From NCBI RefSeq assembly GCF_021018805.1, contig NW_026960607.1, positions 126,501 to 190,500 on the forward strand: a DNA stretch of 64,000 nt, read 5' to 3'. How positions within the stretch are numbered: the stretch's first letter is position 1; the number at the start of each line of letters is the position of its first letter. The position numbers and the translations under genes were made by a program. Origin of the DNA: Prinia subflava. Its lineage: Eukaryota > Chordata > Aves > Passeriformes > Cisticolidae. The notes beneath the pieces were generated by a model. It was given only the letters and a program-made list of their open reading frames with translations, was not told the origin of the DNA and ran no database searches. Of the stretch, positions 1-64,000 are shown in pieces.

Positions 1-417
1 GGAGTATGAGATCAACAGGCAAGATAGAAATAAAAGCAAGCTTTGAGATTTAGGGTGTGGGGTACAGGGCCATCAGCTAGTGAACAACGATGTGCCAAGC
101 TGAGGGCCATCTCCCTTGATTAAACAATACCCTTCTGCTTGCCAAAGGTAATGGGACAGTTCTATTGGCTGTATGTAAATGTTGTGAGATTCGTATTTTG
201 TATTCGATTGGTTGGTCCAACACAGACTATTCAGCTTGGAAAGATATTTATTGTACGGTATTCAGAACCTCCTCCTCTTTTCCTGCTCTCCTGGCCTGCT
301 TTAGCTGTGCCTAGCAGCTACAAGCAAGGTCCTCACAATAAACCATGTGCTACTACAGTTACTTTGCTTATAGAGATACTTTGTCGCTGACTCTGCCGTC
401 ACGGAGAAACTCTTACA
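1..417 (+). mobile_element. Solo LTR, family A (lacks its first ~2 bp)
   Basis: Near-full-length match, in inverse orientation, to the LTR at 8916-9349. By that comparison the window begins about two bases inside the element (its start reads TGGGAGTATGAG). The 3' end is ...CTCTTACA at 417, and an AATAAA signal lies at 337-342. No PBS or retroviral coding follows, so it looks like a solo LTR. Its class was not determined. Confidence 0.75.
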
Positions 418-1615
418 CCTGTGTGAAGGTATTATGTGAATGACTTCACACAGACACTGCTGCTGCCTGATGCCTAAATTCAGACCAATTGTCAGCACCC
501 ATAGGGGCACACAGCAGCAGTGACTGGGATGGCTCCTCCTCCCTGCCTGCCTGAGCCCCACGGCAGGGTGAGAATCCGTGGCTATAATAGGAGTCCTAGC
601 CTGGGCCGTTTTCTGAGCCAAAAGCAAGCCAACACAAAAAAATCTCTGTGACATATATTTCCACGTGCTCCTGTCACCCCTAGAGGATTTGAACCCCAGA
701 GATGCAGCAAAGCTCCAAGAGCCACAGCCTGTCCTTTGGCTGGCTGGGCTTGGCAGCAGTCCTGTAGGGCCACACTTGCCAGTCACAGCACAAGTACCCT
801 ACCGAGCCCCAGAAATATTTGGTTAGCTCAGTACCCTGCCAACTTTTGCTTTCAGACCCAGCTCCATCTTCCAGTAGAGACATGTACAGCACCCTTTGTG
901 CTCTCACATGACATAACATATTGGTGCTCTTGTGTATCACCCTTCCTATCTGCTGTTGTGGGTATCAAAAACCTGTTCTTAGCCCTAAGCAAAATCTCCT
1001 GGCAATGCTCACAGGCTGGCTGGTGCATTTGGGTCACAGACATTTTTTACCTACGTCACTGCAGGACACACCACAAAGTCCCCTGGGATGTGTCAGGCTC
1101 AGGTGGTCTGCTTCTAGTGAGGCTACATCCCAAATTCACTCAGTTCAGTCAGCCTCAGATTGTACTGTGCTCAGGAAAATGAGTCTTGCCTGAGTGTGCC
1201 CTCACTAGACACCAGAGTTAAAGGCATCCTCTCACCTCTCTACCACAACCCTTCCATTCTTTTAAGAAGAAACAGAAATCCTTTCTCAGTAAGGAGCCCC
1301 AAAAAGGTGTGCAACGTGATACAGTCCCACAGGAGCAGGATTTCCTGCCTGACATCTGAACATTGCTTAAGAATTATTTAGACTATTTTTCCTTCTAGCA
1401 TGTAACATGAAGTTTTCCATTTGTTACTACTTACAAACAAGTATCATGACTAATTTGACAAATAACTCCAGATTGAATACCTCTGCTGGAATTTTTTTTT
1501 AAAGACTACATCATTCTCATCATGCTGGACTAGTTTTTGGAGGAGAAAAAACCTCCTTGACAACAGATAGACAGGAGGTCTTAGTTCTCATTAGGAATTA
1601 GATTTCTTTTATACC
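418..1615. other. Intergenic, nothing recognised
   Basis: No open frame here resembles a known family, and I see no clear repeat. Short ORFs on both strands have no supporting context. Confidence 0.5.
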
Positions 1616-2182
1616 TGTATCATGGTTTAATCCTCGCTGGCAACACAGCCACTTGCCCACTTGCCCCTGCAGGAATGGGGGAGAGGTGAGAAGGATAAAA
1701 GTGAGAAAACTTGTCCGTTGAGATAAAGACAGTTTAATAAATAAAGCAAAAGCTGTGCAGACAAGCAAAGCCAAACAAGGAATTTATTCACTCCTTCCCA
1801 TGGGCAGGCAGGTGTTCAGCCCTCTCCAGCAAAGCCGGGCCCCATCACATGTAACACTGATTTGGGAAGACAAATATCATCACTGCAAATGTCCCTCCCT
1901 TCCTCCTTCTTCCCACAGCTTTATCTGCTGAGACACCATGTGGTCTGGAATATCCTTTGGTCAGTGGGGGTCAGTGCTCCTGGCTGTGTACCCTCCCAAG
2001 TCCTTGTGCACCCCCAACCTCCTCACTGTCACAGTGGGCCAAGGAGCAGAAAAGGCCTTGACTGTGCACGTCATGATCAACAATAACTAAAACATTGCTG
2101 TGTTATCAACCCTCTTTGCAGGAAAAATCCAAAACATAACCCTATGAAGAAAATTAACTCTGTCCCAGCCAAAACCAGCACA
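1616..2182 (-). mobile_element. ERVL-type solo LTR
   Basis: Ends match the widespread avian ERVL LTR: the + strand begins TGTATCATGGTTTAA and ends CCAGCCAAAACCAGCACA. The order of recognisable blocks (the GAGATAAAGACAGTTTAATAA block, the TGTGGTCTGGAATATCC block, the AAATTAACTCTGTCCCAGCC block) is the reverse complement of the usual sense LTR. No clean 5-bp target duplication is visible (ATACC versus ACTTG), and the copy looks old. Confidence 0.8.
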
Positions 2183-5100
2183 ACTTGTGCCTCCAAAATT
2201 GGTTATACACATGGATGAAATTTTGTCCCCATAGATCACAGAGATCAGTGGGAACTCCAGTTGCCAATGAAAGGGTTGAGAATCAACCCAAGGTGAAAAT
2301 TATGGTTTTCCAGGGGAATTATAAATTATCAATGGAAGAAAGCAAGCCTGAGGTTTTTTTTTTTTAACAGAGACTTTCCTGAAGACAATTCTCTTAATTT
2401 TCCTTTAACTATGTATATCAGTAATGAATACAAGACTAGCAGTCTAGTCCCATGATAGTGAATAAGTACTACCCACTGGATCATAAATCAAGTGTTTGCA
2501 TTATTTGGCTATTTACAAATCAAGTCTCAGTCCAGAAACCACTTTTTCCCAATGCAGTCATTGTAGTTAAGCGAATACTTGGAAAACACACAAGATCTCA
2601 TCTATTTATCAGTTTCTTTTCAAATGGCTGTTCATATCTGTAGTAAAAGGGAAGATGCAAAATGTTCTTGGACTGTATTCAAAAAATGAAAATTATCATA
2701 GCAACAGTGGGAACAACAAAAACCTTATGAAGGGGATCCAGCTTTCCTTTCACTGTCTCTCAGGACACAGATGCCATTGAAACAGTCTCCCAGGAGGATG
2801 CTTTGGTAGCATAAAGCCAGAGCACCTTTTCCTGGCCAAGGGATTGCTGCATATGGAGCAGCCAGCACATCTGATGGCTCGTGCCCAGCTCTGTCCTTAC
2901 CTCCAAAAAACAGTCCTGCAAGTTGCTCTCCACTTCTGGAAGGGCACTAGTAACATATGCTGCTTCCCTCAAATGCTAGTTTAATGAAGGATTTTGCTGC
3001 TAGAAAAGTGTGCTGAGAAATTTGTGGAAAGTTGGGCCAGGACTTACTCCAAAGCCAGCACTGACCCAAATTCCCCGAAATGTACCTGTCAGAGGACAGG
3101 GGGTGACTGGAGAGTTTCTGTCTTTCCTTACACTCAGCACAGGAGCTTCACTCTGCTCAGATAACCATTATGGGTCAGAGTCTGCTCAGAGTGGGCATGC
3201 ACCCCACAGCCAGTGTTGCAGTGTGCTGCTTTTCCACTCCTGGCAGGGTAAGGACCGAAGCAAAGAGTCAGCTTGCTTGGAAGCCATGCCTCTGACCTCA
3301 TTCGAAACAGATACGTAGAACCATAATATTGTACTTAGAAATACATTTGAGTTTCCTTGGTCATTTTTAGATGCAATAAACTAATGAGAGCTGTGAAAGC
3401 TGGAATTGGCCACTGTTCTCATTTCCAAGATAAACATCTTAAAATACATTATGAACAAAATAAAGCAGACCAAGCTGCTAATAAGGTTTCCAAGTGTAGG
3501 TGGCTTGTTTTGATGTTCCATTAATGTTTTTAAATTTGTTTTGGTGCCAGCCTGCAAAGCAAAAATATTCTAACAGATAACATAAAGGTACATAGTCAAA
3601 GGAAGAATAAACCCATTATTCATCTACTGCAAGGCATTTGGCCGCAATGAAGTAAGAGATGGAGAATGGAAAGTTGTTGACGTGTCCGGAAGATGGAGAT
3701 TATTTTGTGGAATGTAGCACAAAGTTTAGTGCTATCTATAAAAAAAAGGAGAAAAGATTGCTGGGTTGTGGGAGAAGGAAACCAGCTATCCAGAAGACAG
3801 AAGAAGCCCCGCAGTCACAGCAATGTCATCCTGGGTTAATTTATCCAAGTTAACCAGTGTTCAGCCATGCCCTTGGGCAGGATGCAGAAGATATTTACTC
3901 CTCATACCTGCAAACCTCTTCCCTTCTCCTCTGGAATAACCATAAAATCCCCAGTTAAAAAGAACACCTACACCTATAAGATACTAGAGGATGAGAATTT
4001 TTTTTTTTTTAATTGCCAGCAGGTAATCTTCAACTTCCAGAGCAGCCTAGGAAGTGACCCACAACTTGCACTAACATCAGCAATACATTCAAATCTAACT
4101 GAGGAGGAAGAAGAACTGCAAAGCTAAGGCTCAAAATGAAACATGTAAACAGGTTATAGGAGTCCCATTGAGAAACATTCAGCATCACAAGACTCCTGGG
4201 AAAAAGCAGCTGACAGTACTTGAATAATACAGCTACTATTTGCAATTCTTACATCTCAGTTTTTCTTTAATTTTATTTTAAGAATAAAGAATTAGTCTGC
4301 TTAACAAGGAATTCAAATCCAGGATTGCTGGATTATTGACTTATATTTTATAAGCTTTCACAGAAATAAAGGGAAAAGAATGTCCGGCTCTTTGGAATCT
4401 AATGAGAGAAAAAGCTTAAAAAAGGGAAAATTCAAGATTTTTTGAATGACTGAATCTTGTTTTTCCTAATTATTATATATATATAAAATAAATTACATCT
4501 ATGTATTATTTGTCTATAGCTAAGTCAGCATACTTTATAGCAACGTTTAAGAAAGGACTTGTATTCATTAAACTTCTTTCTAATTTTATTGTTATTAAAA
4601 GCCACATTCAGTAATTGTGACAGTCCTGCATGGGTGTCTCACTGCAAAACACACTCTTCTCTTGTGGCTCACTTGTATGGTACTAGACACAATAAACTAG
4701 CAAATTGAGTAACAGCTAATAAGATTTGTCCAAATCTGATTTTGCTGTCCTTTTTTTTTTTTTTTTTTGATACTGCTAATCTCCAACAGCAGCTCCAGCA
4801 GAACAGCATTACAGCTGATCTGTAGGTGAGAATGTACTATCAGTGTTTGGTGGGGGAGCACATCTCCAGTCCCTCCAGAGGTGTTAGCTGGCTCTTGCTG
4901 CTTGCTGGGAACAGCCAGATTGCCAAAGGAATCCCTCCACCCACAGATCTTGCAGGGAATACCTGGAGGAAAACAAAAGGAGGGTTCAAGAAAGGGTGTG
5001 AAGGTCTGACACTTATGCTGAAATGAGCCTGTGGAAACTTTTCTGAAGATAACAAGTCTCAAGCTTTAGCCAGCTATAACGAAGATGAAGGCTCCCTGGC

Positions 5101-8100
5101 TGAAGCCTGGGCTCTCAGGGAAGTAGAGTGTTCCAGTGCAGCTACATAGCCTCCCATGAGGTGTCCTGCACCACTGATACCAATGCAGCAGCTCCCCACA
5201 GACTTTCCTTCCCTAAAACGTAGCTCCAGATCGTTTTCAGCTGTGCTCTGACAATGATCCAACAGACACATCTAAAACCACTGAGCATCAGGTGTTAGAA
5301 AGAGTTCTAATTTTTGAAATAGTTAGTGATTAACACAGTGTTGATAAATAAAATTGTTGTGTTAACGCAACATTTGGCTGCTACCTAACTCATTAGGCCA
5401 TAACCCCTCACCTATGTCTCAGGACCGTGCAATGGATCAAGCTCAAATCCACCCAGTTTTCTATGGCTTCGGGGCTGTAGTGCTGGATCCTGGAGGCTGC
5501 ACCACAGGTATTGTCAGATGATGCTTTTCTGCTGAACCTTTACTGCCTGAGTCATTTTACCATTCTGAGAAGCAGGTCTAAGAGGCTTGTTTTACAGATG
5601 TAGCAGAAAGGACAGCAGTAAGAGGGACAGCAGGATTTTGAGATCTGGTTGTTCAAGAGCTGAGAAAGTGCATGAAAGGGCCCAAAAATGGCACTTAAGA
5701 TTTAGGATAGGATAATTCCTCTGCTCTCCAGTGCCCTGAATGGATCTGCATTTGCTTGTCCAGCATGCCTACCAAACGGGTGTCCGAATTAGTTATATAG
5801 TTATATTATTACAATTGTAATACTGATGTTAAAATGATCAGTGAATGTTAATTTCCAAGAACATTTTTTTGAGGTGGATCAGTTTCTGATTTCCAGTGCA
5901 TTGTGCTATAAATCCCAATGCCTAGCTGAGTTATTGCTGGTTTACACCAGTGTAACAGAGCAGATTTTGGTCTGGATGTAGCCTGATGAGCGATAATCAC
6001 ATCCTTTTGCTCCCATACTACAGGTCTCATCACTCCAGCTAAAGGAAAATTTTCATTCATTTTGATTAATGTATGATTCTTGTTCAGGACTAATTTAGAC
6101 CATGCAATGCTGAGAAGGTTCTAACCTGACCGTTCAAACACACCTGGGGGAGGCCTTTTGGAGAGAAGCAATTTATCTGTAGTTACCACAATTCCAGTGT
6201 TGTGGAAATTTTGTGTCCTCTTACATACAGTTGAACAGAAAATAAGAATTGGAAAAATTAGGTTTTAGAGGTATTTGCCCTAGAAATAGTTCAGCATTTC
6301 AAGTTCCCTGCTTGAATAGTTTATATCTGCCATGCATGTGTGTTTTAGCATGCAGAGAATTATATTTCATTTCTGAACCACAAATTTATCTCCGGTTATC
6401 ATCAATCTTTGGTAAACTCAAATCTGACCTTCCATCTCATTAAAGAAAGCTGAACTCGGGTGGGGTTTTGCCTGGTTTTATGTTTCATTGTAAAAACATT
6501 GCATGCCCCTACTCAGAAATACTCGGTGAACCAGCCTTTTGGAGGCAAGGCTTTTTTCTAGTGGTCAGGGAAATAAGGTTCTGCTCAGCAGGGATGACAA
6601 CTGCACTAGTTTCTTTCCTTCTTTAAAATACTTAGCTTAAGAAACATTAAGACTATCAATATTTATTGTCAAAAATAGAACTTTTCGCTTATCCTAACAT
6701 CTGAAGATATTGTGGTTTCTAAGCTGGTACTTGGCTTACAGGTTTTCTCCATCATTTTCTAGATCACACTTCCAGCTGATAGGCAGGATTTGAGTGCTTG
6801 ACTCGACAGATCTGCATCTGACATCTCTGGGTGGACACAGCAGAGTCTCTGCAGCATAATTGCATTTTCAAAATTCTCTCAGGGTCAGGGTCTTACTATT
6901 TGCCTCTGGTACCTTCAGATTCATCCAAATAAAAATTACCAGGAATATACTCTGGCACAAATTAGAACATCAACACCCTCCTAAGAAATGGATACTTGAT
7001 TTTTCTCACTTCTGCACAAGAAATAACATTTTGTTTTGTTGGTTTGCATGCAAAAGCTGGGATTTTAAAATTACTGTTATTATTGTTATTTGAAAGGCCA
7101 AAGAAGAGAATTTTCAAAATATTTTAGGATGTTAGAGCATGTATTGTCTTTAATTAATCCAGTTAATTCAGATTGGTGGAAGATGTTTAAACCAAAGCGG
7201 AATATTTGACAGGCTTTGGAATCACGGTCAAAAGTGTGTCCCTCTTCAGTACCAGGTTAGGAGCAAGTTAGAGTAGCAAAATCTGCCTTTGCATTTCAAA
7301 CACACCAAAAGATATTCAGACCATACCACTGAAAAAGAAGGGTCTATGAAGAGTAAGGCTACATCCTGTGCCTTATATGCCTCTTAATAAAGTTGTCCAT
7401 ACGGGAGAAAAAAAAAAGGAAAAAGATTTTATAAGCCTTCTTATGCTTGTTAGTATGGATTTTCACTGCTACAAAAGTGGAATTTGTTTTCAGCAAAGGG
7501 AATAACACTATCATCTACCTTCTGAGACTGAACAAGAGAGATAACTAGCTCTTCTCTGAAGAGTTTTCCTTAAGAATAATTACCCAAGACCAAGCTCTCT
7601 TGCAGGATTGACTTTTGCAGTGCTTTCTAGTCTGTGGTACAGCTATACCCCATCCATATCACAGGCCAGCCCATAGAATACAGAAAATTTAGTTCTAAAT
7701 AAGGGCATTATTCAATTAGCTACAACTTACCAGAGTGCCATTAATGCCAATGCGGTAAACCTGACATCCCAAAAAAAGGAACTTTAGTCCTGTTTGGGTC
7801 TAAAGGTGCTTTCTGGAACTTGTTTGCTGACTGGTTCCTGAGACTGTGGTACACAACTTTTACTCATGAGGAGCAACATACCATTCCAGGGTATCTGAAC
7901 CATTGGCCCAGTAATAAGTTTGCTTTGAAAATATGTTTGTAACAATTATAAAGATTTCATTCTCCAACATTTTAGTGGGACTCTAGCTGCAGCTTTGGTA
8001 AACTAATTATTGTTATTATTCTGCTCATTGTGCTGGGCCTGTGTAGCAGTGAAGTGATGCACAGAGGACACTTTCAACATTTCCCTCTATATTTTAATGT

Positions 8101-8246
8101 TAAAATAAGATAATTGTGGGCAATGTCAACATAAAGATGTATTAATTACCTCCCCCCCCAAAAAAAGTATTGATTAAAATGCCTTATACTATGATAGTCC
8201 AACTTAAAAGTAGAGGATTTAACAACAGAACACCAGTCTACCAAGG
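2183..8246. other. Intergenic, nothing recognised
   Basis: AT-rich, unique-looking DNA with small poly-T tracts (for example 4750-4768) and short TA repeats. No exon-like ORF, RNA gene or mobile element could be supported. Confidence 0.5.
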
Positions 8247-8640
8247 TGTCTTGGTTTGAGGGGAAGTGAGTTTTTTCAGGAAGCTGTGGTCAAACCAATC
8301 AGTGGTTAGGTTTGAATGTTGGCACCTAGAGTGGCCACTGAGGACTTAGACATGCCTCTGAGGACACAAGGGGTTAAAAGCAAGGACTCCCAGAGGGACT
8401 TCCTCTTTCTGGTTCCACTTTCAGGAGAGGAGCATCTTCTCCCCTGCCCAGCTTTCAAGGCTGGGTGGGGGAGGGGAACCATGCGGCCGGGCTTAGGTAG
8501 GCCAGTGCCCCGGGAGGGGGGGAAAGAGAGCGAACGGGACTGGAGCTGGGCCAGCCCCATCCAGCCCCAAACCAACAAATGTTATGCAGAAACCAACACC
8601 CATCTGACCAAGTCACTTCCCCTTCCTCTCCAGCAGATTG
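8247..8640. mobile_element. ERVL-like solo LTR or fragment
   Basis: Starts TGTCTTGGTTTGAG, the same terminal sequence as the LTR ends at 17819 and (inverted) 37935. It then has a GC-richer body unlike its surroundings (8440-8570). Because these LTRs have near inverted-repeat ends (TGTCTTGG...CCAAGACA), the orientation cannot be fixed from the terminus alone. The right boundary is uncertain and no TSD was found. Confidence 0.5.
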
Positions 8641-8769
8641 TTCAGGTATATTCTAGATAACTGCATTCAAAGCAACCTTGTTTCCTCCCTTTCTTCACTG
8701 AATGGTGTCAGCAACAAGCCTCCCACTGCTACAGTGCTGCAGGACACACAGCTCTTGCCCAGATGCAAT

Positions 8770-9530
8770 TTGAGGAACGTGAAGGTTGGAAGGGACCTTA
8801 GGCATTTACCTGGAACGTCCTCCTGCTCAGAGAAGGTTTTTAGAGCAGGTAGCCAGCACCTTGTCCAACCAGGTTTTCAATATCTCCAAAACAGGGGTTA
8901 TACAACCTGCTCCAGTGTAAGAGCTTCTCGGTGACGGCAGAGTCAGCGACAAAGTATTTCTATAAGCAAAGCAACTGTAGTAGCACGTGGTTTATTGTGA
9001 GGGCCCTGCTTTTAGCTGCTGAGCACAGCTAAAGCAAGCCAAGAGAGCAGGAGAAGAGAGGGAAAAGAGAGAGGAGGAGGTTCTGAATACCATACAATAA
9101 ATGTCTTTCCAAGCTGAATAGTCTGTGTTGGACCAACCAACCTAATACAAGATACCAATCTCACAACATTTACATACAGCAAATAGAACTGTCCCATTAC
9201 CTAAGGCAAGCAGAAGGGTATTGTTTAATCAAGGGAGATGGCCCTCAGCTAGGCACATCGTTGTTCACTAGCTGATGGCCCTGTACCCCACACCCTAAAT
9301 CTCAAAGCTTGCTTTCATTTCTATCTTGCCTGTTGATCTCATACTCCCAGAATCTAAACCATCATATTTACAAGGTCTTTCTACTTCATCCTTCCCAACA
9401 CTCCAGAGCCTGACAACTCCTTATTCTGAGTTGGGATTTCCTGTTTTCCAGTTTGTGTCTGTTGCCTGTTGTCCTTCTGCTCTGCACACCCAAGAAGAAG
9501 ACTCTATCTTCTTAATACCTTCCTGTTAGG
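8770..9530 (-). mobile_element. CR1 LINE 3' fragment, split by an LTR
   Basis: 8770-8915 carries the antisense CR1 blocks GAAGGTTGGAAGGGACC, TTGTCCAACCAGG and ACAACCTGCTCCAGTG. The match resumes at 9350-9530 after the LTR, with the TTTCCTGTTTTCCAGTTTGTG and TGTTGCCTGTTGTCC blocks. The antisense order means the element reads on the minus strand. It is old and diverged. Confidence 0.7.
8916..9349 (-). mobile_element. Solo LTR, family A, inserted in CR1
   Basis: Reverse-complement homologue of 1-417. On the minus strand it runs from TGGGAGTATGAG (at 9349) to CTTACA (at 8916), with an AATAAA at 8991-8996. It differs from the first copy mainly by a purine-rich indel near 9055-9075. Flanking 5-mers (TCCAG and GAATC) do not match, so no target duplication is claimed. 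Confidence 0.8.
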
Positions 9531-11368
9531 AAGTGATTCCCAGCAGTGGGCATCACAGAAATGAATTTCATCATTACAGTTCATTTACTCAAACTCTAGT
9601 ATTTCCATTTAAATATTTCTTAGGGTCCATAATTAATTCTCTCCATGCTCCAGAGAAAGGATAGCTCTTTTCACTCTGTGCTCTGGCAGAATGGAGAACT
9701 GATGTATGCCTAATTGCCAACGTGTCTGGAGCAGGCTTGAATCTGCTTCCTGTTAACTGAACCATCATTCCACATTTGAAACACAGGATCAATGTTAAAG
9801 TGTGTCCTCTTGTTTTAAGCTTATAGCAATGCAGGCCATTTTGTGGTAAACCAAGTGTTGAATGGATAAGGTTTGGAGGACTGGGAGACAAGTCTGGGTC
9901 AATGCTGTTGCATATTGCCATAATGAGTCATAACAACATTTAGCTGTAGCTCTTCAACTAGTGTATAAAAGTTTCAGCGTAGTATGATGCTAATTTAATA
10001 AGAAATAAAAGACTGGCTTTAATACAGATTTGTAAAAGGTTTTGCAAAAATGCTGTATCACTTGACTCTTTCATGTCATTATTTCCTGTGCCAGCTGTCT
10101 CTGGTGACAACAATATGTTTGACAATTCAGACAAGGAGATTTTAGGCCTGGAAAACTCTAGGAACTGAACAACAAGACATTTCCAGCTAACAGAGTAACC
10201 CTCTGGAAAGCTGACAACCATCCAGGACTGCTATAATACACTTTGCAGGTTCTTCATGGCTCACATTCATTTGACAACAAAGAATTCCCATTCTTCAGGT
10301 GAAAGTTGATTTATGTACATAATGTGTGGATGTTACACGGATACACTTCAGGGGGCGAGTCAGGTGAATCACACCGACCAGCTGGAAGCATGCCAACACA
10401 TCAATGTGTCCCTCAGGGCTTCTGTGGAGAGGATGCTGCACATTAAAAGAAATGGTTTTCATGACTAAGGCGCTCCCTCATTGCTGTACTCTTTTCCAGC
10501 CTCTGCAGGAGCAGTCAGAGGATTTATCTCTTCCATGGTTATGGGGACAGACCAGTCATGGTGTGCTCTACAAGTGATGTGAAAATGATTGCTATCATCT
10601 TCATGTCATTTCCCCTCCACCTTGGATGTAGTCAACAGAAGTTTCCAGAGGGAGCATCCCGTGATCAGCAGACCAAACTGAATAATGATGAGAAAGCTAA
10701 GGGAGTTTGTAAATTTCCAGTGACACAGAAGTGGATAGACTCAGTGTATCAATAGTACAAAAGTAGTTGACAGGGCTGAGAAAAGAAATGGGCTTAGACA
10801 CCTCAGTCCCCACTGTTAGATCCCTTTCCCAGCTGCAGCTTGCCCAGAAAGCAATACATTAGTACCCTGGTGCACCTACAATTTATCAGGCCAGATCTGA
10901 ACAGCATTGAACTGCTTTGCCTTGACACAGATAAGCAGGTTTTTACTCAGCTAAGCCTAGCCCCTGCTGCATTCTAGCCAAAATGTCACTGAAATGGGAG
11001 GGCAGGTCAGGAAATAACACAGAAAGCAGAGTTCAGGTGATTCATTGCTATTTAGGTACAAAATTGTCATTCTACAATCTTTGCTCAGCTGAGCCCTGTA
11101 GCATCAAGCTCAACTGTCTTCCTGCTTTTTAAAAATTTTTACAATTCCCTGGCAGCTACATCTGCCAGGATTACAGGAGGACTCATCTCACCTGTTAACC
11201 AGACAGAGAAACTAGCATGCAGAGAAATTAGTGCCCAGAGAAGATGCTGCAGGAGGCCCACAAAAACACAACCTACCCTGTTGCCAGACATCAATTCCTC
11301 ACAAGCAACAGTGCAAACTGCCAGATGGTGATTTTTAGTGCCCTCACAATTGCCCAAGCACTTTTTAG
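9531..11368. other. Intergenic, nothing recognised
   Basis: Unique-looking sequence. ORFs are short, without start context, splice context or recognisable motifs. Confidence 0.45.
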
Positions 11369-11777
11369 TGTCTTGGGCAGAAAAGAGACTCTTTACCCTT
11401 ATTGCTGATGTCCCTTGAATCACCTATGGATGCCTTGCAGAGGGGAGCCACTCCTGTAGCACTGCAGAAGGAACAAGAGTCCAGTTCTGGCAAGATGTGT
11501 CTGGTCTTCCTCCAAGGATTCAGTGGAAAACCAGCTGCATTAGTGTTTGGGATTGCAGGTTTTATGCTGGTGGAAAGGCTTTGGCTCCTCCCACTGAGTG
11601 GAGCATCTCACAATAGAATGAAGTAATGGTGTCAGTCATGTGAGAGGCCTTGAATGGCCCATTCACAGGTGATGTCCCTCGGAGGAAAATGGGTGCAAGA
11701 GGATGGAAGAACAATATCTCCCAACCGACTTCAACAGATGGATACACATTTTTGGTTACATTTTTCAACACAAGACA
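11369..11777 (-). mobile_element. 3' LTR of the ERVL provirus (internally shortened)
   Basis: 11480-11777 matches 18185-18486 of the 5' LTR closely. On the minus strand it begins TGTCTTGTGTTGAAAAATG. Below 11480 similarity is weak, but TGTCTTGGGCAG at 11369 resembles the LTR end TGTCTTGGTTTGG at 17819. I place the end there and infer an internal deletion. Confidence 0.65.
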
Positions 11778-11790
11778 TTATCCACCCCTT
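11778..11790 (-). promoter_or_regulatory. Polypurine tract (ERVL plus-strand primer)
   Basis: On the minus strand AAGGGGTGGATAA directly precedes the LTR start TGTCTTGTG. This is the expected position and composition for a retroviral PPT. Confidence 0.7.
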
Positions 11791-12364
11791 ATTCTATTAT
11801 CATCTGTATCAAATCCAAATCAATAAACTCTATTTTATATATATATATACATACACAATGAAACCTTATACACAATTCTCACTTAAGATTAGGTTTCCCT
11901 GTGGCACACAACAGGTTTCTCCATCTTTCTGCATTATCCACCAAGTATAACTGGGTCCTTGAACAAAAACAATCCCACGGATGGGTCTGTCTTTGCCTGA
12001 GGTGGGATTAATCCAAACAGTCTTTCTTAAAATACCTTTCATGTGTACCACCGGGACTTGATCTCCATCCACTGTGTGCAAGGGTTCAGACTGGGAAAGA
12101 CCAGATTAATTGATGGAGCCTCGGGTGTTGACCATCCAGGTGGCTTTCGCTAAGTTCATTTCCCAATTCTTGAAGGTCTCTCTGCCAAGTGCCTTCAGGG
12201 TAGTATTAAGTAGTCCATTGCACCGTTCAACTTTCCCAGCAGCTGGTGCATGATAAGGGATGTTATATATCCATTCAATGCCATGTTCTCTGGCCCAGGT
12301 CTTTATAAGGCTGTTCTTGAAATGGGTCCCATTGTCTGACTCGATTCTCTCAGGGGTGCAATGT

Positions 12365-12695
12365 TGCTATGAGGTTTTTTCCTAGTTTACTGAGTGTCCA
12401 TATTAAAAGAGAAATGTGCAGTTTCTCACGCTCGTGAATGTAAACACAGGACCATGTTTTGTAAACACTGCCCTTGTTATGAATTCCTTCTCAAGGAGAA
12501 GGGGAGGTTGAATGACAGCCTCCTTGACTAATGTGGTGGGGAGGTAGGAATTCCATCCTCCAATCCACAGGCCTCATAGGAAATGTATAAAAGTGGGTTT
12601 TTGTAAATAAACTTCGTCTTCTGCCCTGCATGCTCTGTCCACCCAGATCTGTCTCCCCATTCTCATTTCTGGTTAGGCCTCGCAGTGATAGTGCA
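12365..12695 (+). mobile_element. Short solo LTR nested in ERVL integrase (4-bp TSD, class I-like)
   Basis: A 331-bp insertion begins TGCTATGAGG and ends GATAGTGCA. It contains TATAAAAG (12586-12593) and AATAAA (12606-12611) in normal LTR order. ATGT flanks it on both sides (12361-12364 and 12696-12699). The identical stretch is actually 8 bp (TGCAATGT), so a longer duplication with a slightly shorter element (12365-12691) is also possible. The integrase frame can be followed from one side to the other, confirming insertion. Confidence 0.8.
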
Positions 12696-12874
12696 ATGTC
12701 TCCACAGGACTTGCTTTTCCAGGCCCAGGATGGTGTTCCGGGCAGTAGCGGGAAGCACAGGGTAGGTTTCCAACCATCCAGTGGTGGCTTCCACCATGGT
12801 CACTACGTAGCGCTTGCCTTGGCGGGTTTAGGGAAGGGTGATGTAGTCAATTTGCCAGGCTTCCCCATACCTAT

Positions 12875-13410
12875 TGTCCTGGTTTAGGACAAATTAGGGG
12901 AAAATCCCCACAACTCCCTCCCCCACCACCGGGTTCGGGAGGAATTTCCTCAGAGGAAAAGTGGAAAAAACTTGTTTATTAAGAAACAACAAAAAAACAC
13001 TCCCCAACACAAGAAAAACAGTCCAAGATGACAACAAATGTTTTCACCAGTCCAAGAGAGGGTGAGCAGTCTCTGCTGGGGAGGGTGCCAAAGCTTCTCT
13101 CAGGTGCAGACTCCGGGGGGGGGGGTCCCTTGATGTTCCCGAATCAGGGCCCGAAGCAGGTCCGATGTCTTCAGGGAAGGGAGGAAGGAAAGAAGGGGAA
13201 AAACAAAAGCAGAAAAATGGCAAAAAGCAAGCAAAAAAGCAGAAAGCAAGAGAGCAAAGCCAGCAAAGCGAGCCTAAGCTAGCAGCAAGCAAGCCAAAAG
13301 CAAGCAGCCGGGGGAGGGGCTCAGCTATAGACAAAACAAACTGAGAACATGGGAACAGAAACACACGATTTGGGACACAAAGCATGAAAATGTCCTGTCA
13401 CCCCAGGACA
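12875..13410 (-). mobile_element. ERVL-type solo LTR nested in ERVL integrase (TSD CCTAT)
   Basis: 536 bp with ends TGTCCTGG...CCAGGACA and a perfect 5-bp target duplication CCTAT at 12870-12874 and 13411-13415. On the minus strand AATAAA lies near the end (TTCTTAATAAACAAG) and a TATA-like CTATAGC upstream. It carries a purine-rich AAGCAAGC segment at 13190-13310. Confidence 0.9.
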
Positions 13411-13637
13411 CCTATATTTGGACTACCACCCACCATACCATAGGGGCTTCACTTGCTTGGCCTGCTTTATTGCAGCACACGTCTCATAGTCATGGATAAC
13501 CTGAGAAATACTGTCCATGGTTAGATCCACCCCTCGGTCTCGTGCCCACTTATAGGTGGCATCTTTGCCCTGAATACCTGAGGCGTCATGGGCCCATCGA
13601 GCTAGGAACAACTCTCCCTTATGTTGCCAGTCTAAGT

Positions 13638-14414
13638 CTATCTTTGCAATTGTATCTTGGCAGCTTGATCTACTTGCTCATTGTGTCGGTGTTCCTCATT
13701 AGCCCGACTCATGGGGACGTGAGCATCTACGTGGCAGACTTTTACAGGTAGCTTCTCTACCCGAGCGGCAATGTCTTTCCACTCATCAGCAGCCCAGATT
13801 GGTTTTCCCCCACGGTGCCAGTTGGCCTTTTTCCACCTTTCCAGCCAACCCCACAGAGCATTGGCCACCATCCATGAATCAGTGTAGAGGTAGAGCTTTG
13901 GCCACTTCTCTCCCTCAGCAATGTCCAGGGCCAGTTGAATAGCCTTGAGTTCTGCAAGTTGACTCGATCCACCTTCTCCTTCAGTGACTCGTGCAACCTG
14001 TCGTGTGGGGCTCCATACGGCTCCTTTCCACTTCCGGTTCATCCCTATGATGTGACAGAAACTGTCAGTGAAAAGAGCGTAGTGTGTCTCTTCTGCTTGC
14101 AGCTGATTATACAGTGGAGCTTCTTCAGCATGTGTCACTTGCTCTTGTTCGTCTTTATTGGTGAGATCAAAGTTTTCACCTTCCGGCCAGTTGGTAATTA
14201 CTTCTAAAATCCCAGGGCAATTCGGGTTTCCAATACGGGCGCGCTGAGTGATGAGGGCAGTCCATTTGCTCCATGTGGCGTCGGTGGCGTGGTGGGTAGA
14301 GGGAACCTTTCCTTTGAACATCCACTCCAGCACTGGTAGTTGGGGTGCCAGGAGGAGTTGTGCTTCTGTGCTAATCACCTCCGAGGCGGCTTGAACTCCT
14401 TCATAGTCAGCCAA
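13638..14414 (-). pseudogene. pol: ERVL RNase H domain
   Basis: This 258-codon open stretch is the longest surviving piece of this pol. It shows the RNase H pattern: ALFTDSF (first Asp), SSQLAELKAIQLAL (Glu), LYTDSWMVANAL (second Asp) and a C-terminal DAHVP. The enzyme removes the RNA strand of the cDNA hybrid. It lies directly upstream of the integrase zinc region, in the expected pol order. It reads without stops but is cut off from RT by stops near 14420-14520. Confidence 0.85.
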
Positions 14415-14522
14415 GATTTCCTTCTCTGTGGGAGTGCAGTTGGCTTCAGACCCTCTGTAACTTCACCTCCATAATCTCAGTGGTCGGCCTCGAGTCTCAC
14501 CAGGCACCTTCTGCCAAAGGCT

Positions 14523-15480
14523 CTAGGACAGACCGTGGTTCCCAGCTGCAGAGTAGAGCACATTCTTCACCCTTGGTCCTGTCCTGACGGGGCCAAGGGC
14601 TACCACATGAGCGATCTCTTGCTTGATCTGGGCAAAGGCTTGTTGCTGTTCAGGGCCCCAGTGGAAAACATTCTTCTTGCGAGTAACCAGGTAGAGAGGG
14701 CTCACAATCTGGCTGTACTCAGGAATGTGCATTCTCCAAAAGCCTATGGTGTCTAGGAAAGCTTGCGTTTCCTTCTTGCTGGTCGGTGGAGACATTGTAG
14801 TGATCTTATTGATGACCTCAGTGGGAATCTGACGCCGCCCATCTTCTTACTTTACTCCCAGGAACTGGATCTCCTTGGCAGGTCCTTTGGCTTTGCTCTT
14901 CTTGATGGCAAAACCGCCTTCCAGGAGAATCTGGATGATGTCTCATTTCTGAAACGCTTCACTTGCCATATTCGTCCACACGATGTCAGCAAGGTACTGT
15001 AGATGTTCCGGAGCCTCACCTTTTTCCATTGCAGCCTGGATCAGTCCATGGCAGATGGTGGGACTGTGCTTCCACCCCTGGGGCAATTGGTTCCAGGTGT
15101 ACTGCATGCCCCTCCAGGTGAAAGCAAACTGAGGCCTGCACTCTGCAGCCAGAGGAATGGAGAAAAATGCATTAGCGATGTCGATTGTGGAGTACCACTT
15201 CGCTGCCTTGGACTCTAGCTCGTTCTGGAGTTCCAGCATGTCTGGCACAGCAGCGCTCAGCAGTGGAGTCACTTCATTCAAGCCACGATAGTCCACAGTC
15301 AGTCTCCATTCTCTGTCAGACTTGCGCACAGGCCAAATGGGGCTGTTGAAGGGTGATTGGGTTTTGCTGACTACCCCTTGGCTCTCCAGCTCTTGGATCA
15401 TCTTGTAGATGGGGATCACGGCATCTCAATTCGTCCGATACTGCTGGCAATGCACTGTTGAGGTGGCAACAGGTACTCGT
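14523..15480 (-). pseudogene. pol: ERVL reverse transcriptase
   Basis: 15419-14943 holds fingers and palm: VVSKTQSPFNSPIWPVRKS, WRLTVDYRGLNEVTP, STIDIANAFFSI (first catalytic Asp) and LPQGWKHSPTICHGL. The catalytic YxDD box is altered: the sequence at about 14970-15000 reads QYLADIVWTN, so the first Asp of the pair is Ala and the block is one residue short. A stop follows at once. The thumb and connection resume at 14795-14523 (HWGPEQQQAFAQIKQ). Dead by both substitution and stops. Confidence 0.85.
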
Positions 15481-15482
15481 TG

Positions 15483-15860
15483 CTATTCTACCTTCAGGAG
15501 TCCTACTGCAGATGGGTTCTCTGACAGTCCAGTCAAGGTGTTCAATTTCTTAATGCGCTCTGCCTCCACGGCAGCTATCCCAAAAGCCCACCTGAGTCCC
15601 TTAGGGTCTTTGTAGTAGCCATTCCTGAGAAAGCCTATGCCCAGAATACATGGAGCCTTTGGGCCAGTCGCAGTCGGATGTTTCTGCCACTCCTTCCCAG
15701 TCAGGTTCATCTTGTGATCCCCCCGTCACCCTGGCATTGGAAATAGGTTCTGCCCCCACCTGTCCCAATGGCATTAGGGTACAATGAGAACCGGTATCAA
15801 CCAAAGCTTTATATTTCTGTGGCTCTGATGTGCCAGGCCATTGGATCTACACAGCCCAAA
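15483..15860 (-). pseudogene. pro: ERVL aspartic protease
   Basis: The active-site motif VDTGSHCTLMPLG begins at 15804 on the minus strand. Downstream in another frame (15710-15483) comes a glycine-containing segment ILGIGFLRNGYY leading into RT. At least one frameshift and one in-frame stop upstream of the active site break it. Protease would mature Gag and Pol. Confidence 0.75.
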
Positions 15861-15906
15861 AGACCCGGTTTTCCCATGCCTCTTCCTGGCTAGAGGCAGG
15901 GCCCCT

Positions 15907-17693
15907 CTAGCACTGGTTACTACTCCCTTCCTGTGCATACATAGTAGAGCTTCCTTCAAGGGGATCCGACACAGCATCCTCACTTCTGTAATAGCTGGTG
16001 GCTTGGTCATGGGAGGCTGAGGCTACTTTCATTCTAGTGGAACCCCCTCGATTAGTGTTTCTTTCCTTAAGCTCATGCACCTGTGCTGCTAGAACAGAAG
16101 TGGGTTTCTCATGCCACACACTCATGTCTTCCCCATGGTCATGCAGGAAAAACCACAGGTCAACTTGTGGAGTGTACCCTCTCTCTCTAGCTGGGGGACA
16201 TTGGGCTCTGATTTTGGGGCCTGTGACTTGCACCAGTGCCACATGGGAACTGTTCCTCTTCATCTCCTCTTTCATCTCCCTCATCTGCTCTTTAAATTCC
16301 TTAACCACAGCAGAGACCTGAGCCAGCATCAGACCATTGATCATACTCTCATAATTTCTGAGCTTGGTGGCTACAGAACCCACTGTCTCTCGGTTATCTT
16401 CAGCATTAATTGTTGTAATGAATGTGGTGTATTGAGATGGTCCTAGGGTTGCCAGATTCCACAACTTTTGCCCTGTGCATCTAACCTTGTCGGGGTCATT
16501 ATCATGCTTTGCGCTCCTCCCCAAAAGAACCTCTAATACCACTACTTCCCTCAGCGGTTGAATCCCTTCCTCAAGAGTCTTCCAGTGCATTCTATGGTGG
16601 TGTTCCTGCATTCTTTCTCTGTGGATAAACCTCTCCCCTTACACTCATCAAAAGCTGCTCCCAAAGGGAAAGGGGCCCTGGCTCCCTTACAAATACCTGA
16701 TTCACACCTGAGTCCTGGGTCAAGGGTCCCAAATTCCTTGCCTCACCACTGTCTAGTTGCACCCCTGTACCCATAAGGTCCCAAACCCGAAGTAACCAGG
16801 CTGTATAAGGCTCACGTCCCCATCTGGCAATATCTTTTTGCAGATTACGGAGACTTTCATACGACAGGGACTCAGTGATTGATGATCTTAACCTGAGGCT
16901 CCCATGTGGGTTATGAGGGCCCTCCTTTCTTATCCTTTTTACCTAGGTTTGCCGATTTCACCTTAGACTTCTTTGTTTCCACAGGGGTGACTGCTGCTGG
17001 CTGTGACTGCCCCTGTGGTTCACCTGGAACCTGGATGGTTGTAACGCCTGTGGGTTCCACTGCTGCACCATCAGACTCTCCTTTGTAAGGAGAGGGGGAG
17101 GGTTTCCCATCAGCTGGGGCTAATGGGGCTACCACAGAGGAAATGTACTCCCTCAGCATCTGGCCCATCTCACCTATCTCCTTCACCCAGTCTGCGTGGT
17201 TTATCTCCGAGGTAGGCTGTGGGGCAATGTCAAGCTCTGGGGCAGTATCCTTATTCTCTGGGGTAGGTATCAGGGTGGTTATCCAGGTCAATCTCCTCTT
17301 ATCTCTGAATGCTAAACAGAACAGGCATACCAGCAACACCAGCCACTGTATGATATCATTAGCATTTAGAGAAGATTTAAACCCTTCAAGCACTGGTGGA
17401 GTAGACCCAAAGAGCTGAACGAAGGGTTGGGAAAAAATTTCCCCTGGTGTCATTTCCTCACAGTAGGTACCATTGTTAAAGTAACCCCAAAAACACACAG
17501 TTAGGGTGTGATAGCTCTGAATCCATGTGCCTGCCTTCCAGAGGAAGTTAAAAATCCATGAATTCCTCATCTTATTAACCCATAAAATAAACTGGATAAC
17601 AGCCACAGTAGCCTTATAGTTATAAGGCCCATGTTTAGATAAGGGCCTGCAAACGGCAGAAACATAGCTACAACCACATGCCACCCAAACCAA
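15907..17693 (-). pseudogene. gag: ERVL gag, frameshifted
   Basis: The first ORF (17693-16911, 260 codons) starts about 100 nt after the PBS. It has a hydrophobic run IIQWLVLLVCLFCLAF at residues 114-129 followed by RDKRR, then a Pro/Ser and Lys-rich C-terminus. The frame then changes. Capsid-like sequence (SLSYESLRNLQKDIARWG, TAWLLRVWDLMGTG) lies at about 16590-16890, and a further ORF (16611-15907) with a charged helical stretch (KEFKEQMREMKEEMKR) leads to protease. I assign gag from position and length rather than a decisive motif; no CCHC zinc knuckle was found. Confidence 0.7.
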
Positions 17694-17798
17694 GGTAAGC
17701 TAGACCACATGATGCTGTCCAACAAGGCCTCTATATCTAGTACACAAAAACCTAAGCACCCAAAAACTGTTATTCATTTCCCTCAGTGCCCCCAGGAC

Positions 17799-17813
17799 GC
17801 ACATTGGGCACCA
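17799..17813 (-). promoter_or_regulatory. Primer binding site, tRNA-Lys-like
   Basis: Five nucleotides inside the 5' LTR the minus strand reads TGGTGCCCAATGTGC. It resembles the Lys1,2 PBS with C-to-T changes at two CpG positions. The assignment rests on that resemblance. Confidence 0.6.
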
Positions 17814-17818
17814 AATTC

Positions 17819-18486
17819 TGTCTTGGTTTGGAAAGACAGGTCTCTGTCAGGGGAAACTGGAGTTTCCTTTGGAATGGAGAATGTAAAAACCCCCTCCCTC
17901 CAAATTATTACAATTTTGCAATTAGGAGCTTTCAGACAAAAATATGGCAATAGGAATAACAGTTGTTTACTGGGAATATTAAAAAAATACAAATGCAGTA
18001 GTACAAAAAACAAATAAGCAAACAAACAAAAGTCCTAGAGAACCCTGACAGAGTAAGAGATATGACCTTACACCCTGTTGTCAGGGTTGGAAGCAATCCA
18101 AAGAAGACTTCCTGGAGTAACAGATGTTGTTCTGTGAAGTAGAGATGATACTGTAGAGAAAAAAAAAAAAAAAAAAAAGGGTCTAGTGCTGGCGAGATGG
18201 GTCCAGTCTTCCTCCAAGAATTCAGTAGAAAACCGGCTGCATTAGTGTTTGCGATTGCAGGTTTTATGCTGGTGGAAAGGCTTTGGCTCCTCCCACTGAG
18301 TGGAGCATCTCACAATAGAATGAAGTAATGGTGTCAGTCATGTGAGAGGCCTTAAATGGCCCATTCACAGGTGATGTCCCTCGGAGGAAAATGGGTGCAA
18401 GAGGATGGAAGAACAATATCTCCCAACCGACTTCAACAGATGAAAATAGAATGCACATTTTTGTTTACATTTTTCAACCCAAAACA
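17819..18486 (-). mobile_element. 5' LTR of the ERVL provirus
   Basis: Minus-strand start TGTTTTGGGTTGAAAAATG at 18486 and end CAAACCAAGACA at 17819. Its outer half (18185-18486) is shared with the 3' LTR. The inner half contains an A-tract at 18161-18178 on the + strand and is reduced in the 3' copy. Confidence 0.8.
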
Positions 18487-21400
18487 GGAAGTCTGTGTTT
18501 ATCTTGAGGAAGATAGTAGAGCTGAGCTGTTTTCTAGATTTTCATGGCCCTGATGAAGTAATATTTTGCCAATGTATTTACAGTTTTTGTCTTACAAAGC
18601 GTTATTATCTATATATGTATGTAGACATATATCTCCGTAACTAGACACTCTATAAGGAATCCAAATAGCATGTGAAAAGCTAAAAATGCTTCTGGAGAAT
18701 ATACATCTTACTATACCAGTAAGTATCTGACAGAGATAAGAGTTTTATATTATTATTTTTATGGGGTTTTTTTTACTTCACTTTCACAGCCAGCAGGTTT
18801 AAAAGACAAAATTTTAGTTAAAGCACAAAATATGCAGACTTCCACATAGAGAGTAGTGTGATAAACACAAAATGCTTTCAAACTATCATAGTTTTGCCCA
18901 GTTTAAAAAAAGGACACACTTCATAGCTGTAGAGCAGCACATGGCTAGATGGAAAAAAAATTCCACCAAGTATTTTATCAGCTGTCTGCCATTCTCTGTA
19001 TGTGAGCCAATAAAAATGGAGAATTTTATAGAGAAACAATAATTTCCTCTATATCAACTCTTTCAAGCTCTATTACATCAAACCCCAAATGCGCTCACAG
19101 AAACAAAACACCCTTTTCAATGTTTTCCCAAGATATGATGCAGCCATTCCATCTAACATTTGAATCCCACTATTTTAACCAAACATGCTCATAATTGAGG
19201 AGGCAGAGGTCTAAACTGAAGATAGCACAGCTATGCAGAAGGACTACAAGCTTTGTAAGGCTTTACATAATTTGTTTCTTTGTTTTACATATTGGGGTTC
19301 AACATAGTGAGCCATCTTGGATGTGCTGTAACACAGCTCTAAAAGGTAATGGCAGGAAGAGTACAATTTTATTGAGCAGCTCTTGCTACACAGGGGTGGG
19401 ATGTGAAAAGCTTTTCAACACAGGAAGCCATAGTCACTCCCTTGACCAGAGACAACACTTCCAACCAAATTAAATACAAATTAGCTGACTAGAAGAGCAC
19501 CTGCATATTCCCAGAACCATTAGGCTATTGGTCTGTGGGACGTGACCATGTGAACCAAAATGGAAGTCAAATAATTTTTGATGACCTCGGAAGGCATTAG
19601 AGCTGGCCTGCAATCATTTATGCCTTTACTACAAAGCTTTGCTGATGTGCTGAATTTAAATAATCTCCCATTTTGCAGTTGGCTGAGATGGATAAGAGGC
19701 TGTTTCTTTGATTTTGGTCTCAGCTGGATACAATAAATAAATCCATTCTTTATTAATATATATATTTTGTCCACACAAAACTGCACTAAGTCTGCAGGCA
19801 CTCAAAGGCCTCTGAAACCCTATTTCAGGAGTTTGGTGGAAGACAAAGCCTGTGCTGACTGAAGCTGACTAAAGCCGTGGAAACCATGAAAACCATGAAA
19901 TGACCCAGGCCAGTGCCACGCAAATGTTATCTCACCTGAAAAACCTGATTCAGCTCTTCTTGTTCTAACTTCTTACCACCAAACTACACATCAGGAAACA
20001 GCCCCAAACCCTGACTGGGTCCTGGAACTTCATGTCAGTAACTGCTTGACAGCCAAGGTGGTGAGAAGTCACACTATATCTTAATAGAAGCGTATTTAGG
20101 AAACACTGCTCCTAGGCTCAAGAATTTACACTTGTTTTGATTAACCAAAGAGAAAACCCTCAGTCAGCATTCTTTCTTTAGAGCCCATAGAGGCAAGGAC
20201 ACAACATTTTTTACAATATTTGTGGTCAAATATCTATCTCCATCAGAAAAAACCCTCAAACCTGGGAAAATATGCAGTTGGAAAATATGTCCTTCTTTGC
20301 CTTTTGATCAAAAGCTTTTAATGCAGCTGAATCAGGCACCAATAAGTGAACGCTGATCATACCAGGAGAAAGAAAACAGCTGTTCACCAATATGAACAGG
20401 TCTGCTGTATCACCTTATTTAATGATCCGCTGCTTTTGCACTTGATATTTACCTCTTTGAACCTGACTCCCATCCCCCAGTGCTACATCTTCCTTTCTTC
20501 TTCTTGCAGACTCAATATACATGATAAATCAAAGAAAAGTTTTCTATTTGTCTGCAGCTGACATTTCTGTATAACATAAAATGAAATAAACCAAGGGACT
20601 ATACAAGGTCCCACAATTAAGATTCCAGAAGTATATAAGCAGAGTACATAGTTTTCTCAAAGGTACCTAGCCTGACACTGGGGACAGAGGGATGAAGCCA
20701 TATCACTGAACCCCTGATCTGTCTTTAAAAAGGTCTCCAGTGAGGTGATTTTAAGAGGTGCTGGCTCTGTTTTAGCTTGACTTTGAGCCTCTATTTCATG
20801 GTGAAATAGGAGCACTGGCAGCCTCAGTGTTGTCTCTGCACTGATCATTGTAGGTAACTGCAGTGCCACTGGCAGGAGAGGGCTAACAGTGGGAGTGAGA
20901 GGAGCTGTGCGTGAGAAGACGAGGAGATGCTCCAAACACTGGGCTTGGGTGTTGCTTTCTCTTCCCTTTGTTAAATTGAGCCAGATTTAGACACACGGTG
21001 TTCTGAAGGAAAAAAGTTACAAAACCAACAAAGTAGATATGAAAGGAGTTTCATTTCTAGAACATTTCAAGAAAAAAGTTGAAATGAAATATGCTGGCTT
21101 TTCAAATGTTTCCTTCATGTTTTTGAATGAAAATGTTGCTAGGAATTTAACCTAAAGTCTCAGATGGTTTCAGTCAATCCAAACCTGTATTTCAGGGAAT
21201 AGAGATACCTAACATATGTCAGTGCAAGGATGCTGACCATTTTTCCCAACAGAATACTGGAGCTCTCATATGTCGCCAAGAGCTTAGAGTATAACACATT
21301 TCTTTTTGTTTTTAGCAATTTCCTTTAGTGCTCAGTGAATTACCCTGTCACACATTCAACAACTTGTTTTCATATTGCTACAAGCAATTCTGCCAGATGA

Positions 21401-22354
21401 AATTAATGTAGTAAAGTGTATTCTCAGTTTTTATTAAGCTCTCTTGGCTGAGGAAATATCAATATTTAGTAGGAAGATGGGGGAGGGAATGTAAGCACAA
21501 AGGTTCCACTTTTCTCTCTTGTATCTAAAAAAAATTTTAAAATAAAATATTTAGTTTCATGAACGACAGATCAATTCAGATGACTGGCCACATTCTGCTG
21601 AGTACCAGTTGCAATCACAAGAATTCCAGGTTTCTTATGCTTTGTAGTTAACAGACCTGGCACAGGCAGTACTATAAAAAGAAGCAAATAACCTGAAAGA
21701 AATGTAAAGGCCACAAATAATGACGTTTAATGACGTGACTTTGGAGATGCCTATGTGAACAAAGTAATTAAAACCCAGGCAGTAGGGAGAACAGGAAGAA
21801 AACTGAGAAGCAGTAATTAATTTAAAATATTATGATGCTTCTCACTGCAAATTCTGTAATTTTCACAACCCAGCAGAAGCTTGAAGTAGTGCCTTGCACC
21901 TTCAGGACGCTGATCTCTGCAGGATATAGACACCAACCCAATAAAGTATATATATATAGATGAATAAAAGAAACAATTGTTTCTACTTCAGCATGATGGT
22001 GTGATGGTGAACTTTGATGGCATCCTAGTAAAACACACAACATTTATTGCTGTGATAAACTGCTCTTGAGGGAGTGATTTCCCTGCCCTCCCAGCTGGAG
22101 CTGTCGTACTGCAATGACAGAGTGGGTAAGGAAGGGACGGAACAATAGAGAAGTCAAGGAGCTGGAGCCTGACCTTAACAGAGTGGGTGGTATTTGCTGC
22201 AGTCCAGAAAAGCAAATAACTCACTCAAAGGTGATGGATTTTATTGGGCAGTGGAAATAACAAAGCTGAGAAATAAAGTGGAGCAAACATGGTATGAAAG
22301 CATATTAAAGTAATTGAAGGAGGGGATTTACTTTTCAATAGATTCAGCTATTCA

Positions 22355-22467
22355 GGGGAGAGAAAGAGGAAAAAGCAAAAGAGGGGTGAGGGAACAGAGG
22401 AAAGAGGAACAGAAAAGAAAAAAGAGAAGAATAAAAAAGGGGGGAAAAGGAAAAAAGAAAAAAAACC
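22355..22467 (+). repeat. Long polypurine tract
   Basis: About 110 bases almost free of pyrimidines on the + strand (GAGAAAGAGG and GGGGAAAAGG-type runs). A homopurine-homopyrimidine tract of this length can form triplex DNA; no function is claimed. Confidence 0.8.
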
Positions 22468-23521
22468 AAGGCTCACAACTGCAAGGTGTTCTTGATTAAA
22501 TGCATCATTCAGTGACATGTCCAAAACACATCAACCCACTTCATGGAACACCTTGCCTGACAGCAAGGGTGTAATTGAGTAGTTAGTACTGGAAAATTTG
22601 TTTCTGTTTTCCCTTTTTGAGACTAGGGACTGCAGGGACCTATGGCCTACATTCTTCATGGTCTCTATCTCAGTCAAGAACATGCAGGAGCAAACCCAGG
22701 TTTCAAAAGCAGAGGGAAAATTTTTAAACTTTTTTTTGCATGAGTGTGTGTAGAGCAACTACCTGCCCGTTTTACTCATTCTTTCCCATTGCCCTCTTTT
22801 CCTGAGTATGAGAAAGGCCAGGGTTCTACTCACTGATCTAAAAAATTAACAGTTGCTGTGGAACTAGTGACTTTAATCCAGTTGCATTTGCTGCGTGCAG
22901 ACAAAACATGATATGGGTTGCAATATGTATGCTGGGAACTTGAAAAGGTGTCAGTTTTACAAAGCTGAAATAATTCAGTGACTTGACTGACTAAAGAGTG
23001 GTATTGTTCAAGGATATTCTATTTGCTTAGCAAAATATCACAGACTGATAGGAAAAAGTAATATGACTGAAAGGAGACATGGAAGTTCCTATAAGCTATG
23101 GATATGCAAAGAGAATGAAAGAAAAAAATGTAGTGAGGTTACAAATTTATATCTCTCATATAGGATTTAAAAAGGAAGGTAGGAAAATTGATAAAGTATC
23201 CATTGTCTATTCTGCAGGGGCTTTTTTCTAAAATGTGTATAATAAAAGATTCTTTCACTCAGTTTAAGGTACTTTTATGGCTCCTGTTCATATTGCATTA
23301 AAGTGCTTCAAAACAGAAAGGTATTTAATTTTACAATGTACTTTTGAGAAGCAGATGCCTCTTTTGCCTCCATGTTAGAGAGGGGAAACTGCTACAGAAA
23401 TATTCTGAGTCAATGTCAGATGGGATACATATACTGATAAAGCACGATAAATCTGGATATTTTGGGGTGAGAATGTGATTCGCTGGTCACCTTTTCTCCT
23501 AGAATAAAAGCAACTGCCTGT

Positions 23522-23590
23522 TTGAATACTTTATTATTATTGTTGTTGTTGTTATTATTATTAGTACTACTACTACTGCTACTACTATAC
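23522..23590 (+). repeat. Compound trinucleotide repeat
   Basis: Successive blocks of ATT, GTT, ATT and ACT triplets. The apparent Leu-rich ORF over it is a product of the repeat. Confidence 0.9.
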
Positions 23591-26500
23591 AAAGGTGTTG
23601 CTGGAGACTACAGATATCCAAATGTCTTTAGATCAGCAGACAGGAAAGAGATGATGCATAAGACATTGATAGGACTAAGATATATTCAATTCCTAGAGGA
23701 TAAGGACCATGAAGCAGCTGCTGGCCCCTGAAGAGGCTGTGTAGATTCCAGTGCCTTGTGGCATGAATCAAACCTAAAGATGGACTTGACTGAGGAGAAT
23801 TAGAAGTCGTGTTACACACTGTGACTGGCAAATTGTCATCATCCTCAGGCTGTTCTTTACTCAGGGTGATGAAAACCAGGGGCTGTGCAGGTGGTCACTG
23901 AAAGGGTCCTCAGATTAGATGTTTCTAAGCACATTGAAAAGGTGTAATATCTTTCTGTTCTAGACAGAATGGTAGGGCAGGAGAATTACTCATTAAGTCA
24001 CATAATTAATTATAAGGATATGGCCATATACATCTGCTGTATGACAGTGCCATGATTATTATTTTTTTCTTAAAGCAGCGTCTCTTAAAAAACTCAGTGG
24101 CAACCAGCAGCTGTCTCATCTCACATCCTGCTCCTTGGTCTTCTCTTCCTCCCCAGGCTCTGAGGCATTTAGGGAGAACTTAGCCACCAGGATGCTCTGG
24201 AACAGGCTGCAGCACCCCCATCACCAGACTATGCCACTGTTTGTATTCCCAGGGGTGGTTTCCCCTTCCTCAGCAGCAGACCTGGCCCAAATATGCTGTC
24301 TTTAAAGGAGAGAGGGTTAATGTTAGTTGGGGTTGGAGGACACAAAGTTTGGGGAAGCCCAGTGAAAGCCAAGGCAAACACACCTGAGAGGTGCTGCTCC
24401 CCAGGATGCCTAGAGGCTCACAGCAAAACTGCTTCTCACACCTTTGTCTCCATCCTCCTTTTCCCTTACCTGTCAGCTCTGAGAATCTCACTTCTCCGAA
24501 TATTATCCTACCATTTTTATTGCAATTACCCTGCAAGTCAGCAGCAGGCTCCTTGTCCTCCACTCAAAAACAGCATGGTATGAACAACCTCTTCTGGAGA
24601 AGGAAAAAGAGGAGAGATGATCACAACAGCACAAAGACATAGCTGTTCAGTTCTGTGCACATCTAAGATGAGAATGATTTCCAGGTGCAGCAAGACAGCA
24701 ATTTTGTTTGCATCTCTAGATTACATTAATGCATCTTGCACTGCAGAGGCTGTGCTAGCAAGTTGTTCATTAATTTATGCAAACTACAGACACCCACTAG
24801 GCACAGAGATTCTGCAAGACTTTTTCCCCTTTGATCCCAACCCCAAATGGTGTGCTGCAGTACACAACACAGCTCTGTAAACACCATCACTCAAATCAGC
24901 ACTTCTTATGTCCAATTCATATAATTTTCTTTATTTCATATTCTATTTTAAAAATGTATTTGCTTATATATATATATATTTATTTATTTACCACAGTAGC
25001 TTTTATTAATGAATTCTTTAGGTCTTAGAACTCCTGCAGAGCTGATAATTTACTCGAAAAATTATAATGGAAGTATCCCACGGAATGCTTTAAAATCAGT
25101 ATACAATTTTTTAAAAATCTTTTTACACAGTCATACAAAGACTTTGAGTGTGCCAGTTGTTTGAACCAAGCTCTTTTAATCTTTTCATCTGTACCAGAAC
25201 CAAATCTGCACCCAGTCTGAGCTGCACCAATAGCTGTGACTACTTAGTTAAGACATATAATACCGTCTTCTCCAGCAAAAAAGCACTTATCTGTGGAAGA
25301 GAGACATAAATCTCCCCAGAGAGTGAATTTCAAACCTCTGGGCTCCTGGATGGCCTGAACACTTGCTGAAAGCAGACATAAAATAAAGAGCCTGCATTTA
25401 GGAATGGCATGGATTGTGGAGGTGGTTCCTTTTCCCCTCCTTCTCAGCTTGCTCCAGGGATCATTCAGCCTTGGACACACTATCTCGGGGAACTTGTCAT
25501 CTCTCATCTGGGCTGGCAAAGTTGTTCTGGGCTCTGGTCCCTCAGCAGGACCCCCTGGAGCAGAGGGTGCTGCAGGTGAGGTTTCAGTAAGACACAGCCT
25601 CTCTTTCTCAGCCAGCATCCAACCTGCCTTACAGGGGAAGGCTCAGCATGGGGGGGTAGTTTTCCCTTCCTGGTGGAAGGTGGACACATTTCTCTGTCAG
25701 AACTACTACACTGCAGCCAGTTCACTTTTAATATTATTTGTGTGCACATGTTCAGTAGGTCCTTGTGAATGCCACAGTGAGACTGCGATAGAAAGTACAT
25801 ATAAACCAAAATACACAAAATAAGTAATTTTTCATAATTCAATATGACATCCTTCCTTTAATTTAAACCTAATCAGGGAATAAGAAACTAAAAACAGCTG
25901 TAAGCATTCACATTACTTCTCTCCAGGGAAATGTACATAAAGTTAGGATTTTTTTTCACCCAATGGAAATTTTGTGATTTCACACAGCCACTCTTTTTGT
26001 TTAAGCTGCTTCTTTATTACATTTTCTATAACAGAATTTACAGTCTCCACAAAATAAAAAGCAATTCCATGGCATTTTCCTTGCCTTACCTTCTCCCGCT
26101 CAAAACATGAAAAGATTAAACACAGGTGTTTCTAGTAATCTGGCTATCTCAGCCCTAAATTCAACAGGCAGGAAAGATTTTTTTTTAAGTCGGTAAGATG
26201 TGCCTGGAAACTGTGCATGGCCCAGCATTATACACGTTTTCTTTTTCTTTTTTATTTTTTTAACAATTCATACGGTAAATAAGCTTTTAGGAAGCCACAT
26301 CCAAAGGAGTTTTAAAGCTCTCTTCTCCCACATACATCGATCCTGGCCAGCAGTGCAGAATTAAAACGCATAGTGAGCTCAGAAGTGAACACTTCCAAAG
26401 CTTAAAATGTTCCACCAAGCATTCCAGTAGGGAGACGCCGCTGGAGAGCGGGAGGGAATGCGAGCCCTCCCTGCAAAAAGGAACACGGCCCCCAGACCGT

Positions 26501-28539
26501 GGCCATTCAACAATTCCTCAGCTGTTGAAGGGAGCAGGGAGGGGCCCGGCGGCAGCGTGAGACAAGCAGAAGCCTGTATCCTCTGCATCCAGCGGGAGGC
26601 AATAACCTGATTACAGCCCTCAGTCCCTCTGACAGTTGGTCACTAATGGAAGTTTTAAGAAAAGCACTCTGCTGCTGAAGCTCAGTCAGATAAAGTGCAC
26701 AGTATTTGGGAACAGCGATGCCTCATGAGTCCAAAGTTAATGCTAGCAACAGCCTCTTAATCTGTACTTAATAATCAGGCAGAGTGAAAGGCTGACCCAA
26801 GGCAAAATTTAATGATCAAGGCTGGCAATTAGAGCTATTGGTAACAATTAGCTTTTCTGCAAATGTGCTTTCCATGGTGGGAAGTATAACTATTAAATTT
26901 CCAGACATTTTTAACAACATTTTTAAAAAATGTGACATTATCATCTATAAATACTGCATGAGACCATTACCTGAAGTTAAATGCAGGAATAGTGGCAAGA
27001 TCTTCCAGAAAAAGGCAGTAGATGCTGTTGTGACATTTAGCTATGATCACAGAAAACACAAGTGTTTTCTTCTTCACTTACAGGAGGAACACAGGGAAAA
27101 AAAATCCCTCACAACAAAAGACTTTGAACATGACCTTGTAGAGGAAGGAAATCACAATGTTACAAACTGGCATCACCTGAGAGCCGGTTGCCAAGAGTGG
27201 TACTGTCCAGGTTGAGCAGAGGACAGACACAGGTCTTGCCAGATTAATCCCCCAAAGCAAGTGCCCTCTTAAGTTAAAATGAGCATGTAAACAGGGCCCA
27301 TGTGTTGTACTTTGAGACATGGGAGCCCAGGAGGGTGACTTCCAATGCCTTTGGTGCAAGGCAGAGGGAATTTTGCAGCCACTGATTTTCAGGGGAGCAT
27401 CACACATGGCTGGATGCTCCCCTCCATGCCCAGAGGTGCTGGTTCTTCAGGGTTGCAGCCAGATTATACCAAGGCTTTGAATTTCTGACACACTCAGGGG
27501 AGAGAGTGAGGGATGAAGATGTCCCTCGCACTTGGCAGGACTAACAGCACCCCACTGTCCTATGTCAGTGTCCTATGTCAGTTTCAGATCCTCCTGGAAG
27601 CCACTGGACCAGCACCATGTACCTCTTACTATACACCTGTAATAGTAATATTGAAATGGAAGTTTCATTAGGACAAAAATGTGCTTGTTGGCTGGAGTAC
27701 AAGAAAGTTGTGGGAGCTAGTGGGAATTAGGCTGTAGAAGGAAAACAAGAGAAGGACACCAGCTGAGAAAGGCCTGGCTTTGTTTTTAACAATTGCCCAA
27801 TCAGTATTTTAGGTTTTATATATGTGCATCATAAAACTGGTGAACTTTCTTTCCATGTTTTGGAACCCACTTTTGTCTTTTTTTTTTTTCCCCCATCCCC
27901 CACTGGCAGAAATTACATATTTAGTTCTAAAGGAAAGAGAAATGGAGACATATGAAAAGTAGGCACTCTAAAGCTTATTTTCCAAGACTATTAATACATG
28001 CCTGAGGTATACTAAATAGCAAATCTGGACTTGAGGCAAGAATTCATGGCCTCCTAAAATAGATAGTATCATGTCTTAAAGATGTAGTCTGGAAGAGTTA
28101 GACTTCTGGTTAGCAAAGACAAAAGCATTTAAAGAATTCAGATAGCACAAATGCATTTTAAATATGTTAGTGCATAAGCTGGAAAATACTTCTGGCATAT
28201 AGAATCAAATTAAATTATTGTTAAATTAATTTGGAACCGATCTAGGTTCCAGAATTGTTCTTAAGAAAAATATATACTTGTACACACATATATATAAGAT
28301 AGTCATCATCCAGTGTATGATACATTTATAAGACTTTTTCAACCACTATTGATAAATCAAGCTAGCTTTTCTCAAAAATCCTAATATCCATGTACCCCAT
28401 GTAGTTCAAATCAGGACAAGCCAAATCAAATACTATTCATGAACAAACACAGGTACATGCAATTCTTAAAACCAGTTTTATCTATTATTCAGACATTCCC
28501 CTGTGTGGGTGATTGTTTTCTCTGTTTGTGTTTTCTCTC

Positions 28540-28583
28540 TTTTTTTTTTTTTTTTTTTTTTTTCTTCTTCTTCTTCTTTTTTT
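28540..28583 (+). repeat. Poly-T with (TTC)n
   Basis: About 24 T followed by TTC repeats and more T. It could be an antisense poly-A tail of a retrocopy, but nothing recognisable adjoins it. Confidence 0.9.
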
Positions 28584-29433
28584 AAGCCTGGAAACTGCCA
28601 CAGAGAAGTCTGGCATCTATAACCTCCAGCTAACTACTAGCAAATGCTAACATGCTGTAAAGTGTAACACTTATACAAGATCCATCTGGTGCATAGAAGT
28701 AGGAATCCAAGATTTAAAGCCATTACATTGTGCATGTGCATTTACACCTTCACCAAAGTTGGCAAAAAGAGTAGATTTTACCCCATGACTCCAGCAGTAA
28801 AAGGAGTGGTGTGAAACATGTGCTGACCTATGCTCCTCCATCCAATTGTAGTTATTATATACTGCTCTTTGGCATGTTACATCTCAGGCTTCATGCCAGG
28901 AGTAAATTAGTTCAGTCCTGAACTTGCCTATCAGAAATTAAATAGTACAAGAGTGAAGCATGCCTATAAAGGATTAGAGTGGCTGAGCGTTTTCTTTTGA
29001 TCAATCTTAGATTTACAAAGGCAGTCCACCGGGTCTGGTAAACCCGGCAATACTCTCATCAAAAGGATGTCTCTGTAGACTCTTTTTGGCATAACTGAAC
29101 AGTAAGGAGGGAAAAACAGCTTTGAGCTTTTTGCTATTCTTTGTGAAGCTTGGACTTCCTCAACCATATACCTAAGTTTTTAGTCTTTTTCCAGTCGGTA
29201 CATTCCCACCCCCTCAGGCAGAATAGACCTGAGTTTGTCAGCAATATTTTGCTTTATATTTATACAAGAGGTATATAAAAGAAAGATGCAGAATTTAAAA
29301 CAAAGCATGCAGAAAAAGCATGCAAAAGAGCATGCAGAAATCAATGACAAACATAACCATCATCATGCTAAAAAAGAGGGGGGAAAGTTAGAAGGGAAAG
29401 GGTACACTGACACTAGCAGAGAAATTCAGGTTC

Positions 29434-29660
29434 CCGTCGGAAGCAAGCCCCGATGCTTAAGGCATTCACTCGTGCCCTCTGCCGTCTGTCCCGGCGAATT
29501 CCAGCGCAGGCCGACCTCCTCTCCCGCAGGAAAACAAAACTGTCGGTGCTTGCGCTGGGTGCGATCGCTGGTTCCGAGCGCGCCCGCCCCGCCGGCAGCG
29601 CAGCGCGGCCGAGTTCCGGCCCTGCACCGTGAGCAGCACGGCCCGCCCCAGCCCGCCGCT
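29434..29660. promoter_or_regulatory. CpG island
   Basis: About 30 CpG dinucleotides in roughly 230 bp by hand count, in an otherwise CpG-poor AT-rich region (for example the run from GTTCCCGTCGG to GCCCGCCGCT). It is not part of any LTR I recognise. It may mark an unannotated promoter or first exon. ORFs on both strands (149 codons +, 161 codons -) span it, but coding cannot be told from composition. Confidence 0.6.
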
Positions 29661-30448
29661 CCAACACCAGGTGGCACCAAATGACAACTTTAACAGCGTG
29701 GCCTACTTTGGTTTGTTTTGTTTCCTGGGTGTTTTTTGGTGGGGTTTTTGTTTGTTTATTTGTTTGTTTTTGTAAATTGGTGAAAAGGTCCCACAGAAAT
29801 GTGATAGTGTAAAAAACAGACAAAAAATCCCAAGAGACAAACAAAACCCCCCAACCAAACAGGCAAACCCAAACCAAGCAAACACAATACCCTAACAAAT
29901 CTCAGAATGAATTCGGGGTGAGTTCACCAAGAGCAATGCCTTCCTCTAAACGGTGATGGGGAGAGATGGAGGGGCAAACAGGCACTCCTGGCTTTACCTG
30001 CCTGTGCAGGTGCTCATTCTGGGACCTGACAGCAGTAACTATCTCTGCAGCTCACAACAAAAACATATTCCTCCTAATAAAAGAATAATAATATATTTCC
30101 TCCTGCTACAAAGTCACCAGATTTCTGAGTGGGGCTCTCCTTGCCACCACCATTTGATAACACTGCTCAGTCAGATCTTAACATGCCAACGGAAGCAAGG
30201 CCAGTATTTTGGGGAAGGAGAAATCATGTTTTTGGGGCATGTAAGTGTACATGGGACATGCTGGACAACCAGCAGGCACGATTTGTACCCTGCACTTTGG
30301 TCATCTGGACAGTTCATTCTTTGCAAAAGCCAAAGTGCAAGCTTTATGTGCTGGGTCATCTGCACAAAAAAGAGTGATGCTTTCTCCCCTGCAGGATATT
30401 GCTCAGAAGACCAATGGAACAGGAGGATGAACTGGCTGGTTTGCTTTT
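29661..30448. other. Intergenic with a G/T-rich then A/C-rich imperfect inverted segment
   Basis: 29705-29775 is GTTTG-rich and 29815-29890 is CAAAC-rich, roughly complementary with a spacer of about 40 bp. No gene recognised. Confidence 0.5.
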
Positions 30449-30790
30449 TCATAGAATCATAGAGTAAGTTGAGTTGGAAAGGACCCACAAGAATCACTGA
30501 AGTCCAATTCCTGGCCCTGCACAGAACAGCCCCAAGAGTCACACCCTGTTCCTGAGAGCATTGTTCAAACACTCCTTGAACTCTGTCAGGACTGATGCTG
30601 TGACCACTCCCTGGAGAGCCTGTTCCAGTGGTCAGCCACCTTCTGGGTGAAGAACGTTTCCCTAATATCCAATGTAAACCTCTCCTGACACAGCTTCATG
30701 CTGTTCCCTCAGGTCCTATTGATGGTCACCAGAAAGCAGATATTGCTGCCTGCTCCTCCACCTCTCCTTGTGAGCAAGTTTTAGACCCCT
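30449..30790 (-). mobile_element. CR1 LINE 3' end
   Basis: The + strand starts ATAGAATCATAGAGT (the inverted CR1 tail), then GAGTTGGAAAGGACCC, GAGAGCCTGTTCCAGTG and GTGAAGAACGTTTCCCTAAT blocks in CR1 antisense order. Truncated at its 5' side, as is usual for CR1. Confidence 0.85.
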
Positions 30791-30869
30791 TTTTTCAACA
30801 TTTTCATAATTAATTATAATTTTAGAAGCACTGTAACTGTAGCTGATATGAAGGCACTGCACTGTGGTG

Positions 30870-31010
30870 TTTCACAGAACCATGAAATTATTGAAAGGGA
30901 CTTTTGGAAGCCACAGACTGCATTTGTCTAGCTGAAAGAAGGGCTAACTTAAGCTAGACCAGGCAGTTCAATGTCTTCTGCTATGAACTTTTAGAAACTT
31001 CTCAGGTGAA
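30870..31010 (-). mobile_element. Older CR1 fragment
   Basis: TCACAGAACCATGAAATTAT followed by TTGAAAGGGAC and ACCAGGCAGTTCAATGTC keep the CR1 3'-end order, with more divergence than the neighbouring copy. Confidence 0.6.
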
Positions 31011-32033
31011 GATCCCAAAGCATCTCTGCTTTTTTTCAATTGATATAATGAATAAAGTTATTCTGGTTGGACTCTGTGTGTGTGCACAAGAAAAGCATAC
31101 TCAAAGACCATCATGTAAGCTATTGAGAAGCCACAGTACTGCCACAGGTGATTTTCCAAACTAATGGCATGGAAAACTTGATTATACACGGTTAATACAA
31201 TTATTTTAATTATTGTCTTTACATGTGCAGGTGTTCAATCTGATACCAATTATTTTATTTCATTTCCTTTGCAGGATACAAAGGGGAGCAATCAGAATTT
31301 AAATATTCACATTTTCCAAAGGACAGAGGCTGTTCATAAACTCATAAGCAGAGACTTAACCCTGAAGCTTTTCCAGGTTCTGACACTAAAAGAAACTCAA
31401 GGTGCTGTTTGGGACTGCCCAACAGATGAAGTGTGGATATCCCAGCCCCCAGGATGAAAACACAACCTATGGTTACCAGCTCTCACAGAATACACATCCC
31501 CATTGCCTCAGGGGCAGAGCAACAGGGAGGGCTGGGCAGTGGGAGGCAGAATAAAATACACATTATCTCTAAAAAAATGGATGTTCGTACTACACACACA
31601 CCCTGTATAGCCATCGTGTTATCAAAATAACCCTAGGGACAGATTCACATTTATCCCAATATAAGTTCTCCAGGCAATGGAAAGTTTGGGGTGTGATTAG
31701 CACTGTCAGAGCAAGCAAAGAACCAGCACAAAGTCACACATGAGCCATCTGTCTGATCAGAGAAAAAGATTGTGTTCAAGTCAGGCTTTACCTAATAAAA
31801 ATTGGTTTAAAGGAGAATTATTTTTGAATGAAGTCAAACAGCCTGTTTAAACATGTTAGTAAGGAAAGCCAGTTCTAGATTTTAATACTTACCACTGCAT
31901 TTTGAAGATGAAGTTGTCCAAAGCTGATTATATAAACCTCATTCACTGCCTTCTCATGTAGTAATGATGTACAATTTCTGTAATGTGCTTTCTGTGATGC
32001 CTCTTCTTTCCTTTCTTATTTAAACTGATGGGG
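31011..32033. other. Intergenic, nothing recognised
   Basis: Unique-looking sequence without supported ORFs. Confidence 0.45.
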
Positions 32034-32565
32034 TTTTGGTTTTCTCCCGGTAGCTTCAGTCGGTCTTGGCTGCCTTGGTTGTTCCTGGTTAGGGGTGCAC
32101 ATACGTACCCCCCTGCCCAAGCAACTCCGGCAAAACTCCCAGGCACAGGCAACACTTAGCAAGCTTAGTTATAGTGATATTCATCTCTTAGCAGTGATCA
32201 GCTCTTTTGCAGTGATTCTCAGCTCATAAGCTTGCTAAGGTGCCTTGGCAGACACAGGGAGAGAGAGGAGAAGCGCCGTATGGAGTTCCACAGATGAATC
32301 TTTATTAGCTTCTTCTGTGAAGGGTTTCAGGGACAGCTCTTCTACTGAGCTGGGGGAAAAGTGGGGTTTTTATAGGGTACCGAGGTTTTGAAAAGGTGTC
32401 CAATAGTATGAGTCGGGGTAGAAAGTGACTTATTGTCTTACAGGGAGATAAGAGAGGGTCCAAGCGCGGGAGAAGGGTTATTTTGGCCTAGTCACCATGA
32501 CTAGGCATTTCTGCCCTTAGGCGACTGACCGCCAGAGAGGCCTACCAGGCCTCACGGCTGCAACA
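32034..32565 (-). mobile_element. Solo LTR, family B (TSD ATGGGG)
   Basis: On the minus strand it begins TGTTGCAGCC, has CTATAAAAACCCC, then AATAAAG (in CTAATAAAGATTC). ATGGGG flanks it at 32028-32033 and 32566-32571. A 6-bp duplication suggests a class II (ERVK/beta or alpha) integrase. A second copy lies at 41892-42419. The 3' terminus does not end in CA, in either copy. Confidence 0.85.
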
Positions 32566-35500
32566 ATGGGGTACAATTTAAATCACACCTATCAGAATCT
32601 CTGCAAGCTAGATGTCTTCAGACTATCAACTAGGCCTTGATCTTTATTTCTTTTTTTTTTTTCTTAATGAGTAATCAGGCAGGAGTCTTGAATTTTGTGT
32701 TCTTAAGTGGCATCCTTCCCAAATTCAGAAGCATTAGAAGTGTTCTCTCTCTCCCCCACTGAAGAGACAAAGTGCCCTTCTGTAACTTCCTTCCTTTAAG
32801 CAGAGGCTCAGGAAGGATAGAAGGAGTGATGCAATTCTGCAATTAAGGCTTAATACCTGCAGGTCAGGATTGCTGTTCAGGGTGATGATGATGGGTATAA
32901 GAAATTGAACAGCAGCTTCATTAAATGATAACTTTTTCTCCTTTGGCAGTTGTATTTTTCTATGGTGGTCATTAATATCTAAAGTAAATAATTATTTAGG
33001 TTATATTTTTACTTTTCACAGGGTGAAAAAGCTTACAGAATCTATTTTCCTTACTAGCCCAATCTCCCACTTTCCTACTCTGAAACTGTCTGGCTCAACA
33101 ACAAAAAAATTCTGCTCTTCCTCCACCCACATATGGTTCCATAAAAAAATTAAAATAACTAAACATTGCTTACATGAGTAAAAGGTGGCAAGATTGGACA
33201 CCAGTTGCACAATATGGAGAATTGGGGTCAGATTCCTCTGATAAAAGATCAAGGGCATATTCCTACAAAGCCTGAATGAAAAGTTCAAGTAAATCAAATA
33301 AAGAACTTTACTCAGAGGGCTACTTGTATGAACGTGTCAAGACCATGTTCTTGCATATTGTGTGAACTTAGATACTTTCAATGACAATGATACTGTTTGC
33401 CTCCTAGAATTAAAAAATTCCTTTATATTCTACAGAATCTTGCTCTAACTTCTCATTTCTGTTTGTAACCAAACCCAACTAATTTTCAAGAGATGGATGT
33501 TTAATAACATATGCACAAAACTAGATCTGAGAGCACGGAAAACCCCTGGTATATTTAATCCATAAGATCTCACATGATGGATACAGACTTTATATCTTCC
33601 TGAACTGAATACCCTTTTAATCATGTGCAGGAACACCTTCTACATCATCAGGCAACTACTTTACACTTTATGGACTAATCTTTATTCACAACCCCTTTTT
33701 GTTAGAAATCTCATTTCTTTGGGAAAGCCATCAAGGAAGGAAGTTCCTCAGCATTCTGACCTCCTGTCCCATACACATCTTACATACTTTTAACAATGAT
33801 AACAGACCAAGGGCAGACAGTTCCAGGGAGCTGGTATAAGGAAGCATTATCCCCCTCATCCATTAGCCACCCCAAGCAGAACCAAGCCTTGGGGTTTAAA
33901 TTTAAGACAAATCCCAGCCACCGAGCAGCTAGTGCCAAAACAACCTGTAAATGACATGTAACCTCTTCAAAACATAAACTGTGAAAATAAAAGCCCAAAG
34001 AAATATGTCATGTGTACCAATGTGACTTTTTAGAAAAACTATTACCTACCTAGTGACTAAGTGTGACCAGCTAGGGATAAGTTGTGGTCACTCCAAAGCT
34101 GATTTATTCCTCCTCAGAAGCCACCTTTGGCATGCTGTGTGCTGTTTACAGCATTCACATTTTTACATTTTAAATGCCTTGGGGGTCTGGGTGGTGTTTT
34201 CTGAGCTTTACATGTGATAGGACAGTGATACAACTGGAATAGCAAATAAAGATAAGAAAAATTAGCAAATCAGCTATTCTTAGGTTTGTTTTCCACATTA
34301 AATTAGGCTCATCAACAAGAGAGAGCATAAATTAGTCCAACAGGAGAACTTATGAAGTCATTAATTAGGTTAGATCTACCATGTCGAATTTAAGCAAAGA
34401 AAAGAGCATTGCAGTAAACACTGCAGGAGTATTCAAACCGTGAGTCTTCACACTTTTTATCAAATACAGCTTTATAGAATACAATTAACATCAAATTACT
34501 TTCTAACTGGATAAGTAAAAGCCCTCTAGAACTGGCAGATTGAGGACTAGGATTTAAGTAAGCCTTCCTATGTTTGTTAAGTTGGTGAGAAAGCAAACCC
34601 AAGAAATTTAACGCAAAGAGCTTTCGGTCATGAATTTCTCATGATGACTTTATAAATGCTGAATATTCACCACCTAGAAGTCAATTTGCTGCTATGTATG
34701 CCAGTTATTTTCAGGGACAGGTTTGCGAAACTCTACAAGCTCTTTCAGTGACAGTTTGTATTTCAGGCTACAAAAACAGTCTCTGAATTGTGCATGCTAA
34801 TGAGTTGGTACTGACAAAAGCAATCTGGTCACACTGACTCAGAATTATACAAGTTCAACAGTGAGGAACAGCATTGGCAAGAGGGGTTAGAAGGAAGTAC
34901 GACTAATAATAATTTTCACTTGAGTTGTGAATCCCAGGGAGACAGTCCCATTACAGCACAACAAAAGCAATAAAAATACGTAGGAAACAGGGACTGGGTA
35001 ACCTTTTGAACTGGTTAACCAGCTCTCTCCCTAGAGAGCATGCTTCAAGAAATGTGAAGAATGCTCACGCTTCTCTGCAATTTTTTTTGAGCTATTAAAA
35101 TAGAAACCATAAACCAAAAAGAGCCACAACACGTCAATCATCTAGTGGGAAATCTGCTGTAAATGTATGTCACACAGGGGATTAAATTTTTTATGCTAAG
35201 ATATATACACAAAAGCCAGATGAAACTGTTTCTACAGTTTACTCCCACACAGGTGTCTTGCAAATATGACGATGAAATATTTTAAGGACAAAGGCAACAT
35301 GCTCTTGGATGACCCTGCTTGGGCAGGAAAGTTGGATCAGATGAGCCACTGTGGTCCCTTTCACCCTTACCCATTCTGTAATCCTCTGTAATAAGTCCTG
35401 ATTAATTTGGTGGTGAACAGGCTTAGGACAATATATAGAAAATATTACTTTTATATAAACATTTACATAAATACACACATCAAAATTTTTTTTATTTTCC

Positions 35501-36338
35501 ATGTGCTGGGTATATCTTAAGATTAATGAGTGTCAAGGTTGCTGAAGACAATAGCAAATTGCTTAATTGCTTTTGCTTTATAAGCTAAGTTGTCCTTTTT
35601 CTTGAGCAACTTACTGTCAAAACATGCTGATCTCTACTAGTTCTGTATTGAAGAGTTGAATAATGCTTACCTAACACCCTACTATCAGGTCTTGCTAATA
35701 CAATCAAGAGGCTGTGCAAAGATTATAAAGTAATGAATAATTTTTAGATATTCTGAACATGATGTGATTAAGTCTCTGTTGAAGCAGGGAGAGTCTGGAA
35801 AGTATTTTTGACAATGCTTTGGATTAAATTCTCAGTCATTCCAGCGACCAAGGAAGACTGCATAAGAAGCAGCTGAGGACCTGCATAAAAGATACCTGGT
35901 AAAGATGTATATTATTTTCAAACCTTGGAAAACAGAGATCTACTGTAAGATGATCTACAAATTTAAATGCAAAGTTAAAAGCTCTGCAAACTATTTACAG
36001 TGATAAGAAACATGCAACAATGAAGCAGTCACCTAAGTACCTTAGAAGGAGCTACCAAGACCCTTGCTCACAGAAACCAAAATATGCTCTTTATTGACTT
36101 GAGGATCACCAAAAAAAGCATATAAAGACATCCTTTAATGACTTGTTTTCCTATTGAATTAGCATATATAAACATTTTAAAATAAAATAATATCAGAAGA
36201 GTAAGACACTTAACCGTAGTGACTAAGGGGAACAATGTAAAAAGTATTCATTGCAAGCTGTATACTCCAGCAAGAGAATAATTATCATCCCTGTTTTTTT
36301 ATTAAAATATGAATATTGATCTAATATCAATATCCAAC
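32566..36338. other. Intergenic, nothing but a CR1 tail recognised
   Basis: AT-rich unique-looking DNA, with a CR1 3' end at 35308-35395. Confidence 0.45.
35308..35395 (+). mobile_element. CR1 LINE 3' tail
   Basis: GGCAGGAAAGTTGGATCAG, GGTCCCTTTCACCC and CATTCTGTAATCCTCTGTAAT reproduce the sense CR1 3' end with its octamer-like tail. Confidence 0.75.
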
Positions 36339-37012
36339 TGTGAGGGACAAAAGACTCTCTAACAGTTAAAGTTAGAAACTGTGTGTTTATTGCGACGCCG
36401 GGCAGCGCGTGGGATAGCTCCCTAATGCACACTGCAAAGATCACAGGTCATTACAAAGCCTTTTATTTACAAAAATGTTGAATACACAAAATACAAATGC
36501 ATATTCATACCCCTGTCACTTCCTCTTCTCCACTTGATATGCTAATTGACAAAAAGGCTATTAAGCATGCGTAGTTTGTTCCCTGAAATGGGTCGATGGT
36601 CCTTTTGTGAGGAGTGGTCACCAAAAGGAGGAAGTAAAACAAGTCTTCCTCATTCTAAACTTTCAACCTTTTCAATGCAGATGTGATTGATGGCTGGTAG
36701 AACTCCCTGTTTCCTGTTTTCCAGGACTATTTCAGTGGGTTTCTGGAAACAGGAGGTCTGGTGTTGTATTGATTAGTTTCTCTGACAAGCAATGAGTTAT
36801 TCAATCCGGGGTAGCTTATCTTAAATCCGGTTTCTTCTAACCATCCTCTAACTTTTAACTGATTTCAGCAAAGCTTATCTATTCATTTCAGCTAAATCAG
36901 CAACAGCTATAGTTAACTGTAACCTTAGCTTTTCTCAAAGCTTCAAAATTAGTGTCTCATTCAGCTTCTGCTCAGAAATAAAGATTGATTACATGAAATT
37001 AATTTTTCCACA
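36339..37012 (-). mobile_element. Solo LTR (ERVK-like)
   Basis: The + strand starts TGTGAGGGACAAAAG. On the minus strand the likely start is TGTGGAAAAATTAATTTC (37012) and AATAAACACACAG lies near the end. A CpG cluster (GCGACGCCGGGCAGCGCG) marks the probable R/U5. Flanking hexamers TCCAAC and AATAAC do not match, so boundaries are provisional. Confidence 0.65.
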
Positions 37013-37121
37013 AATAACATTCTTTGTGGTTTTTTCTGGATTATGATGATAGTAAACTACAACAGTAAGTGGTCTCTTTTAGTAGTTAAAGCTGACTAAA
37101 AATCAGCTGCACTGACATATG

Positions 37122-37935
37122 TGTTGGGGGTTAGATTTGTTTTTTTCCTTCTCACAGAATTTTTTCCCATAAGTTTCCAAGAGGCCTTGATGACTACTTA
37201 GTCAGAACAAAAGGGAGTAGTTGAAGGACATGGCAGCACAAGGCTACACCTATTGTTTTTGAGTCCCTGGGAGTGTCCCTCAGAGGGGAGAGATGATGAG
37301 CTTTGGGAAAGGTAAAAAGACAGAGCTGGGGGAGGGGAACTCATTCTTGCTCTCAACGCCGAGGAGGACGGTCAGGCTGCCCCCCGCTACAGGAAGAGTT
37401 CGCGGCCCTCACTCTGCCTCTGTCTTGTCCTGGGAAATCTACCATCATCTGCTCCTGTACCCGGGAATCCTGAGCTCGTTTTCTCCAGCCTCTCCCCCCA
37501 CCGCCGCTGCTTCTTCGGAGCTTTGAGGTTCCCCTGCTACTCTGTAGCCCTGCACTGCCCAGCCCTGCCGGGACACCCCAGCCGCTTCAGCTACCAGCGC
37601 AGAGCTCCTCATCCACCGGCCCGGGACTTTCCTCCCTTCCAGCTCGGCCTCTCGGAGTCCTGCAGGGGCACCGAGATCAAACTGCCCCGGGCTTTCTGTG
37701 AAAGCCCTCAAGGTTCTTGGTTCTGTTTATTATTAATGTTGTAGTTGTTGTTTGTTTGTTGTTTTGTCATATATACTAGTAAAGAACTGTTATTCCTATC
37801 CCCATACCTCTGTCTGAAAGCTCCTTTAATTTTTTTTTTAAATTAGAATAATTTGGAGAGAGGGGATTTGAATTCTCCATCTCTAGAGAGGTCCTGCCCC
37901 CTTCCTAGCAGATACCTGTCTTTCAAACCAAGACA
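37122..37935 (+). mobile_element. ERVL-type solo LTR (TSD ATATG)
   Basis: 814 bp, starts TGTTGGGGGTTAG, ends TTTCAAACCAAGACA, with perfect 5-bp duplications ATATG at 37117-37121 and 37936-37940. Its end matches the LTR end of the ERVL provirus at 17819. The central 37340-37690 is CpG- and C-rich, which could look like a host CpG island if the LTR were not recognised. Confidence 0.9.
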
Positions 37936-38318
37936 ATATGTTACAAAGAAGACCATGTTATTTGTCTCTGTTGAGTGTCAAGTCTAATATTCAAAAAAAG
38001 GTTTCAGCTGTGATTTGCAGTTTTGTTACCCAAAAGTATAGGGAGGACTCTTTCTCAATGTCAGTTATGAATGCAGTCTGTAGCTTGTACACGTAAGACA
38101 CTGAAGTTTTGTCTTGTTTTGAGTGCAGAATAAAAGTCCAAATTCAAAAGTGATTACAGTAAAATTCCTTTTCACTCATTACATTAAAGAAACAGAGGCA
38201 GTATTTTGCCTAGGGTCTCTCACAGCATACTTAACCCATACATTCCAGAAGCAAAGCATGCTGTCTCACTTCTCATGGAGAATGCTGCAGACTGTGGAGA
38301 TGTTCCTCTCTTCCTTTC

Positions 38319-39170
38319 TGAAAAGAACAGGGCATATGCCTTTATTAATATTCAGCTCTTTATTGAAGTGATCAGCTCATTATTAAAGTCATCAGCAGGA
38401 TAGCAGAGTCCGATCAGAGTTTTCCACGCTGCTGCAGCCATCTGAAGGAGCAGGTGCTGTCCCAGTGGATGCTGAGTCCTTGTTCCCATAGAAACAGCTA
38501 GCAGCTCCCTCTGGTCAACCCTCAGAAGGCAGAGCAGTGGCAGTCAGCTCTTTGCCTACAGGGAAAAGTTTAAGAGTTTCCCATTCACTGCCTGAGTTGC
38601 TTCAGCTGGCTGGTTCCCATTCCATCCGAACTCCTCATAGGTCATGGTGAATCTTCAAATCAGGTCAGGAGGTGCATCCACTTCGTGCTCGGCCAGGGTG
38701 AATTCTCCTCTGACGCCTCTAGCTTCTTGTTTTGGGGTCAGTTTCCCTAAAAAAACCCTCCCAGGATCCACCAGGGTGGTTTTATTTGCATATACACATG
38801 CATATGCATTTGTCCTGGTCATAGCCGAGGTTACTCCTTCTGAATGAGGTAGTTATAAAGGACAATAGGGCTATCTAGGTGTGGGCAGCTTCTTTTCACA
38901 TTTAAATTAGGTAGGGAAAAGTTGCCAGGCAACTTTCCTTCAGGGCAGCTCTCCCTACTCAGATTGGCTGGGGTGTGGGGGGTTACTCTAGCCAGGAGAG
39001 GGTCAGTTGTGGAGTGGTTTTTTTTTGTTTTGTTTTGTTTTGTTTTGTTTTGTTTTGTTTTGTTTTGTTTTGTTTTGTTTTGTTTTGTTTTGTTTTGTTT
39101 TGTTTTGTTTTGTTTTGTTTTGTTTTGTTTTGTTTTGTTTTGTTTTGTTTTGTTTTTCCCGTTCCTAACA
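38319..39170 (-). mobile_element. Solo LTR of the class I family (same as 51815 and 58157)
   Basis: Clear homologue of the LTRs of the inner provirus: minus-strand TGTTAGGAACGG at 39170 and ...CTGTTCTTTTCA at 38319, with two AATAAA-type signals near the 3' end. CTTTC flanks both sides (38314-38318 and 39171-39175). It is more diverged than the other two copies, keeps the ATGCATATGCAT palindrome (38798-38809), and has a much longer (TTTTG)n tract. Confidence 0.9.
39021..39157 (+). repeat. (TTTTG)n microsatellite inside LTR
   Basis: About 27 near-perfect TTTTG units. The same LTR position holds shorter mixed GTT/GTTTT repeats in the copies at 52530-52580 and 58873-58917, so it expanded within this copy. 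The long Phe/Val/Leu/Cys or Lys/Gln/Asn/Thr ORFs over it are artefacts. Confidence 0.95.
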
Positions 39171-40229
39171 CTTTCCATCCTCTGTTAGAGCCATTTCTGC
39201 CTGAGAGCTAAAGATCTATCTTTTAAAAATATGTTTCAAAGGGCTGCAGAATGCAGTATCTGCCAGCAGCAGTAATGTTTGAGTGAAACCTCAAAATTTC
39301 TTGTATGGGGCTTCATTTGGGGTACATACACAGGTGTAATTAACATGTCTATAGTCTTCATCTCACGAGATATGAAATACCACAGATACCATTAGCTCTA
39401 TTAACACCAGTGGATTTGCTAGCAATTTTGTATTATCCCCAAAGCTGGTAGCATTTGTTACTGGTAGCTGTAGGATCCATAAAGACCTGAAAAAAATAGC
39501 TGCATTTCTGCTCAGGAGCTACAGCTCTTTACAGGTACAAAACCTTTGTAAATCAATTTGAAGTTACCAAGGGACCACTAATTGAAGTTAAAGGTAATTA
39601 TTCCTTGGATGAAAGAGGCCAGAGGGACAACTTCATAAAAATAAGACAAATATTTAAGAACTGTAACTATTACTCTATGTTAGTTATGAAACAAACAAAT
39701 CCTTTTCCTGTCAATAAACATCTAAAATGATGTAATTATCCCCTATCAATAAATGAAGAGGTTCTTTTGAGATTCAAAGGCAAAAGACCTTTTAGCTTTT
39801 ATACCCCAAAACTATTCCTGGCAGGTAAAGCAGGTGGAAGAATGTCACTGTGAGATGAACTGTGACTAAGTGCTAAGAGACATTCAGCTTCTATCACAGC
39901 ATCTGCAGTTTTCAGAAAGCTTTTGGCAAAATTCCCTCATCAGAGGCTCCTAAGGAAACTAAATTTTCCATTCATTCTTAATGTTCAGAAACAAATGGTG
40001 GCATACACAATCGCTTGCTACAATATAGGAAAGTTGCTGTTCTTCCAGGGAATCTGGGCTGTGACCTGACAAAACGCAATAGGGACAGATAGGGAGTCTG
40101 CAAACAAAATATTTGCTTTGTAAAACCACAATTACACAAGCTCATCCAAGATGGTGCACTCAGTATGGTGATTACAGTTCAGAGCCTATGCTGCACTGCT
40201 AGCTGATTTTCAGTTGAGGGAGACGCTGA
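39171..40229. other. Intergenic, nothing recognised
   Basis: Unique-looking sequence with no supported feature. Confidence 0.45.
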
Positions 40230-41095
40230 AATCACAGAGTAGATGAGGTTGAAAGAGACCTCTGGAGACCAAGCAGTCCAACTCTCCTGCAAGCTGGGGT
40301 TTTATATCTCTAAGATCTCCACAGTCTCTGTGGTCACTGTTTTACCTTCCTCAGAGATAAAAAAGTTCTTTAGATTTTGAGGTGGAATCTCCTGTGTTTA
40401 AGCTGGTGTCCATTGCCTTTTGCCCTGTCACTGGGCGCTATTAAGAAAAGTCTGGCTCCATCTTCTTTGCCCAACCCATACCAAGTATTTTTAGATAGAG
40501 ATACACACAAGGTCTCTCCTTGGCTTCCTCTCTCCAGGCTGAAGAGTCCCAGCTCTTCCAGACTCTTTGTACAATAGATGCTCCAGTCCCTTAATTACCT
40601 TTGTGGCCCTTTCACTGGTTTCACTCCAGTTCATCCACATTCCTTTCACACTAAGTCACTCAGATCTGGACCCAGCATTCCATGTGTGTCTGACCAGTGA
40701 AGAGGAGAAGGATCACCACCCCAGCTTGCTGACAACACTCCTCCTCATGCAGGCCAGGATACTGTTGGACTTTTTTCTGCAAGGGTCCACTGCTGGCTTA
40801 TCCAGCTTGGTGCCATCCAGGCCCCTTAGATGCTACTCTTCAAAGCTGTGCTCTAAACACAGCCTATTATAAAGCACGGGGTCATTCTTCCTCACATACA
40901 GGACTTTGTGTTTGCTTTTGTCAAAAGCTTTGTTTTGCTTTTGAACATCGTGGTGTTCCTGCCAGCCTGTTTCTCCAGGCTCTTAAAGTGGCAGTCTAAC
41001 CATTAGCTGCACAGTATCCTCTCTCTCTGCTCCTGATTCCTTTGCAAGTTTCCTGAGGTTACGATGGCTTCCTCAATCAGTTGTGGGCTGCCATC
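40230..41095 (-). mobile_element. CR1 LINE 3' portion
   Basis: Antisense CR1 order from the tail: ATCACAGAGTAGATGAGG, GAAAGAGACCTCTGGAG, TTGCCCTGTCACTGGGCG, CTGAAGAGTCCCAGCTCT, GATCTGGACCCAGCATTCC and GCCAGGATACTGTTGGAC. These correspond to the 3' UTR and the end of ORF2. The reading frame is degraded. Confidence 0.85.
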
Positions 41096-41891
41096 TTTGT
41101 CCCGTCTTGTTCCTTTTTAAAGCTGTCCTCCCTAGGCTGGCCAACCTGAGCAAAGATGCTTTTGCCTCACACAGTCACACTCAAAACCTTTCAGGGCTCT
41201 GCTGGCTGTACAGCTGGGGTGAAAGTCTGAAGGCTGGACAAGCCTTTATGGCCTCACTGCAACAGCCCAGAGCTGAGTGCCCAGCAAGCAGCCTTGTGTA
41301 GGGTCACAGTTACCATGGGACAGGCCAAAGGCAGCAGTGTGGCCAAGGACTTCAAAAGTCACTGCAGCAGCCAGAATGTTTTCAGTGGTGGTGATTAAAG
41401 AAAACTAAGTCAAATCTTATAATTAAGTTTGCGGGTTTTATTTTTATTTACATTTTTAATTTTCTTTAACTAGACAGAAACTAGCACAGGTGATAGAGGC
41501 AAAGATATTTCTTGGTTTTTTCTCAGACTCCTGGCACCAGGCAACTTCAGCAGCTGCAGGATATTCCACACACTCAAGGCCAGGTGCCAGGTATTAAGTG
41601 ACAATAGCTAATTCCTAGCTAAACAGTAAAAATCCAGGCCCAAACAAAACCAAATAACATCTTAAATCATTAGAGAATCACAGCAGGCATGGATTTCTAG
41701 GTATCAGATGAGCAATATCTGTGATGGCTGGGCATAGTTTTTCAATTTAAAATAATTTTTTGATATTATATTCAGACTCATTTGCCAGCTTGAGACACCA
41801 AACTTTATATAGACACACTTAAAACACTGACTAATTTGGCATGTCTGGAACTGATAGTTCATAGCATCAGCAGGTTCTGAGTATACTGCAT
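41096..41891. other. Intergenic, nothing recognised
   Basis: Unique-looking sequence, possibly with further degraded CR1 at its left edge. Confidence 0.4.
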
Positions 41892-42419
41892 TTTATCCTT
41901 CCCGGAGCTTCTCAAGATCAGTCTGATCCCGGCTGCCTTAGGTGTTCCTGGATAGAGGGTACCGCTAAGTACCTCCTGTCCAAATACCTCAGGCGAAGCT
42001 CCCAGGCACAGGCAATACTTAGCAGCTCAGCTATCAGTGATTTCAGCTCTTTGCAGTTTCAGCTCTATAGTGATTTCAGCTCATGAGCTTGCTAAGTGCC
42101 TCGGCAGACACAGGGAGAGAGAGAAGCAGCGCTGTATGAGGTTCCACAGATGAGTCTTTATTGGTGTCCTCTGCGAAGGGTTTCAGGGACAGCTCTTCTA
42201 CTGAGCTGGGGAAAAGTGGGGTTTATAGAGGGTATCAAGGTTTTGAGAAATGGTCCAATGGTAAGAGTCGGGGTAAAAAGTGACCTATTGTCTTACAGGG
42301 AGATAAGAGGGTCCGAGGGCAGGAGAGGGGTTATTTGGTCCAGTCACCATGACTAGGCATTTCTTTGCCTTTAGGCAACTGACTGCCAGAGAGGCCTCTC
42401 AGGCCTCATGGCTGCAACA
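41892..42419 (-). mobile_element. Solo LTR, family B (TSD CTGCAT)
   Basis: Second copy of the LTR at 32034-32565, same orientation, with minus-strand TATAAACCCCAC and AATAAAGACTC. CTGCAT flanks it at 41886-41891 and 42420-42425, a perfect 6-bp duplication. Confidence 0.9.
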
Positions 42420-45400
42420 CTGCATCCTCTCTGCTTTCAGAGAAAGCAGCAACAACCTGAGCATGCTAACAGACCATTGATCTGAGGAAAGACACTAAAT
42501 GATGCCTTTGATTAGCCCAGTACTTTGGGTTGCCTATTTTAACCAAGCACAGATTGCAGCCTGCAGAAAAAGTTGTGAAAACTGACAGTAAAACCAGTAA
42601 GCCAAAAATCAGAGAGAAAGAGAGGGGAAAAAAGGGGTTCTGCAGAAAACAGCAGCTGGAAGGAAAGCAGTGCCCAAAAACAAAGGCAAGAAATAGAAGA
42701 AATGTTGGATGAATAAGAACTACTGTACAGAACAAACAATGAACAGTGTTCCAGAAAACTCAGATGAATCCCCCAGGCTAATGCAAGTACAAGGTATAAA
42801 GCAAATTATTAGATGCAAGAATTGCAAAGGCAATTGTAGAGTACTTAACAGCACATTTTCTTAAAAAAAGAAAAAAAATTCAAGAGAACAAATGAAAAAA
42901 ATAAAACTACACAAAATAAAAGCACAAAAACTGTTTCCAAATACTTTTTCTGACTGATATAATAAAATTTGAGTGATGAAAAATGTGACATGAGGGGTAT
43001 AACACGAGATATATTTGTTTTACACTTATGTATATTTGCAAAATGAACACATAAGATTTATATCTTTTTTATCTTTGCTTAAAAGCCCCTGTGCTTGCTG
43101 ATGATTGAATCCAAGGTCCCTCCACTGTGGTCCTGTAACAAATGATGACAGCAGTTAATATCTTAGCACTGTCATTACTACTAGCATTATGTCTCCAAGG
43201 TCTTTATGCATCCCAACAATACTTACATTCCTTTATAATCTTCAAGTACAGTTTTAGACTGCATCATCTGCCAAAATCAGTTTCTGAGGCTCCTTATGGA
43301 TCTCCGCATATGAGCTCTATGTATGGAAGAGCCAGTTAACTCAAAGGTAAAGTGGTGTCTTTTAAGGAGATTACTGAGTGGAGATGCATCGATATTTCTC
43401 ACTGTCAGCCTGCAAAGAGCTTAGTGTTGGTATCAAGGATACAAATAAGATGCAGAGTGGTTTTCATTGACAGCAAAAAGCTAAACCTGTGTGGCTCACG
43501 TTAAAAATGCAAAGCACATTTTAGACTGCAATGGGTACTCTAAAAAAAAGGAAAGAAAAGAAAAATATCATTTTCACAGGGCATGTCACACAAATTTAGT
43601 CTAGAATAATGCTATATGTCAGAGGCAGCCATGATTTTGCAGCTGAATTTCAATGTTGCCTTTTCTTTCTTCTGTCTCACCCTACCAGGTGCCATTCTCC
43701 TTTGAAAACTACTCTTCTCTTACAGATTCCTGCTGCTACCTTGTCACACCCCCTCCTGCCTCCATCTGCCACTGCCTCCTCATGGGCCATCACTTCTCAC
43801 TGACTTCAGCCTGGGGAAGAGAAAAAAAAAAACCCAAAGTAGCTCTACTTTCATCTTACCTCTAATAATGCTCTACCTTTTCAGACAGAAACAGGGATAC
43901 GTGTACATCTAAAAGAGTGTCTCTAAAATGAGTCAAACGCAGTTCAGGATTACTGTCTCCAAACAGATGAAGGAGGGTGAAAAAGCAAGATTTCCTTATG
44001 GTTCTCCTGCAGATCCCAGATGCCATGGTAGAGAACAAAAAGGCTTCTGTAATTTCCAATAGCCCTCTGTCACAGCTGGCACCCTGCCAGCCTGTGCCAG
44101 ACACTAGCTGCTGAGCCTGCTGGGGATGAGGTGCTGGAGCAGAAAGGCCCAAAGAAACCAAAAATGAAGAAAGGGCCATCAGGGCTGGAGACAAGAAGCA
44201 AGACAGAATCAGTAGAGAAACAGATATTCAGGGTAATGGGTCAGGGGCAAAGTGGAGAAAGGGAAAAGAAGGTAAGCTCTGGAAGTACTGCTGTGCACTT
44301 GGCTTTCTCCCAATGCAGGCTCCTCAGCCTTTACATGAATTTCCCACACCTCATTTTTAACTCCTTAAAGGGTTGTTTTACAGCAGTCTTAGTGACTTCC
44401 TTTTGGGTTGCATTTCTCTGATGAAATTCCTCAAAACTTTTGCTTCCTTCAAATCCCACTTTGGTGCTCAGTCTCTATTCTGTAGCAGCATCACAACGGA
44501 GAAAACTTCGTCTTGCTCCTGAAAGTTTTCAGTGACTGAAAACATGGTACATGAACTATGGAGGAGAGCAAAAAAAATCACCAGTCAAACATCAACTTTG
44601 TTAGAACTGTCTTTTCTCAAAATGCAGCAAGACATCTCCTGAATAAAACTACCCCTCACATACTTCACTTTATATACAAAATTATTAGCTCACTTCTGTC
44701 CAGACAGGGCTCTGAAAATGTGTTCTGAAAACACATATGTTCCCTGGAAAATACAAGAAAACTTGAACAGAAAGCAGGGGAATAATCATAATACACTTTT
44801 ATTACACCTTCTGATAAAAACTTCAAATTATTCAGAACAAAATTTATTTGCAAGTAACTAAAAACGCATTCCGACCCAGAGCTTCAGCATGCTCTCGCTC
44901 TCTTCTCCAAGTTTTATCCCTGCCTATATATAGCCAGTGCTCTGCTGCCTTACATCCGCACCAGGCTCACAGGGAGAACACTGCCCTGGAACACCGTGTA
45001 CTCCCGGAGGCATTACCATAATCTCTTTTAAGGCACGGAACGTTGTGGCCATGCTCTGCACCAGGAAAGAATTTCTGTAGCAAGGCAGAGGGAGCAGCAG
45101 GCATTTTGTCACCCTGAAAAGGCAAGGCTGTCCTGTTCTGATAGCCGCTGCCTGTAGCTATCTCCTCCCTCCCCTTTTAAGTTGCTATGTGCGTGTAACC
45201 ACAGCGGCAAAAACTGTCCTTCCTCACGTTTCTAACCAGAATCAGAGGCAGAGGGACAGCCATGCATCCCGTTCTCTCCAGCCCAGCTGCCTATCTCCAG
45301 CAGAGAGGGAGGAGCACCCTGCTGGATGGGAGCATGATTAGGTAGGCTCAGTTTCCAAAAGTTTGCTTCTAAATAACTGTGCCATTTACCCCCTCTCTTT

Positions 45401-48296
45401 GCTGAGGCAGCAGAACATGAGATATGCACTTCTTACAGAGGCTGGAGCTTGCTTCTGGCATACAATAAATCAAACTGAACAAGCGTCAAGACATCAAGTT
45501 GTAAACTGAACCAGCTGAGCAGGGGCACCTTTTTGTACTCCTAACAAACCTCTGTACTGGAAGCAGCCCAACAGACAGAGAAAACAAAACTCTTACAACA
45601 CAACATCAGAATCAAAACAATGCACACAAGAAAAATATAAGAATTACAGCTCAACAATCATCCTTGTCTGTTCTCATTGTCCAAAATAGGTCCAGGATGG
45701 CTACAGTAGAACAAGAGTCAAATTGCAACAGAAATATGAGGACACATGCTTCACCGTCAAGATTATTTTCTCATTAGTACATAATAATTCAATTCCATTT
45801 AAGATCCTTGTTTTGTGTTTTTATGATACTAGATAATTTGATTAATCTGGAATTAGTCTAAAATAACTTCCTCTGAGATACTGTTCAAATGTAATGCTTT
45901 ACCTCCTGATTAAACACTGTTCAGTAAGGAACCTGATGCATGGCATCATTAAGCATGCTGTACTAGAAATCTGGTTAAAATAATTAAGGGTTTTTTTAAA
46001 TTATGTCAGTTTCAGAAAACTTGAAAGGATCCCAAAGTCAAAAATTAAAGTACTGCATGAGATCGTTGAGTAGGCCTGCTCTTGTCCACCAAATGGAAAA
46101 TAAGGCACCTGTCTAGAAACCATGTTTTTGTGGCTGTGCAACCCCAGAAAACTGCTCCTTCCCATTTCCCCCAGCCTGCTCACACTCCACAAGCAAGACA
46201 ATTATTCCACAGGATCTTTCCTCTTCTCTTGTTCTGGATGTTATGCTTTGCTCTTTGAGGAGACACCTTTGCCTCAGATCCTGGATGAACTAATTGTTTC
46301 CTGATGGAAGGGATATGATAAAGTTTTGCCCCAAGACTAGGCTGGAAGGACCAAAAGAGGAGGCTCCTGAAGCCCATCCTCTGACCCACTGCTGGAGAAC
46401 AGTGCTTTCCACTCACAGGCAGAAGTCAGGACAAACAAAGGGCTGTTTGTACAGCATTTCCCAGCAGCCCTCCCTCCCTCCCTCTTCTCATCCCCGATAG
46501 CTCTAGTTCTCTCTGGGTACATCTAAAAAAATACAGCTGCCAAGAAAGTGGAAGGGAGTGAACCAGAAGAGAAAGGTACGTTTTGCTCCTGAAATTATCC
46601 TTCTCTACTTGTTCTGCTCCTTCTAGTTACAGAATACAGAATTAGAAATACATATGGGAACATGCAGAAGAAGTTTTGGGAGAAGCTGTTATATTACAGG
46701 CAAGAGGTACCATTCAAGACAGTTGCATGGCTGGGATCCAGATCAAAATAATTCTTTTACTATCTTGCTTTTCTTTGAAGTTGGATACTATATATTAACA
46801 TCCGAAGTGACTAAATATACTATATTGCCTTCCAGTGCTCAATATAATATAGAGAGAGGTGTCACAATGAATTGCTGTCTTGAAGAAAATTAAATGGGGT
46901 TTAATGAGAACTCAGTTTCTAGAAAGAATCATGGTATTGATGACAATTACAAAGCAGTAATTCACTGAATTCATCCTCAGTGGAATAGCTGCTGTCCTTA
47001 CATTGCACCAACTGTTCAAGCAAAATAGATTTAAGACTTTTTTTTAATGGAAAAAATTCTTTACAATATTATCAGTTATGCAGTGCTTGTGTAATGATTT
47101 TTTAGTAATGCACTAATAAAACTAATATCAAGCACTAACACACCCAAATATTAAGTACTCAGCATCTTACAGGTGTTTGTGAAAGGCAAACTTGACAAAT
47201 AAATAAACACTAAAATAAATTTCATTTTGAATAATTGAAACAATTTTAATATATATTTGCTTTTTAAGTGCAACTTGTTAACCTGGCATATGCCACTGGA
47301 CAGACTGGAAAAGAACATACACCAAAAGTATACCAATTAATGTATTCCTTGTTTTCAACATTGGGCAACTAGAAATACAGCCTACTTAAGGGGAAAAGAA
47401 GGATATATTTAATGGAGGATTGATATTTTTAATGGTTGATAGACCAACCTACTAATATTTCTATTTTCCCAACCATGCAGGATCTCTAGAAGTGCCAAAA
47501 TACACATTTTGTGCCATTTCTCAGTTTTCTCTAACACCTGAGCTCCTACTGATACTGTGTGACCTTTAAAGGACATCAGTTCTCATGAACTATTACCCTG
47601 TTGTTCTTGGACAAAGAGACTGAGACTTGGGGTTTTCTCTTCAGTTTGATTACCTCTGTATCTAGCGGATCCAAAGACTAGATAGTGCCAAATTGCCTGG
47701 CAAGATAATTCAAACACTCAGCTGAACAAGTAGAGACAGCACTAACTCCTGACTCATCACACATATTCCCAAACTAACCATTTTCCTTTAGGAAAAGTTC
47801 TAAACTATTTCAAAGCACTTGTATTCCCAGGTCCATTTGGTCTTAAACCTTACTTACACCTTGTCAAAATAATCAAAATAATTAACTGAAAAGAACTTAC
47901 GCAAATGCAAGGAGCTCATTTTCAGTAGTTTTAGATGGCTTTACTCCTGCTAGAATTTGAAATTATAAAATCTTGATAGAGCAAGCTGGTCAGGCTTAGC
48001 ATGCCTGGCATTGCTATCTTTTCAGAAGGCTTTACAAAAAAAAAGGAACTGTAAGAGGATGCTTGCTGGCAATGAATGAGTCTTTGAGCCACATTAGTGA
48101 GACTGGATTTGTTCATCGCATTTTCCTGACTTGTTTTATGAGAAAAGCCTATCTTCTGTGCTATGCAAAAGCAGACAATGCCTTGCTCATTTTGAAATAA
48201 ACATGCACATACTAGCTCTGTTCTTTACCTAGGCAATCAGTGACACTCCAACATCTGTTCAACCGCACTCAGGAAAAGAAGTTGCAGCAGTTTGTC

Positions 48297-48480
48297 AGAC
48301 AGAAATGCTGCATCTGAAAGGTCTGCTGAGCCTACCCGCATCGATCCTGTGCAGGGAGCTGATGAAACACTTTAGCTCCTTGGCAATCTTTCTGCGAATA
48401 GGGACTGTTCGCTCCCAGGAAAGAAATACCCGTTTCAAGAAAGGTCTTTTGACAAGAAGTTTCTGTTTGGCTATGAACTG
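48297..48480 (-). other. Possible minus-strand terminal exon (unrecognised)
   Basis: On the minus strand a long T/G-rich tract ends TTTTTTTTCCCCAG, a good splice acceptor. The frame after it stays open for about 60 codons to a TGA at 48297-48299. It encodes a basic peptide (for example LLVKRPFLKRVFLSWERTV and KELKCFISSLHRID). The segment retains several CpGs and is not a repeat I recognise. Chance cannot be excluded, and the upstream tract is a low-complexity repeat that would mimic an acceptor. Confidence 0.2.
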
Positions 48481-48483
48481 GGG

Positions 48484-48627
48484 AAAAAAAAACAAAACAC
48501 AAACCAACAAAAAAACCAAAACAAAACAAAAAAAAACAAACCAAAACAAAAACAAAAACAAAACCACAAAAAAACCAAAACAAAAAAACAACAAAAAAAC
48601 CCACAAACAACAACAACAACAACAAAA
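48484..48627 (+). repeat. A/C-rich low-complexity repeat
   Basis: Irregular CAAAA, CAAAAA and CAA units. ORFs over it (Lys/Thr/Gln-rich, or Phe/Leu/Val-rich on the other strand) are compositional. Confidence 0.9.
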
Positions 48628-50460
48628 GAGGAAATATTTAAGCAGAAACAAAATTATAATATTTATTCTGAATAATAATAATGTTTATCATTGGTAAGAT
48701 GCGTAACTGGTCAGAGGAGCTGTCTATCTATTGCTCTCCAGCATGTTGATTTTGCTAATACTGATTTTGGCACCCACCCATTGAAGCCCTCCTGATGACA
48801 CACTACAGCAATATCCGATTATTTTTCAAGGCAAGAAGTGAGTTACAGAATCATCTTAAAAACTGTAGGTCGTGATTTTTGAATCTAGCAATTTGACAGT
48901 GTATGGAGAATGTGCCTGTTTTCAGGACAAATGTGCCTATTTTCCAGGAAGTGAATTCCTACAAATTTTGAGATAGGCAGGCAGGTGGCAACAAATTCAA
49001 ATGAGTATTTCAGTTGAACTCCAGGTAGGGAAAGATCTCCTGAATTATTAGGATATTTTAAAAATTTTCATAAGAGCAAGGTATCATGAATGCCTCGTCA
49101 TCAGCAGAAGAACACAGACTAATCCAATCACAGGAATTTTTCTTCCATTAAATGCTTAAATAATTAAGCTCAACTATTTGAACAGAAGATTAAATTGTAC
49201 TCCCTGAAACTGGCATTTATCTAGGTATAGTATAAATACTTTTTTTCTCTTTAAGCATTAGACTTTTCTGAGCAGAACCCTCATAAATAAAGTGTTTATA
49301 CTCCTACAAAATTAAACCATAAATATAATAATAATACAGATGCTTCACTCAAGTCTAAAAAAAAATCAGACAAGGTTAGGACAATGTTTACTTTATTTGA
49401 GTAGTAGTTTTGAGGTCTAAAACTAATAAAGACAATATGTTGTTCAATACTGCACTCTGAGGTAATTAAAAATAGATCCCCAAGGCTCCATTACTAGTAC
49501 TTTATAGGAATCTTCTACTCAAAAGTTCCCATACAAGTTCATGGAAACTAAAAGGAATTATTCAACGAATTATGTTTCTACAACAGAAACCAAAAAAATA
49601 CAGAAGAGCTTATTCTCACTTCACTCATGTTCTTTAATATATTGGCCACTTTTTAATATTTTATTTGGCTACTAATGTTCAAAAAAGCCCAAGTTTAAAT
49701 ATAAAAATAAATAACCGAAAAGCTTTGAGGTGTTGTAGTTTACTCCTAATATGAATCTAAATTTCCAGATTTTCTTACATGGCATTTTATTAATTGGCTG
49801 AAGAAATGTAAGATAGCTGCAGAGAAGAAAACTACCTGAGAAAAAAAATTAGTAAAGAATATTGTAGATTTATATATTTAAAAGCTTCCAGTTTGTTTTA
49901 CAAGGGTAATCTCAAGATTTTTACAAAGTAACCCATATTATAGTCACATCTACAGCTGGCATACCTCATGTTTTTCCTTATCGGGATAATAGCTCTATCT
50001 TAACTTCACCTTTGATAGTCTTTGATTAGACATTGCCTTACACCTTGTTATTTTTGGGCAAACCCATTCTAATCTTCAGCCCCTCAAGGAAGACCAGTGC
50101 CAGTAAGATGAAGGATAGCAAAGTCTTCCTTAAGTCTTACACAAGAAAAATAATGAGCACACAGGGAGGGTGCTGGGCAGAGCTGGTCATTCTTTAGGTT
50201 CATTTTCAGAGCAGAATTCCTATTTAAATTCAGTTAAGAGAACAGATCCATTTTGTTTGAGCATGAGGAAAGGTAAAAAACCCACTCTCTTTCCTAATAC
50301 AAATAAAAGCTCAATTGAAATGTTGTTGAAAAGCGTAATTTAAGAGTGAAAGCAAGTTCAAGGATCCAAAGCTTTGCAGCATGGTCAGACCGTGCAAAGC
50401 AGCACAGAACAGCAGAGCTCATGTTAAACAAAACTATGGAAAGCCTAGTGGCCAGCAGTA

Positions 50461-51465
50461 TGGGGATTCACAAGGCAGAGAGTCAAACAGACTTGATTAG
50501 CATAGCTAGTTTGATAACCCAGATGCCATGGCAAGAACAAACAGAACTGTAAAAATTACAGGAGATGGGATTACACCTGCTTACGGGAAGAGAGAAGATT
50601 CAATCAACTTCTGCAAGCAAAGAATTGTTGTAAAATGCATGAGTTTTCTGTGTGATGTTTAACCTGATTATTGTAGTAGAAATTATTAACCTGTTTGAAA
50701 TATGTGAAAAATGTAGTATGTTAATTCATGTTCTTATAGTTAATGAGATTTATTGAAAACTATAAAACTGTATAAATGTGTGTGTTGTATGAAAATATAA
50801 GTTTCAGGACACCCTGTAACATTTTGTTAAACCAAATTATGAAAAGGCAGGCACCACCCCAGAAACTCACATTCAGAAATAGACAAAAGGTTTACTGGAA
50901 AACCGGCAGTCTCCTCGAGCACTGGGAGGAGACCCATCAAGATAAGGCGGGCAGGACCATCAACGGCTCCAGACTACACCCTCACCGATCATCAAGCATC
51001 ATCATCCATATCTCGACCATCCATCAGCCATGAAGATCTACAGAAACTGGACATTAACATATGAACTGAGAGAAAGAACTCTTTTCAGCCTAGCCGGAGA
51101 CACCCTTGGATTTGAATAGCTAGCTGGGAAACAAAGGGAAATATTGCCAAGGGCAGAATAAAGTGTATAAAAACTAAGCCCCGAACCGGGCAAATTTGTG
51201 AACCAAAGGGGAGGCAGCAGACGGCCAAGTTCTGTGTCTCACGGTTCACCCTTGGCATTTTCCCGAGTAAAAGACTGTCAAGTATCTCCGCTGTTAGTGA
51301 GTTTACCGAAATTCTGTAATTCGATCTTTTGATTAATAAATCAAAATTATTTAATTGGAATATTGTATTGGCATTTATAAAAAAATAGTATATAAGCTTT
51401 TGGGAAACCCGAGTAAAATCGAATTCTGATCACCGAATCAGTCTTCCCGTCTCTCATCATCGCCA
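50461..51465 (+). mobile_element. 5' LTR of ERVK provirus, carrying an insertion
   Basis: Starts TGGGGATTCACAAGG, matching the 3' LTR start at 63728. After removal of the 680-bp nested LTR and its 5-bp duplication the element is about 320 bp, with TATATAAG at 51389-51396 and a probable end ...CATCGCCA at 51465, five nucleotides before the PBS. Confidence 0.85.
50703..51382 (+). mobile_element. Solo LTR nested inside the ERVK 5' LTR (TSD AAATA)
   Basis: Begins TGTGAAAAATG and ends ATTTATAAAA (terminal CA lost). TATAAAA lies at 51166-51172 and AATAAA at 51335-51340. AAATA flanks it at 50698-50702 and 51383-51387. The provirus 3' LTR has the uninterrupted site (AAATA at 63965-63969 followed by GTATATAAG). 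It is a diverged relative of the LTR at 61212-61896. Confidence 0.9.
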
Positions 51466-51470
51466 AGAAT

Positions 51471-51488
51471 TGGTGCTCCGTATGACCG
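51471..51488 (+). promoter_or_regulatory. Primer binding site of ERVK provirus (tRNA unassigned)
   Basis: TGGTGCTCCGTATGACCG starts five nucleotides after the LTR, the normal PBS position. It does not match a common PBS class that I can name. Confidence 0.5.
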
Positions 51489-51590
51489 GAGAAGAACCGG
51501 CTATCTGCTGGCAATTGGCAACGCCCCTGGAACTGATCGTGACAGTGAAAGAACCGCGTTTGGGCCCGCAGTCATCTGTACGCCGGACGT

Positions 51591-51600
51591 GACAGGTGAG
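51591..51600 (+). promoter_or_regulatory. Candidate 5' splice donor
   Basis: GACAG/GTGAG in the leader, 22 bp before the gag ATG. A major donor for env mRNA is expected here. Confidence 0.5.
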
Positions 51601-51814
51601 CCAGGGGAACTCAAGGTATGGGACAGGACGTGTCCGACGAGAGAGACATTAACAAAACCATGCAACGCTTGCTGAGCAAGCATGGATCCCCCATCCTTAA
51701 GCAGGACCTTAAGTCGCTCCTACGATGAGTGTCATGCATGTTCCCCGATACCACCCCTTCCTCTATTTTTACTCTCTGCTACTGGGACAAGGTCAGCTTA
51801 AAGCTCTACGACCT

Positions 51815-52602
51815 TGAAAAGAACAGGGCATATGCCTTTATTAATATTCAGCTCTTTATTAAAGTGATCAGCTCATTATTAAAATCATCAGCAGGATTGC
51901 AAAGTCCGATCGGAGTTTTCCACACTACTGCAGCCATCTGAAGGAGCAGGTGCTGTCCCAGTGGATGCTGAGTCCTTGTTCCCATAGAAACAGCTGGCAG
52001 TTCTCTCTGGTCGACCATCAGAAGGCAGAGCACTGGCAGTCAGCTCTTTGCCCTCAGGGAAAAGTTTCAAGAGTTTCCCATTCTCTGCATCAGTCAGCTC
52101 AGCTGGCCAGTTCCCATTCCATTCAGGCTCCTCACAGGTCATGGCCAATCTTCAAACCAGGCCAGGAGGTGCATCCACTCCCCGCTCAGCCAGGGCACTA
52201 TCCAATTCTCTTCTGACGAATCCAGCTTCCTGTCCTGGGGTGCAGTTTCCCCAAAAAAAACCTCCCAGGATCCACGGGGGCGGCCCTGCCCTATCTGCAT
52301 ATCCAAATGCATATGCATTTGTCCTGGTCATAGCCGAAGTTACTCTTGCTAAATGAGGTAGTTACAAAGGACAATAGGGCTATCTAGGTGTGGGCAGCTT
52401 CTTTTCACATTTCAATTAGGTAGGGAAAAGTTGTCAGGCAACTTTCCTTCAGGGCAGCTCTCCCTACTCAGATTGTCTGGGGTGTGGGGGGGTGTTACTC
52501 TAGCCAGGAGAGGGTCAGTTGTGGGGTGGTTGTTTTGTTGTTTTGTTGTTTTGTTGTTTTGTTGTTGTTTTGTTTTTTTTTTCTTTTCTTTCGTTCCTAA
52601 CA
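51815..52602 (-). mobile_element. 3' LTR of class I provirus
   Basis: Minus-strand TGTTAGGAACG at 52602 to TTCTTTTCA at 51815. Two AATAAA signals lie in the last 60 bp of the sense strand. The POU palindrome is at 52307-52318. A sense ORF of 86 codons lies within it at 52148-51888. Confidence 0.92.
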
Positions 52603-52604
52603 AA

Positions 52605-52614
52605 TCCCTCCTCT
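52605..52614 (-). promoter_or_regulatory. Polypurine tract of class I provirus
   Basis: The minus strand reads AGAGGAGGGA just before the LTR. It is rather short and interrupted for a PPT. Confidence 0.6.
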
Positions 52615-53008
52615 ATTTCTTTGATCGGGCTGTAGCCCGCATCAACTTGCAGCTTCCTACTGTGTATCCTCTCAGTAGACACTGCTCAAAGAAATTTAGG
52701 AGTTCTCTAGGGGAATTGCCCAGCGAGAGACTGAGCAGATGTGGGAGGGGTGCCTTTAAACTTGTTTTTTTTATCAGGAATTAAGACACACTAGATAACA
52801 ATTTAACTAGGGATAGGTCTCTTGGTCTCTCAATTGTTGTCTACGTAGAAGAGGTGGCAGGTGGTCCTGTTGGGTCTGGTTCGGCATCAGGGGCGGTACT
52901 GGTCCTGTGACTCCGGTAACGTGGGTCTGACTTCTCTCTGGAGTTCGCACTGCGGTATGTGTGGTGAGCAGCACCTGGAAGAGACTTTCATAATTTTCCT
53001 CTTCTTAG
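52615..53008 (-). pseudogene. 3' coding remnant of class I provirus (env end?)
   Basis: On the minus strand a segment reading EENYESLFQVLLTTHTAVRT ends at a stop near 52795. A second, reading FFEQCLLRGYTVGSCK, ends at a TAG next to the PPT. The position suits the env C-terminus, but no immunosuppressive domain, CWLC or transmembrane segment is visible, so the identity is inferred from position only. Confidence 0.4.
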
Positions 53009-54640
53009 TTACAGAATTACAGAATCACTAGGCTGGAAGAGACTTCTAGGATTAAGTCTAACTCTAATTACACGATGTCACTAAGTGCTACATCTACTCT
53101 CTTCTTACACACATCTAGGAATGGTGACTTTACTACTTCTCAAGGCAGAATTTTTTTTTTTTTTTTTTGGCACCGCTGAAGACTGTGTCTTCTTGTTCTA
53201 TCAGTTGCTGCTTGAAGAACAAGACTAACTCTCACTTTACTATAACTACCTTTCAGGGAGTTGTAGTGATAATGTTACTTCTGAATCTCTTTTTCTCTAG
53301 GCTAAACAACTTCAGCTCTTCCAGCTAGTATTTATAGGGCTAGTGTTCTAAGCTTCTCACTAGCTTTGTTGCTTTCTTTTGACAGGCTCAAGCATCTTAA
53401 TGTCTTTTTAAACTGAGGGGCTCAGAACTGGGCACAGTACTCAAGGAGTGGCCTCACCAATGCTATGTGTAAGGAAAGGATGACCTTTCTGCTCCTGCTG
53501 GCCACATTATTCTCAATACAGCCTACGATATTGTTAGCTTTGGCCATCAGGGCATACTGCTGGCTCATATTTAGTTGGTTATCAACTAGCACTTTCAGGT
53601 CTTTTTCTGCTTGGGTACTGTCTAGCTACACTACCTTCAACTTGTAAGGTTGCAGGGGGTTATTGTGGCTAAAATGCAACACCTGGGATTTGGACTTATT
53701 AAACGTTATCTTCTTGGATTTTGCTTATCTATCTAATCATTTTAGGTTTCTCTACAGAGTCTTCTTACTCTCTAACAGATGGACACGTGCTCTCAGCTTA
53801 GTGTCATCTGTAAATTTACTAATGAAGGACTCAATACTTTCATCTGTGTTATTAATAAATATAATAAATAGAACTGGCTTCAGCACAGACTTTTGAGGGA
53901 CACCACTGGTGGCTGGTTGCCTGCTGGATGCAGCACTATTCGTTACTACTCTCTGGGCTTGGGTATCTAGCCAGTTCTTAACTTAGCAAAGAGTGTTCTT
54001 GTATAAGCTGTGGGAAACAGTGTCAAAGACTTTGCTGAAGTCTAAATAGACAACATAAACAACTTTTCATGTATCTGCCAGGCGGGTCACCTGGTCAGAG
54101 AAGGAGGCTAGTGGGGTCGAACACTACTTACTTCTCTTAAGCTCATGCTGGCTGGGTCTGATACTCTGTTTATCTCATCAGTGCTGCACAATAGCTCTCA
54201 GTATAAACTGCTTTATCATCTTACTCGGTACTTTGGTCAGGCTAACTGGCATATAATTACTAGGCTCTTCTCTACTCTTTATGAATGGGAATTACATTGG
54301 CTAGCTCTCAGTCATCTAGAACTTCACTAGTGAGTTGAGACTGTTGGTAGATGATAGAGTGGCTTTGCAAACTTAGCTCTCTTATCTCTTTGGGATGGAT
54401 TTCATGTGAGTGGGCATTCAAGCAAATTACTACTTCTCTGACTACTTTGTTTTTGATAACAGGAGGACTATTCTGTTCTTTAAAAATATCTACTGACTCA
54501 GTATGACCACTGTCTTGAAGACAAGCTGTCTTCTCACTAAAGACAGCAGCAAAACAAAGCATAAAGCACTTCTGCTTTCTCTTTGTCTGCAATTACTAAA
54601 TTTCTTCTTACTTTGAATCATGTTCTAGATTGGCTAGGGG
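53009..54640 (-). mobile_element. CR1 LINE segment inside class I provirus, hypermutated
   Basis: Follows antisense CR1 order over 1.6 kb: tail ACAGAATTACAGAATCACTA, then CTGGGCACAGTACTCAAGG, GTGTCATCTGTAAATTTACT, GGGACACCACTGGTGGC, GTGTCAAAGACTTTGCTGAA and TCATGCTGGCTGGGTCTGA. It covers the 3' UTR and the end of ORF2. Nearly every CC expected from CR1 is CT or TT here (for example CTCTGGGCTTGGGTATCTAG). It is in the same sense as the provirus. Confidence 0.9.
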
Positions 54641-54929
54641 TTCTCTAGCGAGAAACTGCATAGGGTGATTAATTCTAAGTCACTTGTGTTCATTATTTTA
54701 GAGTCAGTCAACTAGTGTAAAGTCTTCTGGCTTAGCAATTTTTCTTTTGCAGGATCAACCTTTTAGACTTCTTTTATTAGGGTAGCTGTTACTGCAACTG
54801 TTTGCAGGCAAGTTGGTTATCTCTTAACTACTGGGTCTAGTAGTTTTGAGAGGTAGACCGTAGACTTTGATTCTCACTATCAGGGATCTATAGTCTCTCA
54901 TGCTTTGCTTTTTTTTTTTTTTTTTTCTT

Positions 54930-55400
54930 GGTCTGAATTTTAGCTGGTGTCTATTAAGGGCATCTTATGGTCTCTTGGGTGTCACAGTCTATTTTTTTTA
55001 TTTTTGCTATCTGGACTATCCGGGCTTCTTCTGGAGTGAACAGAACTATTAGAATAGAGTTTAACTCTCTCTAGAAATAACTATTTGGCCTCAGAAGCTG
55101 GTCTAGCTGGTTAGACATTCCAATGGGGTCTTCTACTAAACCCTCTCTCTTTCTTAGAGTCTTGGGCTTCAGGGGCTGTCAAAGGTGCATTTATAAATTT
55201 TAATCTTTTTAATTAATCTATAGGAACTTTTCTAAGGGGAAAGACCTCCTCTGTTCTTGGTGCTTTGGATTGGGTGTTGTAATCTGTCTCTTCCTCTAAA
55301 ACACCAGGTAGAGGGAGCAGTAGTGGAGACAGGCCAAGAGAAACACTGGGCAGGGGTGGTTCCCACTCCCAAGTGGGGAAGTGAGGGTATCACAATTGGT
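54930..55400 (-). pseudogene. gag: Class I provirus gag capsid remnant
   Basis: On the minus strand near 55230-55270 the frame reads EEVFPLRKVP and then, after a stop, FINAPLTAPEAQ. In a shifted frame near 55110 it reads EDPIGMSNQLDQLLRPN. These are the N-terminal capsid blocks of gammaretroviral Gag. Several stops fit TGG-to-TAG/TGA changes caused by GG editing. Upstream (55480-56150) is probably matrix but I cannot recognise it. Confidence 0.7.
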
Positions 55401-56170
55401 GAAGGGGAACTGTTGGAGAGGTTAAGGAAGAGACTGGAGGTACAGCTGGGGTAGGAGGGAGAGTTTGCATATTTTCACATTTTCATTACTTATAGTTTTC
55501 TAGCCAGCAGGCTGCATAAGATAGTGGTTTTACATCAGGGTCTTCTTGGGCTTAGAGATGTTGGTTTAAGTGGTTACACATTTACTGAATTCAGGTCTTA
55601 CACTATGACCACTCTCTTTGTAATTTTAATCTCAGCTATATTCTTTTACTATAATATGTCATCTTAACTTTATCTGGACTCTTTGTGGTCTTTTAAGGAT
55701 ATTATTGGTCTGACAATTGTTCTAGGGGGATGTTAGGGAGAATCTTCTTTACTGTCCTTTTGGAAGGGTCTGCTTGTTTACTATAACATCATCTCAGTTT
55801 TTAGGCCTTAAAATAAAAGGAAAAACGAAGTACTTTAACAGTGCTTCAATCTAAACTGGAATATTCTGATTGGCAATCTAAACTAAGATAACTAAAGGTT
55901 GTCTGATCTCTCACAACTAAACATCCTGAATCTCTTTGCTGAACTTTAAAGGGTCAGAATCTAATTTCTTGGCAACCCACTTTTGACACTTTTTCGCCTG
56001 TCTCTTTTTAAAACTCTCTCTTGGCTATGACACTTACTACTATGAATCACACCCATTGTTTTCTGCTAAGGGTATCTCTCTTAACTTTTTGACTTAAGTC
56101 TGAACTTCTTTCTAGGCTTTCTAGGCTTGGACCCCTGCTGAGTCTTGTTTGAACTCTCTAACTTCACAAG

Positions 56171-56548
56171 GCTTAGGAGGCTTGAACTCCCTGCCAGGCT
56201 GAGGTCGAACGTCCTGCCGAGCCTCACACCTGAACTCCGGCCAAGCCTCCCTTGCCCCCTAGGCTTAGGAGATTCGAACTCCCTGCCGGGGTGAGGTCGA
56301 ACGTCCTGCCGAGCCTCACACCCAAACTCCGGCCGAGTCCCCTTCGCCTCCCTTTCCTACAAGGGTTAGGAGGCTTGAACTCCCTGCCAGGCTGAGGTCG
56401 AACATCCTGCCGAGCCTCACACCTGAACTCCGGCCAAGCCCCCCTTGCCCCCTAGGCTTAGGAGACTCGAACTCCCTGCTGGGGTGAGGTCGAACGTCCT
56501 GCCGAGCCTCACACCCGAACTCTGGCCGAGTCCCCTTCGCCTCCCTTT
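56171..56548. repeat. 193-bp tandem dimer repeat (two copies)
   Basis: Each period has an A half (about 92 bp, GCTTAGGAGGCTTGAACTCC) and a B half (about 100 bp, GCTTAGGAGATTCGAACTCC). Starts are 56171, 56263, 56364 and 56456. A and B share the TGAGGTCGAACGTCCTGCCG core. The array lies in the proviral leader or start of gag and ends at the edge of the hypermutated block. Confidence 0.9.
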
Positions 56549-56744
56549 TTGTTTATCTGGCTGCTCTTTTTGTTTGCCTTTTTTTGCTCATAAATCTTGC
56601 TTGCCTTCTTGCTTGCCTGTCTGCTTTCTTGTCTGTTTCCTCACCTTTATGCCTGCTTTCCTGCTTGCTAATGATATCTTACTTGCTTGCCCGGATATGC
56701 TTAAACTCTCTTGGGGACAGCCCACCTGCCTCCTGGGACATCAT

Positions 56745-57700
56745 GCCCTATCCTGCCAGGGACTTCCCACTTGCCCTATTAGGGATCTTCCTTGCCTGCC
56801 TGTCAGGGCATCCTGCCCTGCCCGAGACTTTCTACCTGCCCTGCCAGGGACTTTTTCTCACCTGCCTACTGGGGCATCTTGTTTTGCCATGCCGGGGACA
56901 TTACCTTGCACCTGCTCTGCCGGGGATCTTTCCTCGTCTGCCTGATGGGGCATCTTGCCGTGCCAGGGATCCTCTTTCAATTCCCTTCTGGAGCAGCCCT
57001 GCCAGGGACCTCTCACCTGCCCTGCTGAGGATCTTCTCTCATCTGCCTTCTGGAGTAACCCTGCCAGGGGCCTCTCACTTGCCCTGCTGGGGATCTTCTC
57101 TTGCCTGCCTACTGGAGCATCTTGTCTTGTTATGCCAGGGACATTACCTTGCACCTGCTCTGCCGGGGATCATCTCTCGCCTGCCTGATGGGGCATCCTG
57201 CTGTGCCAGGGATCTTCTTTCACTTGCTTTCTGGAGCAGCCCTGCCAGAGACCTCTCACCTGCCCTGCTGGGGATCTCCTCTCACCTGCCTTCTGGAGTA
57301 ACCCTGCCAGGGGCCTCTCACTTGCCCTGCTGGGGATCTTCTCTTGCCTGCCTACTGGAGCATCTTGTCTTGTTATGCCAGGGACATTACCTTGCACCTG
57401 CTCTGCCAGGGATCATCCCTCGCCTGCCTGATGGGGCATCCTGCTGTGCCAGGGATCTTCTTTCACTTGCCTTCTGGAGCAGCCCTGCCAGAGACCTCTC
57501 ACCTGCCCTGCTGGGGTCCTCCTCTCACCTGCCTTCTGGGGCAGCCCTGCCAGGGACATTACCTTCCCTGTTGGGGATCTCCTCTCATCTGCCTTCTGGG
57601 GCAGCCCTGCCAGGGACATTACTTTCCCTGTTGGGGATGTCCTCTCATCTGCCTTCTGGGGCAGCCCTGCCAGGGACCTCTCACCTGCCCTGCTGAGGAT
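56745..57700. repeat. 60-bp minisatellite with ~243-bp higher-order period
   Basis: The basic unit is clearest at 57541, 57601 and 57661 (each GCAGCCCTGCCAGGGAC..., exactly 60 bp apart). Four diverged units form a higher-order unit: CTGATGGGGCATC recurs at 56943, 57187 and 57429 (about 243 bp apart). Both periods are multiples of three, so long ORFs exist on both strands (370 codons on +, 68-98 on -). I regard the + ORF as a by-product. It sits between the splice donor and gag in the provirus. Confidence 0.9.
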
Positions 57701-57709
57701 CTTACCTCA
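57699..57709 (-). promoter_or_regulatory. Candidate splice donor of class I provirus
   Basis: The minus strand reads GTGAG/GTAAGA, about 430 nt after the PBS and just before the minisatellite. Confidence 0.45.
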
Positions 57710-58136
57710 CACCTCAAGAGCCTTTGCACGCTCGATGGGGCCCTCCCCCAAGGAGGCACCTCAGTCACTCTTCTATGCCATTCGCTTCCCGCCCGTTCTC
57801 GGCCGGCACCCTCTCGGGAGACCGGAAACGCGATACTAGGGGGTCCACTTTCGCTCTGGGGGTCCGAGCTGCCGGCCCCCATCTCACTCAAGCACTCATT
57901 CACTCGCCTCCCATTTCCACCACGGATTTATCTCACCCATCTGGCGTTCTTCTGCTTTGCTTGGTCTCACGATGATCCCAGGGCCGATCCAGCGCTGATC
58001 CCAGGGCCGATCCTGCATTCTTCTGTGCTGCTTGGTCCCACGCTGATGCCAAGGTCCGGGGGTAGCCAGCGATTCCCAAGGATCCCTCGAAGCAGATGAT
58101 CGTCTTCTTCGGGGGTGGTCCTTTGTGGGCGTGGCT

Positions 58137-58154
58137 ATCCCGGACGAGCCCCCA
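58137..58154 (-). promoter_or_regulatory. Primer binding site, tRNA-Pro
   Basis: The minus strand reads TGGGGGCTCGTCCGGGAT, two nucleotides after the 5' LTR. This is the classic tRNA-Pro PBS of gammaretroviruses, without a mismatch. Confidence 0.95.
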
Positions 58155-58156
58155 AT

Positions 58157-58934
58157 TGAAAAGAACAGGGCATATGCCTTTATTAATATTCAGCTCTTTA
58201 TTAAAGTGATCAGCTCATTATTAAAATCATCAGCAGGATTGCAAAGTCCGATCGGAGTTTTCCACACTACTGCAGCCATCTGAAGGAGCAGGTGCTGTCC
58301 CAGTGGATGCTGAGTCCTTGTTCCCATAGAAACAGCTGGCAGTTCTCTCTGGTCGACCATCAGAAGGCAGAGCACTGGCAGTCAGCTCTTTGCCCTCAGG
58401 GAAAAGTTTCAAGAGTTTCCCATTCTCTGCATCAGTCAGCTCAGCTGGCCAGTTCCCATTCCATTCAGGCTCCTCACAGGTCATGGCCAATCTTCAAACC
58501 AGGCCAGGAGGTGCATCCACTCCCCGCTCAGCCAGGGCACTATCCAATTCTCTTCTGACGAATCCAGCTTCCTGTCCTGGGGTGCAGTTTCCCCAAAAAA
58601 AACCTCCCAGGATCCACGGGGGCGGCCCTGCCCTATCTGCATATCCAAATGCATATGCATTTGTCCTGGTCATAGCCGAAGTTACTCTTGCTAAATGAGG
58701 TAGTTACAGAGGACAATAGGGCTATCTAGGTGTGGGCAGCTTCTTTTCACATTTCAATTAGGTAGGGAAAAGTTGCCAGGCAACTTTCCTTCAGGGCAGC
58801 TCTCCCTACTCAGATTGTCTGGGGTGTGGGGGGGGTGTTACTCTAGCCAGGAGAGGGTCAGTTGTGGGGTGGTTGTTTTGTTGTTTTGTTGTTGTTGTTT
58901 TTTTTTTTTTTTTTCTTTTCTTTCGTTCCTAACA
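58157..58934 (-). mobile_element. 5' LTR of class I provirus
   Basis: 778 bp, near-identical to 51815-52602. Differences seen include a G/A at 58709, CC versus TC near 58777, the length of a G run near 58830, and the GTT/GTTTT tract at 58873-58917. Confidence 0.92.
58649..58660. promoter_or_regulatory. POU-dimer palindrome ATGCATATGCAT in U3
   Basis: An exact 12-bp match to the MORE-type palindromic Oct-factor element, within a longer 16-bp palindrome AAATGCATATGCATTT. The same 12 bp is at 52307-52318 and 38798-38809. Confidence 0.6.
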
Positions 58935-59559
58935 ACCTGGCTACGCTGCCTGGCCACGAGCCAGAGCTACGTCTGCTTCCTGCCTGAAGGACAGTCATGG
59001 ACGCGATTAAAAAAGAGGGGGGGAGCGAGGCAGCCTGCGAGGCTACCACGGAGACAGCCCCGGCGGCCGTGCCAGACCGAAACCTGCCCAGGCCCCGCTC
59101 CCCGCTCCCCGTCCCCCGTCCGCACCCCCTCCCTGACGAACGCCAGGGATAGAGCCCAGCCGCCAGCTGCAGCCCCACCGGGATCCCACCAGCGACCCCA
59201 GAGCCGCCAAACACTAATTGCTTATGGGGACTCTGACTCTAGCAGTGATGGAGAGTCTTTTGACCCCGGCCCCGAAAAAGATCCAGACTTACTCGCTTCA
59301 AATAGGCATAACAACTGGTTACGGATAAAAAAGAAAGCCCTTAAAGACAGAGACTTTGCCTTTATTTCGCTAATCAATGCCTCTTCAAGTTTCACCAAAT
59401 GGCCAGCTTTTACAGCAAATCATCTCACAGCACGGGACAGCAACGAGCGCAGACATAAATCCTACAGCAGACGCAGCAGCTGACACAGCAACCAGAACCA
59501 ACCTTCAGCTTCCAGCCAGCGCAGGCCCTGCCCGCAGGACCATCTCCGACCATCAGTGC

Positions 59560-59800
59560 AGCCCCCCCAAGAAGTGCAGTAACGCTGTCTAATTGCTCAG
59601 TTTTTGTCTCCCTACAGGAAATCTATGGACTCTTCCCAGGTCCTCTCAAGGGTGGGTGGAAACCGTGAAAGCTATCAAAGCCAACATAGATCACAGGGCC
59701 TGAGGGGAAAGTAGCTATTGTCAGTCCTTTTGTGCTGTCTGCACCGCTAGTTTTGTGGGGGAGAGATGTTCTATCTCAATGGGGAATTTTTATGCAGTCA
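59560..59800 (+). pseudogene. pro: ERVK dUTPase/protease remnant
   Basis: Reads AVTLSNCSVFVSLQEIYGLF (like the core of a retroviral dUTPase) and, after stops, [12 protein letters not shown], which resembles the C-terminal end of betaretroviral protease before RT. The protease active-site region itself is missing, consistent with the deletion inferred in gag. Confidence 0.5.
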
Positions 59801-59804
59801 AATT

Positions 59805-60600
59805 TTGTATAAGGGTCATTGGGGCACGTGACACCCCCAAATTGACTTGGAAATCCTCTGATCCAGTTTGGGTAGACCAATGGCCCATGTCATTAGAAAA
59901 ACTGCGCATAGTACAAGAACTTGTACAGGTACAACTGGAAAAGGGACACATAGTCCCATCTAATAGCCCTTGGAATTCACCCGTGTTTGTAATTAAAAAG
60001 CGGTCTGGGGGGTGGAGGCTGTTGCATGACTTGAGGAAAATAAATTAGGTAATTGAGGGAATGGGGCCCCTACAGCCAGGCCTCCCTTCCCCTTCTATGA
60101 TTCCTAGAAATTGGCATCTAACAGTAATTGATTTAAAGGATTGTTTTTCTGACATTCCGCTGCATCCAGATGATGCACCCAAATTTAGCTTTTCTGTGCC
60201 GAGCATTAATATGCAGGCACCGCTAAATCGATATCATTGGTTATCACTTCCCCAAGGAATGCGAAATAGCCCAATTTTGTGCCAGTGGTACGTGGCAAAA
60301 ACCCTGAGCCTGATACGGGAACGAATGCCTGATGTTCTGTTGTATCATTATATGGATGATATTCTTATCTCTGCAGAAACTGTGGGTTGAGTGGAGGAAG
60401 CAGTGCAGGCTGTCTGCCAAGCTGTTACCTCAGAGGGCCTCACCATTGCTTCTGAAAAGGTTCAAAAGATATCTCCCTGGAAATATTTGGGCCGTCGAAT
60501 AGGCATGCATTCTATTTCTGCACAACCCTTGCAAATTTCAACTGAAATCAACACATTACATGATGCACAAAAACTGCTGGGAACAATAAATTGGGTATGA
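59805..60600 (+). pseudogene. pol: ERVK reverse transcriptase
   Basis: Fingers: [20 protein letters not shown] and [13 protein letters not shown], then a TAG. Palm: LTVIDLKDCFSDIPLHP (first Asp), LPQGMRNSPILCQWYVA and YHYMDDILIS with the YMDD box intact at about 60350. Further stops lie at 60388 and 60598. The thumb reads WKYLGRRI and QKLLGTINWV. RT would copy the viral RNA to DNA; three in-frame stops make this copy inactive. Confidence 0.9.
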
Positions 60601-60603
60601 CCC

Positions 60604-62061
60604 TTGCTTGGGATTTCAAATGCAGATTTAGAGCCATTGTTTGCCCTCCTGGGAAGAGAGCCCAACCTCTTATCACCCAGAGGCTTAAACAGAGAAGCAC
60701 AAATTGCGCTTCAAAAGGTAGCTGATGCTATCTCTCAGAGGCAATCAGCTAGGTGGGCTCCAGAACTGCCAGTGTGGCTAATCATTCTGAATCCTAACAA
60801 ACAGCCTTATGCCTTAATATTTCAGTGGGACTCAGAAAAAACAGACCCTCTGCTAATTATCGAATGGGTCTTTTTGCCTAACAATATGCCCAAGACTATT
60901 TCCATGCAAGATGAACTTATGGCCATGTTGATTGTCAAGGCTCGTCAAAGACTGACCTCTTTGGCTGGGAAAGATTTTGATCGTATCTATCTACTTCTCA
61001 CACTGTTTTATTTGAATTGGTTGCTACAGATATCTGAAAAATTGCAAATTGCTTTAACAGATTTCCCAGGGCAGATATCTATCCATCCACCTAAACACAA
61101 ATTATTGAGTTCGTCTTTTAATTTAATCCCCAAGCCAAAGAGAAGTGAGACTCCTTTGCAAGCTATGACAATATTCACAGATGGGTCTGGGAAAACCCAT
61201 AAATCAGTGATTGTTATAAACGCCAGGACAAATTTATTGCCAAATTCAATAGTTTGGTTTATTAACATCCAAATCACAAAATTTAGAATCAAATTATAAC
61301 AATTTCAAACAATAAAAACAAAACAATACGAACCCCACGAACAGCAAACTTACTTGACCGAAGTTCTCCCGGGAAAAGTAGAGCCAAGGGTGACCCCAGA
61401 GACACAGGACCTGGCAGCCGGTGTCTCTAGCTGGGTTCACAAATTTGCCCACCTAAAGGCCCAACTTAAATACCCTTAGTTTCCCCCTCGGCAACTTTCC
61501 TCCCATTGTTTCTCTAATCATCGGCCATTAACTTTATTTACATTAAATCCCGAAAGGGTCCCCGGGCACATTCAAATGCTAATGTCCAGAGTTAGTCCTT
61601 GCTTTGAGTAACTGTCGTAGAGGTGTGTGATGACCGATGTAAGTCCTCGCTGGCACGTCTTTGCTGGCACGTAGCGTTTGACCGTTGCGAGTCCCGATGA
61701 GTTTAGCTGCACATAGGCAGGGGCAAGTCATTCTCACCTTCTATTTTTGGAACCCGGGAGATCAGGGAGGTGCTTTCCAGAAGTTCGTGAAACGTGCGGG
61801 TTGAGCAGACACACACATACCTTTATACAATATATATCACAGTTCCCAATCTATAATTATTTATAGAACATGAATTAAATAACCATATTTCCCACAGTGA
61901 TTGTATGGAGGGACCCTGAAGATGGAACTTGGCAATCTGATATTGCTGTTGTTGAAGGGTCTCCACAAACGGTGGAGTTAGGTGCTCTGGTCAGAGTGTT
62001 TCAGAAATTCAGCACACCTTTTAATCTGATTACTGACTCCGCATATGTTTCAGTTGAAATC
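60604..62061 (+). pseudogene. pol: ERVK connection and RNase H, interrupted by an LTR
   Basis: 60604-61206 runs through the connection domain to IFTDGSGKTHKS (first RNase H Asp). The LTR 61212-61896 interrupts it. From 61902 it continues VIVWRDPEDGTWQ and PFNLITDSAYVS (second TDS) and stops at 62061, where another LTR begins. Part of RNase H between this point and 62550 appears lost. Confidence 0.85.
61212..61896 (-). mobile_element. ERVK-like solo LTR in RNase H (TSD GTGAT)
   Basis: 685 bp with ends TGTTATAAACG...TTTCCCACA and GTGAT on both sides (61207-61211 and 61897-61901). On the minus strand it starts TGTGGGAAATATGG, has TATTTAAG, then AATAAATTTG near the end. It shares GGCAAATTTGTGAACC and GGCATTTATAA-type blocks with 50703-51382. 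Confidence 0.92.
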
Positions 62062-62556
62062 TGAGACTTAATCGTGAAGCTAGAGACCGAGCAACGGAGG
62101 TCAAACCAATATGGTTATAACATATGTTCTCTTTATTCACGAGATGGCTGGTTATATACAGTAAGAATAGTTTACAGTAACAGGTGCATTTCTATTGGCA
62201 GTGAGCATGGACAAATATGTAAGCTATTACAGTTTAAGGCAGCAACCATATTTCCATCCTAACTATCTCAGCTAAAGCATGTACACACCTTAAGTGAATT
62301 CCTAACTACGTCACAAGATTATCTAGTTCTACGCAGGCTAAACATTGAGGCCTAGCAGGCCCAAATCTGAGGCCCAGTTTGGGATAGCTCTGCCTTTATT
62401 CTATAAGTCATCCTGCTCTTGCTACATTCAGGTATTGTACAGAGAGCAGAGAATTCTGTTTTGAAAAATGTTAAAAATGACATTCTTTTTTCCTGGTTAA
62501 AACTGCAGGTCTCCCTGCGGCTCCTTCCTTTGTGATGCATATCAGGTCACATTCCA
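62062..62556 (-). mobile_element. Solo LTR-like insertion at RNase H/integrase junction
   Basis: The + strand starts TGAGACTTAATCG. On the minus strand TATATAACCAG precedes GAATAAAGAGAAC with LTR-like spacing, and the pol frame resumes at about 62557. No target duplication was found (left flank GAAATC) and pol sequence is missing, so the insertion was accompanied or followed by deletion. The right end is approximate. Confidence 0.65.
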
Positions 62557-63240
62557 ATCGTCTTTCTCACTGAAGGTAATGCCCAGGCAGACTTGTTAAC
62601 CTTATCAGTGCAGCATGTTTTGCCTAACAAAATAGAACAAGCTAAACTGAGTCACTCCTTTTTCCATCAAAATGCTGGGGCTTTGGTAAGACTTTTCCGA
62701 TTAACTCCAGCACAAGCCGCTAATATAATTTCTATATGCCCTGACTGTCAGCATTGCTCCCTTCCTAATGTGAACACAGGGGTCAACCCGAGAGGTCTAT
62801 AGAGCCTACAAATTTGGCAGACAGATGTGACACACATTCCTGACTTTGGCTGCTTGAAATTTGTGCATGCTTCGATTGATACTTTTTCAGGTGCTCTGTT
62901 TGCCTCAGCTCACACGGGAGAGACAGGGAAAGACGCCTGCCATCATTTCGCTGCTGCCTTTGCCACCTTAGGAATTCCGCAACAGATTAAGACAGATAAT
63001 GGACCCGCATAAATTTCCCGTAGAGTTGCAAACTTCTTCTCCTTATGGGGTATCACTCACAAAAGGGGCATAACTCACTCACCCACAGGACAATCAATTA
63101 TAGAACGTGCCCATGGCTCTCTCAAACGTCTTCTGTTACAACAAAAGGAGGGAGCCGGGGACACTCCTGCTGAAAGATTATGCAAAGCCTTGTATGTTTT
63201 TAATTTCTTGAATTGTTCAACGACAGACTTAAATCCCCTC
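62557..63240 (+). pseudogene. pol: ERVK integrase
   Basis: Starts after the RNase H end motif LTEGNAQADLL. Zinc domain: HSFFHQNAG with ICPDCQHC (HHCC). Core: WQTDVTHI (first Asp), IKTDNGPA (second Asp) and SIIERAHGSLK (Glu) are all present. Stops at 62802 and 63010 break it, and the C-terminal domain is truncated near LNPLK. Confidence 0.88.
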
Positions 63241-63342
63241 AAATTATTGAACTTGCTACTGTTGTCAGAGCTTTTCAAATTTTTTCTGTTCCTTTTAATC
63301 TGGTAACAGATTCAGTTTGTGTTGCAAAATCGTGAAGCCTCA
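63236..63342 (+). pseudogene. Second RNase H fragment downstream of integrase
   Basis: The frame reads IIELATVVRAFQIFSVPFN and then LVTDSVCVA. It aligns residue for residue with the RNase H piece at 61960-62058 (VELGALVRVFQKFSTPFN, LITDSAYVS) but is clearly diverged. Its place after integrase is out of pol order. Confidence 0.75.
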
Positions 63343-63509
63343 GCCCTAAAAGAAAGTGTAAAACCTGCAAACAGATGATAGATTTGAATAGCTGAATAAA
63401 CTCCTAAGACACTAAAGACTCCATAAATAAATTAGAAATTTAGTTAAAATAAGCTTATATGTATTAGACATTATATTATGTATTGTTATAATTATTCCTT
63501 ATATTTTAC

Positions 63510-63787
63510 AGTGTGTTTAAAGGTAGAATCTGGATCTTGGATAGATAACCTGTTTAGTAGCTAGGGTTTCACACCTTGGCTAAAAGATTATCTTGGGATA
63601 GGAATGCATGTAATGATTTTAATAATAATTGTATTAGTTATGATACCTTGCTTGCTTCAGTGTGTGCAGAGATTAATTAATAAAGCCATCAAGGGGGTGT
63701 TCTTGGTTGATACAGAAGGGGGAGATCTGGGAATACACAAGGCAGAGAGTCAAACAGACTTGATTAGCATAGCTAGTTTGATAACCT
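63510..63787 (+). pseudogene. env: ERVK env transmembrane-subunit C-terminus
   Basis: After SGSWIDNLFSS and a stop, the frame reads FTPWLKDYLGIGM and then a membrane segment MILIIIVLVMIPCLLQCV and a basic tail (QRLINKAIKG). This is the layout of a betaretroviral TM tail. The frame continues about 60 bp into the 3' LTR before a stop at 63787. The surface subunit, fusion peptide and ectodomain are absent. Confidence 0.75.
63714..63725 (+). promoter_or_regulatory. Polypurine tract of ERVK provirus
   Basis: AGAAGGGGGAGA, two bases before the 3' LTR start. Confidence 0.85.
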
Positions 63788-64000
63788 AGATGCCATGGCA
63801 GGAACAAACAGAACTGTGAAAATTACAGGAGATGGGATTACACCTGCTTACGGGAAGAGAGAAGATTCAATCAACTTCTGCAAGCAAAGAATTGTTGTAA
63901 AATGCATGAGTTTTCTGTGTGATGTTTAACCTGATTATTGTAGTAGAAATTATTAACCTGTTTGAAATAGTATATAAGCTTTTGGGAAACTTGAGTAAAA
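63728..64000 (+). mobile_element. 3' LTR of ERVK provirus (truncated by window)
   Basis: Matches 50461-50702 and then 51388-51419 with the nested LTR absent (empty site at 63965-63969). The end of the LTR and the target duplication (expected to match the bases before 50461, GCAGTA) lie beyond the window. Confidence 0.9.

Follow-up and report, generated by a model that had tools for sequence, protein, structure and literature searches.

An APOBEC-like, one-strand CC footprint shared by a family of LTR elements in Prinia subflava

In the 64,000-nucleotide stretch of Prinia subflava DNA analysed here (the window), some 3 kb of an LTR element have lost nearly all CC dinucleotides from the + strand while GG remains common. 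What removed CC from one strand, and did it act on this copy or on an ancestor? An earlier note on this DNA had proposed an APOBEC-like hypermutation frozen in one young provirus. Our analysis indicates that the tract is most likely the result of APOBEC-type hypermutation, and that its target was most likely minus-strand cDNA. We consider it highly probable that a cytidine deaminase left this CC footprint on the first-strand cDNA of a single ancestral provirus, which is now present in about 100 copies. The corrected reading is that of an edited ancestor whose descendants spread, and not of a frozen victim.

The depletion is confined to one segment. Positions 54061-54600 contain 3 CC and 29 GG, in line with an earlier hand count of 3 and about 28, and positions 53009-56150 contain 47 CC and 201 GG. 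Calculated per kb, the observed/expected ratio of CC is 0.35, 0.14 and 0.72 in the three intervals covering the tract (53001-56000), and 0.89-1.43 in the other 61. A change-point fit across the element finds a single low segment at 52754-56187, in which CC/(CC+CT) is 52/453 (0.11), between flanks of 60/134 and 308/634 (0.45 and 0.49); GG/(GG+AG) is 0.45-0.60 in the counted pieces of this segment. These measures confirm that CC is nearly absent and GG common over about 3.1 kb, and they shift the limits first given as 53009-56150 by about 250 bases on the left and about 40 on the right. CC/(CC+CT) was also calculated for 504 one-kb stretches taken from both strands. Each of the 12 smallest values, down to 0.04, comes from a stretch overlapping the tract, and elsewhere the ratio does not fall below 0.236.

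The element carrying the tract lies on the minus strand between two copies of a target-site duplication, ACCT (51811-51814 and 58935-58938). In its own sense it consists of a 5' LTR, a leader, two GC-rich repeat blocks, a decayed gag, a CR1 LINE, a short 3' part and a 3' LTR. The 5' LTR (778 bp, 58157-58934) and the 3' LTR (788 bp, 51815-52602) have TG...CA ends, and in comparison with a solo LTR neither carries the editing. Next to the 5' LTR is the primer-binding site TGGGGGCTCGTCCGGGAT (58137-58154), probably of the tRNA-Pro type, followed by an untranslated leader (57715-58136), a repeat block with a 243-bp period (56725-57714) and a 193-bp tandem repeat present as two units in the window copy (56166-56548); leader and repeats are not CC-poor. 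The purine-rich stretch adjoining the 3' LTR on the minus strand (52603-52615) is the polypurine tract. A TG...CA LTR pair with a 4-bp duplication fits a class I (gammaretroviral) element, and duplications of this length are stated for ERV1 (PMC6523648).

The body of the element is a fusion of two unrelated parts. A 5'-truncated CR1 LINE in proviral sense occupies 53010-54602, as aligned to eight CR1 copies from the same genome, and the homology, which covers 53011-54602, ends at 54602 in all eight. Beyond this point lies a CC-poor gammaretroviral gag (54603-56165), decayed by stops and frameshifts and recognised by tblastn with an open gag frame from the same genome (locus L068). In this two-sequence comparison the best match is 46.7% identity over 60 amino acids (E 7e-15, 55154-54975), and a second, weaker match falls at 55683-55306. 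The L068 frame matches Pfam Gag_p30. Searched by themselves against Pfam, pieces of 38 and 26 amino acids from the tract matched no Gag model. Of the gag labels, that of p30 (54975-55154) is firm and those of matrix and p12 are weaker. The duplication and LTR ends, the gag match and the CR1 alignment together bear out the earlier description of a class I element in minus orientation with a CR1 inside. The longest stop-free sense stretch in the element is 103 amino acids, and scans of the window against Rfam (gathering threshold) and for tRNAs returned nothing. The two LTRs differ by 2 substitutions in 713 sites and the window insertion is therefore recent, as had been claimed. In 7 of 15 other copies the retrieved sequence contained two LTR matches, in some cases partial, and these pairs are also only 0-0.57% apart. 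With no coding frame and with recent multiplication, the element qualifies as non-autonomous.

Other features of the window touch on this element. The solo LTR at 38319-39170 belongs to the same LTR group, is 88% identical to the LTRs of the element and contains a long TTTTG run. A direct repeat (50461-50702 and 63728-63969, 98% identical) brackets the element; its two copies may be the LTRs of an older element that surrounds the present one and received its insertion. A frame at 60604-61299 resembles the reverse transcriptase thumb domain, below the cut-off.

Depletion is uneven along the element. CC/(CC+CT) is 15/56 (0.27) at 52604-53008, 18/217 (0.08) in the CR1 part, 4/60, 12/44 and 13/99 (0.07, 0.27 and 0.13) across 54603-56165, and 0.47 in the repeats. 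The value of 12/44 comes from a proline-rich gag stretch (55101-55450), which together with the part nearest the polypurine tract is less depleted than CR1. About 140 bases separate the low segment from the polypurine tract, and about 250 bases of the segment lie beyond the 3' end of CR1; at the other edge, 56187, the depletion stops abruptly where the tandem repeat begins, with no smooth gradient. Mutation gradients 5' of polypurine tracts have been described for HIV (PMC7760323). Here, template switching with an unedited genome, or later growth of unedited repeats, would explain both the unevenness and the abrupt edge.

The direction of the changes can be read in the CR1 part by comparison with CR1 copies from the same genome. 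We used eight CR1 copies of two subfamilies, taken from 39 listed hits at 68-73% identity, and accepted as the starting state the 1282 sites at which both near copies agree and at least 5 of the 6 far copies match. At these sites C>T changes (152/400) far exceed G>A changes (30/249; Fisher p 1.5e-13). They depend on the 5' neighbour, with 97/135 changed at CC, 31/111 at TC, 11/64 at GC and 13/90 at AC, and CC differs strongly from all other C (55/265; p 2.5e-23). The sharing of edits and the diverged members, treated below, were scored on another alignment containing more rows, in which the CC count is 98/136 instead of 97/135. The mirror change on the same strand, GG>AG, affects 7/72 sites. 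Control CR1 copies show little or no excess at CC over other C (17/168 against 26/320 in L056, 21/168 against 30/324 in L057 and 3/144 against 6/284 in L063). With the edits counted, the overall difference between the tract and its closest CR1 reference is 25%. Compared with the solo LTR (38319-39016), the LTRs show C>T at only 6/162 (3' LTR, first 700 or so bases) and 5/162 (5' LTR) sites; in the 3' LTR, 3/42 CC are changed by C>T and T>C occurs 22 times. A C-to-T-collapsed comparison within the window gave only about 60% matches everywhere.

Counted by dinucleotide context against the CR1 sources, the changes are thus asymmetric and biased to CC, which supports the one-strand, APOBEC-like CC-to-CT change of the earlier note. 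Read in proviral sense, CC to CT becomes GG to AG, as minus-strand cDNA deaminated at CC would be expected to yield. C-to-U editing of the sense RNA was rejected as a source, as it would leave C-to-T in proviral sense and not the G-to-A observed. We regard editing of the CR1 part as confirmed. In gag it is very likely, and rests there on composition and one distant gag relative because no close unedited relative was found. The low segment passes both ends of the CR1, and it was therefore the gag-CR1 composite that was edited, not the CR1 alone.

The same edits recur throughout the genome. Two pieces of the tract match at 98-99% in at least 39 other places each, and 15 of the best 40 places were fetched as 9-kb stretches, together with two more diverged members (L066 and L067). 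All 15 copies hold the gag-CR1 body and the repeats, with differing repeat numbers, and about 180 bases at 53130-53309 are absent from five of them. Wherever these copies have the base, 94 of the 98 CC edits scored within CR1 read T without exception (1387 of 1391 cells overall); three of the four exceptional cells are in L023 and one is in L022. A degenerate probe in gag found 109 sites, and among the 100 listed, 96 have T at all five variable places, one has a single C and three have a single A. A probe on the gag-CR1 junction found 99 sites, with T at every variable place in all 94 that were readable. Neither genome-wide probe (up to 3 mismatches, so that more distant copies would escape) found an unedited gag-CR1 composite. 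The members L066 and L067, about 7% distant from the main group and from each other, share 81/89 and 88/98 scorable CC edits.

Since the edits are common to other copies and to members that have diverged by about 7%, the editing is ancestral and older than the window insertion. The claim that it was frozen in one young provirus does not stand, and editing specific to the window copy is not supported. Singletons among the 16 copies are balanced (9 C>T, 8 G>A and 15 T>C) and thus give no sign of new editing in them. One private feature of the window copy is a 2-base deletion; a probe placed on it found the window only.

Some differences within the family may record later events. L023 lacks a block of changes present in the other copies at 53044-53507, has a diverged 3' LTR region and lies at a mean distance of 2.4%, against 0.6-1.1% for the others, a pattern that would fit recombination with an unedited genome. 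At seven CC edits of the main group (53095-54374) the diverged members show C, both of them or, where only one has the base, that one. Between main group and diverged members, 7/39 CC differ in this way against 6/200 other C (p 0.0015, on small counts). A second, milder round of editing in the main group is possible; the same pattern would arise if the two diverged members had recombined or reverted. The 193-bp unit, present twice in the window element, occurs at least 12 times in L019 (13 overlapping matches) and more than twice in many other copies; its number varies, and the family therefore shows fast length polymorphism. Contig C26 carries at least 8 members with identical probe letters over 3.4 Mb, among them a run of similar copies from which L067 was taken, and besides these at least 39 similar endonuclease-domain (PF14529) matches. 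This looks like segmental or satellite-like amplification.

On what DNA did the deaminase act? The founder could have been edited after integration, by the same kind of enzyme acting on chromosomal single-stranded DNA exposed by break resection or in an R-loop, and could then have served as master copy. Such germline kataegis would leave the same clustered one-strand CC>CT signature, and the sharp edges of the tract are in its favour. We nevertheless think it unlikely, as the tract lies wholly within the element, ends just before the polypurine tract, leaves both LTRs untouched and carries changes in the retroviral G-to-A sense. We give little credence to the idea that the CR1 cDNA was edited during CR1 insertion by target-primed reverse transcription, and not the retrovirus. 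The CR1 has the same orientation as the element, so that its first strand would be the edited strand, and it is among the most depleted parts (18/217). However, depletion goes on through 54603-56165 and, on the other side, past the 3' end of CR1 to 52754, and part of this flank is gag by tblastn, which a CR1 insertion would not copy.

The nature of the enzyme can be approached from the context of the edits. At 75 CC dinucleotides the outcome was CT in 51, TT in 9, TC in 5 and no change in 10. The 17 scored CCC runs became CTT (8), CTC (4), TTC (3), TTT (1) and TCT (1), and never CCT; all five scored CCCC runs became CTTC and one CCCCC run became CTCTC. This scoring covers ungapped runs that both near CR1 copies share and that consist in the window of C and T alone. 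The final C of a run is often spared. The enzyme is therefore CC-directed but reads C-runs unlike A3G, whose motif is CCC to CCT (PMC5391955, Table 1). AID prefers WRC and avoids SYC (PMC5391955). In summed context counts, 12/69 WRC and 53/124 SYC sites are changed, the contrary of the AID signature, and AID is thus a very improbable editor, even though the genome has a candidate gene for it. A genome search for APOBEC_N gave one match on contig C23, presumably APOBEC2-like, a three-piece match on contig C3 (20.4296-20.4307 Mb) that we take to fit AICDA, and two single exons on C3 at 20.407 and 20.419 Mb, 10-23 kb from the three-piece match. These exons span 20407399-20407731 and 20418926-20419252.

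These two exons (L064 and L065) both encode a complete zinc motif (HAE...SPCxxC) and both have APOBEC-1 as their best solved relative. The Pfam APOBEC1 model scores 95.6 and 144.2 bits on them, respectively; many models of the AID/APOBEC clade match, and those scoring above APOBEC1 are SNAD4, APOBEC4_like and NAD1 on L064 and APOBEC4_like on L065. By elimination, we guess that the editor is probably one of the two putative APOBEC1-like genes on C3. In L064 (G000:C3:20407360-20407800), the more divergent exon, an acidic yADDGKN aligns with Y-DDKGR/Y-DDQGR of A3G chains, a stretch that we take to be the loop setting the CC preference of A3G. APOBEC1 has been described in zebra finch and lizard, with mutator activity for the lizard enzyme (PMC3880073).

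That composition or CpG decay produced the tract with no enzyme at all has almost no credit with us: low CC is indeed common to the related copies, but on the same strand CC/(CC+CT) is 0.49-0.51 in eight other CR1 copies and 0.46 in the gag relative, against 0.08 in the CR1 part of the tract, the mirror change stays at background and the context is CC, not CG. The earlier note had held that low CC in related unedited copies, or symmetric substitutions, would mark the pattern as compositional. Low CC in related copies was found and symmetry was not; the former misleads as a test because the unedited comparison is the CR1 source, against which the changes are asymmetric. Low CC in every copy does not refute editing.

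We propose the following origin. A CR1 would have inserted into a defective gammaretroviral provirus that had lost pol and env. In a reverse transcription with a deaminase present, probably the product of one of the two APOBEC1-like genes on C3, the minus-strand DNA between leader and polypurine tract would have been deaminated, mostly in one heavy episode that changed about 72% of the CC of the body exposed to it. Editing would have bypassed the LTRs, the primer site, the leader and the polypurine tract, and perhaps only such survivors can move. The edited copy, with no protein to lose, may have stayed mobile because these signals escaped and because it needed no protein of its own, and would have been amplified by proteins supplied in trans. 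The genome contains many reverse transcriptase frames of more than 900 amino acids as possible helpers, none of them linked to the element, and neither blastn nor tblastx matched the tract to any of the 30 loci from the reverse transcriptase family search. More broadly, and only tentatively, birds may have evolved, out of the APOBEC1 branch, an antiretroviral deaminase of their own that is directed at CC. It would be convergent with primate A3G and differ from it in the order in which C-runs are attacked; one of its victims, unable to code but with its cis-signals spared, would have founded a fast-spreading lineage whose edited members have diverged by up to 7%.

A provirus is usually regarded as finished once it has been hypermutated, and here the edited sequence is the family. 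Our findings suggest that an element can survive an antiviral attack and transmit its marks as a new family. Because the edits are inherited, about 100 copies preserve a readable record of the event, its strand, its context and its dose, which in the CR1 part is 97/135 CC. They provide an in vivo motif for a likely bird deaminase, together with a run-position rule separating it from A3G and AID. Which bird enzyme does the job of A3G becomes directly testable with the two exons located here.

Editing signals in LTR elements are reported to be strongest in birds, above all in songbirds (Knisbacher and Levanon, 2016, as cited in PMC6497032 and PMC6523648), and the G-to-A clusters reported there resemble those described here. 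The quoted cases are individual edited elements, whereas the edits of this work are common to a family in which two probes found no unedited composite. For ultra-edited elements, PMC12548423 gives densities of 71.5 and 57.2 G>A per kb (zebra finch) and 120.8 (mouse Mtv21); ours, 152 per 1282 polarised sites including ordinary divergence, 97 of them at CC, is within this range. In PMC6523648, the addition of LTR subfamilies by editing is raised only as speculation. The likeness to A3G hypermutation of retroviruses lies in the one-strand change at CC, GG to AG in sense, and the difference in the C-runs, where A3G turns CCC into CCT (PMC5391955) and we found CCT in 0/17 CCC runs and CTTC in 5/5 CCCC runs. 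Lizards offer a non-mammalian APOBEC1 mutator alongside G-to-A edited retroelements (PMC3880073). The edited element reported there is L1, and not CR1 or LTR elements; in our case the target is an LTR element and the enzyme is a putative one. Editing of bird LTR elements is thus already known, whereas a search of the open-access literature at title and abstract level found no report of a family founded in this way by an edited element. Non-autonomous LTR elements mobilised in trans are likewise familiar. The present element resembles them in keeping its LTRs, primer site, leader and polypurine tract with no long frames, and differs in that its body is a hypermutated fusion of gag and CR1.
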